From: a virus
IMG/VR virus record: IMGVR_UViG_3300027608_000024
Location: 1 to 64,000 of that record
Length of the DNA: 64,000 nt
Strand: one strand, 5' to 3'
In this document: positions 1 to 64,000 of the stretch, in pieces
Position numbering within the stretch: the first letter of the stretch is position 1
Layout of the letters: each line of letters opens with the position of its first letter
Program-made: the position numbers and the translations under genes
The notes under the pieces: model-generated
The model's input: only the letters and a program-made list of their open reading frames with translations
Database searches by the model: none
Told to the model about the DNA's origin: nothing

Positions 1-184
1 CCCAGTTGCCCAAGGCGCCGTCCTCACCGCTTTCCCAATGATTGACGGTAAAGGGGGATGCTCACTAGAGAAGTACCCAAACTAATCTAGACAACGGTGT
101 TAGCGGTCGGAACTAACATAAGGCCACCGACACTTATATCAAGAACTGGCTAGGTTCTTGGGCATCCGTTGTAGGTCATTGGCG

Positions 185-197
185 TCTAATCATTAGA
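185..197. promoter_or_regulatory. 13-bp palindrome TCTAATCATTAGA, copy 1
   Basis: First of four TCTAA-NNN-TTAGA sites in about 1 kb. This copy is a perfect palindrome around one central base. It lies just beyond the 3' end of the minus-strand gene at 247-792. It is probably a binding site for a dimeric DNA-binding protein, possibly the product of that gene (inference). Confidence 0.5.
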
Positions 198-246
198 TAC
201 TCATTAGGCGCCCAAGTTACTTGGTAGTAAGCAGGACTAAAGGGTA

Positions 247-792
247 CTACTTGGCCAGAGCGGTCAAGCGTGCTTTCTGCTCAGCAGTAGGCACGTATGA
301 CTTCTTGGTCAATGCCTCAGCCTTAGCCAATGCGTCGTCGAACTTCTCCGCATCGGTCTTGGCTACTGCCTTGTCCTTCAAGGACGCGTTGATCGCCTTG
401 ACGGCGCCCGCCCAAGTAGGTGAGTCACACTCGGTGCAGTAGACATTGAGCACTTCGTCAAGCACCTTGAGTGAGCCTGGCGCATTGAACGCCGAGTTCA
501 CTACCTTGGCAACTTCAGAAGGCGCAAGGCTTTCTGTCGGAGTCATTGACAGGATACGACCAAGGCGTCGGTAGATACCTACTTGAGCCTTGCTGACACC
601 ACTCTCCTTGCTGAGGGTGGTATCGGAGGCCTTGCTTACCCAAATAGATGGGGTGTAACCAAGGCGCTCTTCGTAGTTGGCTTGGGCTGACAGGAGAGTC
701 TGCTTAGCGTCTGCGATACCCCTGAGAGCGGTAACCGCATCGGCGTCGGAGATGATCTCCCACTTGGTCTTATTGAGTGTTGCAGTAGTCAT
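247..792 (-). CDS. Putative HTH DNA-binding protein beside the origin-like region
   Basis: I do not recognise the family. The 181-residue protein has an HTH-like stretch near residues 60-85 (TLSKESGVSKAQVGIYRRLG), where Ser-Lys-x-x-Val resembles the recognition helix of ParB/KorB-type domains. The C-terminal third is rich in Ala and Lys and probably helical. The start chosen is the ATG at 792, preceded by AAAGGTGG at good spacing; an upstream GTG at 801 is less likely. It is one of few minus-strand genes and is surrounded by non-coding DNA holding TCTAA-NNN-TTAGA palindromes, so it may be an autoregulator or a partition/replication protein. That role is inference from position. Confidence 0.6.
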   Translation of the reverse strand: MTTATLNKTKWEIISDADAVTALRGIADAKQTLLSAQANYEERLGYTPSIWVSKASDTTLSKESGVSKAQVGIYRRLGRILSMTPTESLAPSEVAKVVNSAFNAPGSLKVLDEVLNVYCTECDSPTWAGAVKAINASLKDKAVAKTDAEKFDDALAKAEALTKKSYVPTAEQKARLTALAK

Positions 793-838
793 GACGACCA
801 CCTTTCTTTGTTGTTGTTTGATACGTACGACCGTCGGA

Positions 839-851
839 TCTAACCATTAGA
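839..851. promoter_or_regulatory. 13-bp palindrome TCTAACCATTAGA, copy 2 (upstream of the HTH gene)
   Basis: This site lies 47 bp upstream of the start codon of the minus-strand gene at 247-792, where an operator would be expected. It is identical to copy 4 at 1184-1196. Related half-sites (CTAGA/TCTAG) occur nearby at 888-922. Confidence 0.5.
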
Positions 852-960
852 TGGTGACTCATTGTTCGGCGTACTCATAGGAATAATTCCTAGATGATTA
901 CTAGATATGAACTAGATAATCCTGCTCACTACCAAATAACCTGGGCTAACCATTTAGAAC

Positions 961-973
961 TCTAATGATTAGA
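961..973. promoter_or_regulatory. 13-bp palindrome TCTAATGATTAGA, copy 3
   Basis: Perfect palindrome around one central base and the reverse complement of copy 1. It lies 26 bp before the right arm of the long inverted repeat. A degenerate relative with a four-base spacer (CTAACCATTTAG) sits just upstream near 947-958. Confidence 0.5.
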
Positions 974-1064
974 AACCATAGACCTATTTCTAGACCTAAG
1001 TTTGGGTACTCTTTAGTGAGCACCCCCCTGTAGTTCTCCCGCGCCTCTTTCCCCTCGTCTTACC

Positions 1065-1446
1065 TTATCCACAGGCTAGTCATTGCCCTGTGGATAACTC
1101 AGTCCTACTATCTACGCCCGAGGATATCCCGCATAGGATAGGGTGTCAGTACCTTAGGCGCCGTCTCGTGACTAGCGAGACCGTCTAACCATTAGACGCC
1201 CGTAGGAGACACCCCCTACATTAACCCACGCACGCATGGGACTTTGAGGCAGGGGCCACTCCCCGATGACTACCCAACTGCTGAATAGCCCTATTCCGAA
1301 CTGGGGGGGTACCTGTGGATAACTTTATATAGCCCTATTCACCCTGTGGATAACTATTACTGATGCAATGCTCCAACGCGCAGGTTGGGCCAACATATTT
1401 AAAATATACATCGCGCAACCGTCTGTGGATAATGTAATATTCAACT
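1065..1446. other. Candidate replication origin with five perfect DnaA boxes
   Basis: The sequence TTATCCACA occurs on the plus strand at 1065-1073, and its complement TGTGGATAA at 1089-1097, 1314-1322, 1345-1353 and 1424-1432. All five match the bacterial DnaA-box consensus exactly. An AT-rich palindromic stretch (ATATTTAAAATAT, 1395-1407) lies between the last two boxes and could be an unwinding element. A 12-nt direct repeat, ATAGCCCTATTC, occurs at 1285-1296 and 1329-1340, each copy upstream of a box. Hairpins GTCTCG/CGAGAC (1163-1181) and GGGTGTC/GACACCC (1141-1147, 1208-1214) are also present. No gene is visible from 793 to 1446. The layout resembles a chromosomal oriC and suggests recruitment of host DnaA. 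Confidence 0.65.
1184..1196. promoter_or_regulatory. 13-bp palindrome TCTAACCATTAGA, copy 4 (inside origin-like region)
   Basis: Identical to copy 2. It is flanked by G and C, so the arms extend to GTCTAA-CCA-TTAGAC (1183-1197). It lies between the second and third DnaA boxes, so the protein that binds the other palindromes may also act at the origin. Confidence 0.5.
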
Positions 1447-1941
1447 ATGACGCTTAATCCACAACAATTTGCTTTGTACCACGGCACATCACTAGCCAGT
1501 GCTACAAACATCCTTAATAGTGGGTTTGACACTACCCGTCCGTCAATTAACGGTAAACGGTACGGCCAGGCCATGTACTTCACTGAAGACCCTGTAGAAG
1601 CTGCAGACTACGCCACTGATGTAGTTCCTCGTACTGGGGGCCGTCATGATGACCCATACACCGGCACTGTAGCCCCGCTAGAGCCTGGAGCTGTCGTTAC
1701 TGCAGAGTTGTCCCCTAAAGCTCGTTTGGCTACCTCAGATGACCATGGCGCAACCGTTAAAGCAAATCGTGATGGGGAATTCTTTGATGATGGGACTCCT
1801 CTACACGAACATTTAAAATCCCGCGGTTTCCATGGGTATAAAAAATCTGGCGTGAACAAGGAAGGTAAGCCTTACAGCACTGTTGCAGTATGGGACCCAG
1901 ACGCAGTTAAGGTTACCGGAGTTACTGGTAGCCTATCGTAG
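1447..1941 (+). CDS. Putative ADP-ribosyltransferase-fold protein
   Basis: The 164-residue protein begins with the pattern of PARP/toxin-like ADP-ribosyltransferases: LYHGTSLASATNILNSGFD (His12), then GQAMYFTEDPVEAADYA with Tyr44. These would be the first two residues of an H-Y-[EQ] catalytic triad that positions NAD+. The third residue cannot be assigned by eye. Such enzymes modify host or phage macromolecules, and several phages use them on host transcription or translation. The gene starts 15 nt after the last DnaA box, without a clear Shine-Dalgarno sequence. A methyltransferase follows 15 bp downstream. The fold is likely; target and activity are unknown. Confidence 0.6.
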   Translation: MTLNPQQFALYHGTSLASATNILNSGFDTTRPSINGKRYGQAMYFTEDPVEAADYATDVVPRTGGRHDDPYTGTVAPLEPGAVVTAELSPKARLATSDDHGATVKANRDGEFFDDGTPLHEHLKSRGFHGYKKSGVNKEGKPYSTVAVWDPDAVKVTGVTGSLS

Positions 1942-1956
1942 ACTAAGGTATAAACA

Positions 1957-2628
1957 ATGAACGATCAAGACATTGCAGAGATGAACTCCATTACGTGGTG
2001 GCACCCTATAAAGATAGGTGACCAGACCACTCCTGGGTTGAGTGTTGTTGCAGAAGAGACATTCTTGCACCTAGGGCTTCCTGATGACCTGTCAGGGCTC
2101 TCTGTGCTTGACATTGGCGCTTGGGATGGTTACTACTCGTTTGAGTGCGAGAAGAGGGGTGCATCCCGTGTGGTGGCTTCTGACAAGTTCGTGTGGAGTG
2201 GCAAGGTAATTAGTGGAAACGTAGCCGTCGGTGACGCAGGTTTTGACTTTGCACACAAGCATCTTGACTCCAAAGTAGAAAAACTGGTTGCTTCAGTAGA
2301 GGACTTGAACCCAAAGAAGCATGGCAAGTTTGACATTGTTCTTATGCTGGGCGTTATCTACCATGCAAAAGATCCGATTGGTTATTTAGAGAAGGCCAAG
2401 GCCATGTCTAAGGGTTTGGTAGTCATTGAGACCCATGTAGACATGCTAGACATTAACTACCCAGCTGCTCGTTACTATGTAAACAACGAGTTAAACAGTG
2501 ATGATACTAACTTCTGGGGGTTTAACTCTGCTGCAGTATTGGGTATGATGTCTGACATTGGTTACAAGAACATTACGGCAAGCCCCGCAATGTTTGGTAC
2601 CAGGATGATTTTTACAGGCACTGTTTAA
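1957..2628 (+). CDS. SAM-dependent methyltransferase, class I
   Basis: Residues 48-75 form the SAM-binding motif I (SVLDIGAWDGYYSFE, then an acidic residue after the next strand in VVASDKF). A later segment, FDIVLMLGVIYHAKDPIGYL, matches the motif IV region of small-molecule or tRNA-wobble type class I methyltransferases (CmoB/DUF1698-like). The length of 223 residues fits a single catalytic domain. The substrate cannot be read from sequence. With the glycosyltransferases and the second methyltransferase downstream, a sugar or glycan substrate is plausible, but a nucleotide or protein target is not excluded. Confidence 0.75.
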   Translation: MNDQDIAEMNSITWWHPIKIGDQTTPGLSVVAEETFLHLGLPDDLSGLSVLDIGAWDGYYSFECEKRGASRVVASDKFVWSGKVISGNVAVGDAGFDFAHKHLDSKVEKLVASVEDLNPKKHGKFDIVLMLGVIYHAKDPIGYLEKAKAMSKGLVVIETHVDMLDINYPAARYYVNNELNSDDTNFWGFNSAAVLGMMSDIGYKNITASPAMFGTRMIFTGTV

Positions 2629-2632
2629 AATA

Positions 2633-2641
2633 GAGTAATAT
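2633..2641 (+). promoter_or_regulatory. Possible promoter (GAGTAATAT) upstream of tagged-protein genes
   Basis: A GTAATAT element lies 28 nt before the ATG at 2670. Near-identical elements (AAAGTGGTAATAT) occur 36 nt before 20878 and 33 nt before 61385. All three genes start a new transcription block with a strong or recognisable Shine-Dalgarno site. TAATAT could be a -10 hexamer. No clear -35 is visible. Confidence 0.3.
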
Positions 2642-2669
2642 AGAGCAACAGATCTTCTAGGAGGCAGTA

Positions 2670-3014
2670 ATGGCATCAGACCACAGGGGCAAGCCCTTAC
2701 ATGCAGGTAAGCGTACCGACGACGAAATGCACGCTCAACAAACACAACGACCTACTCCTCGTTTGGTAAGTGCCCTTGGTGCATTGTATGGTACATCAAC
2801 ATACCGGGACCCTGACACAAACCAAGCTCGAATGGTTACTCAAGATACTATTAACAATTACCGAAATGCTCGTGACGAACAGGCCGCTAACCCCCCAGCA
2901 CCTGGCCAACTTCGCTACAACGTGGAAGGAATGCAGAAAGACATTCGTACTTCCTTGACTGCTCGTGATCCCGAGTACCTAGACGCCCTAAACGACCACG
3001 GTCAATCTTACTAA
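2670..3014 (+). CDS. Hypothetical protein with N-terminal MASDHRG tag (1 of 2)
   Basis: Function unknown. The first 19 residues (MASDHRGKPLHAGKRTDDE) match the start of the next gene product at most positions, while the rest of the two proteins is unrelated. The remainder of this 114-residue protein is hydrophilic, with no recognised domain. A strong AGGAGG site precedes the ATG. The shared prefix may be a sorting, processing or packaging signal (inference). Third-position differences between the copies indicate selection on the peptide rather than a recent duplication. Confidence 0.7.
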   Translation: MASDHRGKPLHAGKRTDDEMHAQQTQRPTPRLVSALGALYGTSTYRDPDTNQARMVTQDTINNYRNARDEQAANPPAPGQLRYNVEGMQKDIRTSLTARDPEYLDALNDHGQSY

Positions 3015-3024
3015 GGAGTAACTC

Positions 3025-3675
3025 ATGGCATCAGATCACAGAGGAAACCACGTCCACGCTGGAAAGCGCACTGACGATGAAATCATGGCAAACCCCTTCT
3101 ATATTGCTGGCGACCCTTTGTTGCAGAGCGCAAAAATGGACAAGATGCAGAATCCAGTTCCTAATAGCTCTCCAGTAGGCCAAAACCCAGTTCCTAATAG
3201 TGCTCCAAGCTCACAGGTTCCTAATAGTAGGCCATCAACCAGTGTGCCTAATAGCAGGCCAATGGGTCGCTTTCAAGTTCCTAACAGCAAACCAGTGGGA
3301 CAAAATCCAGTTCCTAATAGCAAACCTTCATCGGTAAAAGCTCAGGCTAATGAGATCATGGGTTATGAAACTGGCAAAGTTCCTCCCATGGTTACTGCTA
3401 AGGGTGTTAAAGAGACAGCTACTAATGCTGGAAACAAGATTGCTAACAGTGGTTATGGCAGCGCAGCAATGGCTGGTGCTGCTGCTGGAGGTGTACTTCT
3501 TGGTGGTGGCATCAACTTGGCGGCTGGTGAAGTTGGCCATCCTGCAGAAAACCTTCCAGTTATGGATACCCCGCAAGTAGCAAAAGGTATGGTAGCTGGA
3601 GCAGCCCTTGGCGTAGCAGGGAAGTTTATTAATGACACCCGCAAAATGTCTAAAGGTTCTCGTAAGCAAAAATAA
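3025..3675 (+). CDS. Tagged protein with six VPNSxP repeats and hydrophobic Gly/Ala segments (2 of 2)
   Basis: The N-terminus (MASDHRGNHVHAGKRTDDE) repeats the tag of the preceding gene. Residues 44-101 carry six copies of VPNSxP separated by short polar spacers. Two glycine/alanine-rich hydrophobic stretches follow, near residues 149-171 and 186-204, and could insert in a membrane. The C-terminus is strongly basic (KMSKGSRKQK). The combination of tag, flexible repeats and membrane-like segments would suit a virion-carried protein or a membrane-targeted host-takeover protein. Neither is shown by the sequence. Confidence 0.7.
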   Translation: MASDHRGNHVHAGKRTDDEIMANPFYIAGDPLLQSAKMDKMQNPVPNSSPVGQNPVPNSAPSSQVPNSRPSTSVPNSRPMGRFQVPNSKPVGQNPVPNSKPSSVKAQANEIMGYETGKVPPMVTAKGVKETATNAGNKIANSGYGSAAMAGAAAGGVLLGGGINLAAGEVGHPAENLPVMDTPQVAKGMVAGAALGVAGKFINDTRKMSKGSRKQK

Positions 3676-3753
3676 TAAAGCACCGAGATAACCGCTAATG
3701 GCGTGTAATAATGAGTGTGAAACTATTTTCTAAAGATTGTGTACGGTGTTAGC

Positions 3754-4035
3754 ATGGCCAAAAAGAATAACCAACAACCACTTGACCCATCTTTAGACCC
3801 TAGTGCTCATGGTTTAGCTAGGGAGTACGAACACTTTAAGTTTAACCGTCAGCGCAAAATCACTGAAGGTAAGTGGTTAGGCACACCTGGCAAGACACGT
3901 GACTTTGATTATGATAAGTTCGACGACGACTACCACGCACAAAATGGTAAATGTTGCAATTTAGGAACACGTAGTGGTAGTTTCAGCCATGCAACTATTG
4001 GTTGTGGCTGTACAGGACAACTTCCGGAGGAATAA
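3754..4035 (+). CDS. Hypothetical protein with C-terminal cysteines
   Basis: A 93-residue protein of unknown function. The start chosen is the ATG at 3754 (MAKKNNQQ); a GTG at 3739 would add five residues. The N-terminal two thirds are charged and rich in Asp, Lys and Tyr. The C-terminus has a Cys-Cys pair and a later CGC motif, possibly metal-binding. The stop codon overlaps the next start (TAATG), and the AGGAGG-like site for that gene lies inside this one. Confidence 0.55.
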   Translation: MAKKNNQQPLDPSLDPSAHGLAREYEHFKFNRQRKITEGKWLGTPGKTRDFDYDKFDDDYHAQNGKCCNLGTRSGSFSHATIGCGCTGQLPEE

Positions 4036-4247
4036 TGGACTTTAACGAGTGGCTTAAGCTAGGTATGGATAATAGTTGGTGTGGCCCCGCTGTGTGCGAA
4101 ACCCATGATGGTTTGCCTATGAGCGAAGAAGAAAACGAAGAGTTCTGGGAAAGTGATCCTTGTATTCACATTATCCGTCTTTACAACGATGAAACCCATC
4201 GTTTAGCAGTGGAAGACGCGCATTCTCCTTCAGTTTGGCGCAAATAG
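4035..4247 (+). CDS. Small acidic conserved phage protein (CGPAVC-THDG type)
   Basis: A 70-residue protein containing WCGPAVCETHDGLPMSEEE followed by an acidic stretch, CIHIIRLY and a C-terminal SPSVW. I recognise this as a small family recurrent in actinophage and cyanophage genomes, with no assigned function. The two early cysteines and the histidines could bind metal. The ATG at 4035 follows CGGAGGAATA, and the junction with the upstream gene is a TAATG overlap. Confidence 0.65.
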   Translation: MDFNEWLKLGMDNSWCGPAVCETHDGLPMSEEENEEFWESDPCIHIIRLYNDETHRLAVEDAHSPSVWRK

Positions 4248-4255
4248 TTCTTTAA

Positions 4256-4888
4256 ATGCCAGATTTGCATCATTTTTATCACGTCTATGCAGACGGTGAT
4301 TGGAAAATGTGCGTCCCAAACCACATTAGGGCGCTTACAGAGTACGGGTTGTACGACAAATTAACGTCATTTAACGTTGGCCTTGTAGGTAAAACTGAAA
4401 ACATACAAGAAATCCTTGATTATTTAGACCAAACTAAGGTCAAATACAACGTTATTGCCTCTTCACCTACTGGTTTTGAGCAAGAAACGCTAGATCCGTT
4501 GTGGGAAGCCGCAAAAAGCATGGAAAATGACTACATTTTGTATGCACACACCAAAGGTTCGGCTTTTTACAACCCCGTTAATGACCCTTGGCGTCATGGA
4601 ATGACTAGAAAGCTAGTTGTTGAGTGGGAACGTTGTATAAAAACACTAAATATGGGATATTCAACTGTTGGTTGCCACTTTTACCGCATAAATCCGGATA
4701 ACCCTAACCCTTTTTGGGGTGGAAACTTCTGGTGGATCAATTCTGAGCATGTAAAAGCATTAGAAAAAGTATCAAGAGAGCACAGACACTGTGCAGAAGC
4801 CTGGATTGGTAGCGTACATGGTCAAAGTGTGTTTAAACCCTTTGATATCTTTCCAGTTGTTATTGGGACCGCAACTGAACCTTATTAA
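4256..4888 (+). CDS. Putative glycosyltransferase
   Basis: The 210-residue protein begins HHFYHVYADGDWKMCV. It contains DYILYAHTKGSAF and a C-terminal WWINSEHVKAL segment, as in short phage and bacterial glycosyltransferase-like proteins that hold a nucleotide-sugar in a GT-A fold. No classical DxD motif is clear. It overlaps by 29 bp, tail to tail, with a minus-strand GT-B glycosyltransferase, and methyltransferases lie on both sides, so a shared role in glycan synthesis or virion glycosylation is likely. The family call is tentative. Confidence 0.5.
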   Translation: MPDLHHFYHVYADGDWKMCVPNHIRALTEYGLYDKLTSFNVGLVGKTENIQEILDYLDQTKVKYNVIASSPTGFEQETLDPLWEAAKSMENDYILYAHTKGSAFYNPVNDPWRHGMTRKLVVEWERCIKTLNMGYSTVGCHFYRINPDNPNPFWGGNFWWINSEHVKALEKVSREHRHCAEAWIGSVHGQSVFKPFDIFPVVIGTATEPY

Positions 4889-5966
4889 GTCTTTCAGCCA
4901 TACGAGTGCCACAAGCTTCTAATGAGAACTTTTCTTCCATGTCTTTCTTGGCTTGTTCTCCAAGCTTTTTGGCGGCAGTGTCATTTTCATAAACGTAGCG
5001 CATTGCCTTAGCTGCCTCATCTAAGTTTGGCTCAGCCCATCTTGCATCAGCTTGATAAGGAAAAGCATTAGGTCCAGCAAGGGTGTACTCCCACGGAATG
5101 GCAATAGAGTTGTTTTCATTCATAAAATCCATGTTTCCTGAATAACCAGTAGCAATAACAGGCTTACCTAGGCACATAGCTTCAGAAATAGTCAACCCAA
5201 GACCTTCTGAACGGTGTAAAGACACATAACAATCACATAAGTTGCGCAATGAGCTAACAATAGCGTGGTCAAAGTGCTCACTAAAGAAAATAATGTCTCT
5301 ACGTCCTTCTGCGTGAACCATTAAGTTACCCAATGCATTAGGGAAAGTTTTGTCGTTTACAGACTTAACTACTAATATTGGGCCTTCATTTTCTTTAAAA
5401 GCTTTCTTAAAAGCTTCTAAAACTCCGTAAGGGTTCTTGCGAGCAGTACTGCTACAGAAATCAAACGTAAACAAAAACATAAACCTGTCGTCACTTATGT
5501 TGAAGTTCTTGCGCTCAACTTCCTCATTAACTTTAGGAGGCAATAAAGGTAATGGCATGTGTGTAACTTTTACATGTTCAGGAGCGTACTTAGATAAACT
5601 AGCCTGAATAAACTTAGTTGGTGCCCAAAGTTCATTAACGTGTTGATACCCCATGTGATGTTGCTGTGGAAATTCTTCTAACTCCCAAAACCACTGGCCA
5701 ATGACATACCTACTACGGAATGGTTCAATACCAAATTGGTTATAAACACCAGGTATTTCACTTGCATTTGTTGAAATAATTGCAGCGTCATGTCTAAACA
5801 CATTGTCTGTTGGAAAATAGTGTGAATTTCTGTGATTAGGTACTGTAGTCAATAAGGTTGAGACAGGGTAATTAACACTACGAAGGGCTTTTACAAGAAG
5901 TCTTCCCGCTTCACCAAGCCCAAATTCACCACTAAAGAAACCAACTACGTCTACTCCTGATGCCAT
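4860..5966 (-). CDS. GT4-family (GT-B fold) glycosyltransferase
   Basis: The N-terminus (VGFFSGEFGLGEAGRLLVKA) matches the glycine-rich loop of GT-B enzymes. Near residue 255, SEGLGLTISEAMCLGKPVIA carries the E-x7-E nucleotide-sugar signature of family GT4, followed by a TGYSGNMDFM segment. The length of 368 residues is normal. The ATG is preceded by CGGAGAATAAA on the minus strand. It transfers a sugar from a nucleotide donor; the acceptor is unknown. Its orientation opposes all neighbours, so it has its own promoter in the divergent gap 5967-6017 and may be a separately acquired cargo gene. Confidence 0.8.
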   Translation of the reverse strand: MASGVDVVGFFSGEFGLGEAGRLLVKALRSVNYPVSTLLTTVPNHRNSHYFPTDNVFRHDAAIISTNASEIPGVYNQFGIEPFRSRYVIGQWFWELEEFPQQHHMGYQHVNELWAPTKFIQASLSKYAPEHVKVTHMPLPLLPPKVNEEVERKNFNISDDRFMFLFTFDFCSSTARKNPYGVLEAFKKAFKENEGPILVVKSVNDKTFPNALGNLMVHAEGRRDIIFFSEHFDHAIVSSLRNLCDCYVSLHRSEGLGLTISEAMCLGKPVIATGYSGNMDFMNENNSIAIPWEYTLAGPNAFPYQADARWAEPNLDEAAKAMRYVYENDTAAKKLGEQAKKDMEEKFSLEACGTRMAERLNKVQLRSQ

Positions 5967-6017
5967 TTTATTCTCCGTTAGTCTTGTAACTACCTATTAA
6001 AGAGATAGTATACCCTC

Positions 6018-6854
6018 ATGTCTTTTACACTTAAATGGAATGGTACACATATTTATCAAAAATTTGGGTCAAAAGTTAGCCACATGTGCAGCTCCAAACA
6101 CTTTGAAGAACCAGAGTTTATTCGGTTAATGAAAGCCCTAGATGAAGGTCATCAAATGCACAGAAAACTGTGGGAGTTTGTTTCAATAGCAAAATTAGTT
6201 GAAGAGCACCATGATGACCCAGTTAATAAAAACGCAATAGGTTTTGGGGTAGGTAAAGAACCACTTGTCTCTTTGTTTGCTAAATGGGGTTACAACGTAT
6301 TAGCAACAGATCAACCTACAGGTGGAACATCGGTTGATTGGGAAAACAGCAATCAACATGCAGCATCATTAGATGATGTTTTTAAAGTAAATATCATTAA
6401 CAGAGAAACTTTTGACTCTAAAGTTAAGTTTAAACACATTGATATGACAGCATTACCAGATAATATTGGTAAATACGACACAATTTGGTCTTCTTGCGTA
6501 GTAGAGCATTTGGGTAGTTTTGAAAAAACTAAAGAGTTCCTTCTTGCCAGCTACAAGATGCTTAATCCTGGTGGAATTTCAGTGCACACAACTGAAATGG
6601 AATTGACTGAAAAAGAAACAATGAGGGACTACGGGTACAGCGCAGTATTTCGTACTATTGAACTTTTGAATATTAAAGCGCAGTTAAAAGCAATGGGTGC
6701 AGAGATCGAAATGAGTTTTTACACACCAAATGCAGACGAATTTGATAATCACATAAGCACCCCTCCGTACGACTTTGATAAACCCCATTTAAAGCTGTTA
6801 CTGGGGGACTCTGTAACTACTTCATTTATGATTGTGATTAAAAAGCCAATCTAG
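6018..6854 (+). CDS. SAM-dependent methyltransferase
   Basis: A class I methyltransferase of 278 residues. The SAM-binding region is near residue 75 (AIGFGVGKEPLVSLFAKWG, then VLATDQP with the acidic ribose contact). The motif IV/V region is YDTIWSSCVVEHLG near residue 155, followed by MLNPGGISVHTTE, a typical post-motif. It resembles sugar- or lipid-modifying methyltransferases found in surface-polysaccharide clusters. It starts at 6018, divergently from the GT4 gene, and probably acts with the nearby glycosyltransferases (inference). Confidence 0.75.
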   Translation: MSFTLKWNGTHIYQKFGSKVSHMCSSKHFEEPEFIRLMKALDEGHQMHRKLWEFVSIAKLVEEHHDDPVNKNAIGFGVGKEPLVSLFAKWGYNVLATDQPTGGTSVDWENSNQHAASLDDVFKVNIINRETFDSKVKFKHIDMTALPDNIGKYDTIWSSCVVEHLGSFEKTKEFLLASYKMLNPGGISVHTTEMELTEKETMRDYGYSAVFRTIELLNIKAQLKAMGAEIEMSFYTPNADEFDNHISTPPYDFDKPHLKLLLGDSVTTSFMIVIKKPI

Positions 6855-6876
6855 GTATCCCTGATATACTTAACAA

Positions 6877-7035
6877 ATGCTAGTAACTTACACCATCCAC
6901 ACCCCAATGCTGCATGATGCACGCTCACAAGCTATGAGTCAAGCAGCAGCTCAAGGGTGGAAGCGCATAAGTGTTACAGCGGTCAAGAAAGTTGGGCCAC
7001 AAACCTACGAAGTATCTGTCGTTCTAACTTCCTAA
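6877..7035 (+). CDS. Small hypothetical protein (52 aa)
   Basis: The frame opens at ATG 6877 and ends in TAATG, overlapping the start of the next gene. The peptide reads as a short alpha-beta protein (SQAMSQAAAQGWKRISVTAV, then TYEVSVVL) without recognised family. The internal GWKR...V...V pattern resembles small phage proteins that end in a beta hairpin. Support comes from tight coupling to the next gene and codon use like the neighbours. Confidence 0.5.
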   Translation: MLVTYTIHTPMLHDARSQAMSQAAAQGWKRISVTAVKKVGPQTYEVSVVLTS

Positions 7036-7163
7036 TGTCGGACAGTAAATGTGACACATCCACTCAGTGCGTGTACTGCGGTGGGGAAATGAAGCCTGAA
7101 CACGCACATTACCGTTGTACTGAGTGCGGGCAAAGAGACGCCTGCTGTGAAGGAGTATATTGA
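7035..7163 (+). CDS. Small zinc-ribbon protein (42 aa)
   Basis: Cys12-x2-Cys15 and Cys28-x2-Cys31 (CVYCGGEM and CTECGQRD) form a zinc ribbon. Two further cysteines follow at 37-38. The gene starts in a TAATG overlap and ends overlapping a TTG start. Such tiny zinc ribbons in phages usually act as nucleic-acid or protein-binding adaptors; the partner is not known. Confidence 0.6.
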   Translation: MSDSKCDTSTQCVYCGGEMKPEHAHYRCTECGQRDACCEGVY

Positions 7164-8452
7164 TCAGAAAAGCCTTTCGGAGTATCATAAGTATCTCAAG
7201 ATGGTCCCTTATAGCTTTATCAATATTTCCAATAGCCTCAGCACAAGCTGATGGCAGAATAGTAGTTACCGAACCAACTGACTTTTGGGTTACTTTTGAC
7301 GTACCAACTCAGTTTTTGGCAATAACATATCAATCTGATACTTTTCCGTCAGATCCTCAACTCTGGTTATACACAGAAGATGGGGTGTTATTGGTTACCA
7401 ATGACGATTTTGTTGGGTTACAGTCACGGATCGAAATAGAAGTACCCGCAGGTCAATACCGTTTACGGGCATCTACTTGTTGCTACGAACCTGATGTATG
7501 GCGTGATGGGGTTGTTTGGAACATCCAATATGAATTGTCATACAATGGGTTGCAGAGTAATTCACCAACCACTACTATTCCAGAAACAACCACAACTGTA
7601 CCGGAGACTACAACAACATGGCCGGAAACTACAACATCCACAACGTCAACGACGACGAGTACTACTACTGCCCCAACAACGACTGTGCCTGTAACGGAAC
7701 CCCCGACAACAACCACGGAACCAACGACTACAACCAGCACAACCTCGCTGCCTTTGGAGACTACGAGCACTACTGTTGCGGACACTGTGGCGCCTTCTAC
7801 AACGCCTACGACGAACCCATCTGTGACTATTGTGGAGCCCCCTCAAACTTCTCTGACTCCTACAACTACTTTAAGTCCCTTTTTCCCGACACCCTTGACG
7901 ACCTTGCCGAACACTACGACTACATCTTTGGCTCCTACAACGACGGAGACGACTTCCATCCCGGATACAGAGCCGCCTACGACGAATACCGAACCACCAA
8001 GCGTAGTAATCCCAGATGACCCCACGCCAGAGGAAATTAATGAATTAGCGGAAGAATTAGTCTCATCAATTGATGAGCTATCTGACGAAGAGATCACTAA
8101 CCTAGTAGAATCTATTGATGTCAGTTCACTAACCGAGGAATCAATCTCCGCTGTCTTTAGCGAAGAAGTACTTAACGAACTATCTGATGACCAGGTTACA
8201 GAACTTATTGACGCAATTGTCCCAAGCGAATTGTCTGATGATCAGGCTTTGGCGCTTTCAGAAGCACTAACAGATGCCCCAGACAGCGTAAAACAAGAGT
8301 TTGAGCAACAGATTGACGTATTTGGTGGACAGTTTGATACATACGTAGCAACTGGTTCTGCCGTTCCAGTAGGTGCACGACGAGTAATTGTTGCCGCAGC
8401 CGTTGCTGCTTTTGCAATGCCAGCCCCTTCTAGCTCCTCAAGGAAGCAATAA
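7160..8452 (+). CDS. Secreted Thr/Pro-rich surface protein
   Basis: The TTG start at 7160 follows AAGGAGTATA. Residues 1-29 are a signal peptide with a basic N-terminus, a hydrophobic core and an AxA-type cleavage site near AQADG. Residues 30-130 form a probable beta domain (TDFWVTFDVPTQFLAI, CCYEPD pair). Residues 135-285 are a mucin-like linker of Thr, Pro, Ser and Glu. Residues 288-390 are acidic helical units built on LSDDQ/LSDEE. A short hydrophobic, then basic C-terminus may anchor it. This architecture is typical of cell-surface proteins, so it may remodel the infected cell surface or block superinfection; it could also decorate the virion. The linker DNA contains a second long frame (7618-8019). 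Confidence 0.75.
   Translation: MIRKAFRSIISISRWSLIALSIFPIASAQADGRIVVTEPTDFWVTFDVPTQFLAITYQSDTFPSDPQLWLYTEDGVLLVTNDDFVGLQSRIEIEVPAGQYRLRASTCCYEPDVWRDGVVWNIQYELSYNGLQSNSPTTTIPETTTTVPETTTTWPETTTSTTSTTTSTTTAPTTTVPVTEPPTTTTEPTTTTSTTSLPLETTSTTVADTVAPSTTPTTNPSVTIVEPPQTSLTPTTTLSPFFPTPLTTLPNTTTTSLAPTTTETTSIPDTEPPTTNTEPPSVVIPDDPTPEEINELAEELVSSIDELSDEEITNLVESIDVSSLTEESISAVFSEEVLNELSDDQVTELIDAIVPSELSDDQALALSEALTDAPDSVKQEFEQQIDVFGGQFDTYVATGSAVPVGARRVIVAAAVAAFAMPAPSSSSRKQ
7618..8019 (+). CDS. Possible overprinted zinc-ribbon ORF inside the Thr-rich linker
   Basis: A 133-codon frame runs in the +2 frame relative to the 7160-8452 gene. GGAG lies 11 nt before its ATG. The product is rich in Asp, Asn, Tyr and His and has Cys54-x2-Cys57-x11-Cys69-x2-Cys72 (CGHCG and CDYCG), a zinc-ribbon spacing, followed by a more ordinary segment (FKSLFPDTLDDLAEHYDYIF). 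In the main frame, 19 of about 56 Thr codons here are ACG, against none of 11 in the linker just upstream, as dual coding would require. Caution: ACN-rich DNA lacks stops in all frames, so an open frame alone is weak evidence. Confidence 0.35.
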   Translation: MAGNYNIHNVNDDEYYYCPNNDCACNGTPDNNHGTNDYNQHNLAAFGDYEHYCCGHCGAFYNAYDEPICDYCGAPSNFSDSYNYFKSLFPDTLDDLAEHYDYIFGSYNDGDDFHPGYRAAYDEYRTTKRSNPR

Positions 8453-8637
8453 TGATTAAGAAATTCTTTAAAGAAACGTCCGCACTTGCCTGGACTCTTG
8501 GAGGAACAGGTTTAGTACTTATTACATTAAGTGGCCCAACAAAGGTCCTAGGTATTTGGATCTCAGTTATATCTTTGGTTGGCCATTTCCTGGGAGTTAT
8601 ATTCAGCCCAGAAGAAGAAGGGGAAGATGAAAAATGA
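8452..8637 (+). CDS. Small membrane protein (61 aa)
   Basis: Two hydrophobic segments (ALAWTLGGTGLVLITLSG and VLGIWISVISLVGHFLGVIF) are separated by a short turn and followed by an acidic tail (EEEGEDEK). This is holin-like in size and topology, but no family is recognised. It starts in an AATGA overlap with the secreted protein and is coupled to a lipoprotein gene. It is probably part of a lysis or envelope-modification set. Confidence 0.6.
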   Translation: MIKKFFKETSALAWTLGGTGLVLITLSGPTKVLGIWISVISLVGHFLGVIFSPEEEGEDEK

Positions 8638-8765
8638 AAAAAGTTGTACTATTATTTCTATTGTTAAGCGTTTCCGCATGCACCGACAGATACAGGAACC
8701 CCGCAGATGACCCAGCCAACCAGACCACAACGATCAGTCCCGTCGCGCAAACGCCTCTCCCCTGA
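8634..8765 (+). CDS. Small lipoprotein (43 aa)
   Basis: The sequence MKKVVLLFLLLSVSAC is a short lipoprotein signal ending in a lipobox (VSAC), with lipidation predicted at Cys16. The mature peptide is only 28 residues, polar and Pro/Thr-rich. ATGA overlaps the previous stop. Its last 59 nt overlap the start of the next membrane gene in another frame, an arrangement reminiscent of nested spanin pairs, although the membrane partner here is downstream. Confidence 0.6.
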   Translation: MKKVVLLFLLLSVSACTDRYRNPADDPANQTTTISPVAQTPLP

Positions 8766-9003
8766 TGAGATTGAGGCAAGAACACGGGCGATTGTAATTA
8801 TATGCCTAGTAAGTGTATTATTAGGAAGTGTTGGAGCTCTGCTCTATTCTTTAATTTTTGTCTACCAACCAGCGGAGCAAGCACCCAATGATGCGGCTTT
8901 TCTTAAAATCCTTGAGCCTCTTATGTTTAGCATTGGCGGCGCCCTCACTGGTCTGGCTGCTGGTCGTGCTATGTCTTCTGGTAAGAAAGAAGATGATGAG
9001 TGA
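8707..9003 (+). CDS. Two-TM membrane protein, holin-like
   Basis: A 98-residue protein with a basic N-terminus (Arg-rich to residue 28), a first TM (IVIICLVSVLLGSVGALLYS), a short loop, a second weaker TM (PLMFSIGGALTGLAAGRAM) and an acidic-basic tail. It overlaps the lipoprotein gene by 59 bp and shares TGATG with the following gene. Size and topology fit class II holins or phage membrane accessory proteins. No catalytic motif is present. Confidence 0.6.
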   Translation: MTQPTRPQRSVPSRKRLSPDEIEARTRAIVIICLVSVLLGSVGALLYSLIFVYQPAEQAPNDAAFLKILEPLMFSIGGALTGLAAGRAMSSGKKEDDE

Positions 9004-9254
9004 TGGAGCCAATCTACATTCCCATTGCCGTGGCCCTCATCGGAGGTCCAGTGATGTGGTTTCTAAGTCGCTTTGACAAACGAAACACAGAACAACACGG
9101 TGCAAACATGGAAATACTTGAAAGAGTAGAAACCAAACTTGACCGCATGGATGGGAAAGTAGATCGGGTAGACGAAAAAGTTGATCGTCTAGACACCCGT
9201 GTAACTCACCTAGAGAAGCCTGTAGCTCGCATTCCACGTAAGAAGAGTGTATAA
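9003..9254 (+). CDS. TM plus coiled-coil protein
   Basis: The start is ATG 9003 (MEPIYIP), overlapping the previous stop. One TM segment (YIPIAVALIGGPVMWFLS) is followed by a heptad coiled coil with repeated D-K-V-D-R units (KLDRMDGKVDRVDEKVDRLD) and a basic end. This resembles DUF2746-type actinophage membrane proteins near lysis and tail genes. It could oligomerise through the coil as a holin regulator or spanin-like linker. It ends the block of small membrane genes. Confidence 0.6.
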   Translation: MEPIYIPIAVALIGGPVMWFLSRFDKRNTEQHGANMEILERVETKLDRMDGKVDRVDEKVDRLDTRVTHLEKPVARIPRKKSV

Positions 9255-9276
9255 TTAACTTTAGAGTGCTCCAAGT

Positions 9277-9304
9277 GGGTGGGCTGCCTGAGGGCGGTCC
9301 ACCC
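9277..9304 (+). terminator. Possible hairpin between membrane block and fibre block
   Basis: GGGTGG (9277-9282) pairs with CCACCC (9299-9304), with further GC-rich pairing possible inside. There is no U-tract, so it may be a weak terminator or an RNA leader structure. A TAGAAT hexamer follows just before the next ATG and could be a -10 element. Confidence 0.3.
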
Positions 9305-9331
9305 GCGCCATTTATGAGTTAGAATAGTACT

Positions 9332-10072
9332 ATGACGATTAGCGAAGTGAAATACAGCCTCATTAAAGGACTTCCTTGGGAACGACTGCTTATCGTTAAA
9401 GATAATGTCACTCGTCGTATTATTGTCCCATCTGATGCCTGGGGTGTAATCAAAACCAGTGATATTGGCCGTATTGAGCTAACAACGGCCATTACAACTG
9501 AAGGTGGCATTGCAATCTCACTGTCAGAGGAAGAAACTAAGGACCTACCTGAGGGTTTGTTGACATTTGATGTAATTGCCACAGTACGAAGGACACCTTT
9601 AACACCAGATGGTGCTACCACAATGACTACCCCGGTAGCAAAGGGTACAATTAACGTGTCGCCATTAGGAACTGTTACCCCCATTGAGGAGATTGATTAT
9701 ATGGAATTGCGCCTCGGTCAAGGAGAAGACTTCTACCGCACATTTACTTGGCGCGACTCCAATAATGCAATTGTTTCCGTTCAGAACGCCTACATGCAGG
9801 CAAAGAATGCCGCTGGAACTACCGTACTGGATCTTCGCTGGTATGCAACGGTTCCAAGTGAAGCAACAATTGAAGGGCTAACAGCTAACCGTCGTGGTTA
9901 CATCGCCCCTGCTAGTGGTGCAAGTTTGATTGTGCACTTATCTAACACCAACCCAATTGCTGCTGGTGAATACAATTTTGACATTTTTGTGCAAGACAGC
10001 GTTGGTGATTGGAGCAGGCTTACCAAGGGAACATTAGTCATCGAACCTTCCGTATCTGCAAAGCCTGCATAA
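9332..10072 (+). CDS. Virion structural protein, two beta domains
   Basis: A 246-residue protein with no recognised family. It appears to contain two related beta-rich domains: residues 1-120 (with LPEGLLTFDVIATV) and 121-246 (with AAGEYNFDIFVQDSVGDW). In each, an interaction strand is followed by F-D and a closing strand, suggesting internal duplication. It starts the fibre block and is coupled (TAATG) to a short fibre gene. It is probably a fibre adaptor or baseplate-periphery protein (inference from position). Confidence 0.6.
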   Translation: MTISEVKYSLIKGLPWERLLIVKDNVTRRIIVPSDAWGVIKTSDIGRIELTTAITTEGGIAISLSEEETKDLPEGLLTFDVIATVRRTPLTPDGATTMTTPVAKGTINVSPLGTVTPIEEIDYMELRLGQGEDFYRTFTWRDSNNAIVSVQNAYMQAKNAAGTTVLDLRWYATVPSEATIEGLTANRRGYIAPASGASLIVHLSNTNPIAAGEYNFDIFVQDSVGDWSRLTKGTLVIEPSVSAKPA

Positions 10073-10488
10073 TGGGAATTAGAAATGGTGTTAATAGCGT
10101 AGAAGTTAATTCACAAAAGCCGAGGTCATCGGTAACAATTGGGGTACCACACACGTCAGTAGTTGAGAAGATTGATCAAGGTCCTTCAGGTCCACCTAAT
10201 GTCCTATCAATTGGAACTGTTACCTCCGGTACGGCTGCTGTAAACATTACAGGAACCGCACCTACTCAAGTAATAAACTTCGTATTACCTATTTCAGGTA
10301 GTTATATCCACACACAAAGCGCGTCAGCATCCACTTGGACAATAAATCATAATTTAGGTTTTAATCCCGCAGTATCTGTTGTAGATAGCGGGGAAAATGT
10401 TGTAATTGGTGATGTAACATATATAACAACAAACACACTTTCTGTGTCCTTTACCGCCTCTTTTGGTGGTAAAGCCTATTTGTCGTGA
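10072..10488 (+). CDS. Short tail fibre protein
   Basis: Start ATG 10072 in TAATG (MGIRNGVNSVEV). The middle (QGPSGPPNVLSIGTVTSG) is a collagen-like/fibre linker. The C-terminus (STWTINHNLGFNPAVSVVDS, then VSFTASFGGKAYL) is a small beta domain common at the ends of phage fibres. A divergent copy of the same terminal domain closes the next gene product. It is likely a trimeric fibre component contacting the host surface. Confidence 0.65.
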   Translation: MGIRNGVNSVEVNSQKPRSSVTIGVPHTSVVEKIDQGPSGPPNVLSIGTVTSGTAAVNITGTAPTQVINFVLPISGSYIHTQSASASTWTINHNLGFNPAVSVVDSGENVVIGDVTYITTNTLSVSFTASFGGKAYLS

Positions 10489-10495
10489 GGTTTAA

Positions 10496-11731
10496 ATGTC
10501 CAAGTTTCTAACAAACATCAACTTAAATGGTAACGAACTCCAAAATCCCGTTATCCATAACTTAGGTACTGTCCCTACCGCTAACGCAAAACTTGGTGGT
10601 ATCTACTTTGATACCAACGGTGGGCTTAACAAACTTAAATACCATAACGGTACAACTTGGGTTGAACTATCATCTGGTGGTTCGGGCACTTGGCAACCAG
10701 CAGACGCTGATCTTACGGCTATTGCCGCCCTTACGGGTACCGCAGGTTTCCTTAAGACCAATGGTTCTAGTACCTGGTCAGTTGATACCGCTACCTACTT
10801 AACCTCAAGTACTGGTGTAACCACGGTTAATGGTTCTAGTGGCGCAATTTCCAATGTGGCCCTAACTACAAACACACTTGCTCAGTTTGCCTCAACCACC
10901 TCGTCGCAACTAGCAACACTTATCTCGGACGAGACTGGTTCTGGTGCTCTTGTTTTCGGCACCTCACCAGCCATTACAACCAGTTTGACGACTGGTTCCT
11001 CGTCGTTTGACCTTATCAATACCACCGCAACTACCATTAACTTTGGTGGAGCGGCAACAACCCTTAACATTGGTAATGCCTCAGGTACGGTAACAATCGC
11101 AGGTAACCTTACTGTTGAAGGTACAACCACAACTGTAAATAGCACAACTATTACAGTTGACGATAAGAACCTTGAACTTGGTTCAACAGCATCACCCACA
11201 GACGCTGGAGCAGATGGTGGTGGTATTACCCTCAAGGGAACCACCGATAAGACCTGGAACTGGATTGACGCTACCGATTCATGGACCTCTTCCGAGCACA
11301 TCAACCTTGCATCGGGCAAAGTCCTAAAGATTGCTGATACTGAAGTTCTCTCAGTCTCCCAGTACACGGGTAACTCTTCAACTGCTACTACGGCTACCAA
11401 TGTTACTGGTGGTGCCGCTGGTTCTATTGTTTACCAGACTGGTTCTGGAGCCACTACAACTCTTGCGTTAGGCACCACTGGTTACGCGCTACTAGCAGGT
11501 GCCAGTGCTCCTGTATGGACCAAAACAAGGCATTACGCCACATTATCAACAAGTGCTACTTCTTATACCCTTACACATGGTTTGGCTACTGCTGACCTTA
11601 TTGTGTCTGTATATGAAGTATCTACTGGAGAAGTTGTGTACGCTGATGTCGTGAACACTAGTAGCACCACAACGGTCTCGTTTGCAACTGCTCCGACTGC
11701 CGATCAGTACCGAGTTGTCATTCTTGCTTAA
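10496..11731 (+). CDS. Tail fibre protein
   Basis: A 411-residue protein, very rich in Thr, Ser, Gly and Asn with a repeated short-strand pattern, typical of trimeric beta-helical fibres. The N-terminus (MSKFLTNINLNGNELQNPVI) is an attachment domain. A segment with LNIGNASGTVTIAGNLTVEG resembles fibre shaft repeats in cyanophages. The C-terminus (SYTLTHGLATADLIVSVYE) is the terminal beta domain shared with the previous gene. It probably forms a shaft and receptor-contacting tip. Confidence 0.75.
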   Translation: MSKFLTNINLNGNELQNPVIHNLGTVPTANAKLGGIYFDTNGGLNKLKYHNGTTWVELSSGGSGTWQPADADLTAIAALTGTAGFLKTNGSSTWSVDTATYLTSSTGVTTVNGSSGAISNVALTTNTLAQFASTTSSQLATLISDETGSGALVFGTSPAITTSLTTGSSSFDLINTTATTINFGGAATTLNIGNASGTVTIAGNLTVEGTTTTVNSTTITVDDKNLELGSTASPTDAGADGGGITLKGTTDKTWNWIDATDSWTSSEHINLASGKVLKIADTEVLSVSQYTGNSSTATTATNVTGGAAGSIVYQTGSGATTTLALGTTGYALLAGASAPVWTKTRHYATLSTSATSYTLTHGLATADLIVSVYEVSTGEVVYADVVNTSSTTTVSFATAPTADQYRVVILA

Positions 11732-11751
11732 TCTGTCGTTAAAGGACAACA

Positions 11752-12597
11752 ATGTCTAACTTTCTAAAGGCCCTTAAGGTTAAGGGAATTGAAATTGATA
11801 CAGCAGGAGCCATTACTGGTGATGTCCTTAAATATGATGGTACAAAGTTTGGGGCCGCATCTGCTGGTGGTGGCTCAGTTGTTGGTGTACTAGACGACCT
11901 TACAGATGTTGTTATTACATCACCAGCAGAGTTCCAAACTCTTGAATATAATGGTACTAACTGGGTTAATACTTATGCTTCAGTAGTTTCATATGTGCGC
12001 AACGTTGAAGCAACCACCATTACGACAGGTACATGCGTTTATTTGTTTGGGGCAACAGGCGATCACGCCACGGTTAAACGAGCAGACAACGGTAGCGATG
12101 CAACGTCAGCCAAAACAGTTGGTCTTGTAGGCGCAAACATTACTGCCAGTAATGAAGGACCCGTTATTACCCGTGGCTATGTTGATGGTATTGATCTTTC
12201 TGTCGGATATACGGCCGGCGATGTTCTTTGGCTTGGTACTGGTGGCAACTTTACAACTACAAAACCTACTGCACCAGACCATTTAGTTTTTATTGGTGTT
12301 GTAGTTCGAGCCACTAACAACGGTATTGTTTATGTTGCTACACAAAACGGTTACGAACTTGATGAGCTTCACAACGTCAGCTTGCCATCGCCCAACTCTG
12401 GAGAGTACCTAAAGTACAACGGCTCACTATGGGTAGCCGACGCAATTGATCTTGGTACTGATACAACCGGAAATTATGTTGCTACTATCACAGCAGGTTC
12501 TGGGCTTGCATCAACAGGCGCTTCATCGGGTGAAGGTATAGCGCACACTATTTCTTTAGACGATAGTGTGATTATTCAAGTGCAAGTTTTTTCTTAG
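11752..12597 (+). CDS. Fibre/structural protein
   Basis: A 281-residue beta-rich protein. Its N-terminus (MSNFLKALKVKGIEIDTAGA) resembles that of the previous fibre and is probably a common adaptor. The mid-region (ATTITTGTCVYLFGATGDHA, GLVGANITASNEGPVITRG) matches a capping domain often found in phage fibres. AAAGGA precedes the ATG. It is likely a fibre paralogue with a different tip. Confidence 0.65.
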   Translation: MSNFLKALKVKGIEIDTAGAITGDVLKYDGTKFGAASAGGGSVVGVLDDLTDVVITSPAEFQTLEYNGTNWVNTYASVVSYVRNVEATTITTGTCVYLFGATGDHATVKRADNGSDATSAKTVGLVGANITASNEGPVITRGYVDGIDLSVGYTAGDVLWLGTGGNFTTTKPTAPDHLVFIGVVVRATNNGIVYVATQNGYELDELHNVSLPSPNSGEYLKYNGSLWVADAIDLGTDTTGNYVATITAGSGLASTGASSGEGIAHTISLDDSVIIQVQVFS

Positions 12598-12607
12598 GAG
12601 ATAAAAA

Positions 12608-12967
12608 ATGTCTACATTCGCTAAAAAGATATTGAGTGGCTCTACCGATGGGAGACCAATTTTGGTGGCTGCGACAGCATCTGCTGGAACCGTTATCCAT
12701 ACAGGTCCAACTGTTGCTACAACCCTTGATGAAGTTTGGCTTTACGCCAGCAACCCCTCCGGCGCACAACGAACATTGACAATTCAATGGGGTGGCACAA
12801 CCAGCCCGAACGACCATTTTGTTCTTTTTCTTCCAGCACAAAGCGGTCTTATCGTCATAGCACCTGGTTTAATCATAAAAGGAAACGCAACCCCTCTAGT
12901 TGTTCGTGCTTTTTGTGACTCTGCTAACCAAGTAAACATCAGTGGATATGTAAACGAGATTGCATAA
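12608..12967 (+). CDS. Small virion-associated beta protein
   Basis: A 119-residue protein with alternating strands (TVIHTGPTVATTLDEVWLYA, LTIQWGGTT, LVIAPGLIIKGNATPLVVRA). It resembles small phage head/tail decoration or fibre-cap proteins. TAGGAGATAAAAA precedes the start. The stop overlaps the next start (TAATG), so it is probably made together with the LRR protein and could be its partner or chaperone. Confidence 0.55.
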   Translation: MSTFAKKILSGSTDGRPILVAATASAGTVIHTGPTVATTLDEVWLYASNPSGAQRTLTIQWGGTTSPNDHFVLFLPAQSGLIVIAPGLIIKGNATPLVVRAFCDSANQVNISGYVNEIA

Positions 12968-14700
12968 TGTCAACAAGGTTTTCTGAACGGACTCAACGCA
13001 CAGGTTTTGTTGATGACTTTCTTCCCAATGTTTCAAGTCCATATAGATTTTTAAGAAACACCCAAGGACTGCCTTGGGTTCGCCCACCTGACTGGCTTTC
13101 CACAACTCCCGTAGCCGCTACTGAAGTTTGTTTTTTATATGCGGTGTATGAAGGGGATTCAAACTTTTTTTCATTTACCGTAACCACTTCTTCAGGAAAC
13201 TTCACTGTTGATTGGGGTGATGCGACAAGCAATTCTTACGCATCTGGCACAGTTGTTAGTAAACAATTTTTATGGTCTAGTTACAGTAATGTTACGACAG
13301 GTGGTTTTCGCCAAGCGGTAGTTCGTGTTACGGGAAATATAACTGCTATTGATTTTAACCGCAGACACGCAACTTTGACTTCATCCAATAGTTCATCACA
13401 GATTGTTGAAATAACGGCGCAAGGTTCTAGTATCACTTCCTTTTTAATTGGTAGTGTGGGGACTACCCTAATCACTCATTCTGCACTTCAAAGTTTTTCG
13501 TTTATCGGCACTTGCTCAATAACAAGCATGAATAAAATGTTTAATAATTGCCGTTCTTTGCAGTCTGTATCTTTACCTAATACCAATGCGGTTTTGGACA
13601 TGGCATACATGTTTAACGGCTGTACTTCCTTGCAGTCTGTATCCCTACCTGACACTGGTGCGGTAACAGACATGTCATTTATGTTTAATGAGTGCCGTTC
13701 CTTGCAGTCTGTATCTCTACCTAACACCAGTCAGGTAACAGACATGAGTTACATGTTTGGCAACTGTACTTCTTTGCAGTTTGTATCTCTGCCTAATACC
13801 GATGCAGTTTTGAACATGGCATACATGTTCTACAACTGTACTTCTTTACAGTCTGTATCTCTGCCTAACACTAATGCAGTTTTGAACATGAATGGACTGT
13901 TTAATGAGTGCCGTTCTTTGCAGTCTGTATCTTTGACTGACACTGGTGCGGTAACAGACATGAGTCAAATGTTCCTGAACTGTACTTCCTTGCAGTCTGT
14001 ATCTCTGCCTAATACTGGTGCGGTAACAACCATGTTTGACATGTTTGACGGCTGTACTACATTGCAGTCTGTATCTTTACCTGACACTGGTGCGGTTTTG
14101 GACATGGGATTTATGTTCTTCTTATGTACTTCCTTGCAGTCTGTATCTCTACCTAATACTGGTGCGGTAACAAACATGTCATTGATGTTTTATGTTTGTC
14201 CTTCTTTACAATCTGTATCTCTACCTGACACTGGTGCAGTAACAGACATGTCAGCCATGTTTTATGACTGTACTTCCTTGCAGTCCATATCTCTGCCTAA
14301 TACTGGTGCGGTAACAAACATGTCATCGATGTTTAACACCTGTACTTCCTTGCAGTCCATATCTTTGCCTAATACTGGTGCGGTAACAAGCATGAGTCAG
14401 ATGTTTGGCTCCTGTCTTTCTTTGCAGTCTGTATCTAACCTAAATGGTAATGCAGCAACAGGCAGTAGTGCCTATAGCAGCATGTTTTCAGGTTGTCCTT
14501 CCCTGCAAAGTATCTCTGCAATAAACATGAAATTTACCCACTCAATCGGCAGCCTCAAAATGAGCGCAACAGCATTAAACGCATATTATACAGCACTACC
14601 AACAGTAACATCAAAAACATTGACAGTAACAGGTAACTGGGGAGTCGCAACAGACAACCCGGCTATCGCTACTGCTAAAGGATGGACGGTAACAGGATGA
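12967..14700 (+). CDS. BspA-type leucine-rich-repeat receptor-binding protein
   Basis: Residues 1-170 are a beta-rich head region with FTVDWGDATSN, a PKD-like surface-protein motif. Residues 174-500 are BspA/DUF285-type LRR units with the pattern SLQSVSLPxTxAVxxM-xx-MFxxC. Twelve exact 24-residue units run from 13555 to 14418, flanked by one degenerate unit before and two after. The final 50 residues form a helical cap (MKFTHSIGSLKMSATALNAY). Variation is concentrated in the residue pairs just before MF and just before C, consistent with a recognition surface. It is likely to bind a host surface molecule. Confidence 0.75.
   Translation: MSTRFSERTQRTGFVDDFLPNVSSPYRFLRNTQGLPWVRPPDWLSTTPVAATEVCFLYAVYEGDSNFFSFTVTTSSGNFTVDWGDATSNSYASGTVVSKQFLWSSYSNVTTGGFRQAVVRVTGNITAIDFNRRHATLTSSNSSSQIVEITAQGSSITSFLIGSVGTTLITHSALQSFSFIGTCSITSMNKMFNNCRSLQSVSLPNTNAVLDMAYMFNGCTSLQSVSLPDTGAVTDMSFMFNECRSLQSVSLPNTSQVTDMSYMFGNCTSLQFVSLPNTDAVLNMAYMFYNCTSLQSVSLPNTNAVLNMNGLFNECRSLQSVSLTDTGAVTDMSQMFLNCTSLQSVSLPNTGAVTTMFDMFDGCTTLQSVSLPDTGAVLDMGFMFFLCTSLQSVSLPNTGAVTNMSLMFYVCPSLQSVSLPDTGAVTDMSAMFYDCTSLQSISLPNTGAVTNMSSMFNTCTSLQSISLPNTGAVTSMSQMFGSCLSLQSVSNLNGNAATGSSAYSSMFSGCPSLQSISAINMKFTHSIGSLKMSATALNAYYTALPTVTSKTLTVTGNWGVATDNPAIATAKGWTVTG
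13555..14418 (+). repeat. Twelve tandem 72-bp coding repeats
   Basis: Each unit begins TCTTTGCAGTCTGTATC or a close variant and encodes one 24-residue LRR unit. All twelve are exactly 72 bp, so recombination between units would add or remove repeats without changing frame. Nucleotide identity between units is high at the conserved core and low at the two variable codon pairs. Confidence 0.85.
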
Positions 14701-14888
14701 GCCCAGGATTCTATAAAGTTGACGGTGACCTAATTTATGGCCCCAATTTCGTGCTTCATGCGGACTATGAATTGCGCAAAGAAACAAAAGATGAACATAC
14801 CTATCCTGTTGATGGTTGGTATTGGTTTGATACAGAAGAAGAAGCACGGGCATACTTTGAGTTGCCAATAGAAGAAGGAACTGAATAA
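14697..14888 (+). CDS. Small conserved phage protein (63 aa)
   Basis: Start ATG 14697 overlaps the LRR gene stop (ATGA). The protein (FYKVDGDLIYGPNFVLHADY, then TYPVDGWYWFDTEEEA) is a family I recognise next to fibre genes in cyanophages and other aquatic phages. No function is assigned. It may be a fibre assembly or decoration factor. Confidence 0.6.
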   Translation: MSPGFYKVDGDLIYGPNFVLHADYELRKETKDEHTYPVDGWYWFDTEEEARAYFELPIEEGTE

Positions 14889-15574
14889 TGGCTCGTAACG
14901 CACTCATTCAACTACGGCGTGATACCGCCGCCAACTGGACCTCAGTTAACCCAACTCTTGCCGCTGGTGAGATGGGATTTGAAACGGATACTGGCAAGTT
15001 AAAGATTGGTACTGGTTCTACTGCCTGGACTTCTTTGCTTTACACTACTGATGCTTCTGACATTACTGGAGCAACCCTTGCGTCTAATGTGGTGTCGTCG
15101 TCTTTAACGAGTGTTGGTACTTTGGGTTCGTTGGCTGTTACGGGTGATATTACTCGTGGCGGTGTTTCGTTACCCCGTGGTGTCATGGCTTTTACTAAAG
15201 CCACAACGTCTGGCTCCATCGGGAATAATGAACAAGTGCAAATAACTGGTTCATCTTTTACCGCTGTCGCAAACCGTTATTACAAAATCACTTATTACGA
15301 GCCGTCAATTGATAGCGCATTTAGCGAAACGGATACTGCTATAGGTAGAATAAGACTCACAAACCTTGCAGGTGCGGTACAACAGACAGCAAAATCGTTT
15401 ATTTGGTATAGTTCAACGCCCGAAGACATGACTTGTGTTGCTGTCACAACTCTCACCGCTGGCACTGTCAACCTCGTTGCTACTTTGGAAGGTACTACTG
15501 GCTTCCCCATCGGTGCAACTCGCAGTGCGACTCAATATGCATTTCTTCTTGTTGAGGACATAGGAGCAGTATAA
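14888..15574 (+). CDS. Tail fibre protein with RRDT/GTG-W adaptor
   Basis: The N-terminus (IQLRRDTAANWTSVNPTLAA, then GEMGFETDTGKLKIGTG and W) is a widespread fibre-attachment module, shared with the product of 16867-18012. The remaining 170 residues are beta-rich, ending in a region (YKITYYEP, AQYAFLLVEDIG) that resembles a fibre tip. TAATG couplings on both sides show co-translation with neighbours. Confidence 0.7.
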   Translation: MARNALIQLRRDTAANWTSVNPTLAAGEMGFETDTGKLKIGTGSTAWTSLLYTTDASDITGATLASNVVSSSLTSVGTLGSLAVTGDITRGGVSLPRGVMAFTKATTSGSIGNNEQVQITGSSFTAVANRYYKITYYEPSIDSAFSETDTAIGRIRLTNLAGAVQQTAKSFIWYSSTPEDMTCVAVTTLTAGTVNLVATLEGTTGFPIGATRSATQYAFLLVEDIGAV

Positions 15575-15723
15575 TGGCAACTAACTTTCCCACAACACTA
15601 GATAGTTTAACCAACCCATCCTCAGGTCAAACATTAAATTCCCCTAGCCATAGTGGGCAACACCCCCGAAGAATGGCAACCCAATATAGTACAACCTACC
15701 GAAACACCCTAGGAGAAGAATAA
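15574..15723 (+). CDS. Truncated fibre-leader peptide (49 aa)
   Basis: The sequence MATNFPTTLDSLTNP, then LNSPSHSGQH, is the conserved start of a common phage fibre protein, which normally continues into a long helical/beta body. Here it diverges after HSGQH and stops at 49 residues. It is coupled at both ends (TAATG), so it is probably translated. It is either a remnant of a fibre gene or a minimal adaptor. Confidence 0.5.
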   Translation: MATNFPTTLDSLTNPSSGQTLNSPSHSGQHPRRMATQYSTTYRNTLGEE

Positions 15724-15875
15724 TGTCCAATGTACAACTAGATGTCAACAAGATTGTTGAATCCCTCGTAAATCAGATTTCACAGCAGGCCCAGCGTATC
15801 GCTGTCCTAGAGGCTACAATTGATGCTATACAGAAAACCCCTCAGGAGGAATCTCATGTTGTCAACCCAAAATAA
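15723..15875 (+). CDS. Small coiled-coil protein (50 aa)
   Basis: MSNVQLDVNKIVESLVNQIS, then QQAQRIAVLEATIDAIQ, gives a regular heptad pattern, suggesting a trimeric or dimeric coil. The 3' end contains the AGGAGGA site and overlaps the start of the holin candidate at 15856 by 20 bp. It may be a fibre chaperone or a holin partner; no family is recognised. Confidence 0.5.
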   Translation: MSNVQLDVNKIVESLVNQISQQAQRIAVLEATIDAIQKTPQEESHVVNPK

Positions 15876-16044
15876 AGCTTTAATTGCTTCTTATGCACGT
15901 AGCGTACTTGGCGCTGGTGTAGCTACCTATACCGCTACGCAAGACTGGAAACTGACCCTTAATGCTCTTTGGGCCGCGGCTATCCCCGTAGTTATGCGTT
16001 TCCTCAACCCCGGTGACACTTCTTTTGGTAAAGGCGCCAAATGA
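15856..16044 (+). CDS. Holin candidate
   Basis: A 62-residue protein with a hydrophobic region (ALIASYARSVLGAGVATYTA) and a second one (LTLNALWAAAIPVVMRFL) ending in NPGDTSFGKGAK. The ending matches small holin-like proteins next to endolysins in aquatic phages. ATG 15856 follows AGGAGGA. It overlaps the endolysin start by 4 bp (ATGA), which favours a paired lysis cassette: this protein would permeabilise the membrane to release the endolysin. Confidence 0.6.
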   Translation: MLSTQNKALIASYARSVLGAGVATYTATQDWKLTLNALWAAAIPVVMRFLNPGDTSFGKGAK

Positions 16045-16853
16045 GCCTTCCCTTTATCAAACTTGTAGTCCCTACCGCCCTTAAGCCATACAAGAATGGG
16101 CAGTTGCCAGCAAACCTTTTAGCCAGGGTTAAGACGGGTGGCCAGATGTACGCACCAGTAGCTGCTGAGTTCAACAAAATGTACGACGCAGCACTTGCTG
16201 CTGGTATCAAGTTAAAGAACGTTGGTGACTACCGCTCATTCCAGGGTCAGTTGACAATGTTTATGGATCGTTATGTAACAACTGATACTGGTACCGGTGT
16301 AACCCGTCAATATGAAGGTAAGACCTGGTGGTTGAAGAAGGGTAAAGCTCCTTCGGCTGCGCCAGATCCAACTGGCCTTAAGGGTTCTAACCACGGTTGG
16401 GGACTTGCCATTGACCTTGGTTATGATCAGGGTGGTAAGACTGCATCATTTGGTGTAAACGTTCCTGCTTTCCAATGGATGTGCGCTAACGCCCCCAAGT
16501 ATGGTTTCTACCTTCAGGGCAATAATCCTGCCTCTAAAGAGTTTGAAGCTTGGCACTGGCAGTACGCCCTTGGTGACGCTTCTCCTGATGGTTCAGTACA
16601 GGCTGCTCCAGCAGCAGCCCCAGCCGCTCCAGCACCTGCTGGCGGTGGCATGAAGTTTGATTACCCAGGAACTCCTATTGCCCTAGGTTCTAAGGGACCA
16701 GGTGCCGCACTTGTCCAGGCAATCATTGGAGCAAAAGCAGATGGCGATTTTGGCCCTAAGTCTGTTGCTTCACTCAAAGCATGGCAGACAGCAAATGGAC
16801 TAACTGCGGATGGTTCTGTTGGTCCTGTAACATGGAAGAAGATGTTCGGCTGA
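16041..16853 (+). CDS. Endolysin: M15 peptidase plus peptidoglycan-binding domain
   Basis: Residues 30-180 form a VanY/M15 D-Ala-D-Ala carboxypeptidase domain. The zinc ligands are visible as SNHGWGLAIDLG (His118, Asp125) and AWHWQYA (His172). An Ala/Pro-rich linker (188-200) leads to a C-terminal peptidoglycan-binding domain (residues 210-270, with ADGDFGPKSVASLKAWQ and GSVGPVTWKKM). It cleaves peptide cross-bridges or stems of the wall at the end of infection. There is no signal peptide, so export depends on a holin. Confidence 0.88.
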   Translation: MSLPFIKLVVPTALKPYKNGQLPANLLARVKTGGQMYAPVAAEFNKMYDAALAAGIKLKNVGDYRSFQGQLTMFMDRYVTTDTGTGVTRQYEGKTWWLKKGKAPSAAPDPTGLKGSNHGWGLAIDLGYDQGGKTASFGVNVPAFQWMCANAPKYGFYLQGNNPASKEFEAWHWQYALGDASPDGSVQAAPAAAPAAPAPAGGGMKFDYPGTPIALGSKGPGAALVQAIIGAKADGDFGPKSVASLKAWQTANGLTADGSVGPVTWKKMFG

Positions 16854-16866
16854 TAAGGAGCCCTTA

Positions 16867-18012
16867 ATGGCTGTTAGAATTCAATTTAGGCGTGGTACCG
16901 ACACAGAGTGGTCCACGTCAAATCCCATCCTTGCCCTAGGTGAACTGGGGTACGAAAGCACAAACAAGATCATTAAGTTTGGCGATGGTACAACTGCATG
17001 GAATACCCTTCCTGTTGCTGCAGCGGGTGACATTACATCTGTTGTTGCTGGTACTGGTCTTACCGGAGGCGCTACCTCAGGTGTGGCTACCCTTAACTTG
17101 GACACAAGTATCGTTTTAACAGCCGCAAGTATTGAAGCTAAAGGCGACTTGTTGGTTGGTACTGCAGATAATACATATACCAAGGTTGCCCTCCCAGCAA
17201 GTACTTCATCAGATATCACAAATGGTAAGTCACTAGTTGCTGACTCAACCCAGTCTGCTGGTGTTGCCTGGAAACAGGTAGTACCACCAGGCGTAATTCA
17301 ACAGTACGCAGGCACCACTGCCCCTGATGGTTACCTTTTGTGTAATGGTGCTTCATTCTCAAGTGGTGTTTATGGGGCGCTTGCTACTGTTGTAGGTGAC
17401 ACCTACGGCACGCACTCAGGAACTACTTACTATCTCCCAAACTTGCAGACACGAGTTCCAGTAGGAAAAGCTGCTTCTGGCACTTTTGCTACCCTTGGTG
17501 CTACCGGTGGAGCAGAAACTGTATCTTTAAGCGAAGCACAAATGCCCCCGCACACACATGGTATGTCTGCCCACACCCACGGTATGGGTAACCACCGCCA
17601 CTACATTGGCCATGGTCACTACCATAACATTACGGCGTCAGACTCTGGGCATCAACACCCAGCATCTAGCCCTATTATAAACAATAATGATCAACCAGGG
17701 TATTTCTATACACGTCGTGGGACTGCTGGAATAAACTACGACTGGTCGAGTGCAAACCTTGTCCGTTGGGACGCTTATCAGTACCCAGGAACAAGTACCG
17801 CATCAGCTAACGTGTCTATTTCTGGTAATGTAACTGACTCAACCACCAACTCTGGAACTCCAATTGCATCTGGAAGTGCCGCAGCAAACAACAATACTGA
17901 CGCACCAAATGGTACTGGGCTTACAGCAAGTACTGGTGGTACCTCAGGAACAGTAGTTGCACATAACAACTTGCAACCTTATATAGTTCTTAATTACATT
18001 ATTAAAACCTGA
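16867..18012 (+). CDS. Tail fibre with collar domain
   Basis: Residues 3-50 repeat the RRGT...EWSTSNP...GELGYES adaptor of the 14888 gene. Residues 138-200 form a phage tail collar domain (IQQYAGTTAPDGYLLCNGAS, then YYLPNLQTRVPVG). A His-rich stretch follows (PPHTHGMSAHTHGMGNHRHY), as in T4 gp12-like metal-threaded fibres where histidines bind metal along the trimer axis. It is likely a short tail fibre or receptor-binding tip. Confidence 0.8.
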   Translation: MAVRIQFRRGTDTEWSTSNPILALGELGYESTNKIIKFGDGTTAWNTLPVAAAGDITSVVAGTGLTGGATSGVATLNLDTSIVLTAASIEAKGDLLVGTADNTYTKVALPASTSSDITNGKSLVADSTQSAGVAWKQVVPPGVIQQYAGTTAPDGYLLCNGASFSSGVYGALATVVGDTYGTHSGTTYYLPNLQTRVPVGKAASGTFATLGATGGAETVSLSEAQMPPHTHGMSAHTHGMGNHRHYIGHGHYHNITASDSGHQHPASSPIINNNDQPGYFYTRRGTAGINYDWSSANLVRWDAYQYPGTSTASANVSISGNVTDSTTNSGTPIASGSAAANNNTDAPNGTGLTASTGGTSGTVVAHNNLQPYIVLNYIIKT

Positions 18013-18027
18013 TTATAAGGAGTACAA

Positions 18028-18759
18028 GTGGCGCGCAAAAAGCTCGACCTTACTGGCGCACTAGAAGAAATCCTTCAAAGAGAACAAGAGGCTCAAAGGC
18101 TTTTTGAAGAGAGTGGTAGGCGCGAACAACTGTTTCGTTCTGAAGAAGAACGTGCAGATGACGAGGCGCTTCTAGAGATAGAACCAGAAACTCTTGACAC
18201 TCCTGAATCTAAAACACCAGAAATTCCAGATCCTTCTGAAGTGATACGCATAGGGCAATCGAACAACAGTTCAAGATCCACAAGTAGGCCGGATGACGCA
18301 TTTAGGCACGGAGATGATTACTACCTAGGTGGTTCACGCACATCCACACGTGTCCAAGGTATCCAATGGATTCCAACAACTTATATAAGCGACAGTATCC
18401 CAGCAATTGACAACCCGTTAGAAAATAGCAAAGCAATGATGTACGGTTTTGACGCTGGAGCTTTTGAAACTGGTGTATTTGGTGACATACTTGTTGCTTT
18501 TGCACGACCATCAAAAGCTCAAAGTCACGCTATTTATGTGTTTTCAGGTAACAGCAAGAGTCAATGGGATTCATTTAGTAATTCTCCCTCTCTTGGAAGA
18601 TCCGTTAAAATTTTATCTGGCGGAAGATTATTGCAAGACGGAGATGAAGCTAGGTATAAAGAGCTACATAAAGCAACAGATACAAAAGATGCATGGGAAG
18701 ACTGGTTATTTGACTATGAAGAATTCCGTAGCATAAGAGCAGGAAACTCTAGGGAATAA
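18028..18759 (+). CDS. Acidic protein with KTSC-like C-terminal domain
   Basis: The GTG start at 18028 follows AAGGAGTACAA. Residues 1-65 are a charged coiled coil (LEEILQREQEAQRLFEES). Residues 66-100 are disordered. The C-terminal half (GIQWIPT, ILVAFARPSKAQSHAIYVFS, WDSFSNSPSLGRSVK) resembles a KTSC domain. It lies between the fibres and the large terminase and starts a coupled run (ATG overlaps). The role is unknown; possibly small terminase-like or a morphogenesis factor (weak). Confidence 0.5.
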   Translation: MARKKLDLTGALEEILQREQEAQRLFEESGRREQLFRSEEERADDEALLEIEPETLDTPESKTPEIPDPSEVIRIGQSNNSSRSTSRPDDAFRHGDDYYLGGSRTSTRVQGIQWIPTTYISDSIPAIDNPLENSKAMMYGFDAGAFETGVFGDILVAFARPSKAQSHAIYVFSGNSKSQWDSFSNSPSLGRSVKILSGGRLLQDGDEARYKELHKATDTKDAWEDWLFDYEEFRSIRAGNSRE

Positions 18760-19025
18760 TGAACAACTTGTACAAAATTGGTAAAGTTTATTGGATACTA
18801 AGGGACACAGGAATATCAAAAGACAAATTATTGTCAACTGGTTTTATGCGCCAAACCTCTGCCCCCTATGCAACTGGTAAAGGTATTCAAATACGCATTA
18901 AAAAGTATGTTTTTCAAATTGGGTTGTGTTCTACACCCAAAACCCTTGCAGACGAAGAGGGCTTGCTGTACGCTGTGCAGGGTCGCATACTGGATACACC
19001 ACCTGGGGAAATTGGAGATTGGTAA
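18759..19025 (+). CDS. Hypothetical protein (88 aa)
   Basis: No family recognised. It is basic in the middle (GKGIQIRIKKYVFQIGL), with an alternating strand pattern, and ends in TPPGEIGDW. It overlaps the genes on both sides by one base (TAATG), so it is part of the packaging operon. It has no cysteine pair or catalytic motif that I can see. Confidence 0.55.
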   Translation: MNNLYKIGKVYWILRDTGISKDKLLSTGFMRQTSAPYATGKGIQIRIKKYVFQIGLCSTPKTLADEEGLLYAVQGRILDTPPGEIGDW

Positions 19026-19255
19026 TGAAACTGTTCATTAAAAAACAAGCTGAAGAAAAGTTTAAGGGTTCTTCTATTCCTCGTGTCTCTAACATGGAAA
19101 CACAACAGCTAAAGAACTGGTTTAATACCACCATTATGCATCTTGGTGAAGCATATGACTCTTGGCGCTATAAAGACGCACCTGACGAGGTATCACAAAT
19201 TATTACAATGTTAGATGAGATCTGGAAAGAATTGCAGTCCAGAAGTGATAAATGA
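19025..19255 (+). CDS. Hypothetical helical protein upstream of terminase (76 aa)
   Basis: Start ATG 19025 (MKLFIKKQAEEKFKG) in TAATG. The protein is mostly helical (METQQLKNWFNTTIMHLGEA, then EVSQIITMLDEIWKELQ). Its size and position directly before terL are those of a small terminase or terminase accessory protein, but no HTH is clear. Its 3' end overlaps the terminase start. Confidence 0.5.
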   Translation: MKLFIKKQAEEKFKGSSIPRVSNMETQQLKNWFNTTIMHLGEAYDSWRYKDAPDEVSQIITMLDEIWKELQSRSDK

Positions 19256-20825
19256 ATTAACAGTTGAAGAACAACTTAATGAAGAACAAGAGCAGGGACT
19301 TGATGACTCCAATGAGTTAGACGAAACTTCTGCGGAATTCATTGATCAGTTAGTTTTAAAGCTCATTTTGTTTACAGAAGAGTTTTGTAATATCAAGCTA
19401 TTCCCATACCAAGTTCCAATTGCCTACCGAATTATTGAGTCAATTGTTCTGGGTGATGGTGAAGAAATGACCCTAGTGGCTACTCGTCAGTCCGGTAAGT
19501 CTGAGGTTCTTTCTAATGTTATGGCCTCTATGATGGTTATCCTACCTAAGCTTTCCAAGGTATATCCCACATGGTTAGACAAGTTTGAAAAAGGCTTTTG
19601 GTGTGGTGTTTTTGCCCCTGTTGAAGATCAGGCAGACACGGTGTTTAGCCGTATTGTCAACAAGCTAACTAGTGACCATGCTATGGATTTCTTACTTGAC
19701 CCAGAGATTGACGACAAAGCCACTTCAGGCGGTGCACGTGGTAAGGGCCGTATTATTAGCCTCAAACACTCTGGCTCGCTTTGCCGTATGCAGACTTGTA
19801 ACCCTAAGGCAAAGATTGAATCTAAGACTTACCACTTTGTCATGATTGACGAAGCTCAAGAAGCTGACGAATTCATGATTGCAAAGTCAATCAAACCAAT
19901 GTTGGCGTTCAACAACGGTTCAATTGTCCTTACTGGCACCGCTACTAGGAATAAGTCTTATTTCTATAAGATGATCCAGTACAACAAAAGACGAGATATC
20001 AATGGAAAGCGTAACCATCGTCAGGCTCACTTTGAGTATGACCATCGCGTAGCTTCAAAGTACAACGATAATTACGCCAAGTTTATTTCTAAAGAAAAAG
20101 TACGTATTGGCGAAGACTCTGATGAGTTCCAGATGTCCTACTGTAATAAGTGGATTTTAGAAAAAGGTATGTTTGTCACTGACGAGCGCCTATCCCAAAT
20201 GTACGACGCATCAATGCCTATTGTTAAACAGTGGTGGAGAACACCTATTGTGGCTGGTATTGACGTTGCCCGTACTAATGACTCTACTGTTGTAACGGCA
20301 GTGTGGGTTGACTGGGACCATCCAGATGGGTTTGGGTTCTACGAACACCGAATTCTCAACTGGTTAGAAATCAACAACACTGAATGGGAACAGCAGTACT
20401 TTGAGATCGTTGACTTTTTGCGTAACTATGATGTTTACAGAGTAGGCATTGATGCTCAGGGTGTGGGTGGAGCTGTTACAGAACGTCTACAGATCCTGTT
20501 ACCCCATATTGAGGTTACAGCCGTGTCGTCTGATGCTAAGACCCAGAATGAGCGTTGGGTTCATTTGACTGAACTAATCCAGCGTAATCAACTGGTTGTT
20601 CCAGGGCACTCTAAAGCAAGGCGTACTAGGAACTGGAAGAAGTTTAACCAGCAGATGTCGGACCTAGAAAAGGTTTACCGAGGACCTTACCTTTTGGCTG
20701 CCGCCCCAGACGAACGTGGGGCCTTTGACGACTACCCAGACTCCCTGGCCATAGCATGCTCCCTATCTGTAACTGATACAATGCCTACTATCACTGTTAG
20801 TGAGTCACCCTTCTTCGGACGGTGA
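19215..20825 (+). CDS. terL: Terminase large subunit
   Basis: DNA-packaging motor with an ATPase and a nuclease domain. Walker A is ATRQSGKSE near residue 90, and Walker B is HFVMIDEAQE near 208. The nuclease acidic residues are in AGIDVARTNDSTVV (near 347), RVGIDAQGVGG (near 412) and DDYPDSLAIA (near 505), the three-Asp pattern of RNase H-like terminases. The length is 536 residues. Start choice is uncertain: ATG 19215 and GTG 19245 both overlap the previous gene and neither has a strong Shine-Dalgarno site. Confidence 0.9.
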   Translation: MRSGKNCSPEVINELTVEEQLNEEQEQGLDDSNELDETSAEFIDQLVLKLILFTEEFCNIKLFPYQVPIAYRIIESIVLGDGEEMTLVATRQSGKSEVLSNVMASMMVILPKLSKVYPTWLDKFEKGFWCGVFAPVEDQADTVFSRIVNKLTSDHAMDFLLDPEIDDKATSGGARGKGRIISLKHSGSLCRMQTCNPKAKIESKTYHFVMIDEAQEADEFMIAKSIKPMLAFNNGSIVLTGTATRNKSYFYKMIQYNKRRDINGKRNHRQAHFEYDHRVASKYNDNYAKFISKEKVRIGEDSDEFQMSYCNKWILEKGMFVTDERLSQMYDASMPIVKQWWRTPIVAGIDVARTNDSTVVTAVWVDWDHPDGFGFYEHRILNWLEINNTEWEQQYFEIVDFLRNYDVYRVGIDAQGVGGAVTERLQILLPHIEVTAVSSDAKTQNERWVHLTELIQRNQLVVPGHSKARRTRNWKKFNQQMSDLEKVYRGPYLLAAAPDERGAFDDYPDSLAIACSLSVTDTMPTITVSESPFFGR

Positions 20826-20828
20826 TAA

Positions 20829-20841
20829 AAAGTGGTAATAT
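20829..20841 (+). promoter_or_regulatory. Candidate promoter element AAAGTGGTAATAT
   Basis: This exact 13-mer recurs at 61339-61351. In each case it lies 33-36 nt upstream of an ATG that begins a new transcript block, and a related GAGTAATAT precedes 2670. TAATAT may be the -10 element. Chance repeats of this length exist in 64 kb, so position is the main support. Confidence 0.3.
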
Positions 20842-20877
20842 TTAAAAAAGAAATGAGTATTCCTTAGGAGGATACAT

Positions 20878-21279
20878 ATGCAGGTAGCTCCCAACCCCAT
20901 GTTCCCAGAAACCGGAATGGCAACTTTTGAGCGTACGTACGCTCCTAGTATGCCCGGCAACCGTGGACCTCTTCGTTTTGAAGAAGGTATTGCAACTGAC
21001 ACCGATGTCCCGTACGACTTTGGTGTAGGTGCCTACGAAGACACCGCTCCGGCCCCTGGCCGCAGCAACCACAACAACCCAGAAATGTTCTACAAGTACG
21101 CCGAAGAGACCATGCGTGAGCGCGCTCATGTTGGTTCGTCGTCTTGGATTGAAGCACCAGCAATGCTTGGTGATTTTGTTCAAGGAACGATGTCTGGTGA
21201 AGGCATGCCTACTTTTGAGTATGCATTTGGATCGGGTGGCTACATGAAGCGCCCGAATCCGACAGTCGTCTATGACTGA
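20878..21279 (+). CDS. Hypothetical protein, probably well expressed
   Basis: A 133-residue protein of unknown function, rich in Pro, Gly, Met and Tyr and probably with little hydrophobic core (PMFPETGMATFERTYAPSMP; ends YMKRPNPTVVYD). It has a near-perfect TAGGAGG site, its own candidate promoter and a strong terminator right after, and uses C-ending codons like the capsid gene. These point to a separate, abundant transcript. It is a candidate minor virion protein located between terminase and portal. Confidence 0.65.
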   Translation: MQVAPNPMFPETGMATFERTYAPSMPGNRGPLRFEEGIATDTDVPYDFGVGAYEDTAPAPGRSNHNNPEMFYKYAEETMRERAHVGSSSWIEAPAMLGDFVQGTMSGEGMPTFEYAFGSGGYMKRPNPTVVYD

Positions 21280-21318
21280 TCGCGCCTATCTGTAAACTTA
21301 TCTGTTTACACTAGGGAG

Positions 21319-21348
21319 AAAAGACGGGGGTAATTCCCCGTCTTTTTT
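21319..21348 (+). terminator. Rho-independent terminator
   Basis: AAAAGACGGGG (21319-21329) pairs perfectly with CCCCGTCTTTT (21336-21346) across a 6-nt loop, followed by more T. It ends the transcript of the 20878-21279 gene. Confidence 0.85.
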
Positions 21349-21406
21349 GTATCCCGTAATCAAGAGTCTTTGGTAGAGTTCATGTCTCAACAACTCAGGA
21401 GAAGCT

Positions 21407-21577
21407 ATGACTGCCAACGATTACCACTCAATTCTTAACTACCTTTCACGTGTTTCTGTGCGTGGATTTGCTGATGAAGACGAACTGGTAAATCTTATGA
21501 ATAAGGTTAAGAAACACATTAACCGCACAAACAAAAGCAATAACGTGTATACTGACGCAAGCACTAAAGCTGCTTAA
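21407..21577 (+). CDS. Small helical protein (56 aa)
   Basis: ATG 21407 follows CAGGAGAAGCT. The peptide (DYHSILNYLSRVSVRGFADE, then LVNLMNKVKKHINR) is two amphipathic helices with a basic second helix. No family is recognised. It begins the transcript that leads into the HTH protein, phosphoesterase and portal. Confidence 0.5.
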   Translation: MTANDYHSILNYLSRVSVRGFADEDELVNLMNKVKKHINRTNKSNNVYTDASTKAA

Positions 21578-21601
21578 TTAAGTCACCACTAGGAGCACAA
21601 C

Positions 21602-21877
21602 ATGGAGCAAAAGTCATCACTGGTTGATGACCTGGTGTCGCCTAAAACCCATAATTCTAAATTAGATTGTGGGTTAACTAAGATCCGTACTCAAATGGAT
21701 GAAGAAGCTGCTGAAGCTTTGGATAAAGCAATTGAGATGATCAGGCATGACGCTGGTTCAGGAAGGTCTAAGGTTTATTCTTGCGAATGGCTTACAGACG
21801 TTCTTCGTAAGCACAAATATGACATAAGTTCAAGTACCGTTGCAAGACATGTAGCAAAGAGGTGTAGATGTGAGTGA
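21602..21877 (+). CDS. Small HTH DNA-binding protein
   Basis: A 91-residue protein whose C-terminal part (YSCEWLTDVLRKHKYDISSS, then TVARHVAKRCRCE) is an HTH with recognition helix SSSTVARHVAKR. I recognise the pattern from actinophage proteins encoded directly before a calcineurin-like phosphoesterase. The Cys residues at the end could bind zinc. It may be a small terminase subunit or a regulator. It overlaps the next gene by 8 bp. Confidence 0.6.
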   Translation: MEQKSSLVDDLVSPKTHNSKLDCGLTKIRTQMDEEAAEALDKAIEMIRHDAGSGRSKVYSCEWLTDVLRKHKYDISSSTVARHVAKRCRCE

Positions 21878-23006
21878 CCTGGCCAAAGACTTAGGTAACA
21901 CCAAGTACGCATTAGGAAGAATTGCTGAGCTTTTAAAGCGCAACGATATTGATGTTGACGAAATTGGAGGTGTAAAGAAAGTCTCCCTGTACCAGTCACT
22001 TACAAAGAATGAAGCCGGCGAAGCTGAGATCCATGACCTAATGGGTATTCAGTTCTCTCCAGCCTTTGAGAGCGGGCCACAATGGCCTGTAATCCAACAG
22101 GGGCCTTCAGTAAAGCTTCCAGTTGTAAAGGTTAAGCCAAGCGTTGCAAATGATTACCAAAAGTGTGTAATCCTTCCAGACATGCAAATTGGTTATTTCC
22201 GAGATGCAAATGGAACTTTGGTTCCCACCCAGGATGAAAGCGCCCTAGAAATATCTATGGCAATTATTAAGTCAGTTAACCCTGATTTGATTGTCATGGT
22301 TGGCGACAACCTAGACTTCCCTGAGTTTGGTAAGTACAGGTTAAGCCCAAGCTACGCCCTTACTACTCAAGCCGCAATTGACAGGGCAACTACTTTGTGT
22401 GCACAACTACGAGCAATTGCCCCTCAGGCACGTATTGTCTGGTTGGCTGGAAACCATGAGGAAAGGTTAGTTAACTATGTACTTGACAACGCAAAAGCTT
22501 CGTTTGGCCTCAAGAGGGGTAACACCCCTGAAAGTTGGCCTGTACTTAGTATCCCTTATCTCTGCCGCTTCGCTGATTTTGGCGTGGAGTTTGTACCGGG
22601 CTATCCAGCTGGACAATTTTGGATCAACCAAAGGCTCAGGGTTATCCACGGCACAAAAGTACGGAGTAACGGGTCGACAGCGCACGCCTACCTTGGGTCA
22701 GAAAAAACGTCTGTCATTTACGGACACATCCACAGGCGTGAATGGGCTGAACGGTCCCGTGACGATTGGGATGGCGCAAAGACCATCATGGCCGCATCCC
22801 CTGGTACGTTGGCCCGCTGTGACGGAGCCGTCCCAAGCACCAAGGGGGCGCTCGACCTGGACGGTCGACCTATGACCATTGTGGAGGACTGGCAGCAAGG
22901 GATTGCTGTCGTTACCTACCAGCCTGGTGAGGGTGAGTTCTGGTATGAACAGGTCCCGTTCCATAGCGGATGCGCTATGTATCATGGTAAATTGTACAAA
23001 TCATAA
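21870..23006 (+). CDS. Calcineurin-like metallophosphoesterase
   Basis: Starts at GTG 21870 (MSDLAKDLG). The N-terminal 95 residues include a helical region that may bind DNA. The catalytic domain has the di-metal motifs in order: ILPDMQIGYF (near 102), MVGDNLDF (near 146), WLAGNHEERL (near 194), RVIHGTKV (near 257) and IYGHIHRREW (near 285). The first motif has DMQ rather than DxH, as in some phage members. Likely activities are nuclease or phosphatase, comparable with SbcD-like enzymes. Its place before the portal gene is unusual. Confidence 0.8.
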   Translation: MSDLAKDLGNTKYALGRIAELLKRNDIDVDEIGGVKKVSLYQSLTKNEAGEAEIHDLMGIQFSPAFESGPQWPVIQQGPSVKLPVVKVKPSVANDYQKCVILPDMQIGYFRDANGTLVPTQDESALEISMAIIKSVNPDLIVMVGDNLDFPEFGKYRLSPSYALTTQAAIDRATTLCAQLRAIAPQARIVWLAGNHEERLVNYVLDNAKASFGLKRGNTPESWPVLSIPYLCRFADFGVEFVPGYPAGQFWINQRLRVIHGTKVRSNGSTAHAYLGSEKTSVIYGHIHRREWAERSRDDWDGAKTIMAASPGTLARCDGAVPSTKGALDLDGRPMTIVEDWQQGIAVVTYQPGEGEFWYEQVPFHSGCAMYHGKLYKS

Positions 23007-23022
23007 CTAGTACAATGTCATT

Positions 23023-23334
23023 ATGACCTACCCGTACAAATTTGCTGTCGTTGAATGGATTGACGCTTTTGATAGCGATGGTACATGGGTATACAAAGAC
23101 GAATATGAATTTGACCCAGCACTTCCAGTTACTGTTGGTTGGGTTCTTGAAGGGTTACAAGAAGGTTATATAACAATGGTTTCAACTTTTTGTTTGTTTA
23201 AAACTAAGACAGACATGTACAGTAACATGATGCATATCCCGTCTGGAATGGTTAAATCCATAACATACGTTGATATTCCTGATAATATAAGTAAACCTAA
23301 ACGACAAAACAGGGCAAGGTCTAATGCCGATTGA
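23023..23334 (+). CDS. Hypothetical protein (103 aa)
   Basis: An alpha/beta protein with strands (YKFAVVEWIDAF, GYITMVSTFCLF, MVKSITYVDIP) and a basic tail (KPKRQNRARSNAD). No family is recognised. It overlaps the portal gene start by 11 bp, so the two are probably co-translated. The KSITYVDIP segment resembles small phage proteins made of one beta sheet. Confidence 0.55.
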   Translation: MTYPYKFAVVEWIDAFDSDGTWVYKDEYEFDPALPVTVGWVLEGLQEGYITMVSTFCLFKTKTDMYSNMMHIPSGMVKSITYVDIPDNISKPKRQNRARSNAD

Positions 23335-25021
23335 TTTCTGGTCACCAAGTTATCGCGCTTCATCTAGCGACCTTACTGTTGCCATCTCCCCTCTTGGGTT
23401 GGTGGAGTTAGCCGACGAAGAGTTTGAAGTCCATGGACCGCGCCTTAACCGTTATTCAACGTGTTGGGCCTGGTACCTGGGACACCACTGGTCATACCGT
23501 CGTGAAATGGGTGAACAGAACATCACCCTTAACTACATCCGTACAATGTCGGATTACATTACAAACTTCTGTTTTGGTAAAGGCATTCAATGGAAAGTAC
23601 CAGAACAGAATGCTGCCATTATTCCCCACCTTTTGCATAAGGTTTGGGAACAAGATAACTCAAAGCATTACGTTCTTTGGGAAATGGGCCAGCTTGCTAG
23701 TGTTACTGGTGACTGCTTTGTTAAAGTGGCTTACGAAGAGCCTTACGAGGACTCGGCTGGGATGTACCACGAAGGTCGTGTACGTGTTATCCCCATAAAC
23801 CCATCTCATTGTTTCCCTGAGTACCACCCTCACGACCGTGACCGTATTCTTCGGTTTAAGTTAAAGTACCGTTTTTGGGGTACCAGTCCTGAAGGCACCC
23901 GTCAGGTTTACACCTTTACTGAAATTTTGACTGACGACTCAATTGAGCAATACATTAATGATGAGTTGATTGACCAATACGAAAACCCACTAGGCATTAT
24001 TCCTATTGTTCATATCCCTAACATGACTATTTCTTCGTCACCTTGGGGCCAATCAGACATCTGGGACATCATTCCACTTAACCGTGAAATGAACGAAAAG
24101 ATGACTGAAATCTCTGACATTATTAACTACCACGCAGCTCCAGTGACCATTATTACTGGCGCTAAAGCAAGCCAATTAGAACGTGGTCCTAAGAAAGTTT
24201 GGGCTGGGTTGCCTAAAGACGCCCATGTGTACAACCTTGAATCCCGTGGTGAAATGGCTGGAGCAATTGAGTACATTAGCTTCTTAAAGAAAGCAATGCA
24301 CGAAATTACTGGTGTACCTGAAACAGCATTAGGTCAGTTCCAGCCAGTTTCAAACACTTCGGGTGTAGCACTCTCTATCCAATACCAGCCAATGATGAAC
24401 CGCTTCAACATGAAGCGCATTCACTTTACTAAGGGCCTGGAAAAGATTAACGAACTAATCATTCGTACTTGTGCAGTGTTTGAACCTGAAACCCTCATAT
24501 ATAACCCAACCTTGGGAGAACCACCAGAACAAGATCAGCTTCCACAGCTAGATCCAGCTGATCCTCTTACATACCGCACTCAAACACACTGGCCAGAACC
24601 TCTGCCAATTGACGTGCTTATTAAACTTAACGAAGTACAAGCCAAAATGGCTTTGGGACTTGAATCCAAAGAAGGTGCACTCCGCACATTGGGTGAAGAA
24701 TTCCCACGTGAAAAACTTAGTGAAATCTTTGAAGAGCTACGTGACGACGCGGTTGATCAGGGTGCCTTAGACATGCTTAGGGCGCAAATCAATCAAGCTG
24801 TAATGATGGCTACAGGTTTGTTACCAGGCCCTGGTGGATCATCAGTGCCTGCACCTTCTGAAGGTGGTAATGTAGCAAATGCAGGGAACCCGCAGGACCC
24901 ACAAGGCCCCCTGCCTGGTACAGACGTAATGGGTGGACCAGTTGCGGGAATGGTAAACAATATAGTTGCAAAGGCATACGGAGCTAGGTTCGCCCAGCGT
25001 CGTGTTCCTGACGAAGAATAA
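23324..25021 (+). CDS. Portal protein
   Basis: A 565-residue dodecameric vertex protein through which DNA enters and leaves. The N-terminal region (RLNRYSTCWAWYLGHHWSYR, then ITLNYIRTMSDYITNFCFGK) and the mid-region (PLNREMNEKMTEISDIINYH, then ITGVPETALGQF) are diagnostic of portal proteins in this phage group. The C-terminal 100 residues are low-complexity Pro/Gly. It sits in the usual place between terminase and scaffold/capsid. Confidence 0.85.
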   Translation: MPIDFWSPSYRASSSDLTVAISPLGLVELADEEFEVHGPRLNRYSTCWAWYLGHHWSYRREMGEQNITLNYIRTMSDYITNFCFGKGIQWKVPEQNAAIIPHLLHKVWEQDNSKHYVLWEMGQLASVTGDCFVKVAYEEPYEDSAGMYHEGRVRVIPINPSHCFPEYHPHDRDRILRFKLKYRFWGTSPEGTRQVYTFTEILTDDSIEQYINDELIDQYENPLGIIPIVHIPNMTISSSPWGQSDIWDIIPLNREMNEKMTEISDIINYHAAPVTIITGAKASQLERGPKKVWAGLPKDAHVYNLESRGEMAGAIEYISFLKKAMHEITGVPETALGQFQPVSNTSGVALSIQYQPMMNRFNMKRIHFTKGLEKINELIIRTCAVFEPETLIYNPTLGEPPEQDQLPQLDPADPLTYRTQTHWPEPLPIDVLIKLNEVQAKMALGLESKEGALRTLGEEFPREKLSEIFEELRDDAVDQGALDMLRAQINQAVMMATGLLPGPGGSSVPAPSEGGNVANAGNPQDPQGPLPGTDVMGGPVAGMVNNIVAKAYGARFAQRRVPDEE

Positions 25022-25070
25022 TAAGTACATTAACTCAGCCCACATAAGCCCAACCAATAGAGGTAAAGAC

Positions 25071-25850
25071 ATGTCAGTTCAAAGTAGTGAAGACGGTATT
25101 ACAATCCCTGTAATTCAAGAGCAAGCTCCTGTACAGGAATCACGTGCCGAAGAGAAGTACTTTTCTGAAGATGAAGTCCAGAAGATTCGTCAGCAGGAAA
25201 AGGGCAAGATGTATAAGCGTCTTGAAGATGCTGACCATCGTGTCAAGTCAATGGAAGAGCAGTTGAACGTACTCAGTTCTGAGCGTGAGAAGGCAATCAA
25301 AGAAGCTGAGGAGCGCGCTCGTAAAGAAGCAGATATCCTCCGTCAGCGTGAAATTGAAGAGCTTTCCGCAAAAGAACTTCTCGCAAAGCGTGAAGATGAG
25401 TTCAACAGCCGTATTAACCAGGTTGAGCAAGAGTGGGGCCAGAAGTTCTCTGAACTTGAAAAGCAACGCCAAGCGCAAGATGCACTCCTTGAAAAAGAGC
25501 GTAGTCTTCAGCAACTTGAGTCATACCGCCAACGACGTTTGCAAGTTGAGCAAGAAACAATTATCCCTGAATTACGCGATCTGATTTCAGGTAACACTGA
25601 AGAAGAGATCGACAATAGCATTGCAGTACTTCGTGAACGAAGTAATGCTATAATCGAATCAATCCAGAGGACGAGCCCACCAGCCCGCCCTAAGGGGGCG
25701 TCTTTAACGGCTCCTCCTTCTGGACCACTGGATAACCAATCGGAATACCAGACGTTAAGTGCGGAAGATATCCGCAACATGCCGATGGATCAATACGTGA
25801 AGATGCGTGACAGGCTAATGAATGCCCGCCCTCAACGAGGTCGGTTTTAA
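25071..25850 (+). CDS. Capsid scaffolding protein
   Basis: A 259-residue protein that is almost entirely a charged coiled coil (EKAIKEAEERARKEADILRQ, and LEKERSLQQLESYRQRRLQ), ending in a Pro-rich linker and short basic tail (DRLMNARPQRGRF). Length, coil content and position between portal and capsid are those of a scaffold that guides shell assembly. Start ATG 25071 (MSVQSSED) was chosen over upstream in-frame starts inside the portal gene. No protease gene is seen nearby. Confidence 0.8.
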   Translation: MSVQSSEDGITIPVIQEQAPVQESRAEEKYFSEDEVQKIRQQEKGKMYKRLEDADHRVKSMEEQLNVLSSEREKAIKEAEERARKEADILRQREIEELSAKELLAKREDEFNSRINQVEQEWGQKFSELEKQRQAQDALLEKERSLQQLESYRQRRLQVEQETIIPELRDLISGNTEEEIDNSIAVLRERSNAIIESIQRTSPPARPKGASLTAPPSGPLDNQSEYQTLSAEDIRNMPMDQYVKMRDRLMNARPQRGRF

Positions 25851-25888
25851 CTAAAACCCAATAAACCTATCCATCGGAGGATATTAAT

Positions 25889-26977
25889 ATGGCATTACCC
25901 GCCCCCCAAGGAGGTGCGATTACCGGAGCAGGTCTTGGTTCAATTTCCACGACCGGTTACTCCAGTGATAGTACCCTTTCACCCGCAATCCAGCAGATCT
26001 GGTCCAAGGAAATCTTGTTCCAGGCTATGCCGGTTCTTCGTTTTGAACAGTTCGCTGTCAAGAAGACCGAGCTTGGCGTTCAGCCTGGTTTGACCATCAA
26101 CTTCATGCGCTACAACAACTTGGCAGTCAGCGAAACCGCTGGCGCAGCCTTGTCAGAAGGTGTGCGTATGGAGCCGGTAGCCCTTTCGGCTAGCCAGATC
26201 CAGATTACCGTGTCAGAACACGGACAGGCCGTTGCCGTTACCGAATTGTTGCTCAACGCAGCATTCGATGACGTTATGGCTTCGTCTTCACGTTTGCTCG
26301 GTCGTCACATGGCACAGAGCATGGACATCCAGGCTCGTAACACCCTCTACTCGAATGGTGTTCCGTTTGCTGGTGGATCAGCTGTAGCTCCGAGCGTTGT
26401 CTTCGGTCGCAAGACCTTGGGTTCAACCCGTGGCTCAATTGCTCCGTACGATGCTGGCACCCTTGGTACCGCTTCGTCGCCTGGCTACCTCAGCCCTGCC
26501 TCAATCAAGGACGCAGTTGAAGTCCTCGCTGGTCAGAACATCCCGCGTTTGGGCGACACCTACGTGTGTTTCGTCCACCCGTCGCAGAGCCGCTCGCTCC
26601 GTGACTGGCCGGAATTCATCGAAGTCACGAAGTACGCCGCTCCCGGCAACTTCATGCTCGGTGAAATCGGTCGTTTGTACGACGTAGTGTTCATTGAGAC
26701 CACGCAGGTCAAGCAGGGTCTCACGATTCCTGCTGACATTGACTCAGTGACCGCAGGTGCTCAGGCTCCTGATGCTGCTTCATACAGCGCAATCATGATT
26801 GGTGACAACGCATTCGGTCACGCTATTGCCCTCCCGGTTGAACTCCGTGACGGTGGTGTCATTGACTTCGGTCGTGAGCACGGCTTGGCTTGGTACGCAA
26901 TTTGGGGCTTCGGTGTTATCACCCACGAGTCTCGCGTCATCATCAACACCAAGGGTGGAGCAATTTCGTCCACCTGA
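25889..26977 (+). CDS. Major capsid protein, N4-gp56 type
   Basis: A 362-residue protein with the HK97-like fold signature of the N4-gp56 family: LSPAIQQIWSKEILFQAMPV near the N-terminus, LSEGVRMEPVALSASQIQI in the centre, and YVCFVHPSQSRSLRDWPEFI. It forms the icosahedral shell. ATCGGAGGATATT precedes the ATG, and a 13-bp hairpin ends the transcript. Codons are far more often C- or G-ending than in neighbouring genes, as expected for the most abundant product. Confidence 0.9.
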   Translation: MALPAPQGGAITGAGLGSISTTGYSSDSTLSPAIQQIWSKEILFQAMPVLRFEQFAVKKTELGVQPGLTINFMRYNNLAVSETAGAALSEGVRMEPVALSASQIQITVSEHGQAVAVTELLLNAAFDDVMASSSRLLGRHMAQSMDIQARNTLYSNGVPFAGGSAVAPSVVFGRKTLGSTRGSIAPYDAGTLGTASSPGYLSPASIKDAVEVLAGQNIPRLGDTYVCFVHPSQSRSLRDWPEFIEVTKYAAPGNFMLGEIGRLYDVVFIETTQVKQGLTIPADIDSVTAGAQAPDAASYSAIMIGDNAFGHAIALPVELRDGGVIDFGREHGLAWYAIWGFGVITHESRVIINTKGGAISST

Positions 26978-27000
26978 GTTATTTAGTAAGAATGATGTAG

Positions 27001-27032
27001 TATGGTGGGGGTGGTTAATCACCCCCACCATA
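27001..27032 (+). terminator. Transcription terminator hairpin after capsid gene
   Basis: TATGGTGGGGGTG (27001-27013) pairs perfectly with CACCCCCACCATA (27020-27032), loop GTTAAT. The following sequence (TTCATTTATG) is only moderately T-rich, so the hairpin may act as a partial terminator or as a 3' stabiliser of the capsid mRNA. Confidence 0.7.
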
Positions 27033-27061
27033 TTCATTTATGTACTCAATAAGGAGAAATC

Positions 27062-27328
27062 ATGGCAGCACGTAAGAAGCCCTCAGCATTCACTGCTGAA
27101 CAAGTTGAAGATCAAGACGAGTTCGATTCGGAAGACGAAGTTGTTGTTGCAGAACCAGTGACAGTAATGTCTGCTGACAGCGACTACGTAAACGCCCGTG
27201 TTAAGGGAACATGGAAAATGTTCTGGGGCAGTGATTCTTATGACTTTGTTGATGGTAAGCGTTACAAGCTCCCCAAGGACTTGTATGCCTACCTTCGCAA
27301 GAGCAGCAACATCTACGACACCCTCTGA
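27062..27328 (+). CDS. Small conserved head protein (88 aa)
   Basis: Acidic N-terminus, then a compact domain TWKMFWGSDSYDFVDGKRYK and LPKDLYAYLRKSSNIYDTL. I recognise this domain as one recurring directly after the capsid gene in aquatic actinophage-like genomes. It is probably a head-associated or connector protein. AAGGAGAAATC precedes the ATG. Confidence 0.65.
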   Translation: MAARKKPSAFTAEQVEDQDEFDSEDEVVVAEPVTVMSADSDYVNARVKGTWKMFWGSDSYDFVDGKRYKLPKDLYAYLRKSSNIYDTL

Positions 27329-27336
27329 GGTAACCG

Positions 27337-28686
27337 ATGGCCTATATAATCCCCAATGCAACTGATACCACTTCAGGTAACAAGTATGCAGTTCTAGACC
27401 AGGCTGAGCCAGACTCAATTGACTTTGAGATTCTTGGCAATGACAAGACTGGTGTTATTAGCGGTTGCGCTGTAACTCCTACTGTTGCTGGTAGCAATAC
27501 TGCAGTATCAGTTGCTGGGGGTGTGGTCGTACTTAATAATGTGGTTTACACAGTTGCTGAAAACACTTTCGTAACTATCCCACAACCACCCACTACCTCT
27601 ACCTTTGGGCGATTTGACTTAGTTGTAGCACGCCTCAGTGGCTCTGCAATGGTCTTAACTGGCCTTTACGGAACAGAGTCTGCGGCAAACCCAACGCACC
27701 CTAAGTCGTCTAGCCGTTTGGTTTCTACAATTGGAGTAGACGTTTTGTCTTACTTCAATCCTGCTACCGATGTGGTTTTGGCTTCTGTGTACCGTGCTCA
27801 AGGTATTCCCACAGTCCTTGCATCACACATTGTTGACAAGCGTCGTGATATCAACACCCCAATTGCCTACCGAGCAGCCGCTTATCCGGCAGCTACCACA
27901 GGCGATATTGGTGATCTTTACTTGCGTACATCAACGCTCTTAACTGGCGAATCTGGTGTGCATGTAAAGCGCGATGCATCTACGTGGATTCAATTAGCAA
28001 TTACTCCTATTGATCCAGGCGTACCGATTGGGACTGTTATTACCTGGGTTTCTCCAGTTGCTCCAAATGGTGCTGTATGGATTGAGTGTAATGGTGATCC
28101 AGTTTCCCGTACTACTTATTCTTCTTTGTATACTGTGCTTACAAACAGTGGAGCTACGTTCCCTTATGGAACTGGTAATGGCTCAACAACGTTTAACCTC
28201 CCAGATTTCCGTGGTTTTTATATGGCTGGCCTACCATCTGCTGGTGGAGCATTGGGAACTGCTGCTGGAAACTTGGACAACGCAATTGATATTGGGATAA
28301 CAAATATCCCTTCTCATCAACACAGTATTAACCACGGGCACACTGGAACTGCACAAGACGGTGGGGTACACACTCACACCCCAAGCAACGGTGACCAAGA
28401 CTTTGCTACTCGTGGAAGAACAGAGTACCCACCAAATGGTTACCTTGCATTGTATGACACCAACGGAGACGGTTACGGAGACGGCGTAACTTATGCTGGG
28501 GGTGCTGGTAGTGGTATGGCAATTAGCTATAACACAACTACTTCACCCGCACCCACACATACACACACAGTTGATGTCCCACTTTCAAGTGGTTTGGTGT
28601 CTGGTTTTGCTGGACAATCTACCCCTACCCCTATCAACATCCAGCCAAACACAATGTACGTTAAGTACTACATCCGTTACGCATGA
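27337..28686 (+). CDS. Fibre with tail collar domain located in the head module
   Basis: A 449-residue protein. The N-terminal 180 residues form a beta-rich domain (SIDFEILGNDKTGVISGCAV) of the type seen in baseplate or head fibre adaptors. Residues 228-300 are a phage collar domain (IGTVITWVSPVAPNGAVWIE, then FNLPDFRGFYMAG). A His-rich region (SHQHSINHGHTGT; THTHTVDVP) follows, ending in NTMYVKYYIRYA. The domain content is that of a short fibre, but it lies between capsid and connector genes, so it may form head fibres or a collar. Confidence 0.75.
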   Translation: MAYIIPNATDTTSGNKYAVLDQAEPDSIDFEILGNDKTGVISGCAVTPTVAGSNTAVSVAGGVVVLNNVVYTVAENTFVTIPQPPTTSTFGRFDLVVARLSGSAMVLTGLYGTESAANPTHPKSSSRLVSTIGVDVLSYFNPATDVVLASVYRAQGIPTVLASHIVDKRRDINTPIAYRAAAYPAATTGDIGDLYLRTSTLLTGESGVHVKRDASTWIQLAITPIDPGVPIGTVITWVSPVAPNGAVWIECNGDPVSRTTYSSLYTVLTNSGATFPYGTGNGSTTFNLPDFRGFYMAGLPSAGGALGTAAGNLDNAIDIGITNIPSHQHSINHGHTGTAQDGGVHTHTPSNGDQDFATRGRTEYPPNGYLALYDTNGDGYGDGVTYAGGAGSGMAISYNTTTSPAPTHTHTVDVPLSSGLVSGFAGQSTPTPINIQPNTMYVKYYIRYA

Positions 28687-28826
28687 GTAACCTCCCTAAG
28701 CCCACAAATATCCCTGCTCAGCAGGTAGTTTTAAAGCGCACTGTTTCAAGTGCGCGCAACCGAGAGACACAACCCGCTTACAATCAGCCTAAACAGGACA
28801 CTCTTCCGCCACCTAGCAACATCTAG
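28683..28826 (+). CDS. Small Pro/Gln-rich peptide (47 aa)
   Basis: Starts in ATGA overlap with the collar-fibre gene. It is basic in the middle (VVLKRTVSSARNRETQ) with a disordered C-terminus (DTLPPPSNI). No family is recognised. Translational coupling and the short gap to the connector gene support expression. It may be a plug or tether peptide. Confidence 0.4.
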   Translation: MSNLPKPTNIPAQQVVLKRTVSSARNRETQPAYNQPKQDTLPPPSNI

Positions 28827-28838
28827 TACACTATAGAC

Positions 28839-29636
28839 GTGGCCACTTTTGCTGATATAAGCACAATTGCTCGTACTTATTTACGAGATTTCCCAAGGTT
28901 CTTTCAAGTAACCTTTGATGCTGCTGGGCGTACATATGAGTTGGGTCATGTCAACATTGACACATCCAGTATCTGGATCGCAACATACACATCTGGTGGG
29001 GCTACTACAGAACTTGCTTCAACTAGTTATGCACTTGATGAGCGTAATGGTATTTTACGCCTCGCTACCTTGCCAGCTTCTGGCTCAAAAATCATGATTG
29101 AAGGGTACTACTACGAGTGGCTTACCCCTGCTGATCTTGATTTCTACTCGCAGCGCGCTTTAGAAAAGCATATCCGTGACCTTGGCGTAGGTATTGACGG
29201 AATGTCTGAAGTTCTCATTAACGCAATTGGTATTGCCGCCATTTGTGAGTCTTTGTGGGCTCTAATGACCGAGTTCAGCCGTGATATTGATGTGATTACA
29301 TCTGAGTCTGTGCACATCCCCGCCAGCCAGCGTTTCCGCATGGCTCAGTCATTGCTATCCCAATGGGAAGGGGAATACCAACGTCACGCCACTGCTCTTA
29401 ACATTGGTATTGACCGTATTGAGGTCTTTAGTTTGCGTCGTACATCACGTACAACTAACCGACTTATTCCGCTATACAAGCCCAAGGAATTTGGTGACTA
29501 CTCACCCATGGAACGCTTGTGGCCCGATGTTGACCCTGGCATCATGAATCGTGAAGTGCTTGAAGACGACTTGCGCACAGATGTTTACATTGACACTACC
29601 CCAAGGTCTGGGCAGACCACTAACGCCTATTACTGA
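28839..29636 (+). CDS. Head-tail connector protein
   Basis: GTG start at 28839. A 265-residue protein with a beta-rich N-terminus (YELGHVNIDTSSIWIATYTS) and a helical middle (LDFYSQRALEKHIRDLGVGI) ending in an extended region. Its position after capsid and before tail genes, together with the next three genes, fits the neck proteins that close the portal and join the tail. The specific role (adaptor or stopper) cannot be decided. Confidence 0.6.
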   Translation: MATFADISTIARTYLRDFPRFFQVTFDAAGRTYELGHVNIDTSSIWIATYTSGGATTELASTSYALDERNGILRLATLPASGSKIMIEGYYYEWLTPADLDFYSQRALEKHIRDLGVGIDGMSEVLINAIGIAAICESLWALMTEFSRDIDVITSESVHIPASQRFRMAQSLLSQWEGEYQRHATALNIGIDRIEVFSLRRTSRTTNRLIPLYKPKEFGDYSPMERLWPDVDPGIMNREVLEDDLRTDVYIDTTPRSGQTTNAYY

Positions 29637-30172
29637 TGGATGTACGTAGAGAACTTGACATTATTAACAAACACTTTCGTAGGCACCATAAGGTAGCTAA
29701 CGAAACTGTAGTTTGGTATGAATTTAACATCCTGGGTTCTGCCAGCGTAAACAGTATTTATGATGATGTTTACGACGAAGGAATTCGCGGAACTGGTGGC
29801 AAATCATATAAAGATGGCGTAATTATCCCAATTATGTTGGGGTCTGAAAATGAAGATCAAAAAAGGGCTATTCCAGAAGCCAGACAGCCTGTTCAAACAA
29901 TGGACATTTTTGTGTCAATTAAAGACATGCGTGATGCTGGTATTTCTACACCATACGAATACCGTGACCATTTAAATGATTTATTTTTGTATGACGGACG
30001 GTACTATGCGGTGTATGACTACAAGGTTAGAGGTCGTCTAAAAGACGACATATTTGTCCTTATTTCAGGTCAAGAAACATTTATTAACCAAGAGTTCCTA
30101 AATGATCCAGGCCCTGGTGCGCTTGGTCTAGACAACTTTCCTTGGCCTGCAACACTTCCAATAATAGAGTAG
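29636..30172 (+). CDS. Head completion/neck protein
   Basis: A 178-residue protein starting in a one-base overlap (TGATG). It has an N-terminal helix with basic residues (IINKHFRRHHKVANE) and a beta barrel-like remainder (IPIMLGSENEDQ, MDIFVSIKDM, DDIFVLISGQETF). This pattern and the neighbours suggest a head-closure (stopper) protein. I do not recognise a named family. Confidence 0.55.
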   Translation: MDVRRELDIINKHFRRHHKVANETVVWYEFNILGSASVNSIYDDVYDEGIRGTGGKSYKDGVIIPIMLGSENEDQKRAIPEARQPVQTMDIFVSIKDMRDAGISTPYEYRDHLNDLFLYDGRYYAVYDYKVRGRLKDDIFVLISGQETFINQEFLNDPGPGALGLDNFPWPATLPIIE

Positions 30173-30181
30173 AATAGGAGT

Positions 30182-30199
30182 ACTCAACGAGCGTTGAGT
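30182..30199. promoter_or_regulatory. 18-bp perfect palindrome in the neck-gene operon
   Basis: ACTCAACG (30182-30189), AG, CGTTGAGT (30192-30199). It follows a TAGAAT hexamer (possible -10) and lies 31 nt before the ATG at 30231. It could be an operator or an mRNA hairpin setting expression of the downstream neck and tail genes. Confidence 0.4.
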
Positions 30200-30230
30200 G
30201 CCCCAACTGCCTAGACTCGGAGAGTGCGCC

Positions 30231-30611
30231 ATGCGATTGGCTTCCTCAAAACCTTCTTCTTTGAGTCTTTCACTTGCCGCTATTTTGGTTGGCTCTACCG
30301 GTCTTAATAAGCAATTCACTAAATCAACTGGGGTAAATACTAAGACCCGTAAACTTGCAGCTAAGTACCAGGCTGAAGTTCGTAAACACGCCAAGACCCA
30401 AGAGGGTTGGTCTGAAATTGCTGATTCCCTTAAAGTTTCTATTTTAAATAATAATTCTGTAAAAGTTTCAATTGATGGTTCAAATGAAATTAAAGAAAAA
30501 GCCAAGATGCTTGAGTACGGCACCGGTGAAAAATCACCTAATGCCCTTATTAGAACGTTTGAATCTAAGTTTAATGATGATGTACAAATGTCACTTAGGG
30601 GTTACAATTGA
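30231..30611 (+). CDS. Putative head-tail joining protein (gp10-like)
   Basis: ATG 30231 (MRLASSKPSS) is chosen because CGGAGAG lies upstream; an upstream GTG at 30198 would run through the palindrome. The protein is 126 residues, with a basic helical region (TKTRKLAAKYQAEVRKHAKT) and the segment AKMLEYGTGEKSPNALIRTF, which resembles HK97 gp10-family neck proteins. It overlaps the next gene by 4 bp. Confidence 0.6.
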   Translation: MRLASSKPSSLSLSLAAILVGSTGLNKQFTKSTGVNTKTRKLAAKYQAEVRKHAKTQEGWSEIADSLKVSILNNNSVKVSIDGSNEIKEKAKMLEYGTGEKSPNALIRTFESKFNDDVQMSLRGYN

Positions 30612-31312
30612 GTAACGCTGGATTCCTCTTGGCAGAAGATGCTGCTGTAAAAGCCAGATTTGCAAACATTGCTGTTTCGGATGACCGAGAAGCAACTCGC
30701 GTTGCTGATGTGTTCTTTAGGTATCCGGATGGTGAGAAAGAAAAAAACTACCCATTTATTACCATTGAAAACGTAGGCATTACCCATAATAGGGCGTTAC
30801 AGCATTCTGAACAGAACTATTACTACAGTAACGACTTTGCTGGAGCTTCACTTTCGCCGTCCTTTATTGACTACTTTCCGTCAGAACTAGATGCTGCAGG
30901 TATGTCTACCACCCTTGGTGCAGGCGCTTACTTAAAAATGGATTCCTTTGTGCCAGTTACCTTGATCTACCAGGTATCTACATACGCACGAAGTGCCCTT
31001 CATGATCGTCAACTTACGTCAAAGATTATGCGCCGAGTAGTACCTTTGCGCAAGGGCTTTATTGACGTCCCAGAAGATGGGACAATTCGTAGGTTTGACC
31101 TTATGTCTTGGGGTAACAGTGACCTTCTTGATGGAGAAGCTGGGTACCGCAAGAGGATCTTTAGAAAAGTGTACACAATTCATATGTCAGCCGAGATACC
31201 AGCTTCAGATATGACTGCCCTCAAGCACGTCACCTCTGTTGTTGGTAAGATAACAAACATAAACAATTCGAGTAATTCTGTATTCATCCCGCCGTTTTTG
31301 GAGGTATTTTAA
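30608..31312 (+). CDS. Putative tail terminator/completion protein
   Basis: TTG start in a TTGA overlap. A 234-residue alpha/beta protein (VFFRYPDGEKEKNYPFITIE, then FVPVTLIYQVSTYARSALHD) directly before the sheath gene. In contractile phages this slot encodes the tail terminator that caps sheath and tube and joins the neck. The one-base gap to the sheath gene supports the assignment. Sequence family not recognised. Confidence 0.6.
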   Translation: MSNAGFLLAEDAAVKARFANIAVSDDREATRVADVFFRYPDGEKEKNYPFITIENVGITHNRALQHSEQNYYYSNDFAGASLSPSFIDYFPSELDAAGMSTTLGAGAYLKMDSFVPVTLIYQVSTYARSALHDRQLTSKIMRRVVPLRKGFIDVPEDGTIRRFDLMSWGNSDLLDGEAGYRKRIFRKVYTIHMSAEIPASDMTALKHVTSVVGKITNINNSSNSVFIPPFLEVF

Positions 31313-32887
31313 ATGGCCACATATTCAACTCCAGGTGTATACGTAAGTGAATCAACGTTAGTTAGCAACACCCAACGTTCTAACAACGCCGATTCAACTG
31401 CCGTATTCTTTGGTACTGCCCCGCGCGGTCCACTTGCTGCAACTTTGATTAACTCATGGAGTGGCTTTAAGTCAATTTATGGGGATATCAGTGCTAACAA
31501 TGAACTTGGCTACGCTGTCTATCACTTCTTTGCAAACGGTGGTCGTGAAGCCTACATTGTTCGTGTTTTGCACACCTCTGGAAGTGCTCCTCTTGCAACA
31601 ACTGCTACGGCAACTGTTCCGTACTACCCAACTGGTAGTGGCTCAGCCTCTGGTTCACTCCTTACGTTGAGTGCAACCAGCCCTGGAGCATGGGCTGACG
31701 GAACCTTAACCAATAAAGGTTTGTCTGTAAAAGTTAACTCGGACAACCGCACCGGAGCAATTACTGCTACTGCATCGGTTATCCCTACTTTTAACTTGAC
31801 CGTTTATCTTGATGGTGCTGAAGTTGAGCGTTGGAATGAGATTTCAACAGATCCAGCAAACAACCGATATGCGCCCACTGTATTGAACACCTACTCCCAG
31901 TACATCAATGGTGTAGTTGGTGCTTCTGCTGGAAGTGTTACAGCCGCTAGTGCTACTTGGGAATTCATTACTACTGAGAAGAAGTTCTCCGCATCGGTTG
32001 ATGGAACCGCAGTTACTGGTGACGACTACACGGCTGCTATTAACAGTAAACTTGAAACCATTGAAGGTGTTCTTATCTTAAATGCCGTTGGGCAAACAAG
32101 TAGCCTCGTTGTGAACGCCCTTATTGCTAAGGCCGAAACTCGTGGTGATTCCTTTGTTGTTATTGACCCGTCAACTTCAACTGATGCTGCAACCATTGGT
32201 GCAGGTACTGTACAGGGTTACACCCCCTCGTCATACGCAGCGGTGTACTACCCAATGCTCAAGATGGCTGATCCAACCAAGACTGGGCCTGCTGCAATTC
32301 GTGACACCTACCCAGGTGGCGCTGTTGTTGGAGCGTACATTCGTTCAGAAGTGACTCGTACGGTTGCTAAGGCTCCTGCAGGTTATGGCACTGATGTTCG
32401 CAATGCGATTGGCCTCACGGCTACATTTACACCAACAGAAGCAGATGACCTTTACGCAAAGTACGGAATTAACTTGTTTAAGTCGGTTCCTGGAGCGGGA
32501 GTTATCATTAATGGTACTCGCACCCTTGACAAGCTTTCACCCGGCAAATACATCCCAATCCGCCGTTCGCTTAACTACATTAAGCAGTCCCTTAAGGACG
32601 CAACGCAGTTTGCAGTATTTGAACCTAACGACCAGCGCCTATGGGACCGTATCAGCATGACAACCTCAGCCTTCCTTGGTGAGTTCTGGCGTGCTGGTGG
32701 TCTTAAGGGTGGCAACTCTGCAGAAGCTTTTTACGTTACTTGTAACAGCACCAACAATACGTCAACCAGTATCAACAACGGTGAAGTACGCCTTGAGGTT
32801 GGAGTAGCCCTACAATACCCAGCCGAATTCATTGTAATCAACGTCAGTCAATGGACTGGCGGCTCTAACACCGTATCGAATCTCTAA
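31313..32887 (+). CDS. Contractile tail sheath protein
   Basis: A 524-residue protein. The N-terminus (YSTPGVYVSESTLVSNTQRS, then AVFFGTAPRGPLAATLINSW) and the region NELGYAVYHFFANGGREAYIV are diagnostic of phage sheath proteins. The C-terminal domain has GVIINGTRTLDKLSPGKYIP and VFEPNDQRLWDRI, the conserved sheath core. It forms the outer helical tube that contracts to drive injection, and it establishes myovirus morphology. Confidence 0.95.
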   Translation: MATYSTPGVYVSESTLVSNTQRSNNADSTAVFFGTAPRGPLAATLINSWSGFKSIYGDISANNELGYAVYHFFANGGREAYIVRVLHTSGSAPLATTATATVPYYPTGSGSASGSLLTLSATSPGAWADGTLTNKGLSVKVNSDNRTGAITATASVIPTFNLTVYLDGAEVERWNEISTDPANNRYAPTVLNTYSQYINGVVGASAGSVTAASATWEFITTEKKFSASVDGTAVTGDDYTAAINSKLETIEGVLILNAVGQTSSLVVNALIAKAETRGDSFVVIDPSTSTDAATIGAGTVQGYTPSSYAAVYYPMLKMADPTKTGPAAIRDTYPGGAVVGAYIRSEVTRTVAKAPAGYGTDVRNAIGLTATFTPTEADDLYAKYGINLFKSVPGAGVIINGTRTLDKLSPGKYIPIRRSLNYIKQSLKDATQFAVFEPNDQRLWDRISMTTSAFLGEFWRAGGLKGGNSAEAFYVTCNSTNNTSTSINNGEVRLEVGVALQYPAEFIVINVSQWTGGSNTVSNL

Positions 32888-32897
32888 GGAGTAATAA

Positions 32898-33491
32898 ATG
32901 GCACGTTCAGCTGCAACAGACCCAATTCGTAACTTTAAATTCCAGGTTACGATCAATACCTCAGGCGCCCTTGGTGCCGCTACTACAGGACTAGGAAGCA
33001 TCGGCTTTGCCGCTATGTCCGGTCTCTCAGTTAACAACGAAATGGTTGGTTACCGTGAAGGTGGCATGAACACCCACCCGCACAAGTTTATTGGCCAGTC
33101 AGATTTTGCTCCGGTTACATTTAGCCGTGGTGTGTTTGCTGAACAGGACCAACTGTACAAGTGGCAGCAGTTTTTGCATTCGTGGAACCAGGCTTCAAGT
33201 GGTTCAACAAGTGCGGACAATGACTACCGTTGTGACATCCTTGTCAAAGTTTTTGATCACCCTGTTTCTTCTGGTTCATACAGTACCCCTGGTGCCGTAA
33301 ATGGGAACTCAGGAAATGTTGGTGATGCTCGTTTTGGTTTCAAGTTGTTTAACTGCTTCCCTGGAACCTACTCATTGAACGACCTTAACGCTGGTGACAG
33401 TGGCATTATGGTCCAACAGATGACTCTTAACCACGAAGGCTTTGTGATAGCCTGGACTAAAGAAGACGTAGAAAAACTTTCATCAATCTAA
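32898..33491 (+). CDS. Tail tube protein (T4 gp19-like)
   Basis: A 197-residue protein following the sheath by 10 bp, with AAGGAG upstream. The sequence DPIRNFKFQVTINTSG, then GFAAMSGLSVNNEMVGYREG and FSRGVFAEQDQLYKW, matches the beta-barrel tube protein family shared by T4 gp19, Hcp and other injection systems. Hexameric rings stack to form the inner tube that conducts DNA. Confidence 0.92.
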   Translation: MARSAATDPIRNFKFQVTINTSGALGAATTGLGSIGFAAMSGLSVNNEMVGYREGGMNTHPHKFIGQSDFAPVTFSRGVFAEQDQLYKWQQFLHSWNQASSGSTSADNDYRCDILVKVFDHPVSSGSYSTPGAVNGNSGNVGDARFGFKLFNCFPGTYSLNDLNAGDSGIMVQQMTLNHEGFVIAWTKEDVEKLSSI

Positions 33492-33513
33492 TACTTAAAC
33501 ATAGGACTACAAA

Positions 33514-34314
33514 TTGACACTTAAAACAGACGCAGACGCGGTTAACTCCGCTATCCGTGAACCAGTTCCTGAACTACACGCTCCAGAAACAGTCTCAGCA
33601 ACCCTTCAGCGCGGCCTAATTGACCCTGCTACGGGGTTGTGGCAGGTTGACTCAGAAGTGCGTGAAATGACTGGGGCTGACGAAGAGTACATGGCTTCTT
33701 TAGAATCAAAAAATGCCGTAACTTATGGTGAGTACATGGCAACTTTGCTTAAGAGGACTGTTGTTCGTGTTGGTTCAATTAACATTGGCGATCATCCTTC
33801 GGCATTAGACAACCTTACAATCGGTGATCGAGACATTCTTTTCTTGGGTGTTATCAAGGCAACCTACGGTACTTCAAAAGACTTCCAAGTTGAATGTGGT
33901 AGTTGTAACAAGAGTAATGACATTGTTATGAATCTTGATGAGGATTTTCCAATTCAAACACCAAACGTAGATTTACGTGGTACAACAAGTCACACTCTTC
34001 GTAAAGGTAAAATTGTTAAGTTGCGTGTTCCTACGTCAGCAGACAACATGCAAATTGCCAAAAACGCACAATCTGCTTCTGCCCAGAACACCCTTATGAT
34101 TGCAAAGTGTGCAGTCTGGGAAGATGGGGAAACAGCACCTACTGACGTTGAGGCATGGGCTAAAACCCTTAATGTTGCCGACCGTAATAACCTTGTTCGC
34201 AGCCTCCTTGAAATCAAGGCTGGCCCGAAGCTCGAGGCGGTGAATGTCCCGTGCGCTCACTGTAACGAAGAAATGGTTATAAGGATCGACTGGATCTCAC
34301 TTTTACTTAGCTAA
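33514..34314 (+). CDS. Tail assembly chaperone / T4 gp26-like hub protein with zinc sites
   Basis: TTG start at 33514 with AGGA upstream. The 266-residue protein contains YMATLLKRTVVRVGSINIGD and LTIGDRDILFLGVIKATYGT, a pattern seen in T4 gp26/gp51-like baseplate assembly proteins. CGSC (near residue 128) and CAHC (near 247) form a four-cysteine zinc site. The position between tube and tape measure is the canonical slot of tail assembly chaperones, which are often frameshifted. An in-register extension in the +1 frame lies at 34283-34447. Confidence 0.7.
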   Translation: MTLKTDADAVNSAIREPVPELHAPETVSATLQRGLIDPATGLWQVDSEVREMTGADEEYMASLESKNAVTYGEYMATLLKRTVVRVGSINIGDHPSALDNLTIGDRDILFLGVIKATYGTSKDFQVECGSCNKSNDIVMNLDEDFPIQTPNVDLRGTTSHTLRKGKIVKLRVPTSADNMQIAKNAQSASAQNTLMIAKCAVWEDGETAPTDVEAWAKTLNVADRNNLVRSLLEIKAGPKLEAVNVPCAHCNEEMVIRIDWISLLLS

Positions 34315-34447
34315 TATCAAATATACTTATTGGGAATACGAACTGATTGCTTCTGTTTACAAAGGGTTTAACCTCTCGGATTTACGGTCAATGACTGTCC
34401 GCCAAAGGGACTTCTGGTTCCGTATGGCAAAATGGCGTAATACCTAA
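34283..34447 (+). CDS. Probable frameshift extension of the tail chaperone
   Basis: A frame with no usable start at its beginning opens at 34283 inside the chaperone gene (+1, equivalent to -2) and runs 54 codons to TAA at 34445-34447, 11 nt before the tape measure. It encodes a protein-like, aromatic segment (ANIKYTYWEYELIASVYKG, then RQRDFWFRMAKWRNT), like the T part of G/GT chaperones. The shift would have to occur at 34283-34314. CTT-TTA in that stretch could allow CUU to slip to UUU, as in prfB. It is expressed only if frameshifting occurs. Confidence 0.6.
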   Translation, partial: GSTGSHFYLANIKYTYWEYELIASVYKGFNLSDLRSMTVRQRDFWFRMAKWRNT

Positions 34448-34458
34448 CGGAGGAACCT

Positions 34459-37086
34459 ATGGCAGATAAACCAATCATTGGCGATGATGGTGCAGTAGTA
34501 TCCAAAAACATCCAAAAAGTAGAACGCGAAATGACGTCTGCCCTTAATAGGGTTCTTGACACTGTTGAAAAGCGCTTAGACAAAATTGGTCAGAAGTTTG
34601 CTGAAACAGTTAGTGGAGCAGTAAACGACTCTGCGGGTGGGAAAGTTGGTGGTGCTGGCACCAAAATTGCTGGTGGCATATTCCAACCAACAAGTTCCGC
34701 AATGGGCAAGGGTGCCGAATCTGGTGCGGAAAGTATTGGTGGAGTAGGTGGCATGCTTGGCAAGACCAAGATGATGGGTAACCTCAGTGCTACTGCAATG
34801 AACCGCATAAATATGGGTGTTACGGCAGTCAATATGGGCATTGACGCTGCAAACTCTAGGTTTGATCGTGGACGAGAAGGCGTTTTAGAAGCAGACCGTA
34901 TGTCTGTGCTTTACCAGCAAATGACTGGTAAAAGTCAACTTGGTGTCAGCTCTACCTACAGAATGCCCCTTACCAACTACCGCCTAGGTGCAGGTGGTAT
35001 TAATGCTTTGATGGGCTTAGAAGCCTCTACAGGCATCAGTGGTCGCCAACAGGCTTCAAGCGTTGAAGCTTTTCGTACCATGTCTGGTTACACCATGGGT
35101 GCTGGTGAAGCAACTGGAATGATTAACAACCTAGCAAGCGCCTCAACTGTAAACCGTATGTTTATGATGGGTGGAACATCTCTTGTTGGTATTGGCGGAA
35201 AACAAAACTCGGCAATGGATGTTATGAAGGGTATTGTTAAGTCAGCAGGACTTACTGACCCAGCAATCCTCAAAGGAGCGTTAGCTCCAGGTTCAATTAC
35301 TCGTTCAAAACTCTCAATGATGGGTGTACCTGAGGAAATGCAGACTCAGGCAATTCAGTATGCTATGCAAAACCAAACCTTTAAAGGTAAGGGTGGCAAA
35401 GGTATGTACGACCCCAGCAAAGAAGCTGATCGTCGTAAAATGGGTATTGAGGAAAACTTTGCTACTCAAGTTGAAGAAACACAACGACTGGAGACAAAGC
35501 GTGACGAAAACTTCTACCGTCGTCAAGTAGACAACTACGCTCATCTTGAACGACAAACTCAATCTTTGACTAAAATGTTTGGCGCTCTAGAAGACAAGCT
35601 ATCTGGAGTTCTTGGTTTAGTTGGATCTAATAAAATTGCAACATCAATTTTTCAATCTGCAACGGGACCATTTGGAGACCCATCTGGCGGTGGAGACCCA
35701 GCTGGTATTCCTATGCCACAAAACATTTCTGCAGCGGCGTCAAAAACTTCATTTAACAATCTAAGCGCTCAATTTAAAGAACGCCTTACTAAAATGATGG
35801 CAGACAACCCAAATGTTACGTTTGGTCAGGGTGTTCGTTCATCAGCTGATCAGCGAACAATGTTCTTATCCCGTTATACCAAAACAAACTCTCCAACAAA
35901 TGCTAATGGTGAAAAGAACTGGCAATGGGACGGCGCCTACTGGGAACACACAAGTGGAGCACCTGCAGCACCCCCAGGACGTTCTATGCACGAAATTGGA
36001 CTTGCAGCAGACCTTGGTGGAGACTTGGATTGGGTTGTTAGGAATGCTCACAAATACGGACTAAAACACTTTGCAGATGTCAATGGAGAAAACTGGCACG
36101 TTCAACCCGCAGAACTCCCTAATGGTAGAGCTGCTTATGAAAAAATGGGAGCACCTTGGGGTAGGGGCCCTGCTGGCGCAGCTCCTTTTGATCCAAGCTC
36201 AAATTTTGGTGATTCATTAGATCACTCACCTAGAGGAAAAATGGCAGGTGGTTCTAGTACCTCCCAATCTTCTTCTAGTAGGAGTTCCAGTAGGAGTATG
36301 CGTGCTCCAACAATTTCTGAAAAAGTAGCAGCAAAACTAAGCCCAATTGGTGCTGGTGGGTCTAGTGCTCCATCTGGACGAAGGGTTATATCTGGGCGCG
36401 TTAAAGGAGCTAGTGGCACTGATGTCATTACATCTTCAAACTTGCCTTTTGGTGGACAAGCACCATCTGGTGTAAGTATCACGCAATGGTCTACTGATTT
36501 TTTAAATAAAGTTGGAGCACCTGTTACAGAGTCAAACATTCAAGCAATGGCATCATGGATTGCTAGTGAAGGAACTAGAGCAGCATTTAACCCTCTTGCT
36601 GTAATCACTAATCCAGATGCTGGCGCTCTTGGTTGGACCGAATTTAACTCTGCTGGAGTAACAAACTTTACAAGTTACGAACAGGGTCTTGAGTACAACG
36701 TAAGGCACATGACTAAACATGGTGTAGGTGTTATTAACGCTTTAAAAAATAAAAGCAATAACCCATACGACATTGCAACTGCTATTGAAAACGCAAGTTT
36801 TCAAGGCAAAGGATCACCAAAAAATACTCTTGTTCGCCAAAACTTGCAAGCACGACATGTACCTGAACCAACAACATCGGGAGACCCAGTGGGTACAAGA
36901 ATGAGTGGGGGTAGTGGCGGAGGTGGAAGTGTTTCCCTTTCAGGTGGCCACACTTTTAACATCAGCCCAACAATTAATGTGTCTGGTGGGGGATCTGGTT
37001 CTCAAATTGATTTGCAAAAGATTGCACATGAAATAGCAGTTCTAACTCGCCGTGAATTAGAACTTGAGATGTTGAGGAGTAACTAA
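34459..37086 (+). CDS. Tape-measure-type tail protein with M15 peptidase and lysozyme-like domains
   Basis: An 875-residue protein. Residues 10-50 are a coiled coil (IQKVEREMTSALNRVLDTVE). Residues 50-400 are Gly/Met/Ala-rich helices typical of a tape measure, which sets tail length and is ejected. Residues 433-555 form an M15 peptidase domain with SMHEIGLAADLG (His near 511) and ENWHVQP. Residues 598-615 are a Ser/Arg linker. Residues 675-800 (QWSTDFLNKVGAPV, SEGTRAAFNPLA, LGWTEFNSAGVTNF) look like a lysozyme/transglycosylase-like domain. It probably opens the cell wall locally during injection. Confidence 0.75.
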   Translation: MADKPIIGDDGAVVSKNIQKVEREMTSALNRVLDTVEKRLDKIGQKFAETVSGAVNDSAGGKVGGAGTKIAGGIFQPTSSAMGKGAESGAESIGGVGGMLGKTKMMGNLSATAMNRINMGVTAVNMGIDAANSRFDRGREGVLEADRMSVLYQQMTGKSQLGVSSTYRMPLTNYRLGAGGINALMGLEASTGISGRQQASSVEAFRTMSGYTMGAGEATGMINNLASASTVNRMFMMGGTSLVGIGGKQNSAMDVMKGIVKSAGLTDPAILKGALAPGSITRSKLSMMGVPEEMQTQAIQYAMQNQTFKGKGGKGMYDPSKEADRRKMGIEENFATQVEETQRLETKRDENFYRRQVDNYAHLERQTQSLTKMFGALEDKLSGVLGLVGSNKIATSIFQSATGPFGDPSGGGDPAGIPMPQNISAAASKTSFNNLSAQFKERLTKMMADNPNVTFGQGVRSSADQRTMFLSRYTKTNSPTNANGEKNWQWDGAYWEHTSGAPAAPPGRSMHEIGLAADLGGDLDWVVRNAHKYGLKHFADVNGENWHVQPAELPNGRAAYEKMGAPWGRGPAGAAPFDPSSNFGDSLDHSPRGKMAGGSSTSQSSSSRSSSRSMRAPTISEKVAAKLSPIGAGGSSAPSGRRVISGRVKGASGTDVITSSNLPFGGQAPSGVSITQWSTDFLNKVGAPVTESNIQAMASWIASEGTRAAFNPLAVITNPDAGALGWTEFNSAGVTNFTSYEQGLEYNVRHMTKHGVGVINALKNKSNNPYDIATAIENASFQGKGSPKNTLVRQNLQARHVPEPTTSGDPVGTRMSGGSGGGGSVSLSGGHTFNISPTINVSGGGSGSQIDLQKIAHEIAVLTRRELELEMLRSN

Positions 37087-38825
37087 TGGGTTACCGCGAA
37101 GATGGAAATTTTGGATTTATTGATCAATACCCAATCAGTAGTGGAATTACAAACCCAACTTTTACGTACCCTACTAGGGGTATTAGGTTTCTTGAAGCCC
37201 AAGCAGCACTTGACAAAGTAAAAGATAGTTACAAACTACATCGTGGATATATTCGAAACTTAGACCAACCTGCTTTAGGGGCAGCATTTCCTGTAAGTAA
37301 ATGTAAATTTCAATTTAATCCACAAGAAATTCGTCAAGATGTGTCAATGCGTGAAGACGTTTACCACGCAATTCTTCAAGACCCAGCCCAACTGACACAA
37401 CCTATTGGTGCTGTTACTAGTTTTACTTTTGACTTAGTTTTTGATAGGTCTATGGAATTAGCAAAAGGTGGACCTGGAGCACTAGCAGTAGACCGCAATG
37501 CAAATTTATTTGGAGAAACTAGTGAGTTTGACGTTTACGACATAGGTGTTCTTGCAGATTTGCGTGTTTTATATTCTGTAATTGGTCAAGGTTTTTCAAA
37601 AGAAATGCTTGCGTTTCAAATGGAATCATTAAAAAATTCTTATGAGTATGCTGCTGCAAATCAAAGTTCAGCCTCAGCAGGATCACCTGCTGCTGAAATT
37701 ATTTACGACGACGTAAAAATTAAAGACATTATGGAATCAAATTATGGTAACGCAGCATTTCTAATGCCAAACCCAGTACGTGTTTTGTTTTCTTCGTTAT
37801 TTATGGTTGACGGTTTTGTAACTGGAACTAGTGTTGCATTTTTAAAGTTCAATACAAACATGGTTCCAATGCAATGTAAAGTAACACTTTCAATGAGTGC
37901 TATGTACATTGGGTTTGCAAAGCAAGATACATTTTTAACTAAAAATTTAGAAAACGCAGCTTCCGCAAAAACTGCAGCTGATGCAGAAACTGCTGCAGCA
38001 AAACAAGAACTTAGTACTTCATTAGCTAAAACAATGGACAAATTCAAGTTTGCCACTGGTGGTCGACCAAGAAACGGTGCTGACACTTTTGGAGAATGGG
38101 ATGATCCTAAACCACAATATGCACCGGCTTGGTTATACGCCATTAAAAATCCAATTTCAACCAATTTCACTAGCTCAGAAGCTGGTCTGTATAGAACTTT
38201 TTATACTGGATTTCCAAGTGTTAAACCAATAGAAGGTGGTTACACAGTAAACGTAAATGGCGTTGAGACACGCTATGGAAACGATGTTGATTCAATTTTA
38301 AAACTTTATGAGTCTGGGTCAAGCCCAACTATTACATATAACTGGACAATGAGTATTTATGGCCTAGGTGCAGGCGCAACGGCAGGGTTATCTGAATCTC
38401 AAGCAAGAACTGCTCTTGCAGCTAAGTCTTATACATCAGGCACAACCTTTAAATTAATGGGATCTTATTCAGGATCAGAAACTGCCTCTTCTAAAGAGGA
38501 GTGGGGTAGTGGTACTTCTGAGCCAGGTTCAGGTGCTAAGAGAATTAGAAGAAGGACATACTTAACTTTTGGTGACGTTACCGTAGTCTCAAATACAGCA
38601 CAAAGTGCATGGATTGAAGATGACCATCGTGACCTTCCTTCATACTTTATGGAATCTTATTATATTGTTGATATTGATATATCTGTGTCAGCAAGTGCTT
38701 CATCAGAAGCATCCATAACTAGAACTGGCACTAAAAGCTTTGTTGTAAATGGGGAAAACCCTATTGGTGAACACAATTTTTATTTAAATTGGCTTGGCAA
38801 CACTCCTGTAATAATTGTTGGATAG
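37086..38825 (+). CDS. Baseplate/tube-initiator protein with CIS tube-like N-terminal domain
   Basis: A 579-residue protein in a one-base overlap with the tape measure. Near residues 75-140, CKFQFNPQEIRQDVSMRED and VTSFTFDLVFDRS match the domain found in contractile-injection tube proteins that precede LysM proteins. The middle contains a long Ala/Lys coil (AASAKTAADAETAAAKQEL). The C-terminal half is beta-rich (ITYNWTMSIYGLGA; TGTKSFVVNGENPIGEHNFY). It is likely to cap the tube at the baseplate; exact T4 equivalent unknown. Confidence 0.6.
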   Translation: MGYREDGNFGFIDQYPISSGITNPTFTYPTRGIRFLEAQAALDKVKDSYKLHRGYIRNLDQPALGAAFPVSKCKFQFNPQEIRQDVSMREDVYHAILQDPAQLTQPIGAVTSFTFDLVFDRSMELAKGGPGALAVDRNANLFGETSEFDVYDIGVLADLRVLYSVIGQGFSKEMLAFQMESLKNSYEYAAANQSSASAGSPAAEIIYDDVKIKDIMESNYGNAAFLMPNPVRVLFSSLFMVDGFVTGTSVAFLKFNTNMVPMQCKVTLSMSAMYIGFAKQDTFLTKNLENAASAKTAADAETAAAKQELSTSLAKTMDKFKFATGGRPRNGADTFGEWDDPKPQYAPAWLYAIKNPISTNFTSSEAGLYRTFYTGFPSVKPIEGGYTVNVNGVETRYGNDVDSILKLYESGSSPTITYNWTMSIYGLGAGATAGLSESQARTALAAKSYTSGTTFKLMGSYSGSETASSKEEWGSGTSEPGSGAKRIRRRTYLTFGDVTVVSNTAQSAWIEDDHRDLPSYFMESYYIVDIDISVSASASSEASITRTGTKSFVVNGENPIGEHNFYLNWLGNTPVIIVG

Positions 38826-38838
38826 GTAAGGATTAATT

Positions 38839-39081
38839 ATGGCAAATTACACAGTTTCAAGTAGGTACCGTTTATCTAATGGCGGTCGTACTGCCGACAG
38901 GGTTACTAACAATGGGGGCAGTTACTACCAGTACACCTCACGTGATGGGGATACCTTTCCAATACTTGCTGCAAAAGTATTAAATGATAGTTCTCGATAT
39001 TGGGAAATTGCTGACATTAACCCACAAGTCCAATGGCCAGATGTACTTCCAACAGGTACGGTATTAAGGATTCCAACATGA
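38839..39081 (+). CDS. LysM-like baseplate protein
   Basis: An 80-residue protein ending in DTFPILAAKVLNDSSRYWEI, then NPQVQWPDVLPTGTVLRIP, a LysM-like fold of the type in P2 gpX and T4 gp53. Such proteins bind peptidoglycan or join tube and hub. GTAAGGATTAATT precedes the ATG, and the stop overlaps the next start (ATGA). Confidence 0.75.
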   Translation: MANYTVSSRYRLSNGGRTADRVTNNGGSYYQYTSRDGDTFPILAAKVLNDSSRYWEIADINPQVQWPDVLPTGTVLRIPT

Positions 39082-40244
39082 TAGTTCATAGTGGTAACCC
39101 TCTTTCACCAAAAGTTTTTGTACAAATAAATGGTGTTGAGGTTAACTACAATGCAATTACAAAAATTGTTATTGATTTAGCGGCAAACAAACATGATGTT
39201 GTTTCTTTGCATGTAGCTGGTATACCACCTAAGGCAATTACCGATTACATTGACGCAGCAGTTAGTGTAACTGTAACTTTAGGTCCGGGTAGAACAACTG
39301 AGTTTCGTGGTTATGTTCTTTATTTAGAGCCCGAAGCTATTAGCGGATCGTCAATTGTTAATAACAGCCCATTTCAATTGACACGTATTGTGTGTTTTGG
39401 TGCATCTTTAAATATGAAAGGCACTAAAACTAGAGTATGGGAAAATGCTTCTGTTGTAACCATTGCTAAAGATATGGCTGAAACGTATGGCTTTAGTTTA
39501 GATGTAATTGACGATGGTTTTAAATTACCTAGAATTGTACAAGCTAAACAATCTGATTGGGAATTTTTAAACACGTTTTGTGCTACTTATGGATATTCCA
39601 TTTCTGTAAATGCCACACATATGCATATTTGGGACCCATTTAAAGCTATTGGTAGAAGGCCATCGTATGAAACGCTTACTGCACCAATTGGCTCATCTAC
39701 CCCATCCCCAGGTTCAATCCTTAAATTTAATGGAACTTTTGGGTACCTGACACCAGAAGGTGTTTCTTGGAACTATTCAGTTAACTCTATTGATGACACG
39801 GGAACGGTTAACACATCTGTAGGGGACCATACTGATCCAGAATTTTCATGGTCTGGTGTTGGCCATGGTTCAAAATATAACTCAGCTTTACGTAGTTCAG
39901 CTTTGTCGATTGGTGAGGCACAAAAATTAGTTGCCGCTGAAATTCGTAAAAAATTACCATTTAATGCAGTACTAGAAACAAGCGCAACAATAGGTACAGT
40001 ACCTGGTGGTATTGTTAACATTGCAGGTTACAAAACTAATTTTGAAGGATTATGGTATGTAAAAGCAGTAAAGCATACAATTGGAGGCTCCAGTTGTATG
40101 ACAACTTTAAATATATCTAGAGATTTTAATACAACTTCTGAATACCTTGTTCCACCTACTGAATTAGCAGAAAGCCCTCCAGACTCAAAATACGTAAATA
40201 ATAGATGGCAAAGTAGCGTTGAAAGAGTATTGACTTATGTATGA
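39078..40244 (+). CDS. Baseplate hub protein (gp27/gpD-like)
   Basis: Start ATG 39078 (MIVHSGNPLSP). A 388-residue protein with beta-rich hub domains. VWENASVVTIAKDMAETYGF and QAKQSDWEFLNTFCATYGYS are the conserved core of P2 gpD, T4 gp27 and the VgrG N-terminus. GEAQKLVAAEIRKK and the final strands match the second barrel. It forms the trimeric hub that carries the spike at the tail tip. It overlaps the spike gene by 8 bp. Confidence 0.85.
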   Translation: MIVHSGNPLSPKVFVQINGVEVNYNAITKIVIDLAANKHDVVSLHVAGIPPKAITDYIDAAVSVTVTLGPGRTTEFRGYVLYLEPEAISGSSIVNNSPFQLTRIVCFGASLNMKGTKTRVWENASVVTIAKDMAETYGFSLDVIDDGFKLPRIVQAKQSDWEFLNTFCATYGYSISVNATHMHIWDPFKAIGRRPSYETLTAPIGSSTPSPGSILKFNGTFGYLTPEGVSWNYSVNSIDDTGTVNTSVGDHTDPEFSWSGVGHGSKYNSALRSSALSIGEAQKLVAAEIRKKLPFNAVLETSATIGTVPGGIVNIAGYKTNFEGLWYVKAVKHTIGGSSCMTTLNISRDFNTTSEYLVPPTELAESPPDSKYVNNRWQSSVERVLTYV

Positions 40245-40479
40245 CGGAATGAAACTTTACAGAGGTGTAGTTTCATACAGTGCAGGAACATCCGTGTACG
40301 TTCAAATACCTGCGTTACTTGGAACAGCAGTTTCGCTGCCCGTGTCAACTATCATTAATGCACCGACAGTTTCTACTGGTGACCAAGTACTTGTTGCTGT
40401 AGAAGATTCAAAAATGTCAAATGTACACATAGTCTCTGGTCCAGGTTCTGGATCTGGAATTGACGGAGGTTCAGCATAA
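40237..40479 (+). CDS. Baseplate spike/OB-fold protein
   Basis: An 80-residue beta protein (LYRGVVSYSAGTSVYVQIPA, then TGDQVLVAVEDSKMSNVHI) with the OB-fold pattern of gpV/gp5 N-terminal domains, ending in a Gly/Ser tail. It follows the hub gene with an 8-bp overlap. It is short for a full spike, so it may be a hub-spike adaptor whose tip is supplied by another protein. Confidence 0.6.
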   Translation: MYDGMKLYRGVVSYSAGTSVYVQIPALLGTAVSLPVSTIINAPTVSTGDQVLVAVEDSKMSNVHIVSGPGSGSGIDGGSA

Positions 40480-40889
40480 TGAAATCAATAAAAATGCCTT
40501 TTAATTTTAGTGGTGGGCGTGTAGGCACAACGTCTTCTCCAACAGTTGCTGCTGAACAAAAAATTATTAATGTGTTGACTACCAATCAATACGAACGTGT
40601 TATGCGACATCGTTATGGTGCAAATATTAATCAATTACTATACGAATCAATTGATGATCTCTCAATTGCTGACTTTATTGTTGACGCCAAACAAGAAGCC
40701 TCTGACAATATTAGTCGTACTGACATTTTAAATATAAAGTTAACCCCCCCAGATACTGTTGCGTCATATGGCAATAGTGAAACAACCTTAGGTATAACTG
40801 TTGTTTACAGGATTCCATTAGCAGCACCTCAGGTTGTATCCTTTAGGGTAGCAGCACCTGGAATTACTACTGAAGACACCTCAATTTAG
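40479..40889 (+). CDS. Baseplate wedge protein, gp25-like
   Basis: A 136-residue protein with NVLTTNQYERVMRHRYGANI and NQLLYESIDDLSIADFIVDA, the gp25/gpW (lysozyme-like wedge) signature including the E/D-x-R patch that holds the sheath initiator. It starts in a TAATG overlap with the previous gene. It forms the platform from which sheath assembly starts. Confidence 0.85.
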   Translation: MKSIKMPFNFSGGRVGTTSSPTVAAEQKIINVLTTNQYERVMRHRYGANINQLLYESIDDLSIADFIVDAKQEASDNISRTDILNIKLTPPDTVASYGNSETTLGITVVYRIPLAAPQVVSFRVAAPGITTEDTSI

Positions 40890-40897
40890 GAGCAATC

Positions 40898-42346
40898 ATG
40901 GCATTGAACACACCTGGTTTTGACTTTGCAAGTCGTGACTACACAAATATTCGAAATGACTTACTGCTCCGAGCAGGACGCGTTACTCCGGAATGGGTTG
41001 ACCGTGATCCTTCTGACTTTGGTGTACTTATGGTTGACTTGTGGGCCTATATGGGCGACATCCTCCATTATTACATTGACCGTGCTGCTGGGGAAGCCTT
41101 TGTTTCTACTGCTACACAAAAGGAAAGCATGTTGGCATTAGCCAACTTATTTGATTACACTCCGTTTACACGAACATCAGCTACAGCAACTGTTTATGTT
41201 TCAAACACTTCTTCAGCTTCTGTGACCATCCCAGCAAATACCGTTTTTATTGGTGTTGGTGAATCTGACAATTTAGAATTCTTTTCTAATTCAACAGTTG
41301 TTATTAACTCTGGTGTATCCAACGTTGCAATTCCGGTAACTCAAGGAACAAAAATTGTTGAAGAAGTTTTGACAACTTCCGCATCTGGCCAGGTTGGACA
41401 AAAATACTCCTTAGCAAAAACTTCAGCAGTTCCAACAAGCGCGCAAGTTTATGTTTATGAAGATGGGGTAACACCTACTGCATGGAATAAAATTACAGAT
41501 GTTGCCTTAGCCCCAACCTCAAGTAGTGTTTATTCAGTAAATGTAAATGCCAATAACGAAACTCAAATTGTATTTGGTAACAGGATTAGCGGTAGGGTTC
41601 CTCCAACAAACTCAAAAATTACAGCAACTTATAACGTTACCAGTGGTGCTGCTGGAAATTTAAGTCAAAACAAAATAACTTCTTTTAAATTAGCGCAACC
41701 ATTTGGTATTGCAATCGTGTCTTCTAGCGCAGCAATTGGTGGAAGTAGTGGTGAGACTGTTGATTCAATTAAAACATCACTTAAAGCAGTTATTAAATCA
41801 CAAAATCGTGCTGTAACACTTCAAGATTTTGTTGACCTTGCACTAATTATTCCTGGTGTATATAAGGCTGTAGCTAAGTACGACCCATCTCTAACTAGCG
41901 GTGGAAGTGTGACTGTATATGGATTACCATATATTTCTTCATACACTTCTTACTCAGCAGCTTCTGTTGGTGTCCCAGCTTCTGTTCAAAGCGAGATTGT
42001 GAGTAGCATTCAACCTTTAGCAACTTTAGGTGTAACTGTTTTGGCGGGAAGTACAATTACTTTAGTCCCAAAAAATGTTAGTGCAACAATCTATGTTGAT
42101 GAAAGCTACGTTGCGTCTTCGGTTAGTTCAGCGGTATCTAGTGCTCTGGATGTTTTGTTTGAATTAAATGGAATTGAGTTTGGTGAAGATCTTAAAATTG
42201 GTGACGTTTACAGAGCAATACATAACGTTGAGGGTGTTCTTTACGCCACTGTTACTGTTTCTGGTAGTTCTCCTACAAATATTCAATTAATTAAAAAAGG
42301 CACGTACACCCTGACCACCTCCGGTGGCATTACTACATCGAGCTGA
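40898..42346 (+). CDS. Baseplate J-like wedge protein
   Basis: A 482-residue protein with the start DFASRDYTNIRNDLLLRAGR and FGVLMVDLWAYMGDILHYYI, typical of gpJ/gp6 wedge proteins. The middle is beta-rich, and the C-terminal part (LQDFVDLALIIPGVYKAVAK; then a gp25-contacting helix region) completes the family. It links wedges into the ring that changes shape when the baseplate triggers contraction. TAGGAGCAATC precedes the ATG. Confidence 0.88.
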   Translation: MALNTPGFDFASRDYTNIRNDLLLRAGRVTPEWVDRDPSDFGVLMVDLWAYMGDILHYYIDRAAGEAFVSTATQKESMLALANLFDYTPFTRTSATATVYVSNTSSASVTIPANTVFIGVGESDNLEFFSNSTVVINSGVSNVAIPVTQGTKIVEEVLTTSASGQVGQKYSLAKTSAVPTSAQVYVYEDGVTPTAWNKITDVALAPTSSSVYSVNVNANNETQIVFGNRISGRVPPTNSKITATYNVTSGAAGNLSQNKITSFKLAQPFGIAIVSSSAAIGGSSGETVDSIKTSLKAVIKSQNRAVTLQDFVDLALIIPGVYKAVAKYDPSLTSGGSVTVYGLPYISSYTSYSAASVGVPASVQSEIVSSIQPLATLGVTVLAGSTITLVPKNVSATIYVDESYVASSVSSAVSSALDVLFELNGIEFGEDLKIGDVYRAIHNVEGVLYATVTVSGSSPTNIQLIKKGTYTLTTSGGITTSS

Positions 42347-42347
42347 T

Positions 42348-44123
42348 ATGGCACGTAAATCTTTTACACTTCAAAAATTATCAGCAGAATATGGTAGCTA
42401 TGTTCAGTATCCATCGGGTACTGGTGCTGCTTCCGTAGGCTTAACGGTACGTACTGATGATGACTCAAGGCTTAAGTCAGACGATTTATTAGTTGCCCCA
42501 ATTCTAAATACTCCAGTTAGGTCTGGATCACTTTTACCTTACGCATCGTTTTTTTCCGCAGAGGTTAGTGACTACGAGGAAATTATCCTTACATGGGATG
42601 CCCCTCTTAACGACCTTAGTTTGGCGCCAACTAGCTCAACAGTAGTAGCTACTGCTTTGTTAATTGCTTATTCAGAAGATGGGGAGCCACCAACAGTTAG
42701 TGATGGAACTGTCATTACTTCTGATGCAACTTCAAAAATTTATTACCATAAAGTCCCTTCTGGCAAATGGGCTTATTACACAATGTTTGTAAAGTTTGAA
42801 TCACGAGATGGTGATCTGTATTACGAACCAACTGCAAAACTTGCTGTTTTAACGCCAGCAAAATATAACAGTGTTGATGATCTGTATAGGAAGATTCCAG
42901 AGTATTACCGAACCCTTGATGACAATATGTCAACAGGTCTTGGTGGCCCACTTTACCGTTACTTAAGTATTTTTGGATTTGAAATTGACAAAGTTCGGAC
43001 AGAGCTTGACTTCATGATTTCAATGAAAGACCCACAGCTTGCTAACAGCGAAGTGCTTGATTATCTTGCACAAGACCTTGGAGTTGACCTACGCGCACAC
43101 GAACTTGGTTCAGCACGTTTACGTAGTCTCATGAACATTATTGGTTATCTTCGCCGGTCTGAAGGAACCATTGGAAGCCTTGAGTATGCAATGCAGGCAA
43201 TAACTGGGTCTGATATTGAAATTGATACAGTTAATAAAGTAGTTAAAGTTTTTGCACAAAGAGTGAACCTCTTAAAAGACCCAAACCTAGAACGAATCAT
43301 TGCTGGTTTGTTTGACGGTGGTTCGCCATCCTCGTCTACTTTTTCTCTTGAACTAGACGCAGGTATTGCTAGTACTTCTACTTTTACAACAACATATGAA
43401 GGTGGTACTCCTTCTGCTACTGGAGGATCAACTGTTGGAAACGAACTTTGGGGATACATCCCAGATTTAACTTCTGGTGGTTCAGTTAATGTTTTGCAAA
43501 CAACCTCAAATTACATCTATGTAATTGCTAATGATGACCTTTATTTCTCTGTTCAGGCAGGAACAATTTCACCAGCACAGAACAGTATTATAAAAGTTGC
43601 TTTGTATAAAGATGCACCATATGGCAACGTTAGTCCTGCTCCAGTGCTTGTAGCACAGGCAACCACAGCAACAACGGTAGCTGGTATTAAATATTGGAGG
43701 CTAACTGTTCCTTCAACCTATACTTCTTACACACCTGTGTATTTTGCAATATTTCAAGAATCTGTTGTTGATGCACAACAACACTTTAATTACATGTTGT
43801 TAGAGCGCGCGGCAAATGGCAAATACTTTGATGGAACCACATCTTTTGGTGGTTGGCTTGTAGACGGAAATACTATTTCTGACTACAGGTGGTATAACCC
43901 AGTAGCACCAAACGGCGCTTCACCTGGACTACCAATTGAAAATTTTTCTGTGTACAACTCTAACTACCAAAAGACACGAGCAGTAGCAAATAGGTTTCTA
44001 ACCAACCTGTTACCAGTAACACAACTTACAACTGGAACTGCTCCAGTGTATAGTAACGGCACTGTCCCAGATCCAGAGTGGACTATTACGTTTAACCATA
44101 TACCAGGAGTAACTTACCCATAA
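42348..44123 (+). CDS. Tail protein gpI-like with C-terminal carbohydrate-binding-like region
   Basis: Start ATG 42348 (MARKSFTLQKL), two bases after the J-like stop. Residues 180-310 contain DDLYRKIPEYYRTLDD, RYLSIFGFEIDKVRTELDFM and SVIGYLRRSEGT-type helices (here LMNIIGYLRRSEGTIGSLEY) of the P2 gpI family, which link the wedge to fibres. The last 270 residues are beta-rich with jelly-roll character (ANGKYFDGTTSFGGWLVDGN). It is likely a fibre-attachment or receptor-contact protein. 591 residues is long for gpI. Confidence 0.78.
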   Translation: MARKSFTLQKLSAEYGSYVQYPSGTGAASVGLTVRTDDDSRLKSDDLLVAPILNTPVRSGSLLPYASFFSAEVSDYEEIILTWDAPLNDLSLAPTSSTVVATALLIAYSEDGEPPTVSDGTVITSDATSKIYYHKVPSGKWAYYTMFVKFESRDGDLYYEPTAKLAVLTPAKYNSVDDLYRKIPEYYRTLDDNMSTGLGGPLYRYLSIFGFEIDKVRTELDFMISMKDPQLANSEVLDYLAQDLGVDLRAHELGSARLRSLMNIIGYLRRSEGTIGSLEYAMQAITGSDIEIDTVNKVVKVFAQRVNLLKDPNLERIIAGLFDGGSPSSSTFSLELDAGIASTSTFTTTYEGGTPSATGGSTVGNELWGYIPDLTSGGSVNVLQTTSNYIYVIANDDLYFSVQAGTISPAQNSIIKVALYKDAPYGNVSPAPVLVAQATTATTVAGIKYWRLTVPSTYTSYTPVYFAIFQESVVDAQQHFNYMLLERAANGKYFDGTTSFGGWLVDGNTISDYRWYNPVAPNGASPGLPIENFSVYNSNYQKTRAVANRFLTNLLPVTQLTTGTAPVYSNGTVPDPEWTITFNHIPGVTYP

Positions 44124-44377
44124 TGCTTTTCTTAATCTGTTCCCTTGCTGTTTATAAAACTGTACAAACAATTGATGCGCTCTTGCCAAAAGAACCAATG
44201 CCATGGGTAAAGCTTTTAGCAAGCATCGCACTTGGTTATGGTGCTGCTGCAATCTGCCAACTTGATGACTTAATAATTTCAGGTTTAGCTGTCACGGCGG
44301 TTGCGGGTGGGGTGCACACCCTATTAAGATTACTTACGCTAGCGGGTGATCTCGCTCAGCGTAAGAACCTACGATAG
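44123..44377 (+). CDS. Small membrane protein (84 aa)
   Basis: Two or three TM segments (MLFLICSLAVYKTVQTIDAL; VKLLASIALGYGAAAICQL; ISGLAVTAVAGGVHTLLRL) and a basic C-terminus. It starts in a TAATG overlap with the baseplate gene. Size and topology fit a holin or an inner-membrane tail-associated protein. With another candidate at 15856 the assignment is open. Confidence 0.55.
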   Translation: MLFLICSLAVYKTVQTIDALLPKEPMPWVKLLASIALGYGAAAICQLDDLIISGLAVTAVAGGVHTLLRLLTLAGDLAQRKNLR

Positions 44378-44385
44378 GAGAAACC

Positions 44386-45117
44386 ATGAGAGAAGCATAT
44401 GGTGTTGTTGGTGCTGGAGTTGCACCACGCAAAGTTATTGAAGCTGGATTAAATGACATTGGTGTTTCATCAGTATTTATTATCCCCTGGTATGGAAAAA
44501 TGACAGACGGTTTAGAAGTTGTCTACGACTGGGTATTGGACAACGGAGCAATCTTTTCAATTGTTGCAAAAGATGAAGTTAAAGATCCCCCTAAAGTTTT
44601 AGCAAGTAAAGCAACCTCAGTAATGGTCGTTCAAGATGTTGACGCACACATTGTGCGCACACTTAAAGAGCGTGAAGTACAAGGTATGGTCCTTGTGCTA
44701 TGGGACCAAGACAAAGAGAAATACTCTGTTGAGGTTGCCTCAATGGCCATTGACCTCAAGCTTCCTACTTTGGAACTTACTAATGGGCTTGTTCCTATTA
44801 TCTTGAATGACTCAGAAGAAACAGTTATTGAAGATGAAATGCCAGATCTTGGCGAAGCTTCATATGATCGTGAAACTCTTGAGATGATGCCCTCAGCACT
44901 AGTTAAGCGCATGGCTAAAGATAAAGGGCTTACTCCAAAGTCAAAGGAAGAAGCAGTTGAGATGCTTTCCCCAGCTGATCAGAAGCTTGACGAAAAGAGT
45001 TTAATTGGTTCCGTTATCTTCTTGATGCGTGACGGCTCAGAGGTTGGGTTCAATGGAACTCAAGAGTTACTTCAAAAGATATTTGATGTCGTGTCAGAGC
45101 ACACTAGTGCTTGGTGA
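44386..45117 (+). CDS. Hypothetical protein with Rossmann-like N-terminus and SAP-like segment
   Basis: A 243-residue protein. Residues 1-125 alternate strand and helix (SVFIIPWYGKMTDGLEVVYD; SVMVVQDVDAHIVRTLKE; GMVLVLWDQD), suggesting a nucleotide-binding-like sandwich without a P-loop. Near residue 175, SALVKRMAKDKGLTPKSKEE resembles a SAP/HeH nucleic-acid-binding helix pair. It ends the late plus-strand operon before a strong terminator. I do not recognise the family; the function is unknown. Confidence 0.55.
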   Translation: MREAYGVVGAGVAPRKVIEAGLNDIGVSSVFIIPWYGKMTDGLEVVYDWVLDNGAIFSIVAKDEVKDPPKVLASKATSVMVVQDVDAHIVRTLKEREVQGMVLVLWDQDKEKYSVEVASMAIDLKLPTLELTNGLVPIILNDSEETVIEDEMPDLGEASYDRETLEMMPSALVKRMAKDKGLTPKSKEEAVEMLSPADQKLDEKSLIGSVIFLMRDGSEVGFNGTQELLQKIFDVVSEHTSAW

Positions 45118-45133
45118 CCTAACCACATAAAAG

Positions 45134-45159
45134 AAAAAGCCCCCGCAAGGGGGCTTTTT
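45134..45159. terminator. Bidirectional rho-independent terminator
   Basis: AAAAAGCCCCC (45134-45144) pairs perfectly with GGGGGCTTTTT (45149-45159) around a GCAA tetraloop. It carries T-tracts on both strands, so it can end the late plus-strand operon and the minus-strand Dps cluster alike. Confidence 0.9.
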
Positions 45160-45193
45160 CATTTGCAATGGTAACTACCATTTATTTAAGACT

Positions 45194-45307
45194 TCACTTC
45201 TTCTTGGCTGCTGCTTTCTTCGCAGGAGCTGCCTTCTTCTTTGCAGGCCCTTTGCCATACCCGGGGTCCTTTTTGTCTTTCAAACCACATCCACATGCTG
45301 TACACAT
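45194..45307 (-). CDS. Small Lys/Ala-rich basic peptide (37 aa)
   Basis: Begins MCTACGCGLKDKKDPGYG, with three closely spaced Cys that could bind metal, and continues into a histone-H1-like tail of Lys, Ala and Pro (PAKKKAAPAKKAAAKKK). A GGAAGGGAGG site precedes the ATG on the minus strand, supporting real expression. It is likely to bind DNA or RNA by charge. It shares orientation and composition with the gene at 45355-45654 and lies downstream of dps. Confidence 0.6.
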   Translation of the reverse strand: MCTACGCGLKDKKDPGYGKGPAKKKAAPAKKAAAKKK

Positions 45308-45308
45308 A

Positions 45309-45353
45309 TTAGTTACCTCCCTTCCTGTATTTGCTTGTCTTCTTAGCAGCCAT
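45309..45353 (-). CDS. Possible 14-residue basic mini-ORF
   Basis: MAAKKTSKYRKGGN starts one base after the stop of the 45355-45654 gene and ends next to the start of the 45194-45307 gene. Its 3' end encodes the Shine-Dalgarno site for that gene. It may simply be a coupling device; composition matches the basic neighbours. Confidence 0.25.
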   Translation of the reverse strand: MAAKKTSKYRKGGN

Positions 45354-45354
45354 G

Positions 45355-45654
45355 TCAGCAATCCCAAGCGCGCAAAGACTTGTTAATACGAGAATTAGGA
45401 TCGTTGGCTGTCTTGGATGAAGTGTTCTTCTTCTTCATGCCTTCCATGCGTGCACAGAAAGAATCACGACGCGCTGCTGACTTCTCAGACTTAGCTGCCT
45501 GTTCTTTCTTTACCGGTGGCTTAAGATTGCTTCCAGGGTTTGCCTTTTCATAAGACTTGCGTCCTTTTTCATTAAGGCCACCCTTTGGGTCTTTGCCCTC
45601 AGCACGCGACCAAGCTGCTGTTTTCTTAGCCGGTGCTTTCTTTTTCTCTGCCAT
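45355..45654 (-). CDS. DUF6321-like basic protein
   Basis: A 99-residue protein with a Lys/Ala N-terminus (AEKKKAPAKKTAAWSRAEG), the core WSRAEGKDPKGGLNEKGRKS, then EKANPGSNLKPPV, and a C-terminal part RRDSFCARMEGMKKKNTSS ending in RAWDC. I recognise this as the DUF6321 family, frequent in aquatic phages and of unknown function. High positive charge suggests nucleic-acid binding. It lies between dps and another basic peptide on the minus strand. Confidence 0.7.
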   Translation of the reverse strand: MAEKKKAPAKKTAAWSRAEGKDPKGGLNEKGRKSYEKANPGSNLKPPVKKEQAAKSEKSAARRDSFCARMEGMKKKNTSSKTANDPNSRINKSLRAWDC

Positions 45655-45663
45655 TATGTCCCC

Positions 45664-46098
45664 TTACTTGGTTGAGGCACGGAGTTGCCATGCCCATTTT
45701 TTATGCATGTCAATGCGACCTGAAATAAAGTCTGCAATACCTTGTTCGTTGGCTTTTGTTGCCTTATCAAAAGAATCATTTAAAGTTTTAATAACAGATT
45801 CATTTGCTGTTGCAAGCGCCTTTGCCATTGCTTTAGGGGATGGCTCAACATCTTTAAAAGTAACGGTAGTTAGTTCCATGTATTTTTTAAGACTGAATGG
45901 AGCGTAGTCATCAAGCTTACGAATGTTTTCTGCAATGGGGTCAATTGATCCGTAGGCATCTTCGTAGATGTCAGCAAAAAGAGAGTGGTACTGACTAAAG
46001 TCTTGGCCTTCTACGTTCCAGTGATATCCGTGGGCCATGAAATAAAAAGTTACTACATCTGAAACAAGCACCTTAAGTGACTTGATTAATTCGTTCAT
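45664..46098 (-). CDS. dps: Dps-family ferritin
   Basis: A 144-residue Dps homologue. Aligned to E. coli Dps by spacing, all ferroxidase ligands are present: His26 in HGYHWNVEG, His38, Asp42, Asp53 and Glu57 (YHSLFADIYEDAYGSIDPIA). Trp27 matches the conserved Trp. Such 12-mers oxidise Fe2+ with peroxide, store iron and protect DNA. The N-terminal DNA-binding tail is very short; neighbouring basic peptides might supply that function (inference). AGGAGACCTA precedes the ATG. The gene starts a minus-strand operon that diverges from the replication genes. Confidence 0.88.
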   Translation of the reverse strand: MNELIKSLKVLVSDVVTFYFMAHGYHWNVEGQDFSQYHSLFADIYEDAYGSIDPIAENIRKLDDYAPFSLKKYMELTTVTFKDVEPSPKAMAKALATANESVIKTLNDSFDKATKANEQGIADFISGRIDMHKKWAWQLRASTK

Positions 46099-46280
46099 TA
46101 GGTCTCCTAAAAGGGCAAACGCCAGGGTAATAAGGATTGTACCCCATTAACCCCGGCGTTTGCTGACCTACAACCAGGTAGGAGAACCACCAACTTCCCG
46201 GTGCAAAGAGTGTACCAGCGTCAAATTATATTTGCAACGCCGTTGCTAAGTACCTCAAAAGTGTGTACAGTTTCCGACCC
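46099..46280. promoter_or_regulatory. Divergent control region between dps and replication operon
   Basis: There is no gene here. It holds a 9-bp perfect inverted repeat, GCAAACGCC (46115-46123) and GGCGTTTGC (46155-46163), 31 bp apart and flanked inside by GGG/CCCC. A second repeat, CCTAC...GTAGG, lies near 46167-46182. A third, GCAAC-GCC-GTTGC, is at 46234-46246, next to AATTATATTTG, a possible -10. Divergent promoters with shared operators are likely. Confidence 0.5.
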
Positions 46281-47507
46281 ATGACCACCAACCATTTCCA
46301 GGGGCCATTCTTGGCAGTTCCGCTTTGGGCGCATGAACTGATACGTGACTCTGGGCATTCTAGGGACATGCAAGTCTTATTATCTCTTATCGCTCTTATG
46401 GAGCGCCGTACCAAAGAAGTTAGTGCTTCCGTACAACAGATTGCTGATTACTCTGTACTCTCCAAAGAGACTGTCAAGCGTTCCCTTAGGTGGCTAGAAG
46501 AGTCAGGTGTGGTTACAATTGGACGCCGTAAAAAGCCTTCAGTGAATGTTTACACAATTAACTATGCACCAGCAGATGGGGTCAGCGGTGACCCCATTAG
46601 GGCTGTGGATAAGTGGGTAGATAGGGTCACCAGTGACCCTATGATGGGGTCAGCCGTGACCCCATCAAAACCACGTTTGGCCCATACTGCTTGCGGATTA
46701 CGTGACTCTTCTATAGAAGTATTAAATATAGATACTAATAAGGTAAAGAAAGCCGCAAGCGGCCTGGAGGAAGAAATGATCTTAGGTGGAGACCCAGAGG
46801 AGGCCGAAGTGAAAGTGGAAACAAAGGTTAAGAAGAAGAGTCAAAGGAACGTCAACAGTCTGGTCACCCAGTTCATAAGTGACCCACGTACGATTATGAG
46901 CCACAGTTATTCTTATAAGGAAATTATTATCTTACGTAAGACCCTTAACACCCTTAGAGACTCGGGCCTTACAGAGTTCACCGTTTCACAAATGATCAAG
47001 CGATTCCTTGACGTTGAGCACTGGCGTAATTCAGAAACACCAGTTTTAGTTTTTACCAACAAGGCAGTGCAGCAAAAACTCATGGACCAAGTTGACACTG
47101 AGGTTGTTACAGAAGACCCAGTTCTTGCTTTGATGATGAGCGACTTTGAACGTGTCGGTATTAATTTGCCGTGGGATTATACAAACGATCAATTACTAAA
47201 GCGTGAAGTTATTCGTCACGGCATTGACATCTGCTACCGCTACCCTGAAGTTGTGGCAGAACTAATTAAAACCCACAATGGTGTACCAAGTACAAACTTT
47301 ACTGCAACTTTGCGTGCGCTAAACTCTCTTGTAAGGGTTTTATCTGGCGAAGAAGATGGTGACTTAACCGAACTTCACGCTGCGGTGTCTTCTGTGAGTC
47401 TTCCACCAGAACTACACAAAACTTCAAAGAAAGATCTGCGCCCTGCGGCAGAATCTCTACTTGAAGCCGTGTACAACTACAGGAGAAGTACTCATGGACG
47501 AAAGTGA
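46281..47507 (+). CDS. Winged-helix replication initiator (DnaD/lambda O-like)
   Basis: Start ATG 46281 (MTTNHFQGPF); a GTG at 46263 is in frame. Residues 20-95 form a winged helix (VLLSLIALMERRTKEVSASV, then KETVKRSLRWLEESGVVTIG) of the HTH_36/Rep type. Residues 99-128 are a linker encoded by three 22-bp palindromes and a DnaA box. The C-terminal half (SYKEIIILRKTLNTLRDSGL, MIKRFLDVEHWRN) is helical and could contact helicase or loader. The loader, helicase and primase genes follow directly. Organisation and self-encoded iterons closely parallel lambda O and its ori. Confidence 0.75.
   Translation: MTTNHFQGPFLAVPLWAHELIRDSGHSRDMQVLLSLIALMERRTKEVSASVQQIADYSVLSKETVKRSLRWLEESGVVTIGRRKKPSVNVYTINYAPADGVSGDPIRAVDKWVDRVTSDPMMGSAVTPSKPRLAHTACGLRDSSIEVLNIDTNKVKKAASGLEEEMILGGDPEEAEVKVETKVKKKSQRNVNSLVTQFISDPRTIMSHSYSYKEIIILRKTLNTLRDSGLTEFTVSQMIKRFLDVEHWRNSETPVLVFTNKAVQQKLMDQVDTEVVTEDPVLALMMSDFERVGINLPWDYTNDQLLKREVIRHGIDICYRYPEVVAELIKTHNGVPSTNFTATLRALNSLVRVLSGEEDGDLTELHAAVSSVSLPPELHKTSKKDLRPAAESLLEAVYNYRRSTHGRK
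46576..46760. other. Candidate origin inside initiator gene: three iterons, a DnaA box and an AT-rich region
   Basis: Three perfect 22-bp palindromes with 9-bp arms and 4-bp spacers: 46576-46597 and 46644-46665 (ATGGGGTCA/TGACCCCAT) and 46621-46642 (ATAGGGTCA/TGACCCTAT). A perfect DnaA box, TGTGGATAA (46604-46612), fills the 23-bp gap between the first and second, so units recur at about 22.5 bp, roughly two helical turns. A 56-bp AT-rich stretch (46697-46752) follows, framed by GCTTGCGG (46689-46696) and CCGCAAGC (46753-46760). This matches iteron-plus-unwinding-element origins. Confidence 0.75.
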
Positions 47508-47850
47508 ACCTATGTATGTCTTTGAAAACATAAACGACATTTTGATCTTTGCTCAATGGGTGCACGAGAATTTTGAGTCCCCCGAAGAGTACGAAGGTTG
47601 GTTTGAGCATTCACTTGACTTAGCCGTCCCTTCAGAAGTTTTTTGTACTCGTCCACAAAAGAAAGTGGAAAAGATGCATGTCTGTGTAGAGTGCAAAGCC
47701 CAGTTCACAACAAAGTCAGGATTAAGCATCCATCACAATGTTGTGCACACACGCAAGTTGGATAACGCAGAATTCTGGGACATAATCAAAACCACTTACA
47801 ACGACCACAACGAGGACCACAATGAGCCAAACATTTCAGACACCGACTGA
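47494..47850 (+). CDS. C2H2 zinc-finger protein
   Basis: Start ATG 47494 with AGGAGAAGTACTC upstream; overlaps the initiator gene by 14 bp. The 118-residue protein has an acidic helical N-terminus (INDILIFAQWVHENFESPEE) and a single C2H2 finger, Cys64-x2-Cys67-x12-His80-x4-His85 (HVCVECKAQF, GLSIHHNVVH), which is rare in bacteria but known in some phages. The tail is acidic and His-rich. It is probably a DNA-binding or protein-bridging factor in replication. Confidence 0.7.
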   Translation: MDESEPMYVFENINDILIFAQWVHENFESPEEYEGWFEHSLDLAVPSEVFCTRPQKKVEKMHVCVECKAQFTTKSGLSIHHNVVHTRKLDNAEFWDIIKTTYNDHNEDHNEPNISDTD

Positions 47851-48406
47851 TTGGAAGTCAGCAGCTTGGTGGCGTAACCGTTCTCCAGAAGAACGTGTAT
47901 TTCATTCTAAAATACCTCGCAGATTTGCTGACTGCGAAGATATCACTAACCCAAAGATTGCAAAATGGGTTATGGATTACAAACAAGGCGACAGCATTCT
48001 CATTCAGGGCAAGCCAGGAACTGGAAAATCAACAATGGCCCAAGCCGTACTTAGGGCGCTTGTTTTAGACAACCCTCTGTCAGGTCGCTTTGTCACATCC
48101 GATAGATACATTGAGATGCTCAAAGACCAGTTTGACAACGACAATCTTCTTCCAGAGATGTACTCAAGTCCATACCTGATTAAGTACATCCAAGGGGTCT
48201 TTGACATTGTTGTCCTTGACGGTGTTGGCCAAGAACGTGAAACAGAATTCTCAATCCATGAAATTGGTAGTTTGATTCGGCGTCGTCACGAAGACATGCG
48301 CACAACAATCATTACAACAACTCTTGGAGTCTCTGACTTTACACGTCGCTACGGTGACCGTGTTAAAAGTGCCGTGCTTGACATGGTGGAAGTCAAGGTT
48401 GTGTGA
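47822..48406 (+). CDS. Helicase loader, DnaC/IstB-type AAA+ ATPase
   Basis: A 194-residue single-domain ATPase. Walker A is IQGKPGTGKSTMAQAVL near residue 63, Walker B is FDIVVLDGVGQE near 126 (Asp-Gly in place of Asp-Asp/Glu), and sensor-like TTLGVSDFTRRYGDRV follows with an arginine-finger candidate. N-terminal WWRNRSPEERVFHSKIPRRF is typical of DnaC-like proteins. It would load the DnaB-like helicase encoded two genes downstream onto origin DNA. Confidence 0.82.
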   Translation: MSQTFQTPTDWKSAAWWRNRSPEERVFHSKIPRRFADCEDITNPKIAKWVMDYKQGDSILIQGKPGTGKSTMAQAVLRALVLDNPLSGRFVTSDRYIEMLKDQFDNDNLLPEMYSSPYLIKYIQGVFDIVVLDGVGQERETEFSIHEIGSLIRRRHEDMRTTIITTTLGVSDFTRRYGDRVKSAVLDMVEVKVV

Positions 48407-48846
48407 TGGAGGCTGGAGACATTGGAGTTGGCTCACGCATTGGGCAAGCATGTGTTTTTGAGGGCGTACTAGCATCACCACCTGTAGGTGTTGCACTTGT
48501 TAAAGAGAAATATCACATTCGCCGTGGCTCTTGGGACGATGCATTAAAGCTTTGGACACCTAACGAACTCCCACTGAAGTCTTTAATTGATTCATCCGAA
48601 AGAATGGGGATTGCTACCGACATCATTACATTCCTTGACGCAGACGCAGTTGAACCAATGTACAGGTGGCTTGTAAGAAAAGGAATACACCTAGCGGTAG
48701 TTCACTATGACACACCCGAACTGTACGCTGAAGATCTTAAGTACAACCGTGGCGTAAAGGTTGTCTACACACCCAACAAAGAAATTGCTTACACACTTGG
48801 CATGCGAGCCACGGTAGTTAGCCCCAAATCGGCCTGGAGACTCTGA
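48406..48846 (+). CDS. Hypothetical protein in replication operon
   Basis: ATG 48406 overlaps the loader stop (TGATG). A 146-residue alpha/beta protein with ATDIITFLDADAVEPMYRWL, HLAVVHYDTPELYAEDL and VVYTPNKEIAYTLGMRATVV. The alternating strand-helix pattern suggests a HAD-like or receiver-like fold (Asp-rich loop after a strand), but catalytic residues are not complete. It sits between loader and helicase, so a regulatory role in priming is possible. Confidence 0.5.
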   Translation: MEAGDIGVGSRIGQACVFEGVLASPPVGVALVKEKYHIRRGSWDDALKLWTPNELPLKSLIDSSERMGIATDIITFLDADAVEPMYRWLVRKGIHLAVVHYDTPELYAEDLKYNRGVKVVYTPNKEIAYTLGMRATVVSPKSAWRL

Positions 48847-50099
48847 TGGCATCTAGTGAACTTTACTTAGTTTCAAAAGTCATTCTTGAAAAAGAAACAA
48901 ACATACCTATTCGTGCTGGGCTAAAGCCAGACCACCTAACTGGTGAGTGGCAAGGTGTATGGCAGTGGATCTTAGAGTTCCAACGTGCTCATGGTTCTGT
49001 ACCTACTGAGCGTGTATTCATGCAACAGTTTGGTGGCATCACCTTACATGACGTCAAGGACGAACCATTCTCAAGATTGCTTGATGAAATCTTTGATGCT
49101 TACCGCAAGCGTTGCATGCTGGACGCATTACAACCAGCAATCAATGCACTCAACGACGATGACATTGACAAAGCAATGTCAACACTTGCGTCGGGTTTAC
49201 AGAAAGCAAGTGTTGAAGCTTCTAGGTTGCGTGACGTAGACATTATTCAAAACTACGAGAACCGTCTTAACCGCTATGAAGAGATGCGCTTACAACCAAA
49301 CGCACTACGCGGAATCCCTACAGGATTTCATGGTCTTGACAAGATCACGCATGGCCTACGCCCACAGCAGTTCATTGTCTTTGCAGGTGAGCCTAAGCGT
49401 GGTAAATCTTTGTTTGCCTTGATCGTTGCTAACTCAGCGCACATCTACGGCAAGCGCCCTCTCTTCGTGTCCTTTGAAATGAGCATTGAAGAACAGGAGG
49501 CTCGCTACGACGCTTTGATTGCAAAAGTACCGTATGGCCGAATCCTTGCTGGAGATCTCACGAACAAGGACATGGAGAAAATTCGTAAAGCATTATCCAT
49601 CCGCAAACACATGCAACCGTTTGTGTTCAGTGAGGACACCGCTTCTCTAACAACTGTTAGCGGGCTTGCTGGAAAAGTACAAGAGTACCAACCGGACTTG
49701 CTAGTCGTGGACGGCGTGTACCTAATGGATGACGAAGAGGGCGAAGCAAAAGGTTCACCTCAAGCACTCACCAATATCACTCGTTCACTAAAACGACTTG
49801 CACAAAGGTTTGACATTCCTGTAGTTGCCACAACCCAAGTACTGTCTTGGAAACTAGGGAACAAGAAGACGCGTGCGGTAACAGCAGACGCAATTGGTTA
49901 CACCTCCTCATTCGCTCAAGACGCCGACTTAATCCTTGGTGTTGAGCGCAACCCAGACATGGATGACCAAGCAATCATCAGAGTTGTACTAGCAAGGTCT
50001 TCGCCAAATGGTGAAGTACACATCAAGTGGGATTGGACAACAATGGAGTTTGAGGAGGTATACGAGAATGGCGCAGACTTCGACCCCTCTTTCGACTGA
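48846..50099 (+). CDS. dnaB-like: Replicative DNA helicase, DnaB-like
   Basis: A 417-residue RecA-fold helicase. The N-terminal 130 residues are the helical primase-interaction domain. Walker A is FAGEPKRGKSLFALIVANSA near residue 180. H1a-like LFVSFEMSIEEQEARYD follows. Walker B is LLVVDGVYLMDD near 284, then IPVVATTQVLSWK and the DLILGVERN arginine region. Lys in the P-loop is intact, but GEPKRGKS differs from the usual GRPxxGKT. It unwinds DNA at the fork and overlaps the primase gene by 32 bp. Confidence 0.85.
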   Translation: MASSELYLVSKVILEKETNIPIRAGLKPDHLTGEWQGVWQWILEFQRAHGSVPTERVFMQQFGGITLHDVKDEPFSRLLDEIFDAYRKRCMLDALQPAINALNDDDIDKAMSTLASGLQKASVEASRLRDVDIIQNYENRLNRYEEMRLQPNALRGIPTGFHGLDKITHGLRPQQFIVFAGEPKRGKSLFALIVANSAHIYGKRPLFVSFEMSIEEQEARYDALIAKVPYGRILAGDLTNKDMEKIRKALSIRKHMQPFVFSEDTASLTTVSGLAGKVQEYQPDLLVVDGVYLMDDEEGEAKGSPQALTNITRSLKRLAQRFDIPVVATTQVLSWKLGNKKTRAVTADAIGYTSSFAQDADLILGVERNPDMDDQAIIRVVLARSSPNGEVHIKWDWTTMEFEEVYENGADFDPSFD

Positions 50100-50985
50100 T
50101 GTTGCTCTAATCCTTGAAACAGCAGGAGTAGAGATATCCAAGATTGGTGACAGGGAAATTACAGGCAAGTGCCCAGTCCACATCCACACAACTGGCCGTG
50201 CTGACAACTCTCCGTCATGGAGCATCAACTCCTCCAGTGGCTTATGGATCTGCTTCTCGTGTGGCGCTCGCGGCACCTTGTCGTCATTGCTCTACCAGCT
50301 AATTGGTGATAGCTCCATATCGGCACAGCAGTTTCTTATTAATGCTGGAATGCAGCGTTTGACGGATGGGCCAAAGCCACTTGAACTAACCCCGCTTGTA
50401 AACCCAGATGCGTTTTTAAAGTTTGATCGTGTATCCGATAAGCGTTGCCTATCTAAGAACCTAAACCCAGAACTGGTTTACAGGCATGGTGTTAGGTGGA
50501 ACACATCTAATAAGACATGGGCCTTGCCGATTATCTCAGCTACTGGGCAACTTAAAGGCTGGCAGGAAAAGAAACCAGGATGGGTTCGTAACTTTCCTGT
50601 TGGTGTAGAAAAAGGCAAAACCCTGTTTGGCATTGAAAGGTTCCGTGGACGAACAGCCGTTCTGGTAGAGTCTCCTTTAGACATTGTTAGGTTTGCAGAT
50701 GTCTTTTCTAAACCAAGTGCTCTAGCTTCATTTGGTGCACAAGTTAGTAGGGCTCAAATGGATTTACTTTTACATGTTGCTGATTCAGTTGTTGTTGCAA
50801 TGGACAACGACCAGGCAGGTATTGAATCAAGCAAGAAGCTTTACAAGTTTATGGGTACGCCCCGCAAAGGCATCAAGTGGTGGAACTACAGCAACACCGA
50901 AGCTAAAGATATAGGCGACATGACAGACGAAGAGATTGAAGAAGGATTACTAACAGCAACAGTAGTTCCTCCCTGGATTGGCTAA
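50068..50985 (+). CDS. DNA primase (CHC2 zinc finger plus Toprim)
   Basis: Start ATG 50068 with GAGGAGG upstream, inside the helicase gene. Residues 33-68 form a CHC2 zinc finger (CPVHIHTTG, then WICFSCGARG). Residues 195-260 form a Toprim domain (AVLVESPLDIVRFADV with the catalytic Glu, then VVVAMDNDQAG with the DxD). At 305 residues it is compact, lacking a C-terminal helicase-binding domain. It makes RNA primers for the lagging strand. Confidence 0.88.
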   Translation: MAQTSTPLSTDVALILETAGVEISKIGDREITGKCPVHIHTTGRADNSPSWSINSSSGLWICFSCGARGTLSSLLYQLIGDSSISAQQFLINAGMQRLTDGPKPLELTPLVNPDAFLKFDRVSDKRCLSKNLNPELVYRHGVRWNTSNKTWALPIISATGQLKGWQEKKPGWVRNFPVGVEKGKTLFGIERFRGRTAVLVESPLDIVRFADVFSKPSALASFGAQVSRAQMDLLLHVADSVVVAMDNDQAGIESSKKLYKFMGTPRKGIKWWNYSNTEAKDIGDMTDEEIEEGLLTATVVPPWIG

Positions 50986-52532
50986 TGTTTAACGGAAAGC
51001 TGTACCCATATCAAGAAGAGTCAGTTGACCGCATGGTTGACCGTGGCCAGATGCTCTTAGGTCTTGTTATGGGCGCAGGTAAGACAGTCACAACTATTGC
51101 TTGCATTGAGCAGCTCATGGAAGCTAACGAAGTTGAAAAGTGCCTAGTCATAGTTCCCTCATCCCTCAAGTATCAGTGGAAACGCGAGATTGAACGTTTC
51201 ACAAACTCACGAGTCATTGTCATTGACGGTACGCCCAAAACCAGGGAAAAAGCATGGAGAGCAACCCTCTCAGCTAAGTACATTATTGCTAACCCTGAGA
51301 CACTTATACGAGATTCGTCTCACTGTCTTAAAGTCAACTTCCAATCAGTTGTTGTTGACGAAGCAACAATCATTAAGTCTAGGGTCAGCAAACGCTCAAA
51401 GATGATTAAAAAGATTGGCAAGAGGGTGCACTATAGGTTTGCCCTTACTGGCCAGCCAATTGAAAACAGGCCAGAAGAGTTGTTCTCAATTATGGAGTTT
51501 GTTGACCCAGATGTACTTGGTCGGTTTGACCTGTTTGACAGGACGTTTATTGTTAGGGACCACTACGGTAAAGCAACTAGGTACAGGAACTTAAAGTCTT
51601 TGCACGAGTCAATGAGCGAATGCATGGTTCGTAAAACACGCGAGGACATTGCAGACCAACTGCCAAACATTATTCATCAAACCATCCCAGTTCCTTTTGA
51701 TGCGGCAGGGGCTAGTCTTTACAGAACCATATCAACTGACCTTCTTAATGAGCTTCAAAAGGTTCTTAATACCCATGGTGCTGGATTTAACTTGTGGAAA
51801 CACTATAACGACCCAGCTTCTAATGAGGCCCAAGGTCAGATTATGTCTCGCCTAACCGTATTGCGGATGCTATGCGATAACCCCCATTTAGTAACAAGGT
51901 CAGCTGCAGCATACGCCGACCCCAACAGACCCAACCAAGGTAGTGCTTATGCAGACGCAATTACTAAAAAAGGTTTTGTAACCCCAAACCTCGGTTCCCC
52001 AAAACTAGATGCCGTGATGGACTACATCACTCAAGTTCTTGACGAAGACCCAAAGAACAAGGTAGTTCTTTTTTCATTCTTTAAAGAAAACTTAAAGCTT
52101 CTAAAAGCAGCTACCGCCCGCATCACTAACAGTGTTCTTTTTACAGGGGACATGTCATCAGAAGAAAAAGACCAAGCCAAGCAACAATTTTCCAACGACC
52201 CTAACACTCGGCTCTTCTTATCATCAGACGCTGGTGGTTACGGCGTTGACCTACCCATGGCTAACTATTTAATCTCTTATGACCTTCCTTGGAGTAGCGG
52301 CAAGCTTGAACAAAGAGAAGCTCGTATCATTAGGTTGTCTTCACAATTCTCTCATGTTACGATTGCCACGTTCGTCATGCAAGGTTCCATTGAAGAAAGA
52401 CAATACGAGATGCTTCAGCAGAAGCGTTCAATCAATGAAGCTTTCGTTGACGGAAAACATCACGACATTCGTGGTGGATTTGACATCATGTTAGGTAGTC
52501 TTACATCCTTCCTAAGAGAATCACAGGTTTAA
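50985..52532 (+). CDS. SNF2-type superfamily 2 ATPase/helicase
   Basis: A 515-residue protein. Motif I is LVMGAGKTVTTIACIEQL near residue 28. Motif II is VVVDEATIIKS near 124, with DEAT in place of DEAH. Motif III is FALTGQPIENRPEELFSIM. The second RecA domain has VVLFSFFKENLKLLK, FLSSDAGGYGVDLPMANYLI and REARIIRLSS (motif VI). SNF2 proteins translocate on dsDNA and remodel protein-DNA complexes. In phages they accompany replication or recombination. It begins in a one-base overlap with the primase stop. Confidence 0.85.
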   Translation: MFNGKLYPYQEESVDRMVDRGQMLLGLVMGAGKTVTTIACIEQLMEANEVEKCLVIVPSSLKYQWKREIERFTNSRVIVIDGTPKTREKAWRATLSAKYIIANPETLIRDSSHCLKVNFQSVVVDEATIIKSRVSKRSKMIKKIGKRVHYRFALTGQPIENRPEELFSIMEFVDPDVLGRFDLFDRTFIVRDHYGKATRYRNLKSLHESMSECMVRKTREDIADQLPNIIHQTIPVPFDAAGASLYRTISTDLLNELQKVLNTHGAGFNLWKHYNDPASNEAQGQIMSRLTVLRMLCDNPHLVTRSAAAYADPNRPNQGSAYADAITKKGFVTPNLGSPKLDAVMDYITQVLDEDPKNKVVLFSFFKENLKLLKAATARITNSVLFTGDMSSEEKDQAKQQFSNDPNTRLFLSSDAGGYGVDLPMANYLISYDLPWSSGKLEQREARIIRLSSQFSHVTIATFVMQGSIEERQYEMLQQKRSINEAFVDGKHHDIRGGFDIMLGSLTSFLRESQV

Positions 52533-52533
52533 A

Positions 52534-52956
52534 ATGTCAGACAAAATTGACAAAGATACTATTAGTCGGTTAATTGAGGAATACAAAAACTCAAGACACA
52601 TGGCAGACAAAGTTCAAGCACGAGTTGATGAGTTTAAAAAAGAACTAACTCGCTTAGTGAAGATGCACGGCAAGCCTGATGACAGGGGACACCTATGGTT
52701 GCCTGGTTTAGAGAACCAGGTAAAGCACGAACGTCGCGTAAGCAAATCTTTTGACCTTCAGTCCGCAAAAGAATGGGCTAAAGAAATTGGAATCTGGGAT
52801 GAAGTTAAAGAGGTAGTTGAAACTACCAGCGAAGACCAGATTTTAAAGTACGTGTGGTCACACCCAGAGCATGAGTCCACCCTTGCCTCTTTCTATAGCG
52901 AGAAAGAGTCATGGGCATTTAAAGTAGTTGATCAAAAGAGCTACGACGATGAGTAA
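52534..52956 (+). CDS. Hypothetical coiled-coil protein (140 aa)
   Basis: The N-terminal coil (LIEEYKNSRHMADKVQARVD, then EFKKELTRLV) is followed by a compact domain (GKPDDRGHLWLPGLENQVKH) and a helical end with SFYSEKESWAFKVV. It is a small protein of the type common in actinophage replication operons, function unknown. It follows the SNF2 stop by one base. Confidence 0.55.
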   Translation: MSDKIDKDTISRLIEEYKNSRHMADKVQARVDEFKKELTRLVKMHGKPDDRGHLWLPGLENQVKHERRVSKSFDLQSAKEWAKEIGIWDEVKEVVETTSEDQILKYVWSHPEHESTLASFYSEKESWAFKVVDQKSYDDE

Positions 52957-53134
52957 TTTGTACAACCCATACACAAAGCCAAAAAAAGAAGAAAACCCTC
53001 ATATGCCTGCCAAAGATCAGCTTATGATTGAAAACAAGATGCTGGTAAAAAAAGTGCGTGAGTTAAGAGCAGAAGTTGAATTACTTAAAGCGGTAATCCA
53101 AGATTTAGACGAAGAGTATTTTAATGAATCGTGA
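52949..53134 (+). CDS. Small coiled-coil protein (61 aa)
   Basis: Start ATG 52949 in an 8-bp overlap. The N-terminus is polar (YNPYTKPKKEENPHMPAKD) and the remainder is a leucine-heptad coil (MLVKKVRELRAEVELLKAVI). It is likely to dimerise. No family is recognised; it is coupled to a MerR-like protein gene, which it overlaps by 11 bp. Confidence 0.5.
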   Translation: MSNLYNPYTKPKKEENPHMPAKDQLMIENKMLVKKVRELRAEVELLKAVIQDLDEEYFNES

Positions 53135-53561
53135 CCCTCTTGCTTTCTTTAATAGCCTTCCAGACTTTCCTGGAAAGACTGCACCGAAGAACCGCAAGAT
53201 TGTTTCAAAAGATCCTTTAGCTGAAGATAGGCTTAATGGCGCTAAGTCAAAGATTATGAAGATCAATGGCGTTGACAGACAGTTTTTTACAGTAGGTGAA
53301 TTAGCTAAGGCAGTTAACCGTAAGCCCGTTACAATCAGGTCATGGGAATTGAACGGTTGGTTGCCAAAAGCCAAGTACCGAACACCAGCACCCAAGGGAA
53401 CACAAATTCCTGGAAAAGTTGCAAAAGGACGTAGGCTTTACTCGCTAGAGCAAGTAGAGTTTCTACTAACCGCGCTGTTGCGGTTTGAGATAGACAACCC
53501 AGCGAAGGCCAACTGGGACGGCTTCAGACAGCACATAAAAAACCAATGGCCCAACGATTAA
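53124..53561 (+). CDS. MerR-like HTH DNA-binding protein
   Basis: A 145-residue protein with FFTVGELAKAVNRKPVTIRS, then WELNGWLPKAKYR (residues 54-86), the winged HTH of the MerR/excisionase type. GRRLYSLEQVEFLLTALLRF completes the wing and following helix. It binds DNA, probably as a regulator or replication accessory factor. No metal or drug-binding domain is present. Confidence 0.75.
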   Translation: MNRDPLAFFNSLPDFPGKTAPKNRKIVSKDPLAEDRLNGAKSKIMKINGVDRQFFTVGELAKAVNRKPVTIRSWELNGWLPKAKYRTPAPKGTQIPGKVAKGRRLYSLEQVEFLLTALLRFEIDNPAKANWDGFRQHIKNQWPND

Positions 53562-53572
53562 GGAAAAACATT

Positions 53573-54277
53573 ATGAGCAGATACGAAGATGACGAAAACG
53601 AGATTGTTGAGGATGCACCAGTACGTGCACCCAAGACAGCCAAGTTGGTAGTTGAAGATATTGAAGAAGAGGAAGAGCGACCCGCTTCTGCCTCTAGGGT
53701 AATCCGTCGTGGTTGGGGTGCAGCAGATTCTGTCAAGCACGCCGACTCACCATACGCACAACGGTTGCGTGTAATGGAAGATCCCATTGTCATCAAGTTC
53801 CTTGAAGACGAACCCTACGCCTCTTACCGCCAGCACTGGGTAGAGCGTTCAGGTCAGAAGTCATTCACTTGCATTGCGGACATTGACCCTAAGGGTTGTC
53901 CTCTTTGTGACGCAGGTAGCCGTCCGTCAACACGCTTTGCATTTAACGTAGTTTTGCTTAGCCCAGACAGCGACTCAACAATCAAGTCCTACGAAGTAGG
54001 CCCACGAGTAATTGACCAACTTAAGAACTTTCACAACGATCCTCGTCAGGGACCTTTGTCAAAGCACTTTTGGGCAGTCAGCCGTTCGGGTAAGGGCGCA
54101 ACATCCGCTACCAATCATCAGTTGGTAAAGGACCGCGACCTTGAAGAGTGGAACCTCACTGAGCCAACTGCGGAAGAACTTAAAGACTTCCGTAACAAGT
54201 CCTACACTCCGGACATCATTCAGATTCCTTCTCGCAAGGATCTCCAGCAGATTGCTCTTGAAGATCTGGACGACTGA
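53573..54277 (+). CDS. Probable single-stranded DNA-binding protein
   Basis: Start ATG 53573 with AAGGAAAAACATT upstream. The N-terminus is acidic (DDENEIVEDAP). The central part, YRQHWVERSGQKSFTCIADI and DPKGCPLCDAG, has a CPLC zinc pair and matches actinophage ssDNA-binding proteins encoded before the polymerase. The C-terminus ends in an acidic tail (ALEDLDD), as in SSB proteins that recruit partners. The role follows from position and acidic tail; no OB-fold is proven. Confidence 0.65.
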   Translation: MSRYEDDENEIVEDAPVRAPKTAKLVVEDIEEEEERPASASRVIRRGWGAADSVKHADSPYAQRLRVMEDPIVIKFLEDEPYASYRQHWVERSGQKSFTCIADIDPKGCPLCDAGSRPSTRFAFNVVLLSPDSDSTIKSYEVGPRVIDQLKNFHNDPRQGPLSKHFWAVSRSGKGATSATNHQLVKDRDLEEWNLTEPTAEELKDFRNKSYTPDIIQIPSRKDLQQIALEDLDD

Positions 54278-54282
54278 TATCC

Positions 54283-56373
54283 GTGGCGCATGATGCGTTT
54301 GAGGTGGGGGGCAGAAATGCCCCCCACTTCGTATCTACAGTAGAAGAACTAGAAGAGATTGTTCGCGTAGTACAAGAGCATGGCGCTTTTGTATTTGACG
54401 TTGAAACATACGGTGCTATTGATCGCCACCCCGATGTTGAGAAGTGGATTGAAAAGGAATGGCAAGAACACCTTGCTACTCTGAAAACAACTAACGATGA
54501 TGTACTGGCTCGTGCTAGGGAAATCATTGTTGGGCGTTGGAAGAACATGCTTGCACTTGACCCACTCCGCAACAGCGTCTTTTGGATTGCTATTGCCACA
54601 GAGGGACGTTCATGGGCAATCCCCATGGGCCACCCCAACGGCGAGGTAATTGTTCCAGAAGAACGAGGTGATGGCTCTACAGTACCTCCGCCCGGTTATA
54701 GGAAGTTTACGGCCAGTGGCAAAGAGTCCATGGCCAAAGCAAGATACTTTAAGCCAGCGGTGTTTAGTCCTGCCCCAAAGCAGTTGACTCCAGCAGAAGT
54801 TTTTGAAGTTCTACGTCCGTTGTTCTTTAGTGACATTGTTAAAATTGGCCACAACGTAAAGTTTGATGCACGGTCAGTTCGTAAATACTTTGGTGGGGAT
54901 TTACCTGAGGGTCCTTTTCTTGACACGATGCTTATGCAGCATATTGTTAATGAGAACTTGATGGAGTACAACCTTGCGCATTTGATTTCTCATAACTTTT
55001 CGGGGTTCAGTGCTTACCATCGTGATGGCAAGCTAGGCGCATTCATCACTGAGGTGTCTTTTTCTAAAGCGTTACATTACGTGCACTTAGACGCACGTTG
55101 GACTTGGCTTTTATACAAGGTGTTATATAAAAAGGTAACACACGTCCCCGAGCTACTTAACTCTCTTCGCCAAGACATGCAGGTATTACGCGTCATCATG
55201 GAGATGGAAGACACTGGTATCCCAGTCAACCAACGTGAGATGACTGCTTTGGGCAAGCGTCTTGAGGTTAGATTAAACGAGATACTTCTTGACCTCAATG
55301 ATTACGCTCCCCCAGGGTTTAACCCCGACAGTTCAAAGCACAAACAACAGTTGTTGTTTAATAAGAAGCGTGAGGGTGGCCTTGGACTTAAGTCAGTAAA
55401 GACAACCCCTGGTGGTAACGCCTCAGTAGACGAGGAAGCTTTACACAAACTTGAGACCAAGCACCCAGTAGTGCCCATGTTGCTTGAGTGGGCAGAAACA
55501 AAGAAGTTGGTTACAACTTACGTTGACGGGCTACTACCAAAACTCCACAATGGCAGACTTCACCCCTCGTTCCACCTACATAGGACTGCAACTGGTCGTC
55601 TATCTTCAAGCAACCCCAACCTGCAGAACATCCCCCGTGACAGCACGGTGCGCAACTTATTTAGGGCACCAGCAGGTTATGAACTATTAGTTGCTGACTA
55701 TGACCAGATTGAACTTCGGGTTATGTGCATGTTTTCCCATGACCCTAAAATGAGTGAGTTCTTCCTTACAGGAGAAGACATCCACTCAGGAGCAGCGGCA
55801 CTTGTATTAGGCAAGGACGTTAGTGAAGTTACCGCAGAAGAACGACAACTTGGTAAAGGTGTTAACTTTTTGACTGCCTATGGCGGTGGCGCACAAAAGC
55901 TTGCCCGCACGACTGGTATAGACGAAGACCATGCCAAGCACGTAATTGACCAGTACTATCGACAGTTCTCAGGTATTACCAAGTGGAAGCAAGAAGTCAT
56001 TGCTGAGGGCAGGTCTAAGGGTTACGTTTCTACAATCTCAGGTAGGCGCCGGCATTTGCCAGATCTTTGCTCATCAGATAACAACTTGAAAGCACGAGCA
56101 GAACGACAAGCAGTAAACGCAGTCGTTCAAGGTTCAGCCGCTGACATCTGTAAGAAAGCAATGATTGACGTTTACGAGGCCCTATCTGGGCTTGAGGCAA
56201 ACATGCTGGTACAAGTTCATGACGAATTACTAGTTATGACACGAACCGAGTTATCCGCTGATATATTCCCAGTAATGATAAATGCCATGGGGGACGGGGT
56301 TGTGTACGAAGGTATACCATTAAAGGTATCAGGCCATGCAGCATCCAGTTGGGCCGAGGCAAAAGGTAAATAG
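54283..56373 (+). CDS. polA: Family A DNA polymerase with 3'-5' exonuclease
   Basis: GTG start at 54283. The exonuclease domain has ExoI AFVFDVETYG (near 38), ExoII GHNVKFDARSV (near 190) and ExoIII-like YVHLDARWTWLL (near 266). The polymerase domain has HRTATGRLSSSNPNLQNIPR, motif A LLVADYDQIELRVM (near 468), O-helix RQLGKGVNFLTAYGGG (near 522, Phe at the position that excludes dideoxynucleotides) and motif C LVQVHDELLV (near 644). No 5'-nuclease domain is fused. It replicates the phage genome. Confidence 0.95.
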   Translation: MAHDAFEVGGRNAPHFVSTVEELEEIVRVVQEHGAFVFDVETYGAIDRHPDVEKWIEKEWQEHLATLKTTNDDVLARAREIIVGRWKNMLALDPLRNSVFWIAIATEGRSWAIPMGHPNGEVIVPEERGDGSTVPPPGYRKFTASGKESMAKARYFKPAVFSPAPKQLTPAEVFEVLRPLFFSDIVKIGHNVKFDARSVRKYFGGDLPEGPFLDTMLMQHIVNENLMEYNLAHLISHNFSGFSAYHRDGKLGAFITEVSFSKALHYVHLDARWTWLLYKVLYKKVTHVPELLNSLRQDMQVLRVIMEMEDTGIPVNQREMTALGKRLEVRLNEILLDLNDYAPPGFNPDSSKHKQQLLFNKKREGGLGLKSVKTTPGGNASVDEEALHKLETKHPVVPMLLEWAETKKLVTTYVDGLLPKLHNGRLHPSFHLHRTATGRLSSSNPNLQNIPRDSTVRNLFRAPAGYELLVADYDQIELRVMCMFSHDPKMSEFFLTGEDIHSGAAALVLGKDVSEVTAEERQLGKGVNFLTAYGGGAQKLARTTGIDEDHAKHVIDQYYRQFSGITKWKQEVIAEGRSKGYVSTISGRRRHLPDLCSSDNNLKARAERQAVNAVVQGSAADICKKAMIDVYEALSGLEANMLVQVHDELLVMTRTELSADIFPVMINAMGDGVVYEGIPLKVSGHAASSWAEAKGK

Positions 56374-56374
56374 C

Positions 56375-56806
56375 ATGCCCCATACTCCTATAGATAAGCG
56401 AAACTTCTATTTATCCCTTTCAATTGCCGAAGGGCAAAAGATTGCATCATCAGCTGGGTTTTCCGTACCTTCAACAGAAGTACAGGAAAGCGAAATCATG
56501 GACATTATTAGCAAGTGGGTAATACTTGCTAGCATGGGCATCTTTGAAACCACCCAAAACTGTGCTGAATGGATGTTAGAAGTTGTCAAAGTACACAACG
56601 ACCTAACTGAGTCTGAGCTTGAAAACACAAAGAACGTAATACTTTCTTTTGGAATGGCTTTAGTTTCCCATCTTGTAGATAACGATATGTTGTTGCTTCC
56701 AGAAAGATCTGGAAGTAGCCTTGTAAAAGAAGATAGTTCTGCTATCTTTAGTTTCCTAACTTTTGCAACAGAAGACGACGAAGAGGAAGATTACGAAGAT
56801 GAGTGA
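56375..56806 (+). CDS. Hypothetical helical protein (143 aa)
   Basis: Start ATG 56375. The sequence is mostly helical (LSLSIAEGQKIASSAGFSVP; CAEWMLEVVKVHNDLTESEL; VILSFGMALVSHLVDN) with an acidic tail (TEDDEEEDYEDE). No family is recognised. The acidic end and coupling to the polymerase operon suggest a replication accessory protein. Confidence 0.55.
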   Translation: MPHTPIDKRNFYLSLSIAEGQKIASSAGFSVPSTEVQESEIMDIISKWVILASMGIFETTQNCAEWMLEVVKVHNDLTESELENTKNVILSFGMALVSHLVDNDMLLLPERSGSSLVKEDSSAIFSFLTFATEDDEEEDYEDE

Positions 56807-57209
56807 TTGGTGGTCACGTCAGTTATCAACTCCACAGCAACGTACGGCTCCACGGCAGGAGAACCATTCTTCGCCTCCCGTTACGCCTCCTGCACGTTTT
56901 GGCTCTATCCAAATCCCAGTACAGCATCAGCCACAACCCCAACAACCACAGCAACGTGTACTTGATGAGAACCGCGCACCTACTGAGAATGTTTCTATGG
57001 GTGACGCAATCCGTTTGTGGAAGGGTGGCGAAGCCGCCAAAAAGCAACCCGATATGTACTGCCCCGAATGCGGTAGTCAAAACATATTTGTTCGTACAGC
57101 CAAAGGTGGCAACACCATGATTTCAGGTAGTAACCCAGCACCCCGTTGTTTTGAATGCGGTTGGAATGGTATTTACGATCAAGGTTCGCAGTCCTCTTGG
57201 GCTGTCTAA
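56799..57209 (+). CDS. Zinc-ribbon protein with Pro/Gln-rich linker
   Basis: Start ATG 56799 in an 8-bp overlap. Residues 1-70 are disordered and rich in Pro, Gln and Arg (PVQHQPQPQQPQQRVL). The C-terminal 50 residues form a zinc ribbon (MYCPECGSQNIFVRTAKGG, then RCFECGWNGIYDQ). Such proteins commonly tether a nucleic-acid contact to a replication complex. The gene precedes recA by 13 bp. Confidence 0.6.
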   Translation: MSDWWSRQLSTPQQRTAPRQENHSSPPVTPPARFGSIQIPVQHQPQPQQPQQRVLDENRAPTENVSMGDAIRLWKGGEAAKKQPDMYCPECGSQNIFVRTAKGGNTMISGSNPAPRCFECGWNGIYDQGSQSSWAV

Positions 57210-57222
57210 TTAGGAGCACAAA

Positions 57223-58239
57223 TTGAAAATTGAAGAGCATGAGACGCTTGCGTCTATTATTGCGTCCATCAACAAGAAGTACGGCGAAGACATTATTGTC
57301 CAAGGCAACCGTGTTAAAGAAGAACTTCCACGCATTACAACTGGCATCCTTGCATATGACTTGATGCTTGGTGGTGGTTGGCCTATGAACCAGTGGTCTG
57401 AAATCATTGGTGATGAGTCATCAGGCAAAACTGCAGTTGCTTACAAAACCATTGCGGCCAATCAGGCATTAGACCCTGAGTGGATTGCTATGTGGGTTGC
57501 GGCAGAAGAGTTTGTTCCCGAGTACGCCGCATCAATTGGTGTTGACTTGGAGCGTCTGTGGGTTGTTGAAACCAACATTATGGAGCATGCCTACGATCTA
57601 ATCATTAGGGCTATGCAGAACCGTGCTGTTGACTGCATTGTCCTTGACTCACTCCCAGCACTTGTTCCTGGCGATGAGGATGAGAAGACCATGGCAGAGT
57701 TTCAAATGGGCCTTGGTGCACGACTTACTGGTAAGTTCTTTCGTAAGTCATCCAAAGCGCAGAAGCGTTCTATGGTTAACGAAGACCGTGGTTGCACTGG
57801 GCTTATCATTAACCAGTGGCGTGAAAAGATTGGCGTCATGTACGGCGATCCTCGTACCACACCAGGTGGCAAGGCCAAGAATTTCCACTATTTCTGCCGT
57901 GTTGAAGTTAAGCGTGATGAGTGGATCAAGGAAAAGGATGAGCCAGTAGGCCAAACTATTCGTGGTCGTACCATGAAGAACAAGACCTACCGCCCACAGC
58001 AAGTAGCGCAGGTGGACTTCTATTTCACTGACTCAAACGGTTTTTCCCTTGGGGAGTTTGACACCATAAAAGATATCGTTAACATTTGTATTGCTACAGA
58101 AATCATTACTCGTGGTGGTGCCTATTACAACTATGACGGTCAAAAGTGGCAAGGCAAAGACGCCCTGTTACAGGGTGTACGAGAAGACCTAGGTCTACAG
58201 GCAATCCTTAAACAGAAAGCCACAGAGAAGTTTCTATGA
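57223..58239 (+). CDS. recA-like: RecA-like recombinase
   Basis: TTG start at 57223 follows TTAGGAGCACAAA. A 338-residue RecA/UvsX-class ATPase. Walker A is IIGDESSGKTAVAYKTI near residue 62, Walker B is DCIVLDSLPALVPG near 138, and L2-like LIINQWREKIGVMYGDP follows with the Gln of the DNA/ATP sensor. GGAYYNYDGQKWQGKDALLQ lies near the C-terminus. It promotes strand exchange for repair and recombination-dependent replication. Confidence 0.9.
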   Translation: MKIEEHETLASIIASINKKYGEDIIVQGNRVKEELPRITTGILAYDLMLGGGWPMNQWSEIIGDESSGKTAVAYKTIAANQALDPEWIAMWVAAEEFVPEYAASIGVDLERLWVVETNIMEHAYDLIIRAMQNRAVDCIVLDSLPALVPGDEDEKTMAEFQMGLGARLTGKFFRKSSKAQKRSMVNEDRGCTGLIINQWREKIGVMYGDPRTTPGGKAKNFHYFCRVEVKRDEWIKEKDEPVGQTIRGRTMKNKTYRPQQVAQVDFYFTDSNGFSLGEFDTIKDIVNICIATEIITRGGAYYNYDGQKWQGKDALLQGVREDLGLQAILKQKATEKFL

Positions 58240-58577
58240 TTCTTGGTCGTGAAGACCCAAAAGATAAACAACGCCAAATAATGAAAGCCTCTAAAAAGCA
58301 GGAACTACGATCTGCTAAGGCTTACAATGGCAGTCGCAATGCAGGATCAGGTTCTGGGTGGATGCGTAAGAATGACGTGCGCACCCATGACATGCTTATA
58401 GAAAACAAATTGACGTATAACGAAAAGTCTTATTCAATTAAGGCCAAAGAATTACAGGAGTTAACCCAACGTGCTGTACTTGAAGATAGGCTTCCTGTGT
58501 TGCAGTTCGATATTGGCGGGCGTAATTACGTCATCCTTAATGAAGCAGACTTTCAAATGATTATTGGAGAAGTATGA
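58236..58577 (+). CDS. Small PD-(D/E)XK nuclease-like protein
   Basis: A 113-residue protein overlapping recA by 4 bp. SAKAYNGSRNAGSGSGWMRK and NDVRTHDMLIENKLTYNEKS carry the Asp and Glu-x-Lys core of PD-(D/E)XK enzymes such as archaeal-type Holliday junction resolvases. SIKAKELQELTQRAVLEDRL and PVLQFDIGGRNYVIL complete the sheet. It probably cuts branched DNA during recombination. A second resolvase-like gene is at 60636. Confidence 0.65.
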   Translation: MILGREDPKDKQRQIMKASKKQELRSAKAYNGSRNAGSGSGWMRKNDVRTHDMLIENKLTYNEKSYSIKAKELQELTQRAVLEDRLPVLQFDIGGRNYVILNEADFQMIIGEV

Positions 58578-58750
58578 GTACCTCAGATACAGCCTCACCT
58601 AGCTATGAGTCTTTACTAGAAGAACGCAATAAATGGAAAAAGATTGCTCATGATCTATACATGGCGGCAGCCCATATAAACAACTGTAAACCATGTAGGA
58701 ATAGGTCAATCCCAGCAATGTACAACTACGAAGAGGCAAACAATGACTGA
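58574..58750 (+). CDS. Small Cys-pair protein (58 aa)
   Basis: Starts in an ATGA overlap. SYESLLEERNKWKKIAHDLY is a helical hairpin followed by HINNCKPCRNRS with a CxxC pair. No family is recognised. It overlaps the next gene by 8 bp (ATGACTGA). Confidence 0.5.
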   Translation: MSTSDTASPSYESLLEERNKWKKIAHDLYMAAAHINNCKPCRNRSIPAMYNYEEANND

Positions 58751-58910
58751 TTCACATGTTGAGAACGCTCATCTTGATTTAGGTATTCAAATTGAGAAAT
58801 TATTAAGTGACCGTGCCCATTTGGCAAGGATCATTTCGTCAATGTACAACTGGAAAGATAAGGGCGTTGAAGACATCATCGCTGCTTTTCCAAGGGAAAC
58901 TAATGACTGA
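58743..58910 (+). CDS. Small helical protein (55 aa)
   Basis: ATG 58743. The protein (LDLGIQIEKLLSDRAHLARI, then SSMYNWKDKGVEDIIAAFP) is helical with no recognised family. Both its start and its stop lie in the identical 8-nt overlap ATGACTGA, so this gene is coupled to both neighbours. Confidence 0.5.
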   Translation: MTDSHVENAHLDLGIQIEKLLSDRAHLARIISSMYNWKDKGVEDIIAAFPRETND

Positions 58911-59772
58911 TACCCCATGGTACATGCAGGACTACAAAAAAGCCATGCGCTCCAAGGGTAGATTAATCCCCCTTGTAGAAGCACAGATCATGAAGTCAAA
59001 TGCCGAACGCAATTCCGGCAGGGACACTCAACACTTACATCCAAGTGAAATGGCTAAAAAAGAATGGTGTCCTCGTGCATCTGTTTACAAAATTACTGGC
59101 GTAGAGGGCAAGGCAGAAAACCTAGCCTTTAGTCGTCTCAACGTTTTTGAGGAAGGGCATGCAATCCATGAGAAGTGGCAAACCTGGTTATGGAAAGCGG
59201 GAGTCCTCGCAGGTCTTTGGTGTTGCAAAGCGTGTGATCATACTTGGAATGCAACTGCTCCTAGTTCCTGCCCTAGCTGCTCTTCTGTTCGTCTTAAGTA
59301 CCGTGAGGTTCCTATACATAGCGATGAATACAGAATCTTGGGCCACGCCGATGGAGAAGTGGTTGATGCGGAAGGCCGAGCACTCATTGAAATCAAGAGT
59401 GTAGGCGTAGGCACAGTTCGTTTTGAAAAACCAGGACTGTTTGCAGATTACAGTAAAGGTGTAATTACCTTAGACGAGATGTGGAAGAACATTAAAACTC
59501 CATTTGCATCTCACATACGACAAGCAACTTTGTACATGTACTGCACTGGTATTGACACCATGGTATTTATCTATGAGTGGAAACCCACACAGGAAATTAA
59601 AGAGTTCACAATCAAGTACAACGAGGAGATTGCTGCCCCCATACTTGAAAACTGTAAGGTTGTTATCAAATCCCTTGAGGAGAACACAACCCCTGAACGC
59701 CCAGATTGGGCAACGTCAACAACATGTAACGGCTGTAAGTACTGCCCATATAAGAAAGTGTGTTGGGAATGA
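58903..59772 (+). CDS. Cas4-like Fe-S nuclease with zinc-ribbon insert
   Basis: Start ATG 58903 (MTDTPWYMQD). A 289-residue RecB/Cas4-type PD-(D/E)XK enzyme. HPSEMAKKEWCPRA carries His and the first cluster Cys. RILGHADGEVVDAEGRALIE, then IKSVG, gives the catalytic Asp and Glu-x-Lys near 150-165. CNGCKYCPYKKVCWE supplies the C-terminal cluster cysteines. An extra zinc ribbon (CCKACDHTW, CPSC) interrupts residues 107-128. It is likely a ssDNA exonuclease in recombination beside RecA. Confidence 0.8.
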   Translation: MTDTPWYMQDYKKAMRSKGRLIPLVEAQIMKSNAERNSGRDTQHLHPSEMAKKEWCPRASVYKITGVEGKAENLAFSRLNVFEEGHAIHEKWQTWLWKAGVLAGLWCCKACDHTWNATAPSSCPSCSSVRLKYREVPIHSDEYRILGHADGEVVDAEGRALIEIKSVGVGTVRFEKPGLFADYSKGVITLDEMWKNIKTPFASHIRQATLYMYCTGIDTMVFIYEWKPTQEIKEFTIKYNEEIAAPILENCKVVIKSLEENTTPERPDWATSTTCNGCKYCPYKKVCWE

Positions 59773-60269
59773 CTCGTATTATTACTAGAGAAGTACCCGA
59801 CCATCCTGCTATTACTAAATTCAATAACAAGTTCTCATTGCCACAGCGCCCAGACGATCAGATACCAACAATCCCTTTTAACTTAGATGACATGTCTGAC
59901 TCAGAGCTTATGGAGTCTTATGCAAAGTTTATGGCTTGGGTGTCTTACGCCAAAGCTGAATTAGTAAAATCAGAGATTGACGAAGACAAAGAATCAAATA
60001 CCTGCCGTGTATTAGAAGCCCGAGTTCTTATTGAGCAATGGGGTGCTGACGCCAAGGGAGACAGGGTTACAATCGCTAAAGCTAGGCGAGATGTGGACAC
60101 CCGAGTCGTAGATCAGCAAGAGAAGTATCAAGTTGCTCGCGCTTACCGGAAATTAGTTGAAACAATGTTTGAATCCTGTGAACGTGGCGCACAGTTGCTT
60201 TCACGAGAACTTAGTCGTAGGATTGGCCTACACAGCAAAGAACAACGTACATCACGATTTGGAGCATGA
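59769..60269 (+). CDS. Hypothetical helical protein (166 aa)
   Basis: Start ATG 59769 (MTRIITREVPD) in ATGA. The N-terminal 45 residues are extended, and the rest is a long helical array (YAKFMAWVSYAKAELVKSEI; DVDTRVVDQQEKYQVARAYR; KLVETMFESCERGAQLLSRE) with a basic C-terminus. It could be an oligomeric DNA-binding or structural accessory factor. No family is recognised. Confidence 0.55.
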   Translation: MTRIITREVPDHPAITKFNNKFSLPQRPDDQIPTIPFNLDDMSDSELMESYAKFMAWVSYAKAELVKSEIDEDKESNTCRVLEARVLIEQWGADAKGDRVTIAKARRDVDTRVVDQQEKYQVARAYRKLVETMFESCERGAQLLSRELSRRIGLHSKEQRTSRFGA

Positions 60270-60270
60270 C

Positions 60271-60471
60271 ATGGAAACTCTACAAGAAAAATACGCACGT
60301 GTTGCAAGTCGCCTACTAGGCACAGACCTTGAACAGTACACAGTTGACCAAACTGGTTTGCCAGATATAGACAGCAATAACCCAAGTATCACTTTGTATC
60401 CCTCAAACCAAAATCCTTATTTCTGGGATAAGCCAGTTGCCCCATACATCACACCAGCTTTTGGAGAATGA
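60271..60471 (+). CDS. Small hypothetical protein (66 aa)
   Basis: ATG 60271 lies one base after the previous stop. METLQEKYARVASRLLGTDL, then EQYTVDQTGLPDIDS and NPYFWDKPVAPYITP. A short helix is followed by a Pro/aromatic extended region. It resembles other small conserved phage proteins with unknown role. Confidence 0.5.
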   Translation: METLQEKYARVASRLLGTDLEQYTVDQTGLPDIDSNNPSITLYPSNQNPYFWDKPVAPYITPAFGE

Positions 60472-60472
60472 C

Positions 60473-60643
60473 ATGTCAACATGGCAAGAAGAAGGCGCTA
60501 GAGCAGCTAGAGAAATGAATGAACGTGCGCGCCAAGAAAGCAATGCTAGGGCTTCTGTTGCTCCTATTAACGAAGTAAATCAGACTCTTAAAGAGATTAA
60601 AGCCTTACTAATTGAAATTAGAGAAGCTATTAAGAATGGCTAA
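60473..60643 (+). CDS. Small coiled-coil protein (56 aa)
   Basis: Start ATG 60473. Arg/Glu-rich helix (EEGARAAREMNERARQES), short linker, and a leucine-repeat helix (VNQTLKEIKALLIEIREAI). It probably dimerises. Overlaps the resolvase-like gene by 8 bp. Confidence 0.5.
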   Translation: MSTWQEEGARAAREMNERARQESNARASVAPINEVNQTLKEIKALLIEIREAIKNG

Positions 60644-60998
60644 TCGCGCTAAGCAGAAGGGTACTTCGTTTGAAACCCTTATAAGAACATATCTTAATGA
60701 TAACGGCTTCCCGGTAGCTCACCGTACCGTCTTAAAGGGTGGCGGCGACACTGGAGATATCAACGGCATTAGGAATAAAGAAAACCGACAGGTTGCTTTA
60801 CAGTGCAAAAATCAAAAAGCGTTTTCACTTAGTCAGTGGCTAAATGATACGGTTGAACAAGCATCCAATTTAAAAGGTGCCCTTCCCGCTTTGGTTGTTA
60901 AACGGCCTGGTAAAGGGGAAAAAGCAGTTGGTGATTCATATGCTGTGCTTAGGTTATCTGACTTGGTTGAGTTACTAAAAGAAGCCGGTTACTCATAG
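60636..60998 (+). CDS. Holliday junction resolvase-like nuclease
   Basis: A 120-residue PD-(D/E)XK enzyme. KGTSFETLIRTYLNDNGF carries the first Glu, GGGDTGDINGI the metal-binding Asp, and VALQCKNQKAFSLSQWL the Gln-Cys-Lys-Asn motif equivalent to E-x-K in Hjc-type resolvases. It would resolve recombination intermediates before packaging. A start near 60636 (MANRAKQKG) is favoured. It ends at the base of the inverted repeat that precedes the SpoVS gene. Confidence 0.75.
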   Translation: MANRAKQKGTSFETLIRTYLNDNGFPVAHRTVLKGGGDTGDINGIRNKENRQVALQCKNQKAFSLSQWLNDTVEQASNLKGALPALVVKRPGKGEKAVGDSYAVLRLSDLVELLKEAGYS

Positions 60999-61026
60999 TA
61001 TTAAACAAGTACCAATTGTTTAATAC
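60998..61026. promoter_or_regulatory. Perfect 11-bp inverted repeat before the SpoVS gene
   Basis: GTATTAAACAA (60998-61008) and TTGTTTAATAC (61016-61026) flank a 7-nt loop (GTACCAA). The right arm ends just before the CGGAG ribosome-binding site of the gene starting at 61037. It could be an operator, or an mRNA hairpin controlling access to the Shine-Dalgarno sequence. It has no T-tract, so termination is unlikely. Confidence 0.65.
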
Positions 61027-61036
61027 GGAGTAAATC

Positions 61037-61321
61037 ATGTCAGAAGAACAACCAGTTGACGATATCGTCAAAGTATCAGGAACCAGCAACCCCCAGAGTG
61101 TCGGGTCTATTGTTGCTCGCTCAGTAGTAGCAGGGCATTCCCCCAAGATCCGTGCCATTGGAGCTAGTGCAGTTAATCAAGCCACTAAGGCTTGTGCAAT
61201 TGCTCGTGGCTTTGTAGCACCTCGTGGTATTGACTTATTATTTGTTATTGGCTTTGATGATATCCAAGGTGAAAATGGTGAAACCATTTCAGCTATCACA
61301 TTCAAACCCGTAGCCCGCTGA
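61037..61321 (+). CDS. spoVS-like: SpoVS-family protein
   Basis: A 94-residue protein. VKVSGTSNPQSVGSIVARSV, then IRAIGASAVNQATKACAIAR and GFVAPRGIDLLFVIGFDD, matches stage V sporulation protein S almost throughout. SpoVS has an Alba-like nucleic-acid-binding fold and affects division and sporulation timing in Bacillus. Related proteins occur in Actinobacteria and Deinococcus. In a phage it may bind DNA/RNA or interfere with host development. CGGAGTAAATC precedes the ATG. Confidence 0.85.
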   Translation: MSEEQPVDDIVKVSGTSNPQSVGSIVARSVVAGHSPKIRAIGASAVNQATKACAIARGFVAPRGIDLLFVIGFDDIQGENGETISAITFKPVAR

Positions 61322-61338
61322 AAATATTGCCATGCCAC

Positions 61339-61351
61339 AAAGTGGTAATAT
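61339..61351 (+). promoter_or_regulatory. Candidate promoter element AAAGTGGTAATAT (second copy)
   Basis: Same 13-mer as at 20829-20841, here 33 nt upstream of the ATG at 61385. It forms the right half of an imperfect inverted repeat with ATATTGCCA just upstream (61324-61332). A TATATAA sequence follows at 61353-61359. Confidence 0.35.
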
Positions 61352-61384
61352 CTATATAACTCTCTTATCCTTGTGAGGTAAATA

Positions 61385-64000
61385 ATGGCAAGTCGTAAAG
61401 CAACCAAAGCTGAATTAGCAAAGCCAGTAAACGCTGCAAACCGTAAGAGTGGTGTAACTCAGTCAGGACTTCCACGCGCAGGTCGTATTGCTAAGCCAGC
61501 AAAAGCTGAACGAAGGACTGCCAATACCGTCGGTGGTGTAGACCTCTTAGGTGACGACAGTTATGGAACATACCGTTTAAACCAATCAAAGAAAACGACA
61601 AAAAAAGAATTAGAAGCTCCTACCCTTCCAAAAGAAGCAAGAGCAACTCAATTAGCTGGTTCTGGTCCTGGTAGATCTTCTGGTCTTTCTGATGATACTC
61701 AAACAAAAGGCACTCTTTCAAGTGTTGCTAGTGCACTTGCTAAAAGTGGTGCAAAACTCAAAGAACCCAAAGAGGTTGAAGTAGGCTTTACCGACACAGG
61801 AATTCCTGTTTTAGATCCCAAAAAAGCCGTTACCCCAGAGCAACAGGCAGAACGCAAATCTGCCGCAAAAGTTAGCCAAGGTCGTCAACGTAAGTCAGTT
61901 ATTGAAGGCGTGCAATCAGGACGCATTGCAACTGACCTAAGGTCAGCAGAAGCACGTCAGCGTTTCTTTACTGATGATGTTGACACGTCCCCGGCAGCAG
62001 TTGAAGCAGCCGCAGTTACTGGTGGGGATCTTCCAGTAAAACAAGCACCTATTCGTACCGCAAACCCGCGCCAAGGTTTGGGTATTGTAGGTCGAGACAA
62101 GTCTGGTAAATTAGTACAAGGTGCTGTTTCACGTGCTAATCGTCTTGGCCCCGTACGCAGATTGGCAAAATCTGTAGATAAAGATACAACGCGAAATAGG
62201 AAAGAAGCAGAAGCTGCGTTAAAAGCAGGAGAAGCTATTCAAGGTATTGACGAAACTCGTCAAGGCCCTGGTTCAACTGGTCGTGGCGCACCTGTTGAAG
62301 GCATGACAAAAGACGCTGTTTACACCACGGGAACTGCCCCCACACCGGCAGACGTTGGTAAGCCTTACAAAATTACTGAGGTTACAGGTGGTGCAAATGC
62401 CGCATTAGGCGGAAAAGTTGAGGCTACCACCCGTATTGCACAAACAGCAGTTGGCCGTGATGAAGTTCTTAGCACCATGACTTCAGAAGATAAAAAGAGC
62501 ATGGGCAACTTGGCTCAACAAGTAGTTAAAGGCGCCCCGTCTCGCACAGGTGGTTACATTGGAGGAACTGTTGGTTCTTCTGAAGTTACCCCAGAATTTA
62601 AAGCTAATGTTGCCAAAACGGTAGCTGCTGACTCAAAAACAGCGATTCCAGAAGACATTACCGACCTACAGGGTTATAGTTTTAAAGATTTGTTATCTGA
62701 TCAACCAGATCTTTATAACGAAATTCGCCAATCTGTTGCTAATGCAAAAAGCCGTAGGACAGAGGTTAGTACTGGACAAGGCGGAAACCGCACAAACACT
62801 ACGGCTGGAGGGGTTGAAGATGAATCTCCAATCCTTGAAGGACGAGATTGGCGTGAACGTTTAAATGTTCACTTGGCAAGTTTGCCAAATGACTCAGCAC
62901 GTAAAAACCTTGAAAGCCGCTTACTTGCTGCTGGAGCGCACCCTAACTCCCCAATATCCGAAGCAGAAGAAAAGTCAACTAAAATTAATGGAACTACGGT
63001 TCGTGATAGTAGTAACGAAGCTTTTGGAAAAGTTGCAAGCGCAAATAAAGCCGTAGCAACAGAAGTTGCTTCAGTAAGCAGGCGTCGCCGTGGTTCAACA
63101 AGGACAGCTCCAGTTGAAGCAATTACGGAACAAACTGGCAAAGAAGCTGCTCGTACTTTGGCAATTAACGAAGCAACCAACAGAACTATTGCAAATGACT
63201 TCATGCAACCACAATCAACTGGTCCTAGCGCACGTGCATTAGCTGACCGAAACAAAGTTACAGATCCAACAACTGGTCAACCAGTTACTGGTAAAGGTGT
63301 TATGGCGGTAGTGGGTAAAATCCCGCTAACTGGTTCAGGGGCAGCACAGCCAACATCTGATCAATTGTCTATTATGAAAGATAAACAGCCCCGTCTTGCT
63401 CCAGTTTTTGACAGGCGCCCAGGGCAACCTGGTGCAATGAGCATTACAACTGCTTCAGGTGATGTGGGCTCAATTCCTGTCAGGGCAACTGACGGCGTAA
63501 AGAGTGAAGACAACCCCTTTGGTCGTGGAACAGCAACTGGTGAATCGGTTGCCTTTCCCACAGCAGCACGCATTCCTGGATCTATCAGTGTGCAGTTTCA
63601 AACACCTAGTGGCCCAAGCACCCGAGATGTTGCACCCATAGCTATGTCAACTGCATCCAGCATTGCTGCAATGTCAACTAGGGAAGCAAGCGGCAGAACC
63701 CCATGGAATAGCTTGGCACCTGGTACTGAAGTAGTGGTAAACGATGGGTCAACTGGCCCTACAAGCATGGTCCGAAGTAGCCAGTTTGGCAACATTCAAG
63801 GCTCTGGTGGCGTACCAGCTACACCAGAAAACATGCGACGTGCTGCTGCTCGTCCAAGGCGCGAAGCAGGAATTTCAGCAGCAAGAAAAGTTGAGGAAAG
63901 CACGCGTTATGCAAGGCTTGCTAAGATCGCAAAACCTGGTGTAGATGCTCGAAATCTTGAGGCAACAGAGCTTAATGATACTCGTAAAGCTTTGCGTACA
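61385..64000 (+). CDS. Very long low-complexity protein (partial, 872 codons, 3' end outside window)
   Basis: The frame opens at ATG 61385 after GTGAGGTAAATA and stays open to the last base. The product is rich in Ala, Thr, Ser, Gly, Arg and Lys, with little hydrophobic core (for example ASRKATKAELAKPVNAANRK, GPSARALADRNKVTDPTTGQ). Short ordered patches occur (WRERLNVHLASLPNDSARKN; VPATPENMRRAAARPRREAG). No domain is recognised. Similar long basic disordered proteins can be internal virion proteins. Codon use matches the neighbours. Confidence 0.75.
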   Translation, partial: MASRKATKAELAKPVNAANRKSGVTQSGLPRAGRIAKPAKAERRTANTVGGVDLLGDDSYGTYRLNQSKKTTKKELEAPTLPKEARATQLAGSGPGRSSGLSDDTQTKGTLSSVASALAKSGAKLKEPKEVEVGFTDTGIPVLDPKKAVTPEQQAERKSAAKVSQGRQRKSVIEGVQSGRIATDLRSAEARQRFFTDDVDTSPAAVEAAAVTGGDLPVKQAPIRTANPRQGLGIVGRDKSGKLVQGAVSRANRLGPVRRLAKSVDKDTTRNRKEAEAALKAGEAIQGIDETRQGPGSTGRGAPVEGMTKDAVYTTGTAPTPADVGKPYKITEVTGGANAALGGKVEATTRIAQTAVGRDEVLSTMTSEDKKSMGNLAQQVVKGAPSRTGGYIGGTVGSSEVTPEFKANVAKTVAADSKTAIPEDITDLQGYSFKDLLSDQPDLYNEIRQSVANAKSRRTEVSTGQGGNRTNTTAGGVEDESPILEGRDWRERLNVHLASLPNDSARKNLESRLLAAGAHPNSPISEAEEKSTKINGTTVRDSSNEAFGKVASANKAVATEVASVSRRRRGSTRTAPVEAITEQTGKEAARTLAINEATNRTIANDFMQPQSTGPSARALADRNKVTDPTTGQPVTGKGVMAVVGKIPLTGSGAAQPTSDQLSIMKDKQPRLAPVFDRRPGQPGAMSITTASGDVGSIPVRATDGVKSEDNPFGRGTATGESVAFPTAARIPGSISVQFQTPSGPSTRDVAPIAMSTASSIAAMSTREASGRTPWNSLAPGTEVVVNDGSTGPTSMVRSSQFGNIQGSGGVPATPENMRRAAARPRREAGISAARKVEESTRYARLAKIAKPGVDARNLEATELNDTRKALRT

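Follow-up and report, generated by a model that had tools for sequence, protein, structure and literature searches.

An array of exact DnaA boxes in a divergent intergenic region of a contractile-tailed phage, 45 kb from a candidate replication origin

Does a cluster of DnaA boxes in a phage genome mark a replication origin, or does it point to another use of the host initiator? We addressed this question for a locus in a viral record of 73,109 bases from IMG/VR (G000), bases 1–64,000 of which form the stretch analysed here (the window). A sequence-only reading had described the locus as an oriC-like array that might serve DnaA-dependent initiation, DnaA titration or plasmid-like maintenance. 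The record encodes a contractile-tailed phage (portal, major head, sheath and baseplate genes) with its own replication set: an O-like initiator, a DnaC-like loader, a DnaB-like helicase, primase, SSB and DNA polymerase. Since syntenic relatives are about 90–99 kb long and their contig ends are shifted, the record probably lacks roughly 19 kb; comparison of its first 3 kb with its last 10 kb revealed no end repeats of 20 bases or more. A WhiB gene, together with terminase similarity to Streptomyces phages, points to an actinobacterial host. The nearest isolates by terminase (BRock, Alone3, pSt2308 and GiJojo; 46–47% identity) have TTRTCCACA sites without any box cluster, unlike the window phage, and a search of genome contigs for terminase relatives that might identify the host found none.

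Five exact boxes between divergent genes

Five exact copies of TTATCCACA (the consensus of the host's own DnaA box may differ) lie at 1065–1432 (Table 1), as the sequence-only reading had reported. Its estimate that fewer than one copy would arise by chance agrees with ours, which is 0.64 in 64 kb on both strands. The Poisson chance of five or more exact boxes in a given 368 bp is about 5e-15, and dinucleotide shuffles of the 645-bp intergenic region gave a mean of 0.003 boxes and a maximum of 1. We rejected chance or a compositional artefact. The record holds only one other exact copy, at 46604 on the minus strand. When one mismatch was allowed, we counted 20 boxes genome-wide against 17.6 expected; there is thus no excess of near-boxes, one of which (TAATCCACA) lies at 1455, just within the next open reading frame (ORF), and the exact boxes hold the whole signal.

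Table 1. Coordinates of features in the window (strand given as + or −; a dot marks features without strand)
Feature	Position	Strand	Remarks
13-bp palindrome TCTAA-NNN-TTAGA	185..197	.	
ORFan left of array	247..801	−	no family match
Putative divergent intergenic control region with array	802..1446 (645 bp)	.	between ORF 247-801(−) and ORF 1447-1941(+); homologous divergent intergenic region in relatives
13-bp palindrome TCTAA-NNN-TTAGA	839..851	.	
13-bp palindrome TCTAA-NNN-TTAGA	961..973	.	
Dyad element, left copy (ATAGACCTATTT)	978..989	+	repeat comparison
DnaA box 1 (TTATCCACA)	1065..1073	+	exact match
DnaA box 2	1089..1097	−	exact match
13-bp palindrome TCTAA-NNN-TTAGA	1184..1196	.	
Dyad element, copy 1 (ATAGCCCTATTC)	1285..1296	+	repeat and alignment with relatives
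DnaA box 3	1314..1322	−	ends 2 bp before putative −10 TTATAT (1325-1330); same register in relatives
Dyad element, copy 2	1329..1340	+	overlaps putative −10
DnaA box 4	1345..1353	−	31 bp from box 3; conserved in L001 and L155
Imperfect hairpin around AT-rich palindrome (GGTTGGGC ... GCGCAACC)	1383..1420	.	palindrome at 1395-1407
DnaA box 5	1424..1432	−	ends 2 bp before putative −10 TAATAT (1435-1440)
Predicted ADP-ribosyltransferase (ART), first right-hand gene	1447..1941	+	PARP PF00644, E=4e-9, above cut-off
O-like replication initiator	46263..47507	+	PHROG 270/428/391
Origin iteron 1 (palindromic, 23-nt)	46575..46597	.	
DnaA box between iterons 1 and 2 (sixth exact)	46604..46612	−	
Origin iteron 2 (palindromic, 23-nt)	46620..46642	.	
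Origin iteron 3 (palindromic, 23-nt)	46643..46665	.	
AT-rich stretch, likely unwinding element of candidate origin	46712..46751	.	82% AT
DnaC-like helicase loader	47822..48406	+	PHROG 50
DnaB-like replicative helicase	48846..50099	+	PHROG 19; PF03796

The array was said to occupy gene-free DNA, and we found no gene between the two flanking ORFs. Viral contigs yielded no relatives of the left-hand ORFan, and the left-hand genes of related phages are poorly alike (18–32%). Neither dnaA nor dnaN is among the genes identified as neighbours of the array. Different genes in the first right-hand position (1447-1941, L001:6497-6964 and L157:1767-2741) begin with a common N-terminal leader, MTLNPxQF, which suggests gene swapping behind a conserved start. 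A DHRG..HAGKRT-like motif, which may be a targeting leader, recurs at the N-terminus of several small ORFs close to the array (2670-3014, 3025-3675, L001:7070-7297, L002:4821-5195 and L267:881-1207). Further along, ORF 12967-14700 contains a tandem repeat with a 72-bp unit in about 12 copies (13554-14443).

Two further elements of the sequence-only reading were present as described: a duplicated 12-mer, ATAGCCCTATTC, at 1285 and 1329, and an AT-rich palindrome, ATATTT-A-AAATAT, at 1395–1407. The leftward block beside the array carries 13-bp palindromes of 5-3-5 layout in the window, G002, L157, L267 and L268. Their arms are specific to the genome (TCTAA in G000, GCTAG in G002, CCTAA in G022 and G026, TCTCA in G031), and in a Markov control on 4 kb of G000 and G002, 79 of 80 runs gave at most two same-arm copies and one run gave three. 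These palindromes resemble operators for a phage repressor with drifting specificity. A scan for consensus sigma-70 promoters returned two promoter-like sites, not above the 1.2 expected from shuffles; hence, our −10 calls rest on alignment with relatives.

A candidate origin inside the initiator gene

The reading of the array as the sole, oriC-like origin is weakened by a candidate origin that we identified at 46.6 kb, within the gene for the O-like initiator. A GTCA-N4-TGAC palindrome recurs two to three times in each of the 11 family initiator genes examined (11/11), in phages with or without the array, and the most AT-rich 40-mer of the gene lies no more than 140 bp 3′ of these iterons in all 11. 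The iteron arms vary, being GGG/CCC in most genomes, AGG/CCT in G026 and GTG/CAC in G031. This architecture, with iterons inside an initiator gene and an adjoining AT-rich stretch, resembles that of ori-lambda. The AlphaFold model of the initiator (mean pLDDT 67.7) has a winged-helix N-terminal part, a helical C-terminal part and, at residues 106–194, a disordered linker that spans most of the stretch encoded by the iterons; PDB matches are weak (best E=0.042), and we regard the protein as a putative iteron-binding winged-helix initiator.

An exact DnaA box occurs in the initiator gene of G000 and its close relatives, and in that of G020, where about 70 bp separate it from the iterons; those of the nine remaining genomes in the comparison contain none. 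In both G000 (46604) and G020 (37807), this box, at or near the initiator iterons, is the only exact one outside the array in the record. Replication of the phage most likely starts at the iterons in the initiator gene, 45 kb from the array, a position that we infer from this conserved architecture.

The claim of a DnaA-dependent, oriC-like origin stands as to the cluster of boxes, and is weakened as to origin function, since the phage has an initiator/iteron origin at another site, one that is conserved in relatives with the array and in those without it. An AT-rich element beside the boxes is not consistently found across relatives: several have an AT-rich 60-mer near the array, and the G026 and G031 arrays have no AT-rich stretch (lowest 60-bp GC 0.47), which weakens the origin reading further, as does the interleaving of the boxes with promoter-like elements. 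GC skew in relatives turns at the boundary of divergent transcription; because gene orientation switches at the same point, the skew cannot serve as an origin signal.

The array might still be a second, or first-round, DnaA-dependent origin beside that of the initiator. Its consensus boxes are clustered, and when box 5 of the window is read on the minus strand, a GC-rich 12-mer comes next and an AT-rich stretch after it, as at E. coli R1/DUE; the AT-rich 60-mers of several relatives would also suit an origin. We nevertheless consider a second origin unlikely: every one of the 11 initiator genes shows the conserved origin architecture, the arrays of G026 and G031 lack an AT-rich stretch, the skew change is confounded by gene strand, and the number of boxes varies, with just two in the intergenic regions of G022 and G019 and none in some related phages.

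The same locus in related phages

The array is not peculiar to the window. At least seven related contigs (G001, G002, G019, G020, G022, G026 and G031) carry one at the corresponding locus, with two to seven exact intergenic boxes in each, two being the full complement in G022 and G019; shuffles of these intergenic regions and that of G000 gave means of 0.01 boxes or less. The equivalent regions of G009, G010, G011 and G048 contain neither exact boxes nor degenerate TTNTNCACA boxes. In the phages that could be aligned, a dyad, (AT/GT)AGNCCTATTC, occurs in two copies 44–64 bp apart. Those with the array have boxes between the two dyads; in G009, G010 and G011, the same two dyads enclose unrelated sequence without boxes. 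In six aligned phages, the right-hand box ends exactly 2 bp upstream of a −10-like hexamer, which itself extends into the second dyad. Further downstream, the window and L155 have another box that ends 2 bp before such a hexamer (TAATAT). Boxes in register with putative promoter elements, as would be expected of a DnaA-regulated promoter, thus occur twice in the window and also in aligned relatives. The aligned phages share ancestry, so the recurring spacing represents fewer independent events than phages. Where other array phages have two boxes the window has one, and its dyads are 18 bp closer together than those of L001; because 18 bp is also the box-to-box distance in L001, L155, L157 and L002, this points to a deletion between boxes in the window.

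The spacing is not universal: no box of G026 comes closer than about 300 bp to the right-hand dyads, and the boxes of G031 are inverted relative to the right-hand gene. This variation keeps alive both a second origin and a third possibility, that the array is a sink through which amplified phage DNA would take host DnaA out of circulation and so prevent initiation on the host chromosome. Consensus boxes are numerous, a sponge would tolerate turnover in their position and orientation, as in G031, and box regions on plasmids titrate DnaA in E. coli (PMC5835720). A sink would, however, need neither a 2-bp register to −10-like hexamers nor placement in one promoter region, and some intergenic regions have two boxes only. 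Titration, which the sequence-only reading had also proposed, is in our view improbable as the main function, to about the same degree as a second origin.

That reading's premise that phages rarely carry such arrays did not hold in IMG/VR. At least 120 IMG/VR stretches contain three tandem boxes (prophage or host sequence possibly included), and among the matches listed, unrelated viral contigs, L110, L097, L088 and L041 among them, have 5–11 exact DnaA boxes within 400 bp (52 of 198 loci; host contamination possible). Ten genes flanking unrelated arrays mostly gave no match or matched unknown PHROGs; two matched terminase small subunits, one of them weakly. Judged from these counts, the array as such does not appear to be rare; its unusual aspects appear to be a location within a promoter region, at a distance from a recognisable origin, and slot-for-slot replacement in relatives. 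The open-access literature searched contained no description of arrays of this kind in phage promoters.

A control region that may respond to host DnaA

Are the boxes read by DnaA? The invariant core in several lineages, double boxes with gaps of 2–3 bp (two in G002, and others in G026 and G031) and the lack of DnaA domain IV in the phage records searched support this indirectly. E. coli DnaA in vivo prefers double boxes with 2–3 bp gaps, largely at regulated genes (PMC11317965). The C-terminal domain of DnaA (Bac_DnaA_C, domain IV) was absent from all eight phage records searched (0/8), on which ground we rejected a phage-encoded DnaA. The box core is identical across array phages, whereas iteron arms and 13-bp palindromes differ between genomes; the identity of the core is partly by construction, as exact boxes were searched, and the argument rests on counts against shuffles. 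This pattern fits boxes read by a host protein and drifting sites read presumably by phage proteins. Another protein, for instance an RNA polymerase factor or a regulator from either phage or host, might instead read sites that merely resemble DnaA boxes. The tight coupling to promoter-like elements, the conservation of flanks beyond the 9-mer (G/C before, GG after) and the different sequence that related phages have in the same slots would all suit such a reader. We consider it the least probable of the alternatives, since other phage-type sites drift and the exact 9-mer does not, the 2–3 bp double boxes match DnaA, and in both G000 and G020 the one exact box outside the array falls within the initiator gene, at the iterons or close to them.

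At roughly even confidence, we favour the reading that the array is not the replication origin but a control region between divergent genes that responds to host DnaA and incidentally titrates it. DnaA is an established transcriptional activator and repressor (PMC8203912) and, in lambda, affects transcription near ori-lambda (PMC3985674). We infer that the −10-like hexamers belong to active promoters and that host DnaA binds the boxes between and just upstream of them. Bound DnaA would modulate, and most simply repress, rightward transcription of the ART and methyltransferase genes; repression is the simplest sign because a protein 2 bp upstream of a −10 element would be expected to compete with RNA polymerase. 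In relatives with left-hand clusters, leftward transcription would probably also be modulated. The level of free DnaA, set by the replication state of the host and by titrating phage copies, would then determine phage gene expression, and the single box at the iterons may assist the start of replication. More tentatively, and with clearly less confidence, we propose that this uncultured actinobacterial phage family may carry host-matched DnaA-box arrays in promoter slots that relatives fill otherwise, sensing host replication state and phage copy number and controlling divergent operons separately from its own origin.

If this is right, a phage regulatory region is wired to the host replication initiator while physically apart from the phage origin, and DnaA-dependent control of phage transcription becomes testable outside lambda. 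The window phage family, in which a candidate initiator-iteron origin could be located independently, also shows that an array of DnaA boxes in a phage is not enough to identify an origin.

Among known systems, lambda has ori-lambda inside gene O. Like the window phage, it has an initiator gene with internal iterons and an AT-rich stretch. It likewise has host DnaA sites near phage promoters (pR, pO) (PMC3985674). The footprinted pO sites merely resemble the consensus and lie near the origin, whereas the window phage has an array of several exact boxes in a divergent region 45 kb from its candidate origin. Bacterial oriC shares the cluster of DnaA boxes; in contrast, the window phage family has no consistent AT-rich element across relatives and has another origin candidate. 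datA and other DnaA titration loci are, like the window array, gene-free clusters of DnaA boxes (PMC5835720), but datA needs an IHF site and drives ATP hydrolysis, and the window array lies within a putative promoter region. E. coli double-box promoters have 2–3 bp pairs of the kind also found in G002, G026 and G031 (PMC11317965); they belong to chromosomal bacterial genes, and the window itself has no such pair. As at the DnaA-regulated promoters of E. coli purH, mioC and dnaA, exact or near-exact boxes here lie beside putative promoters.
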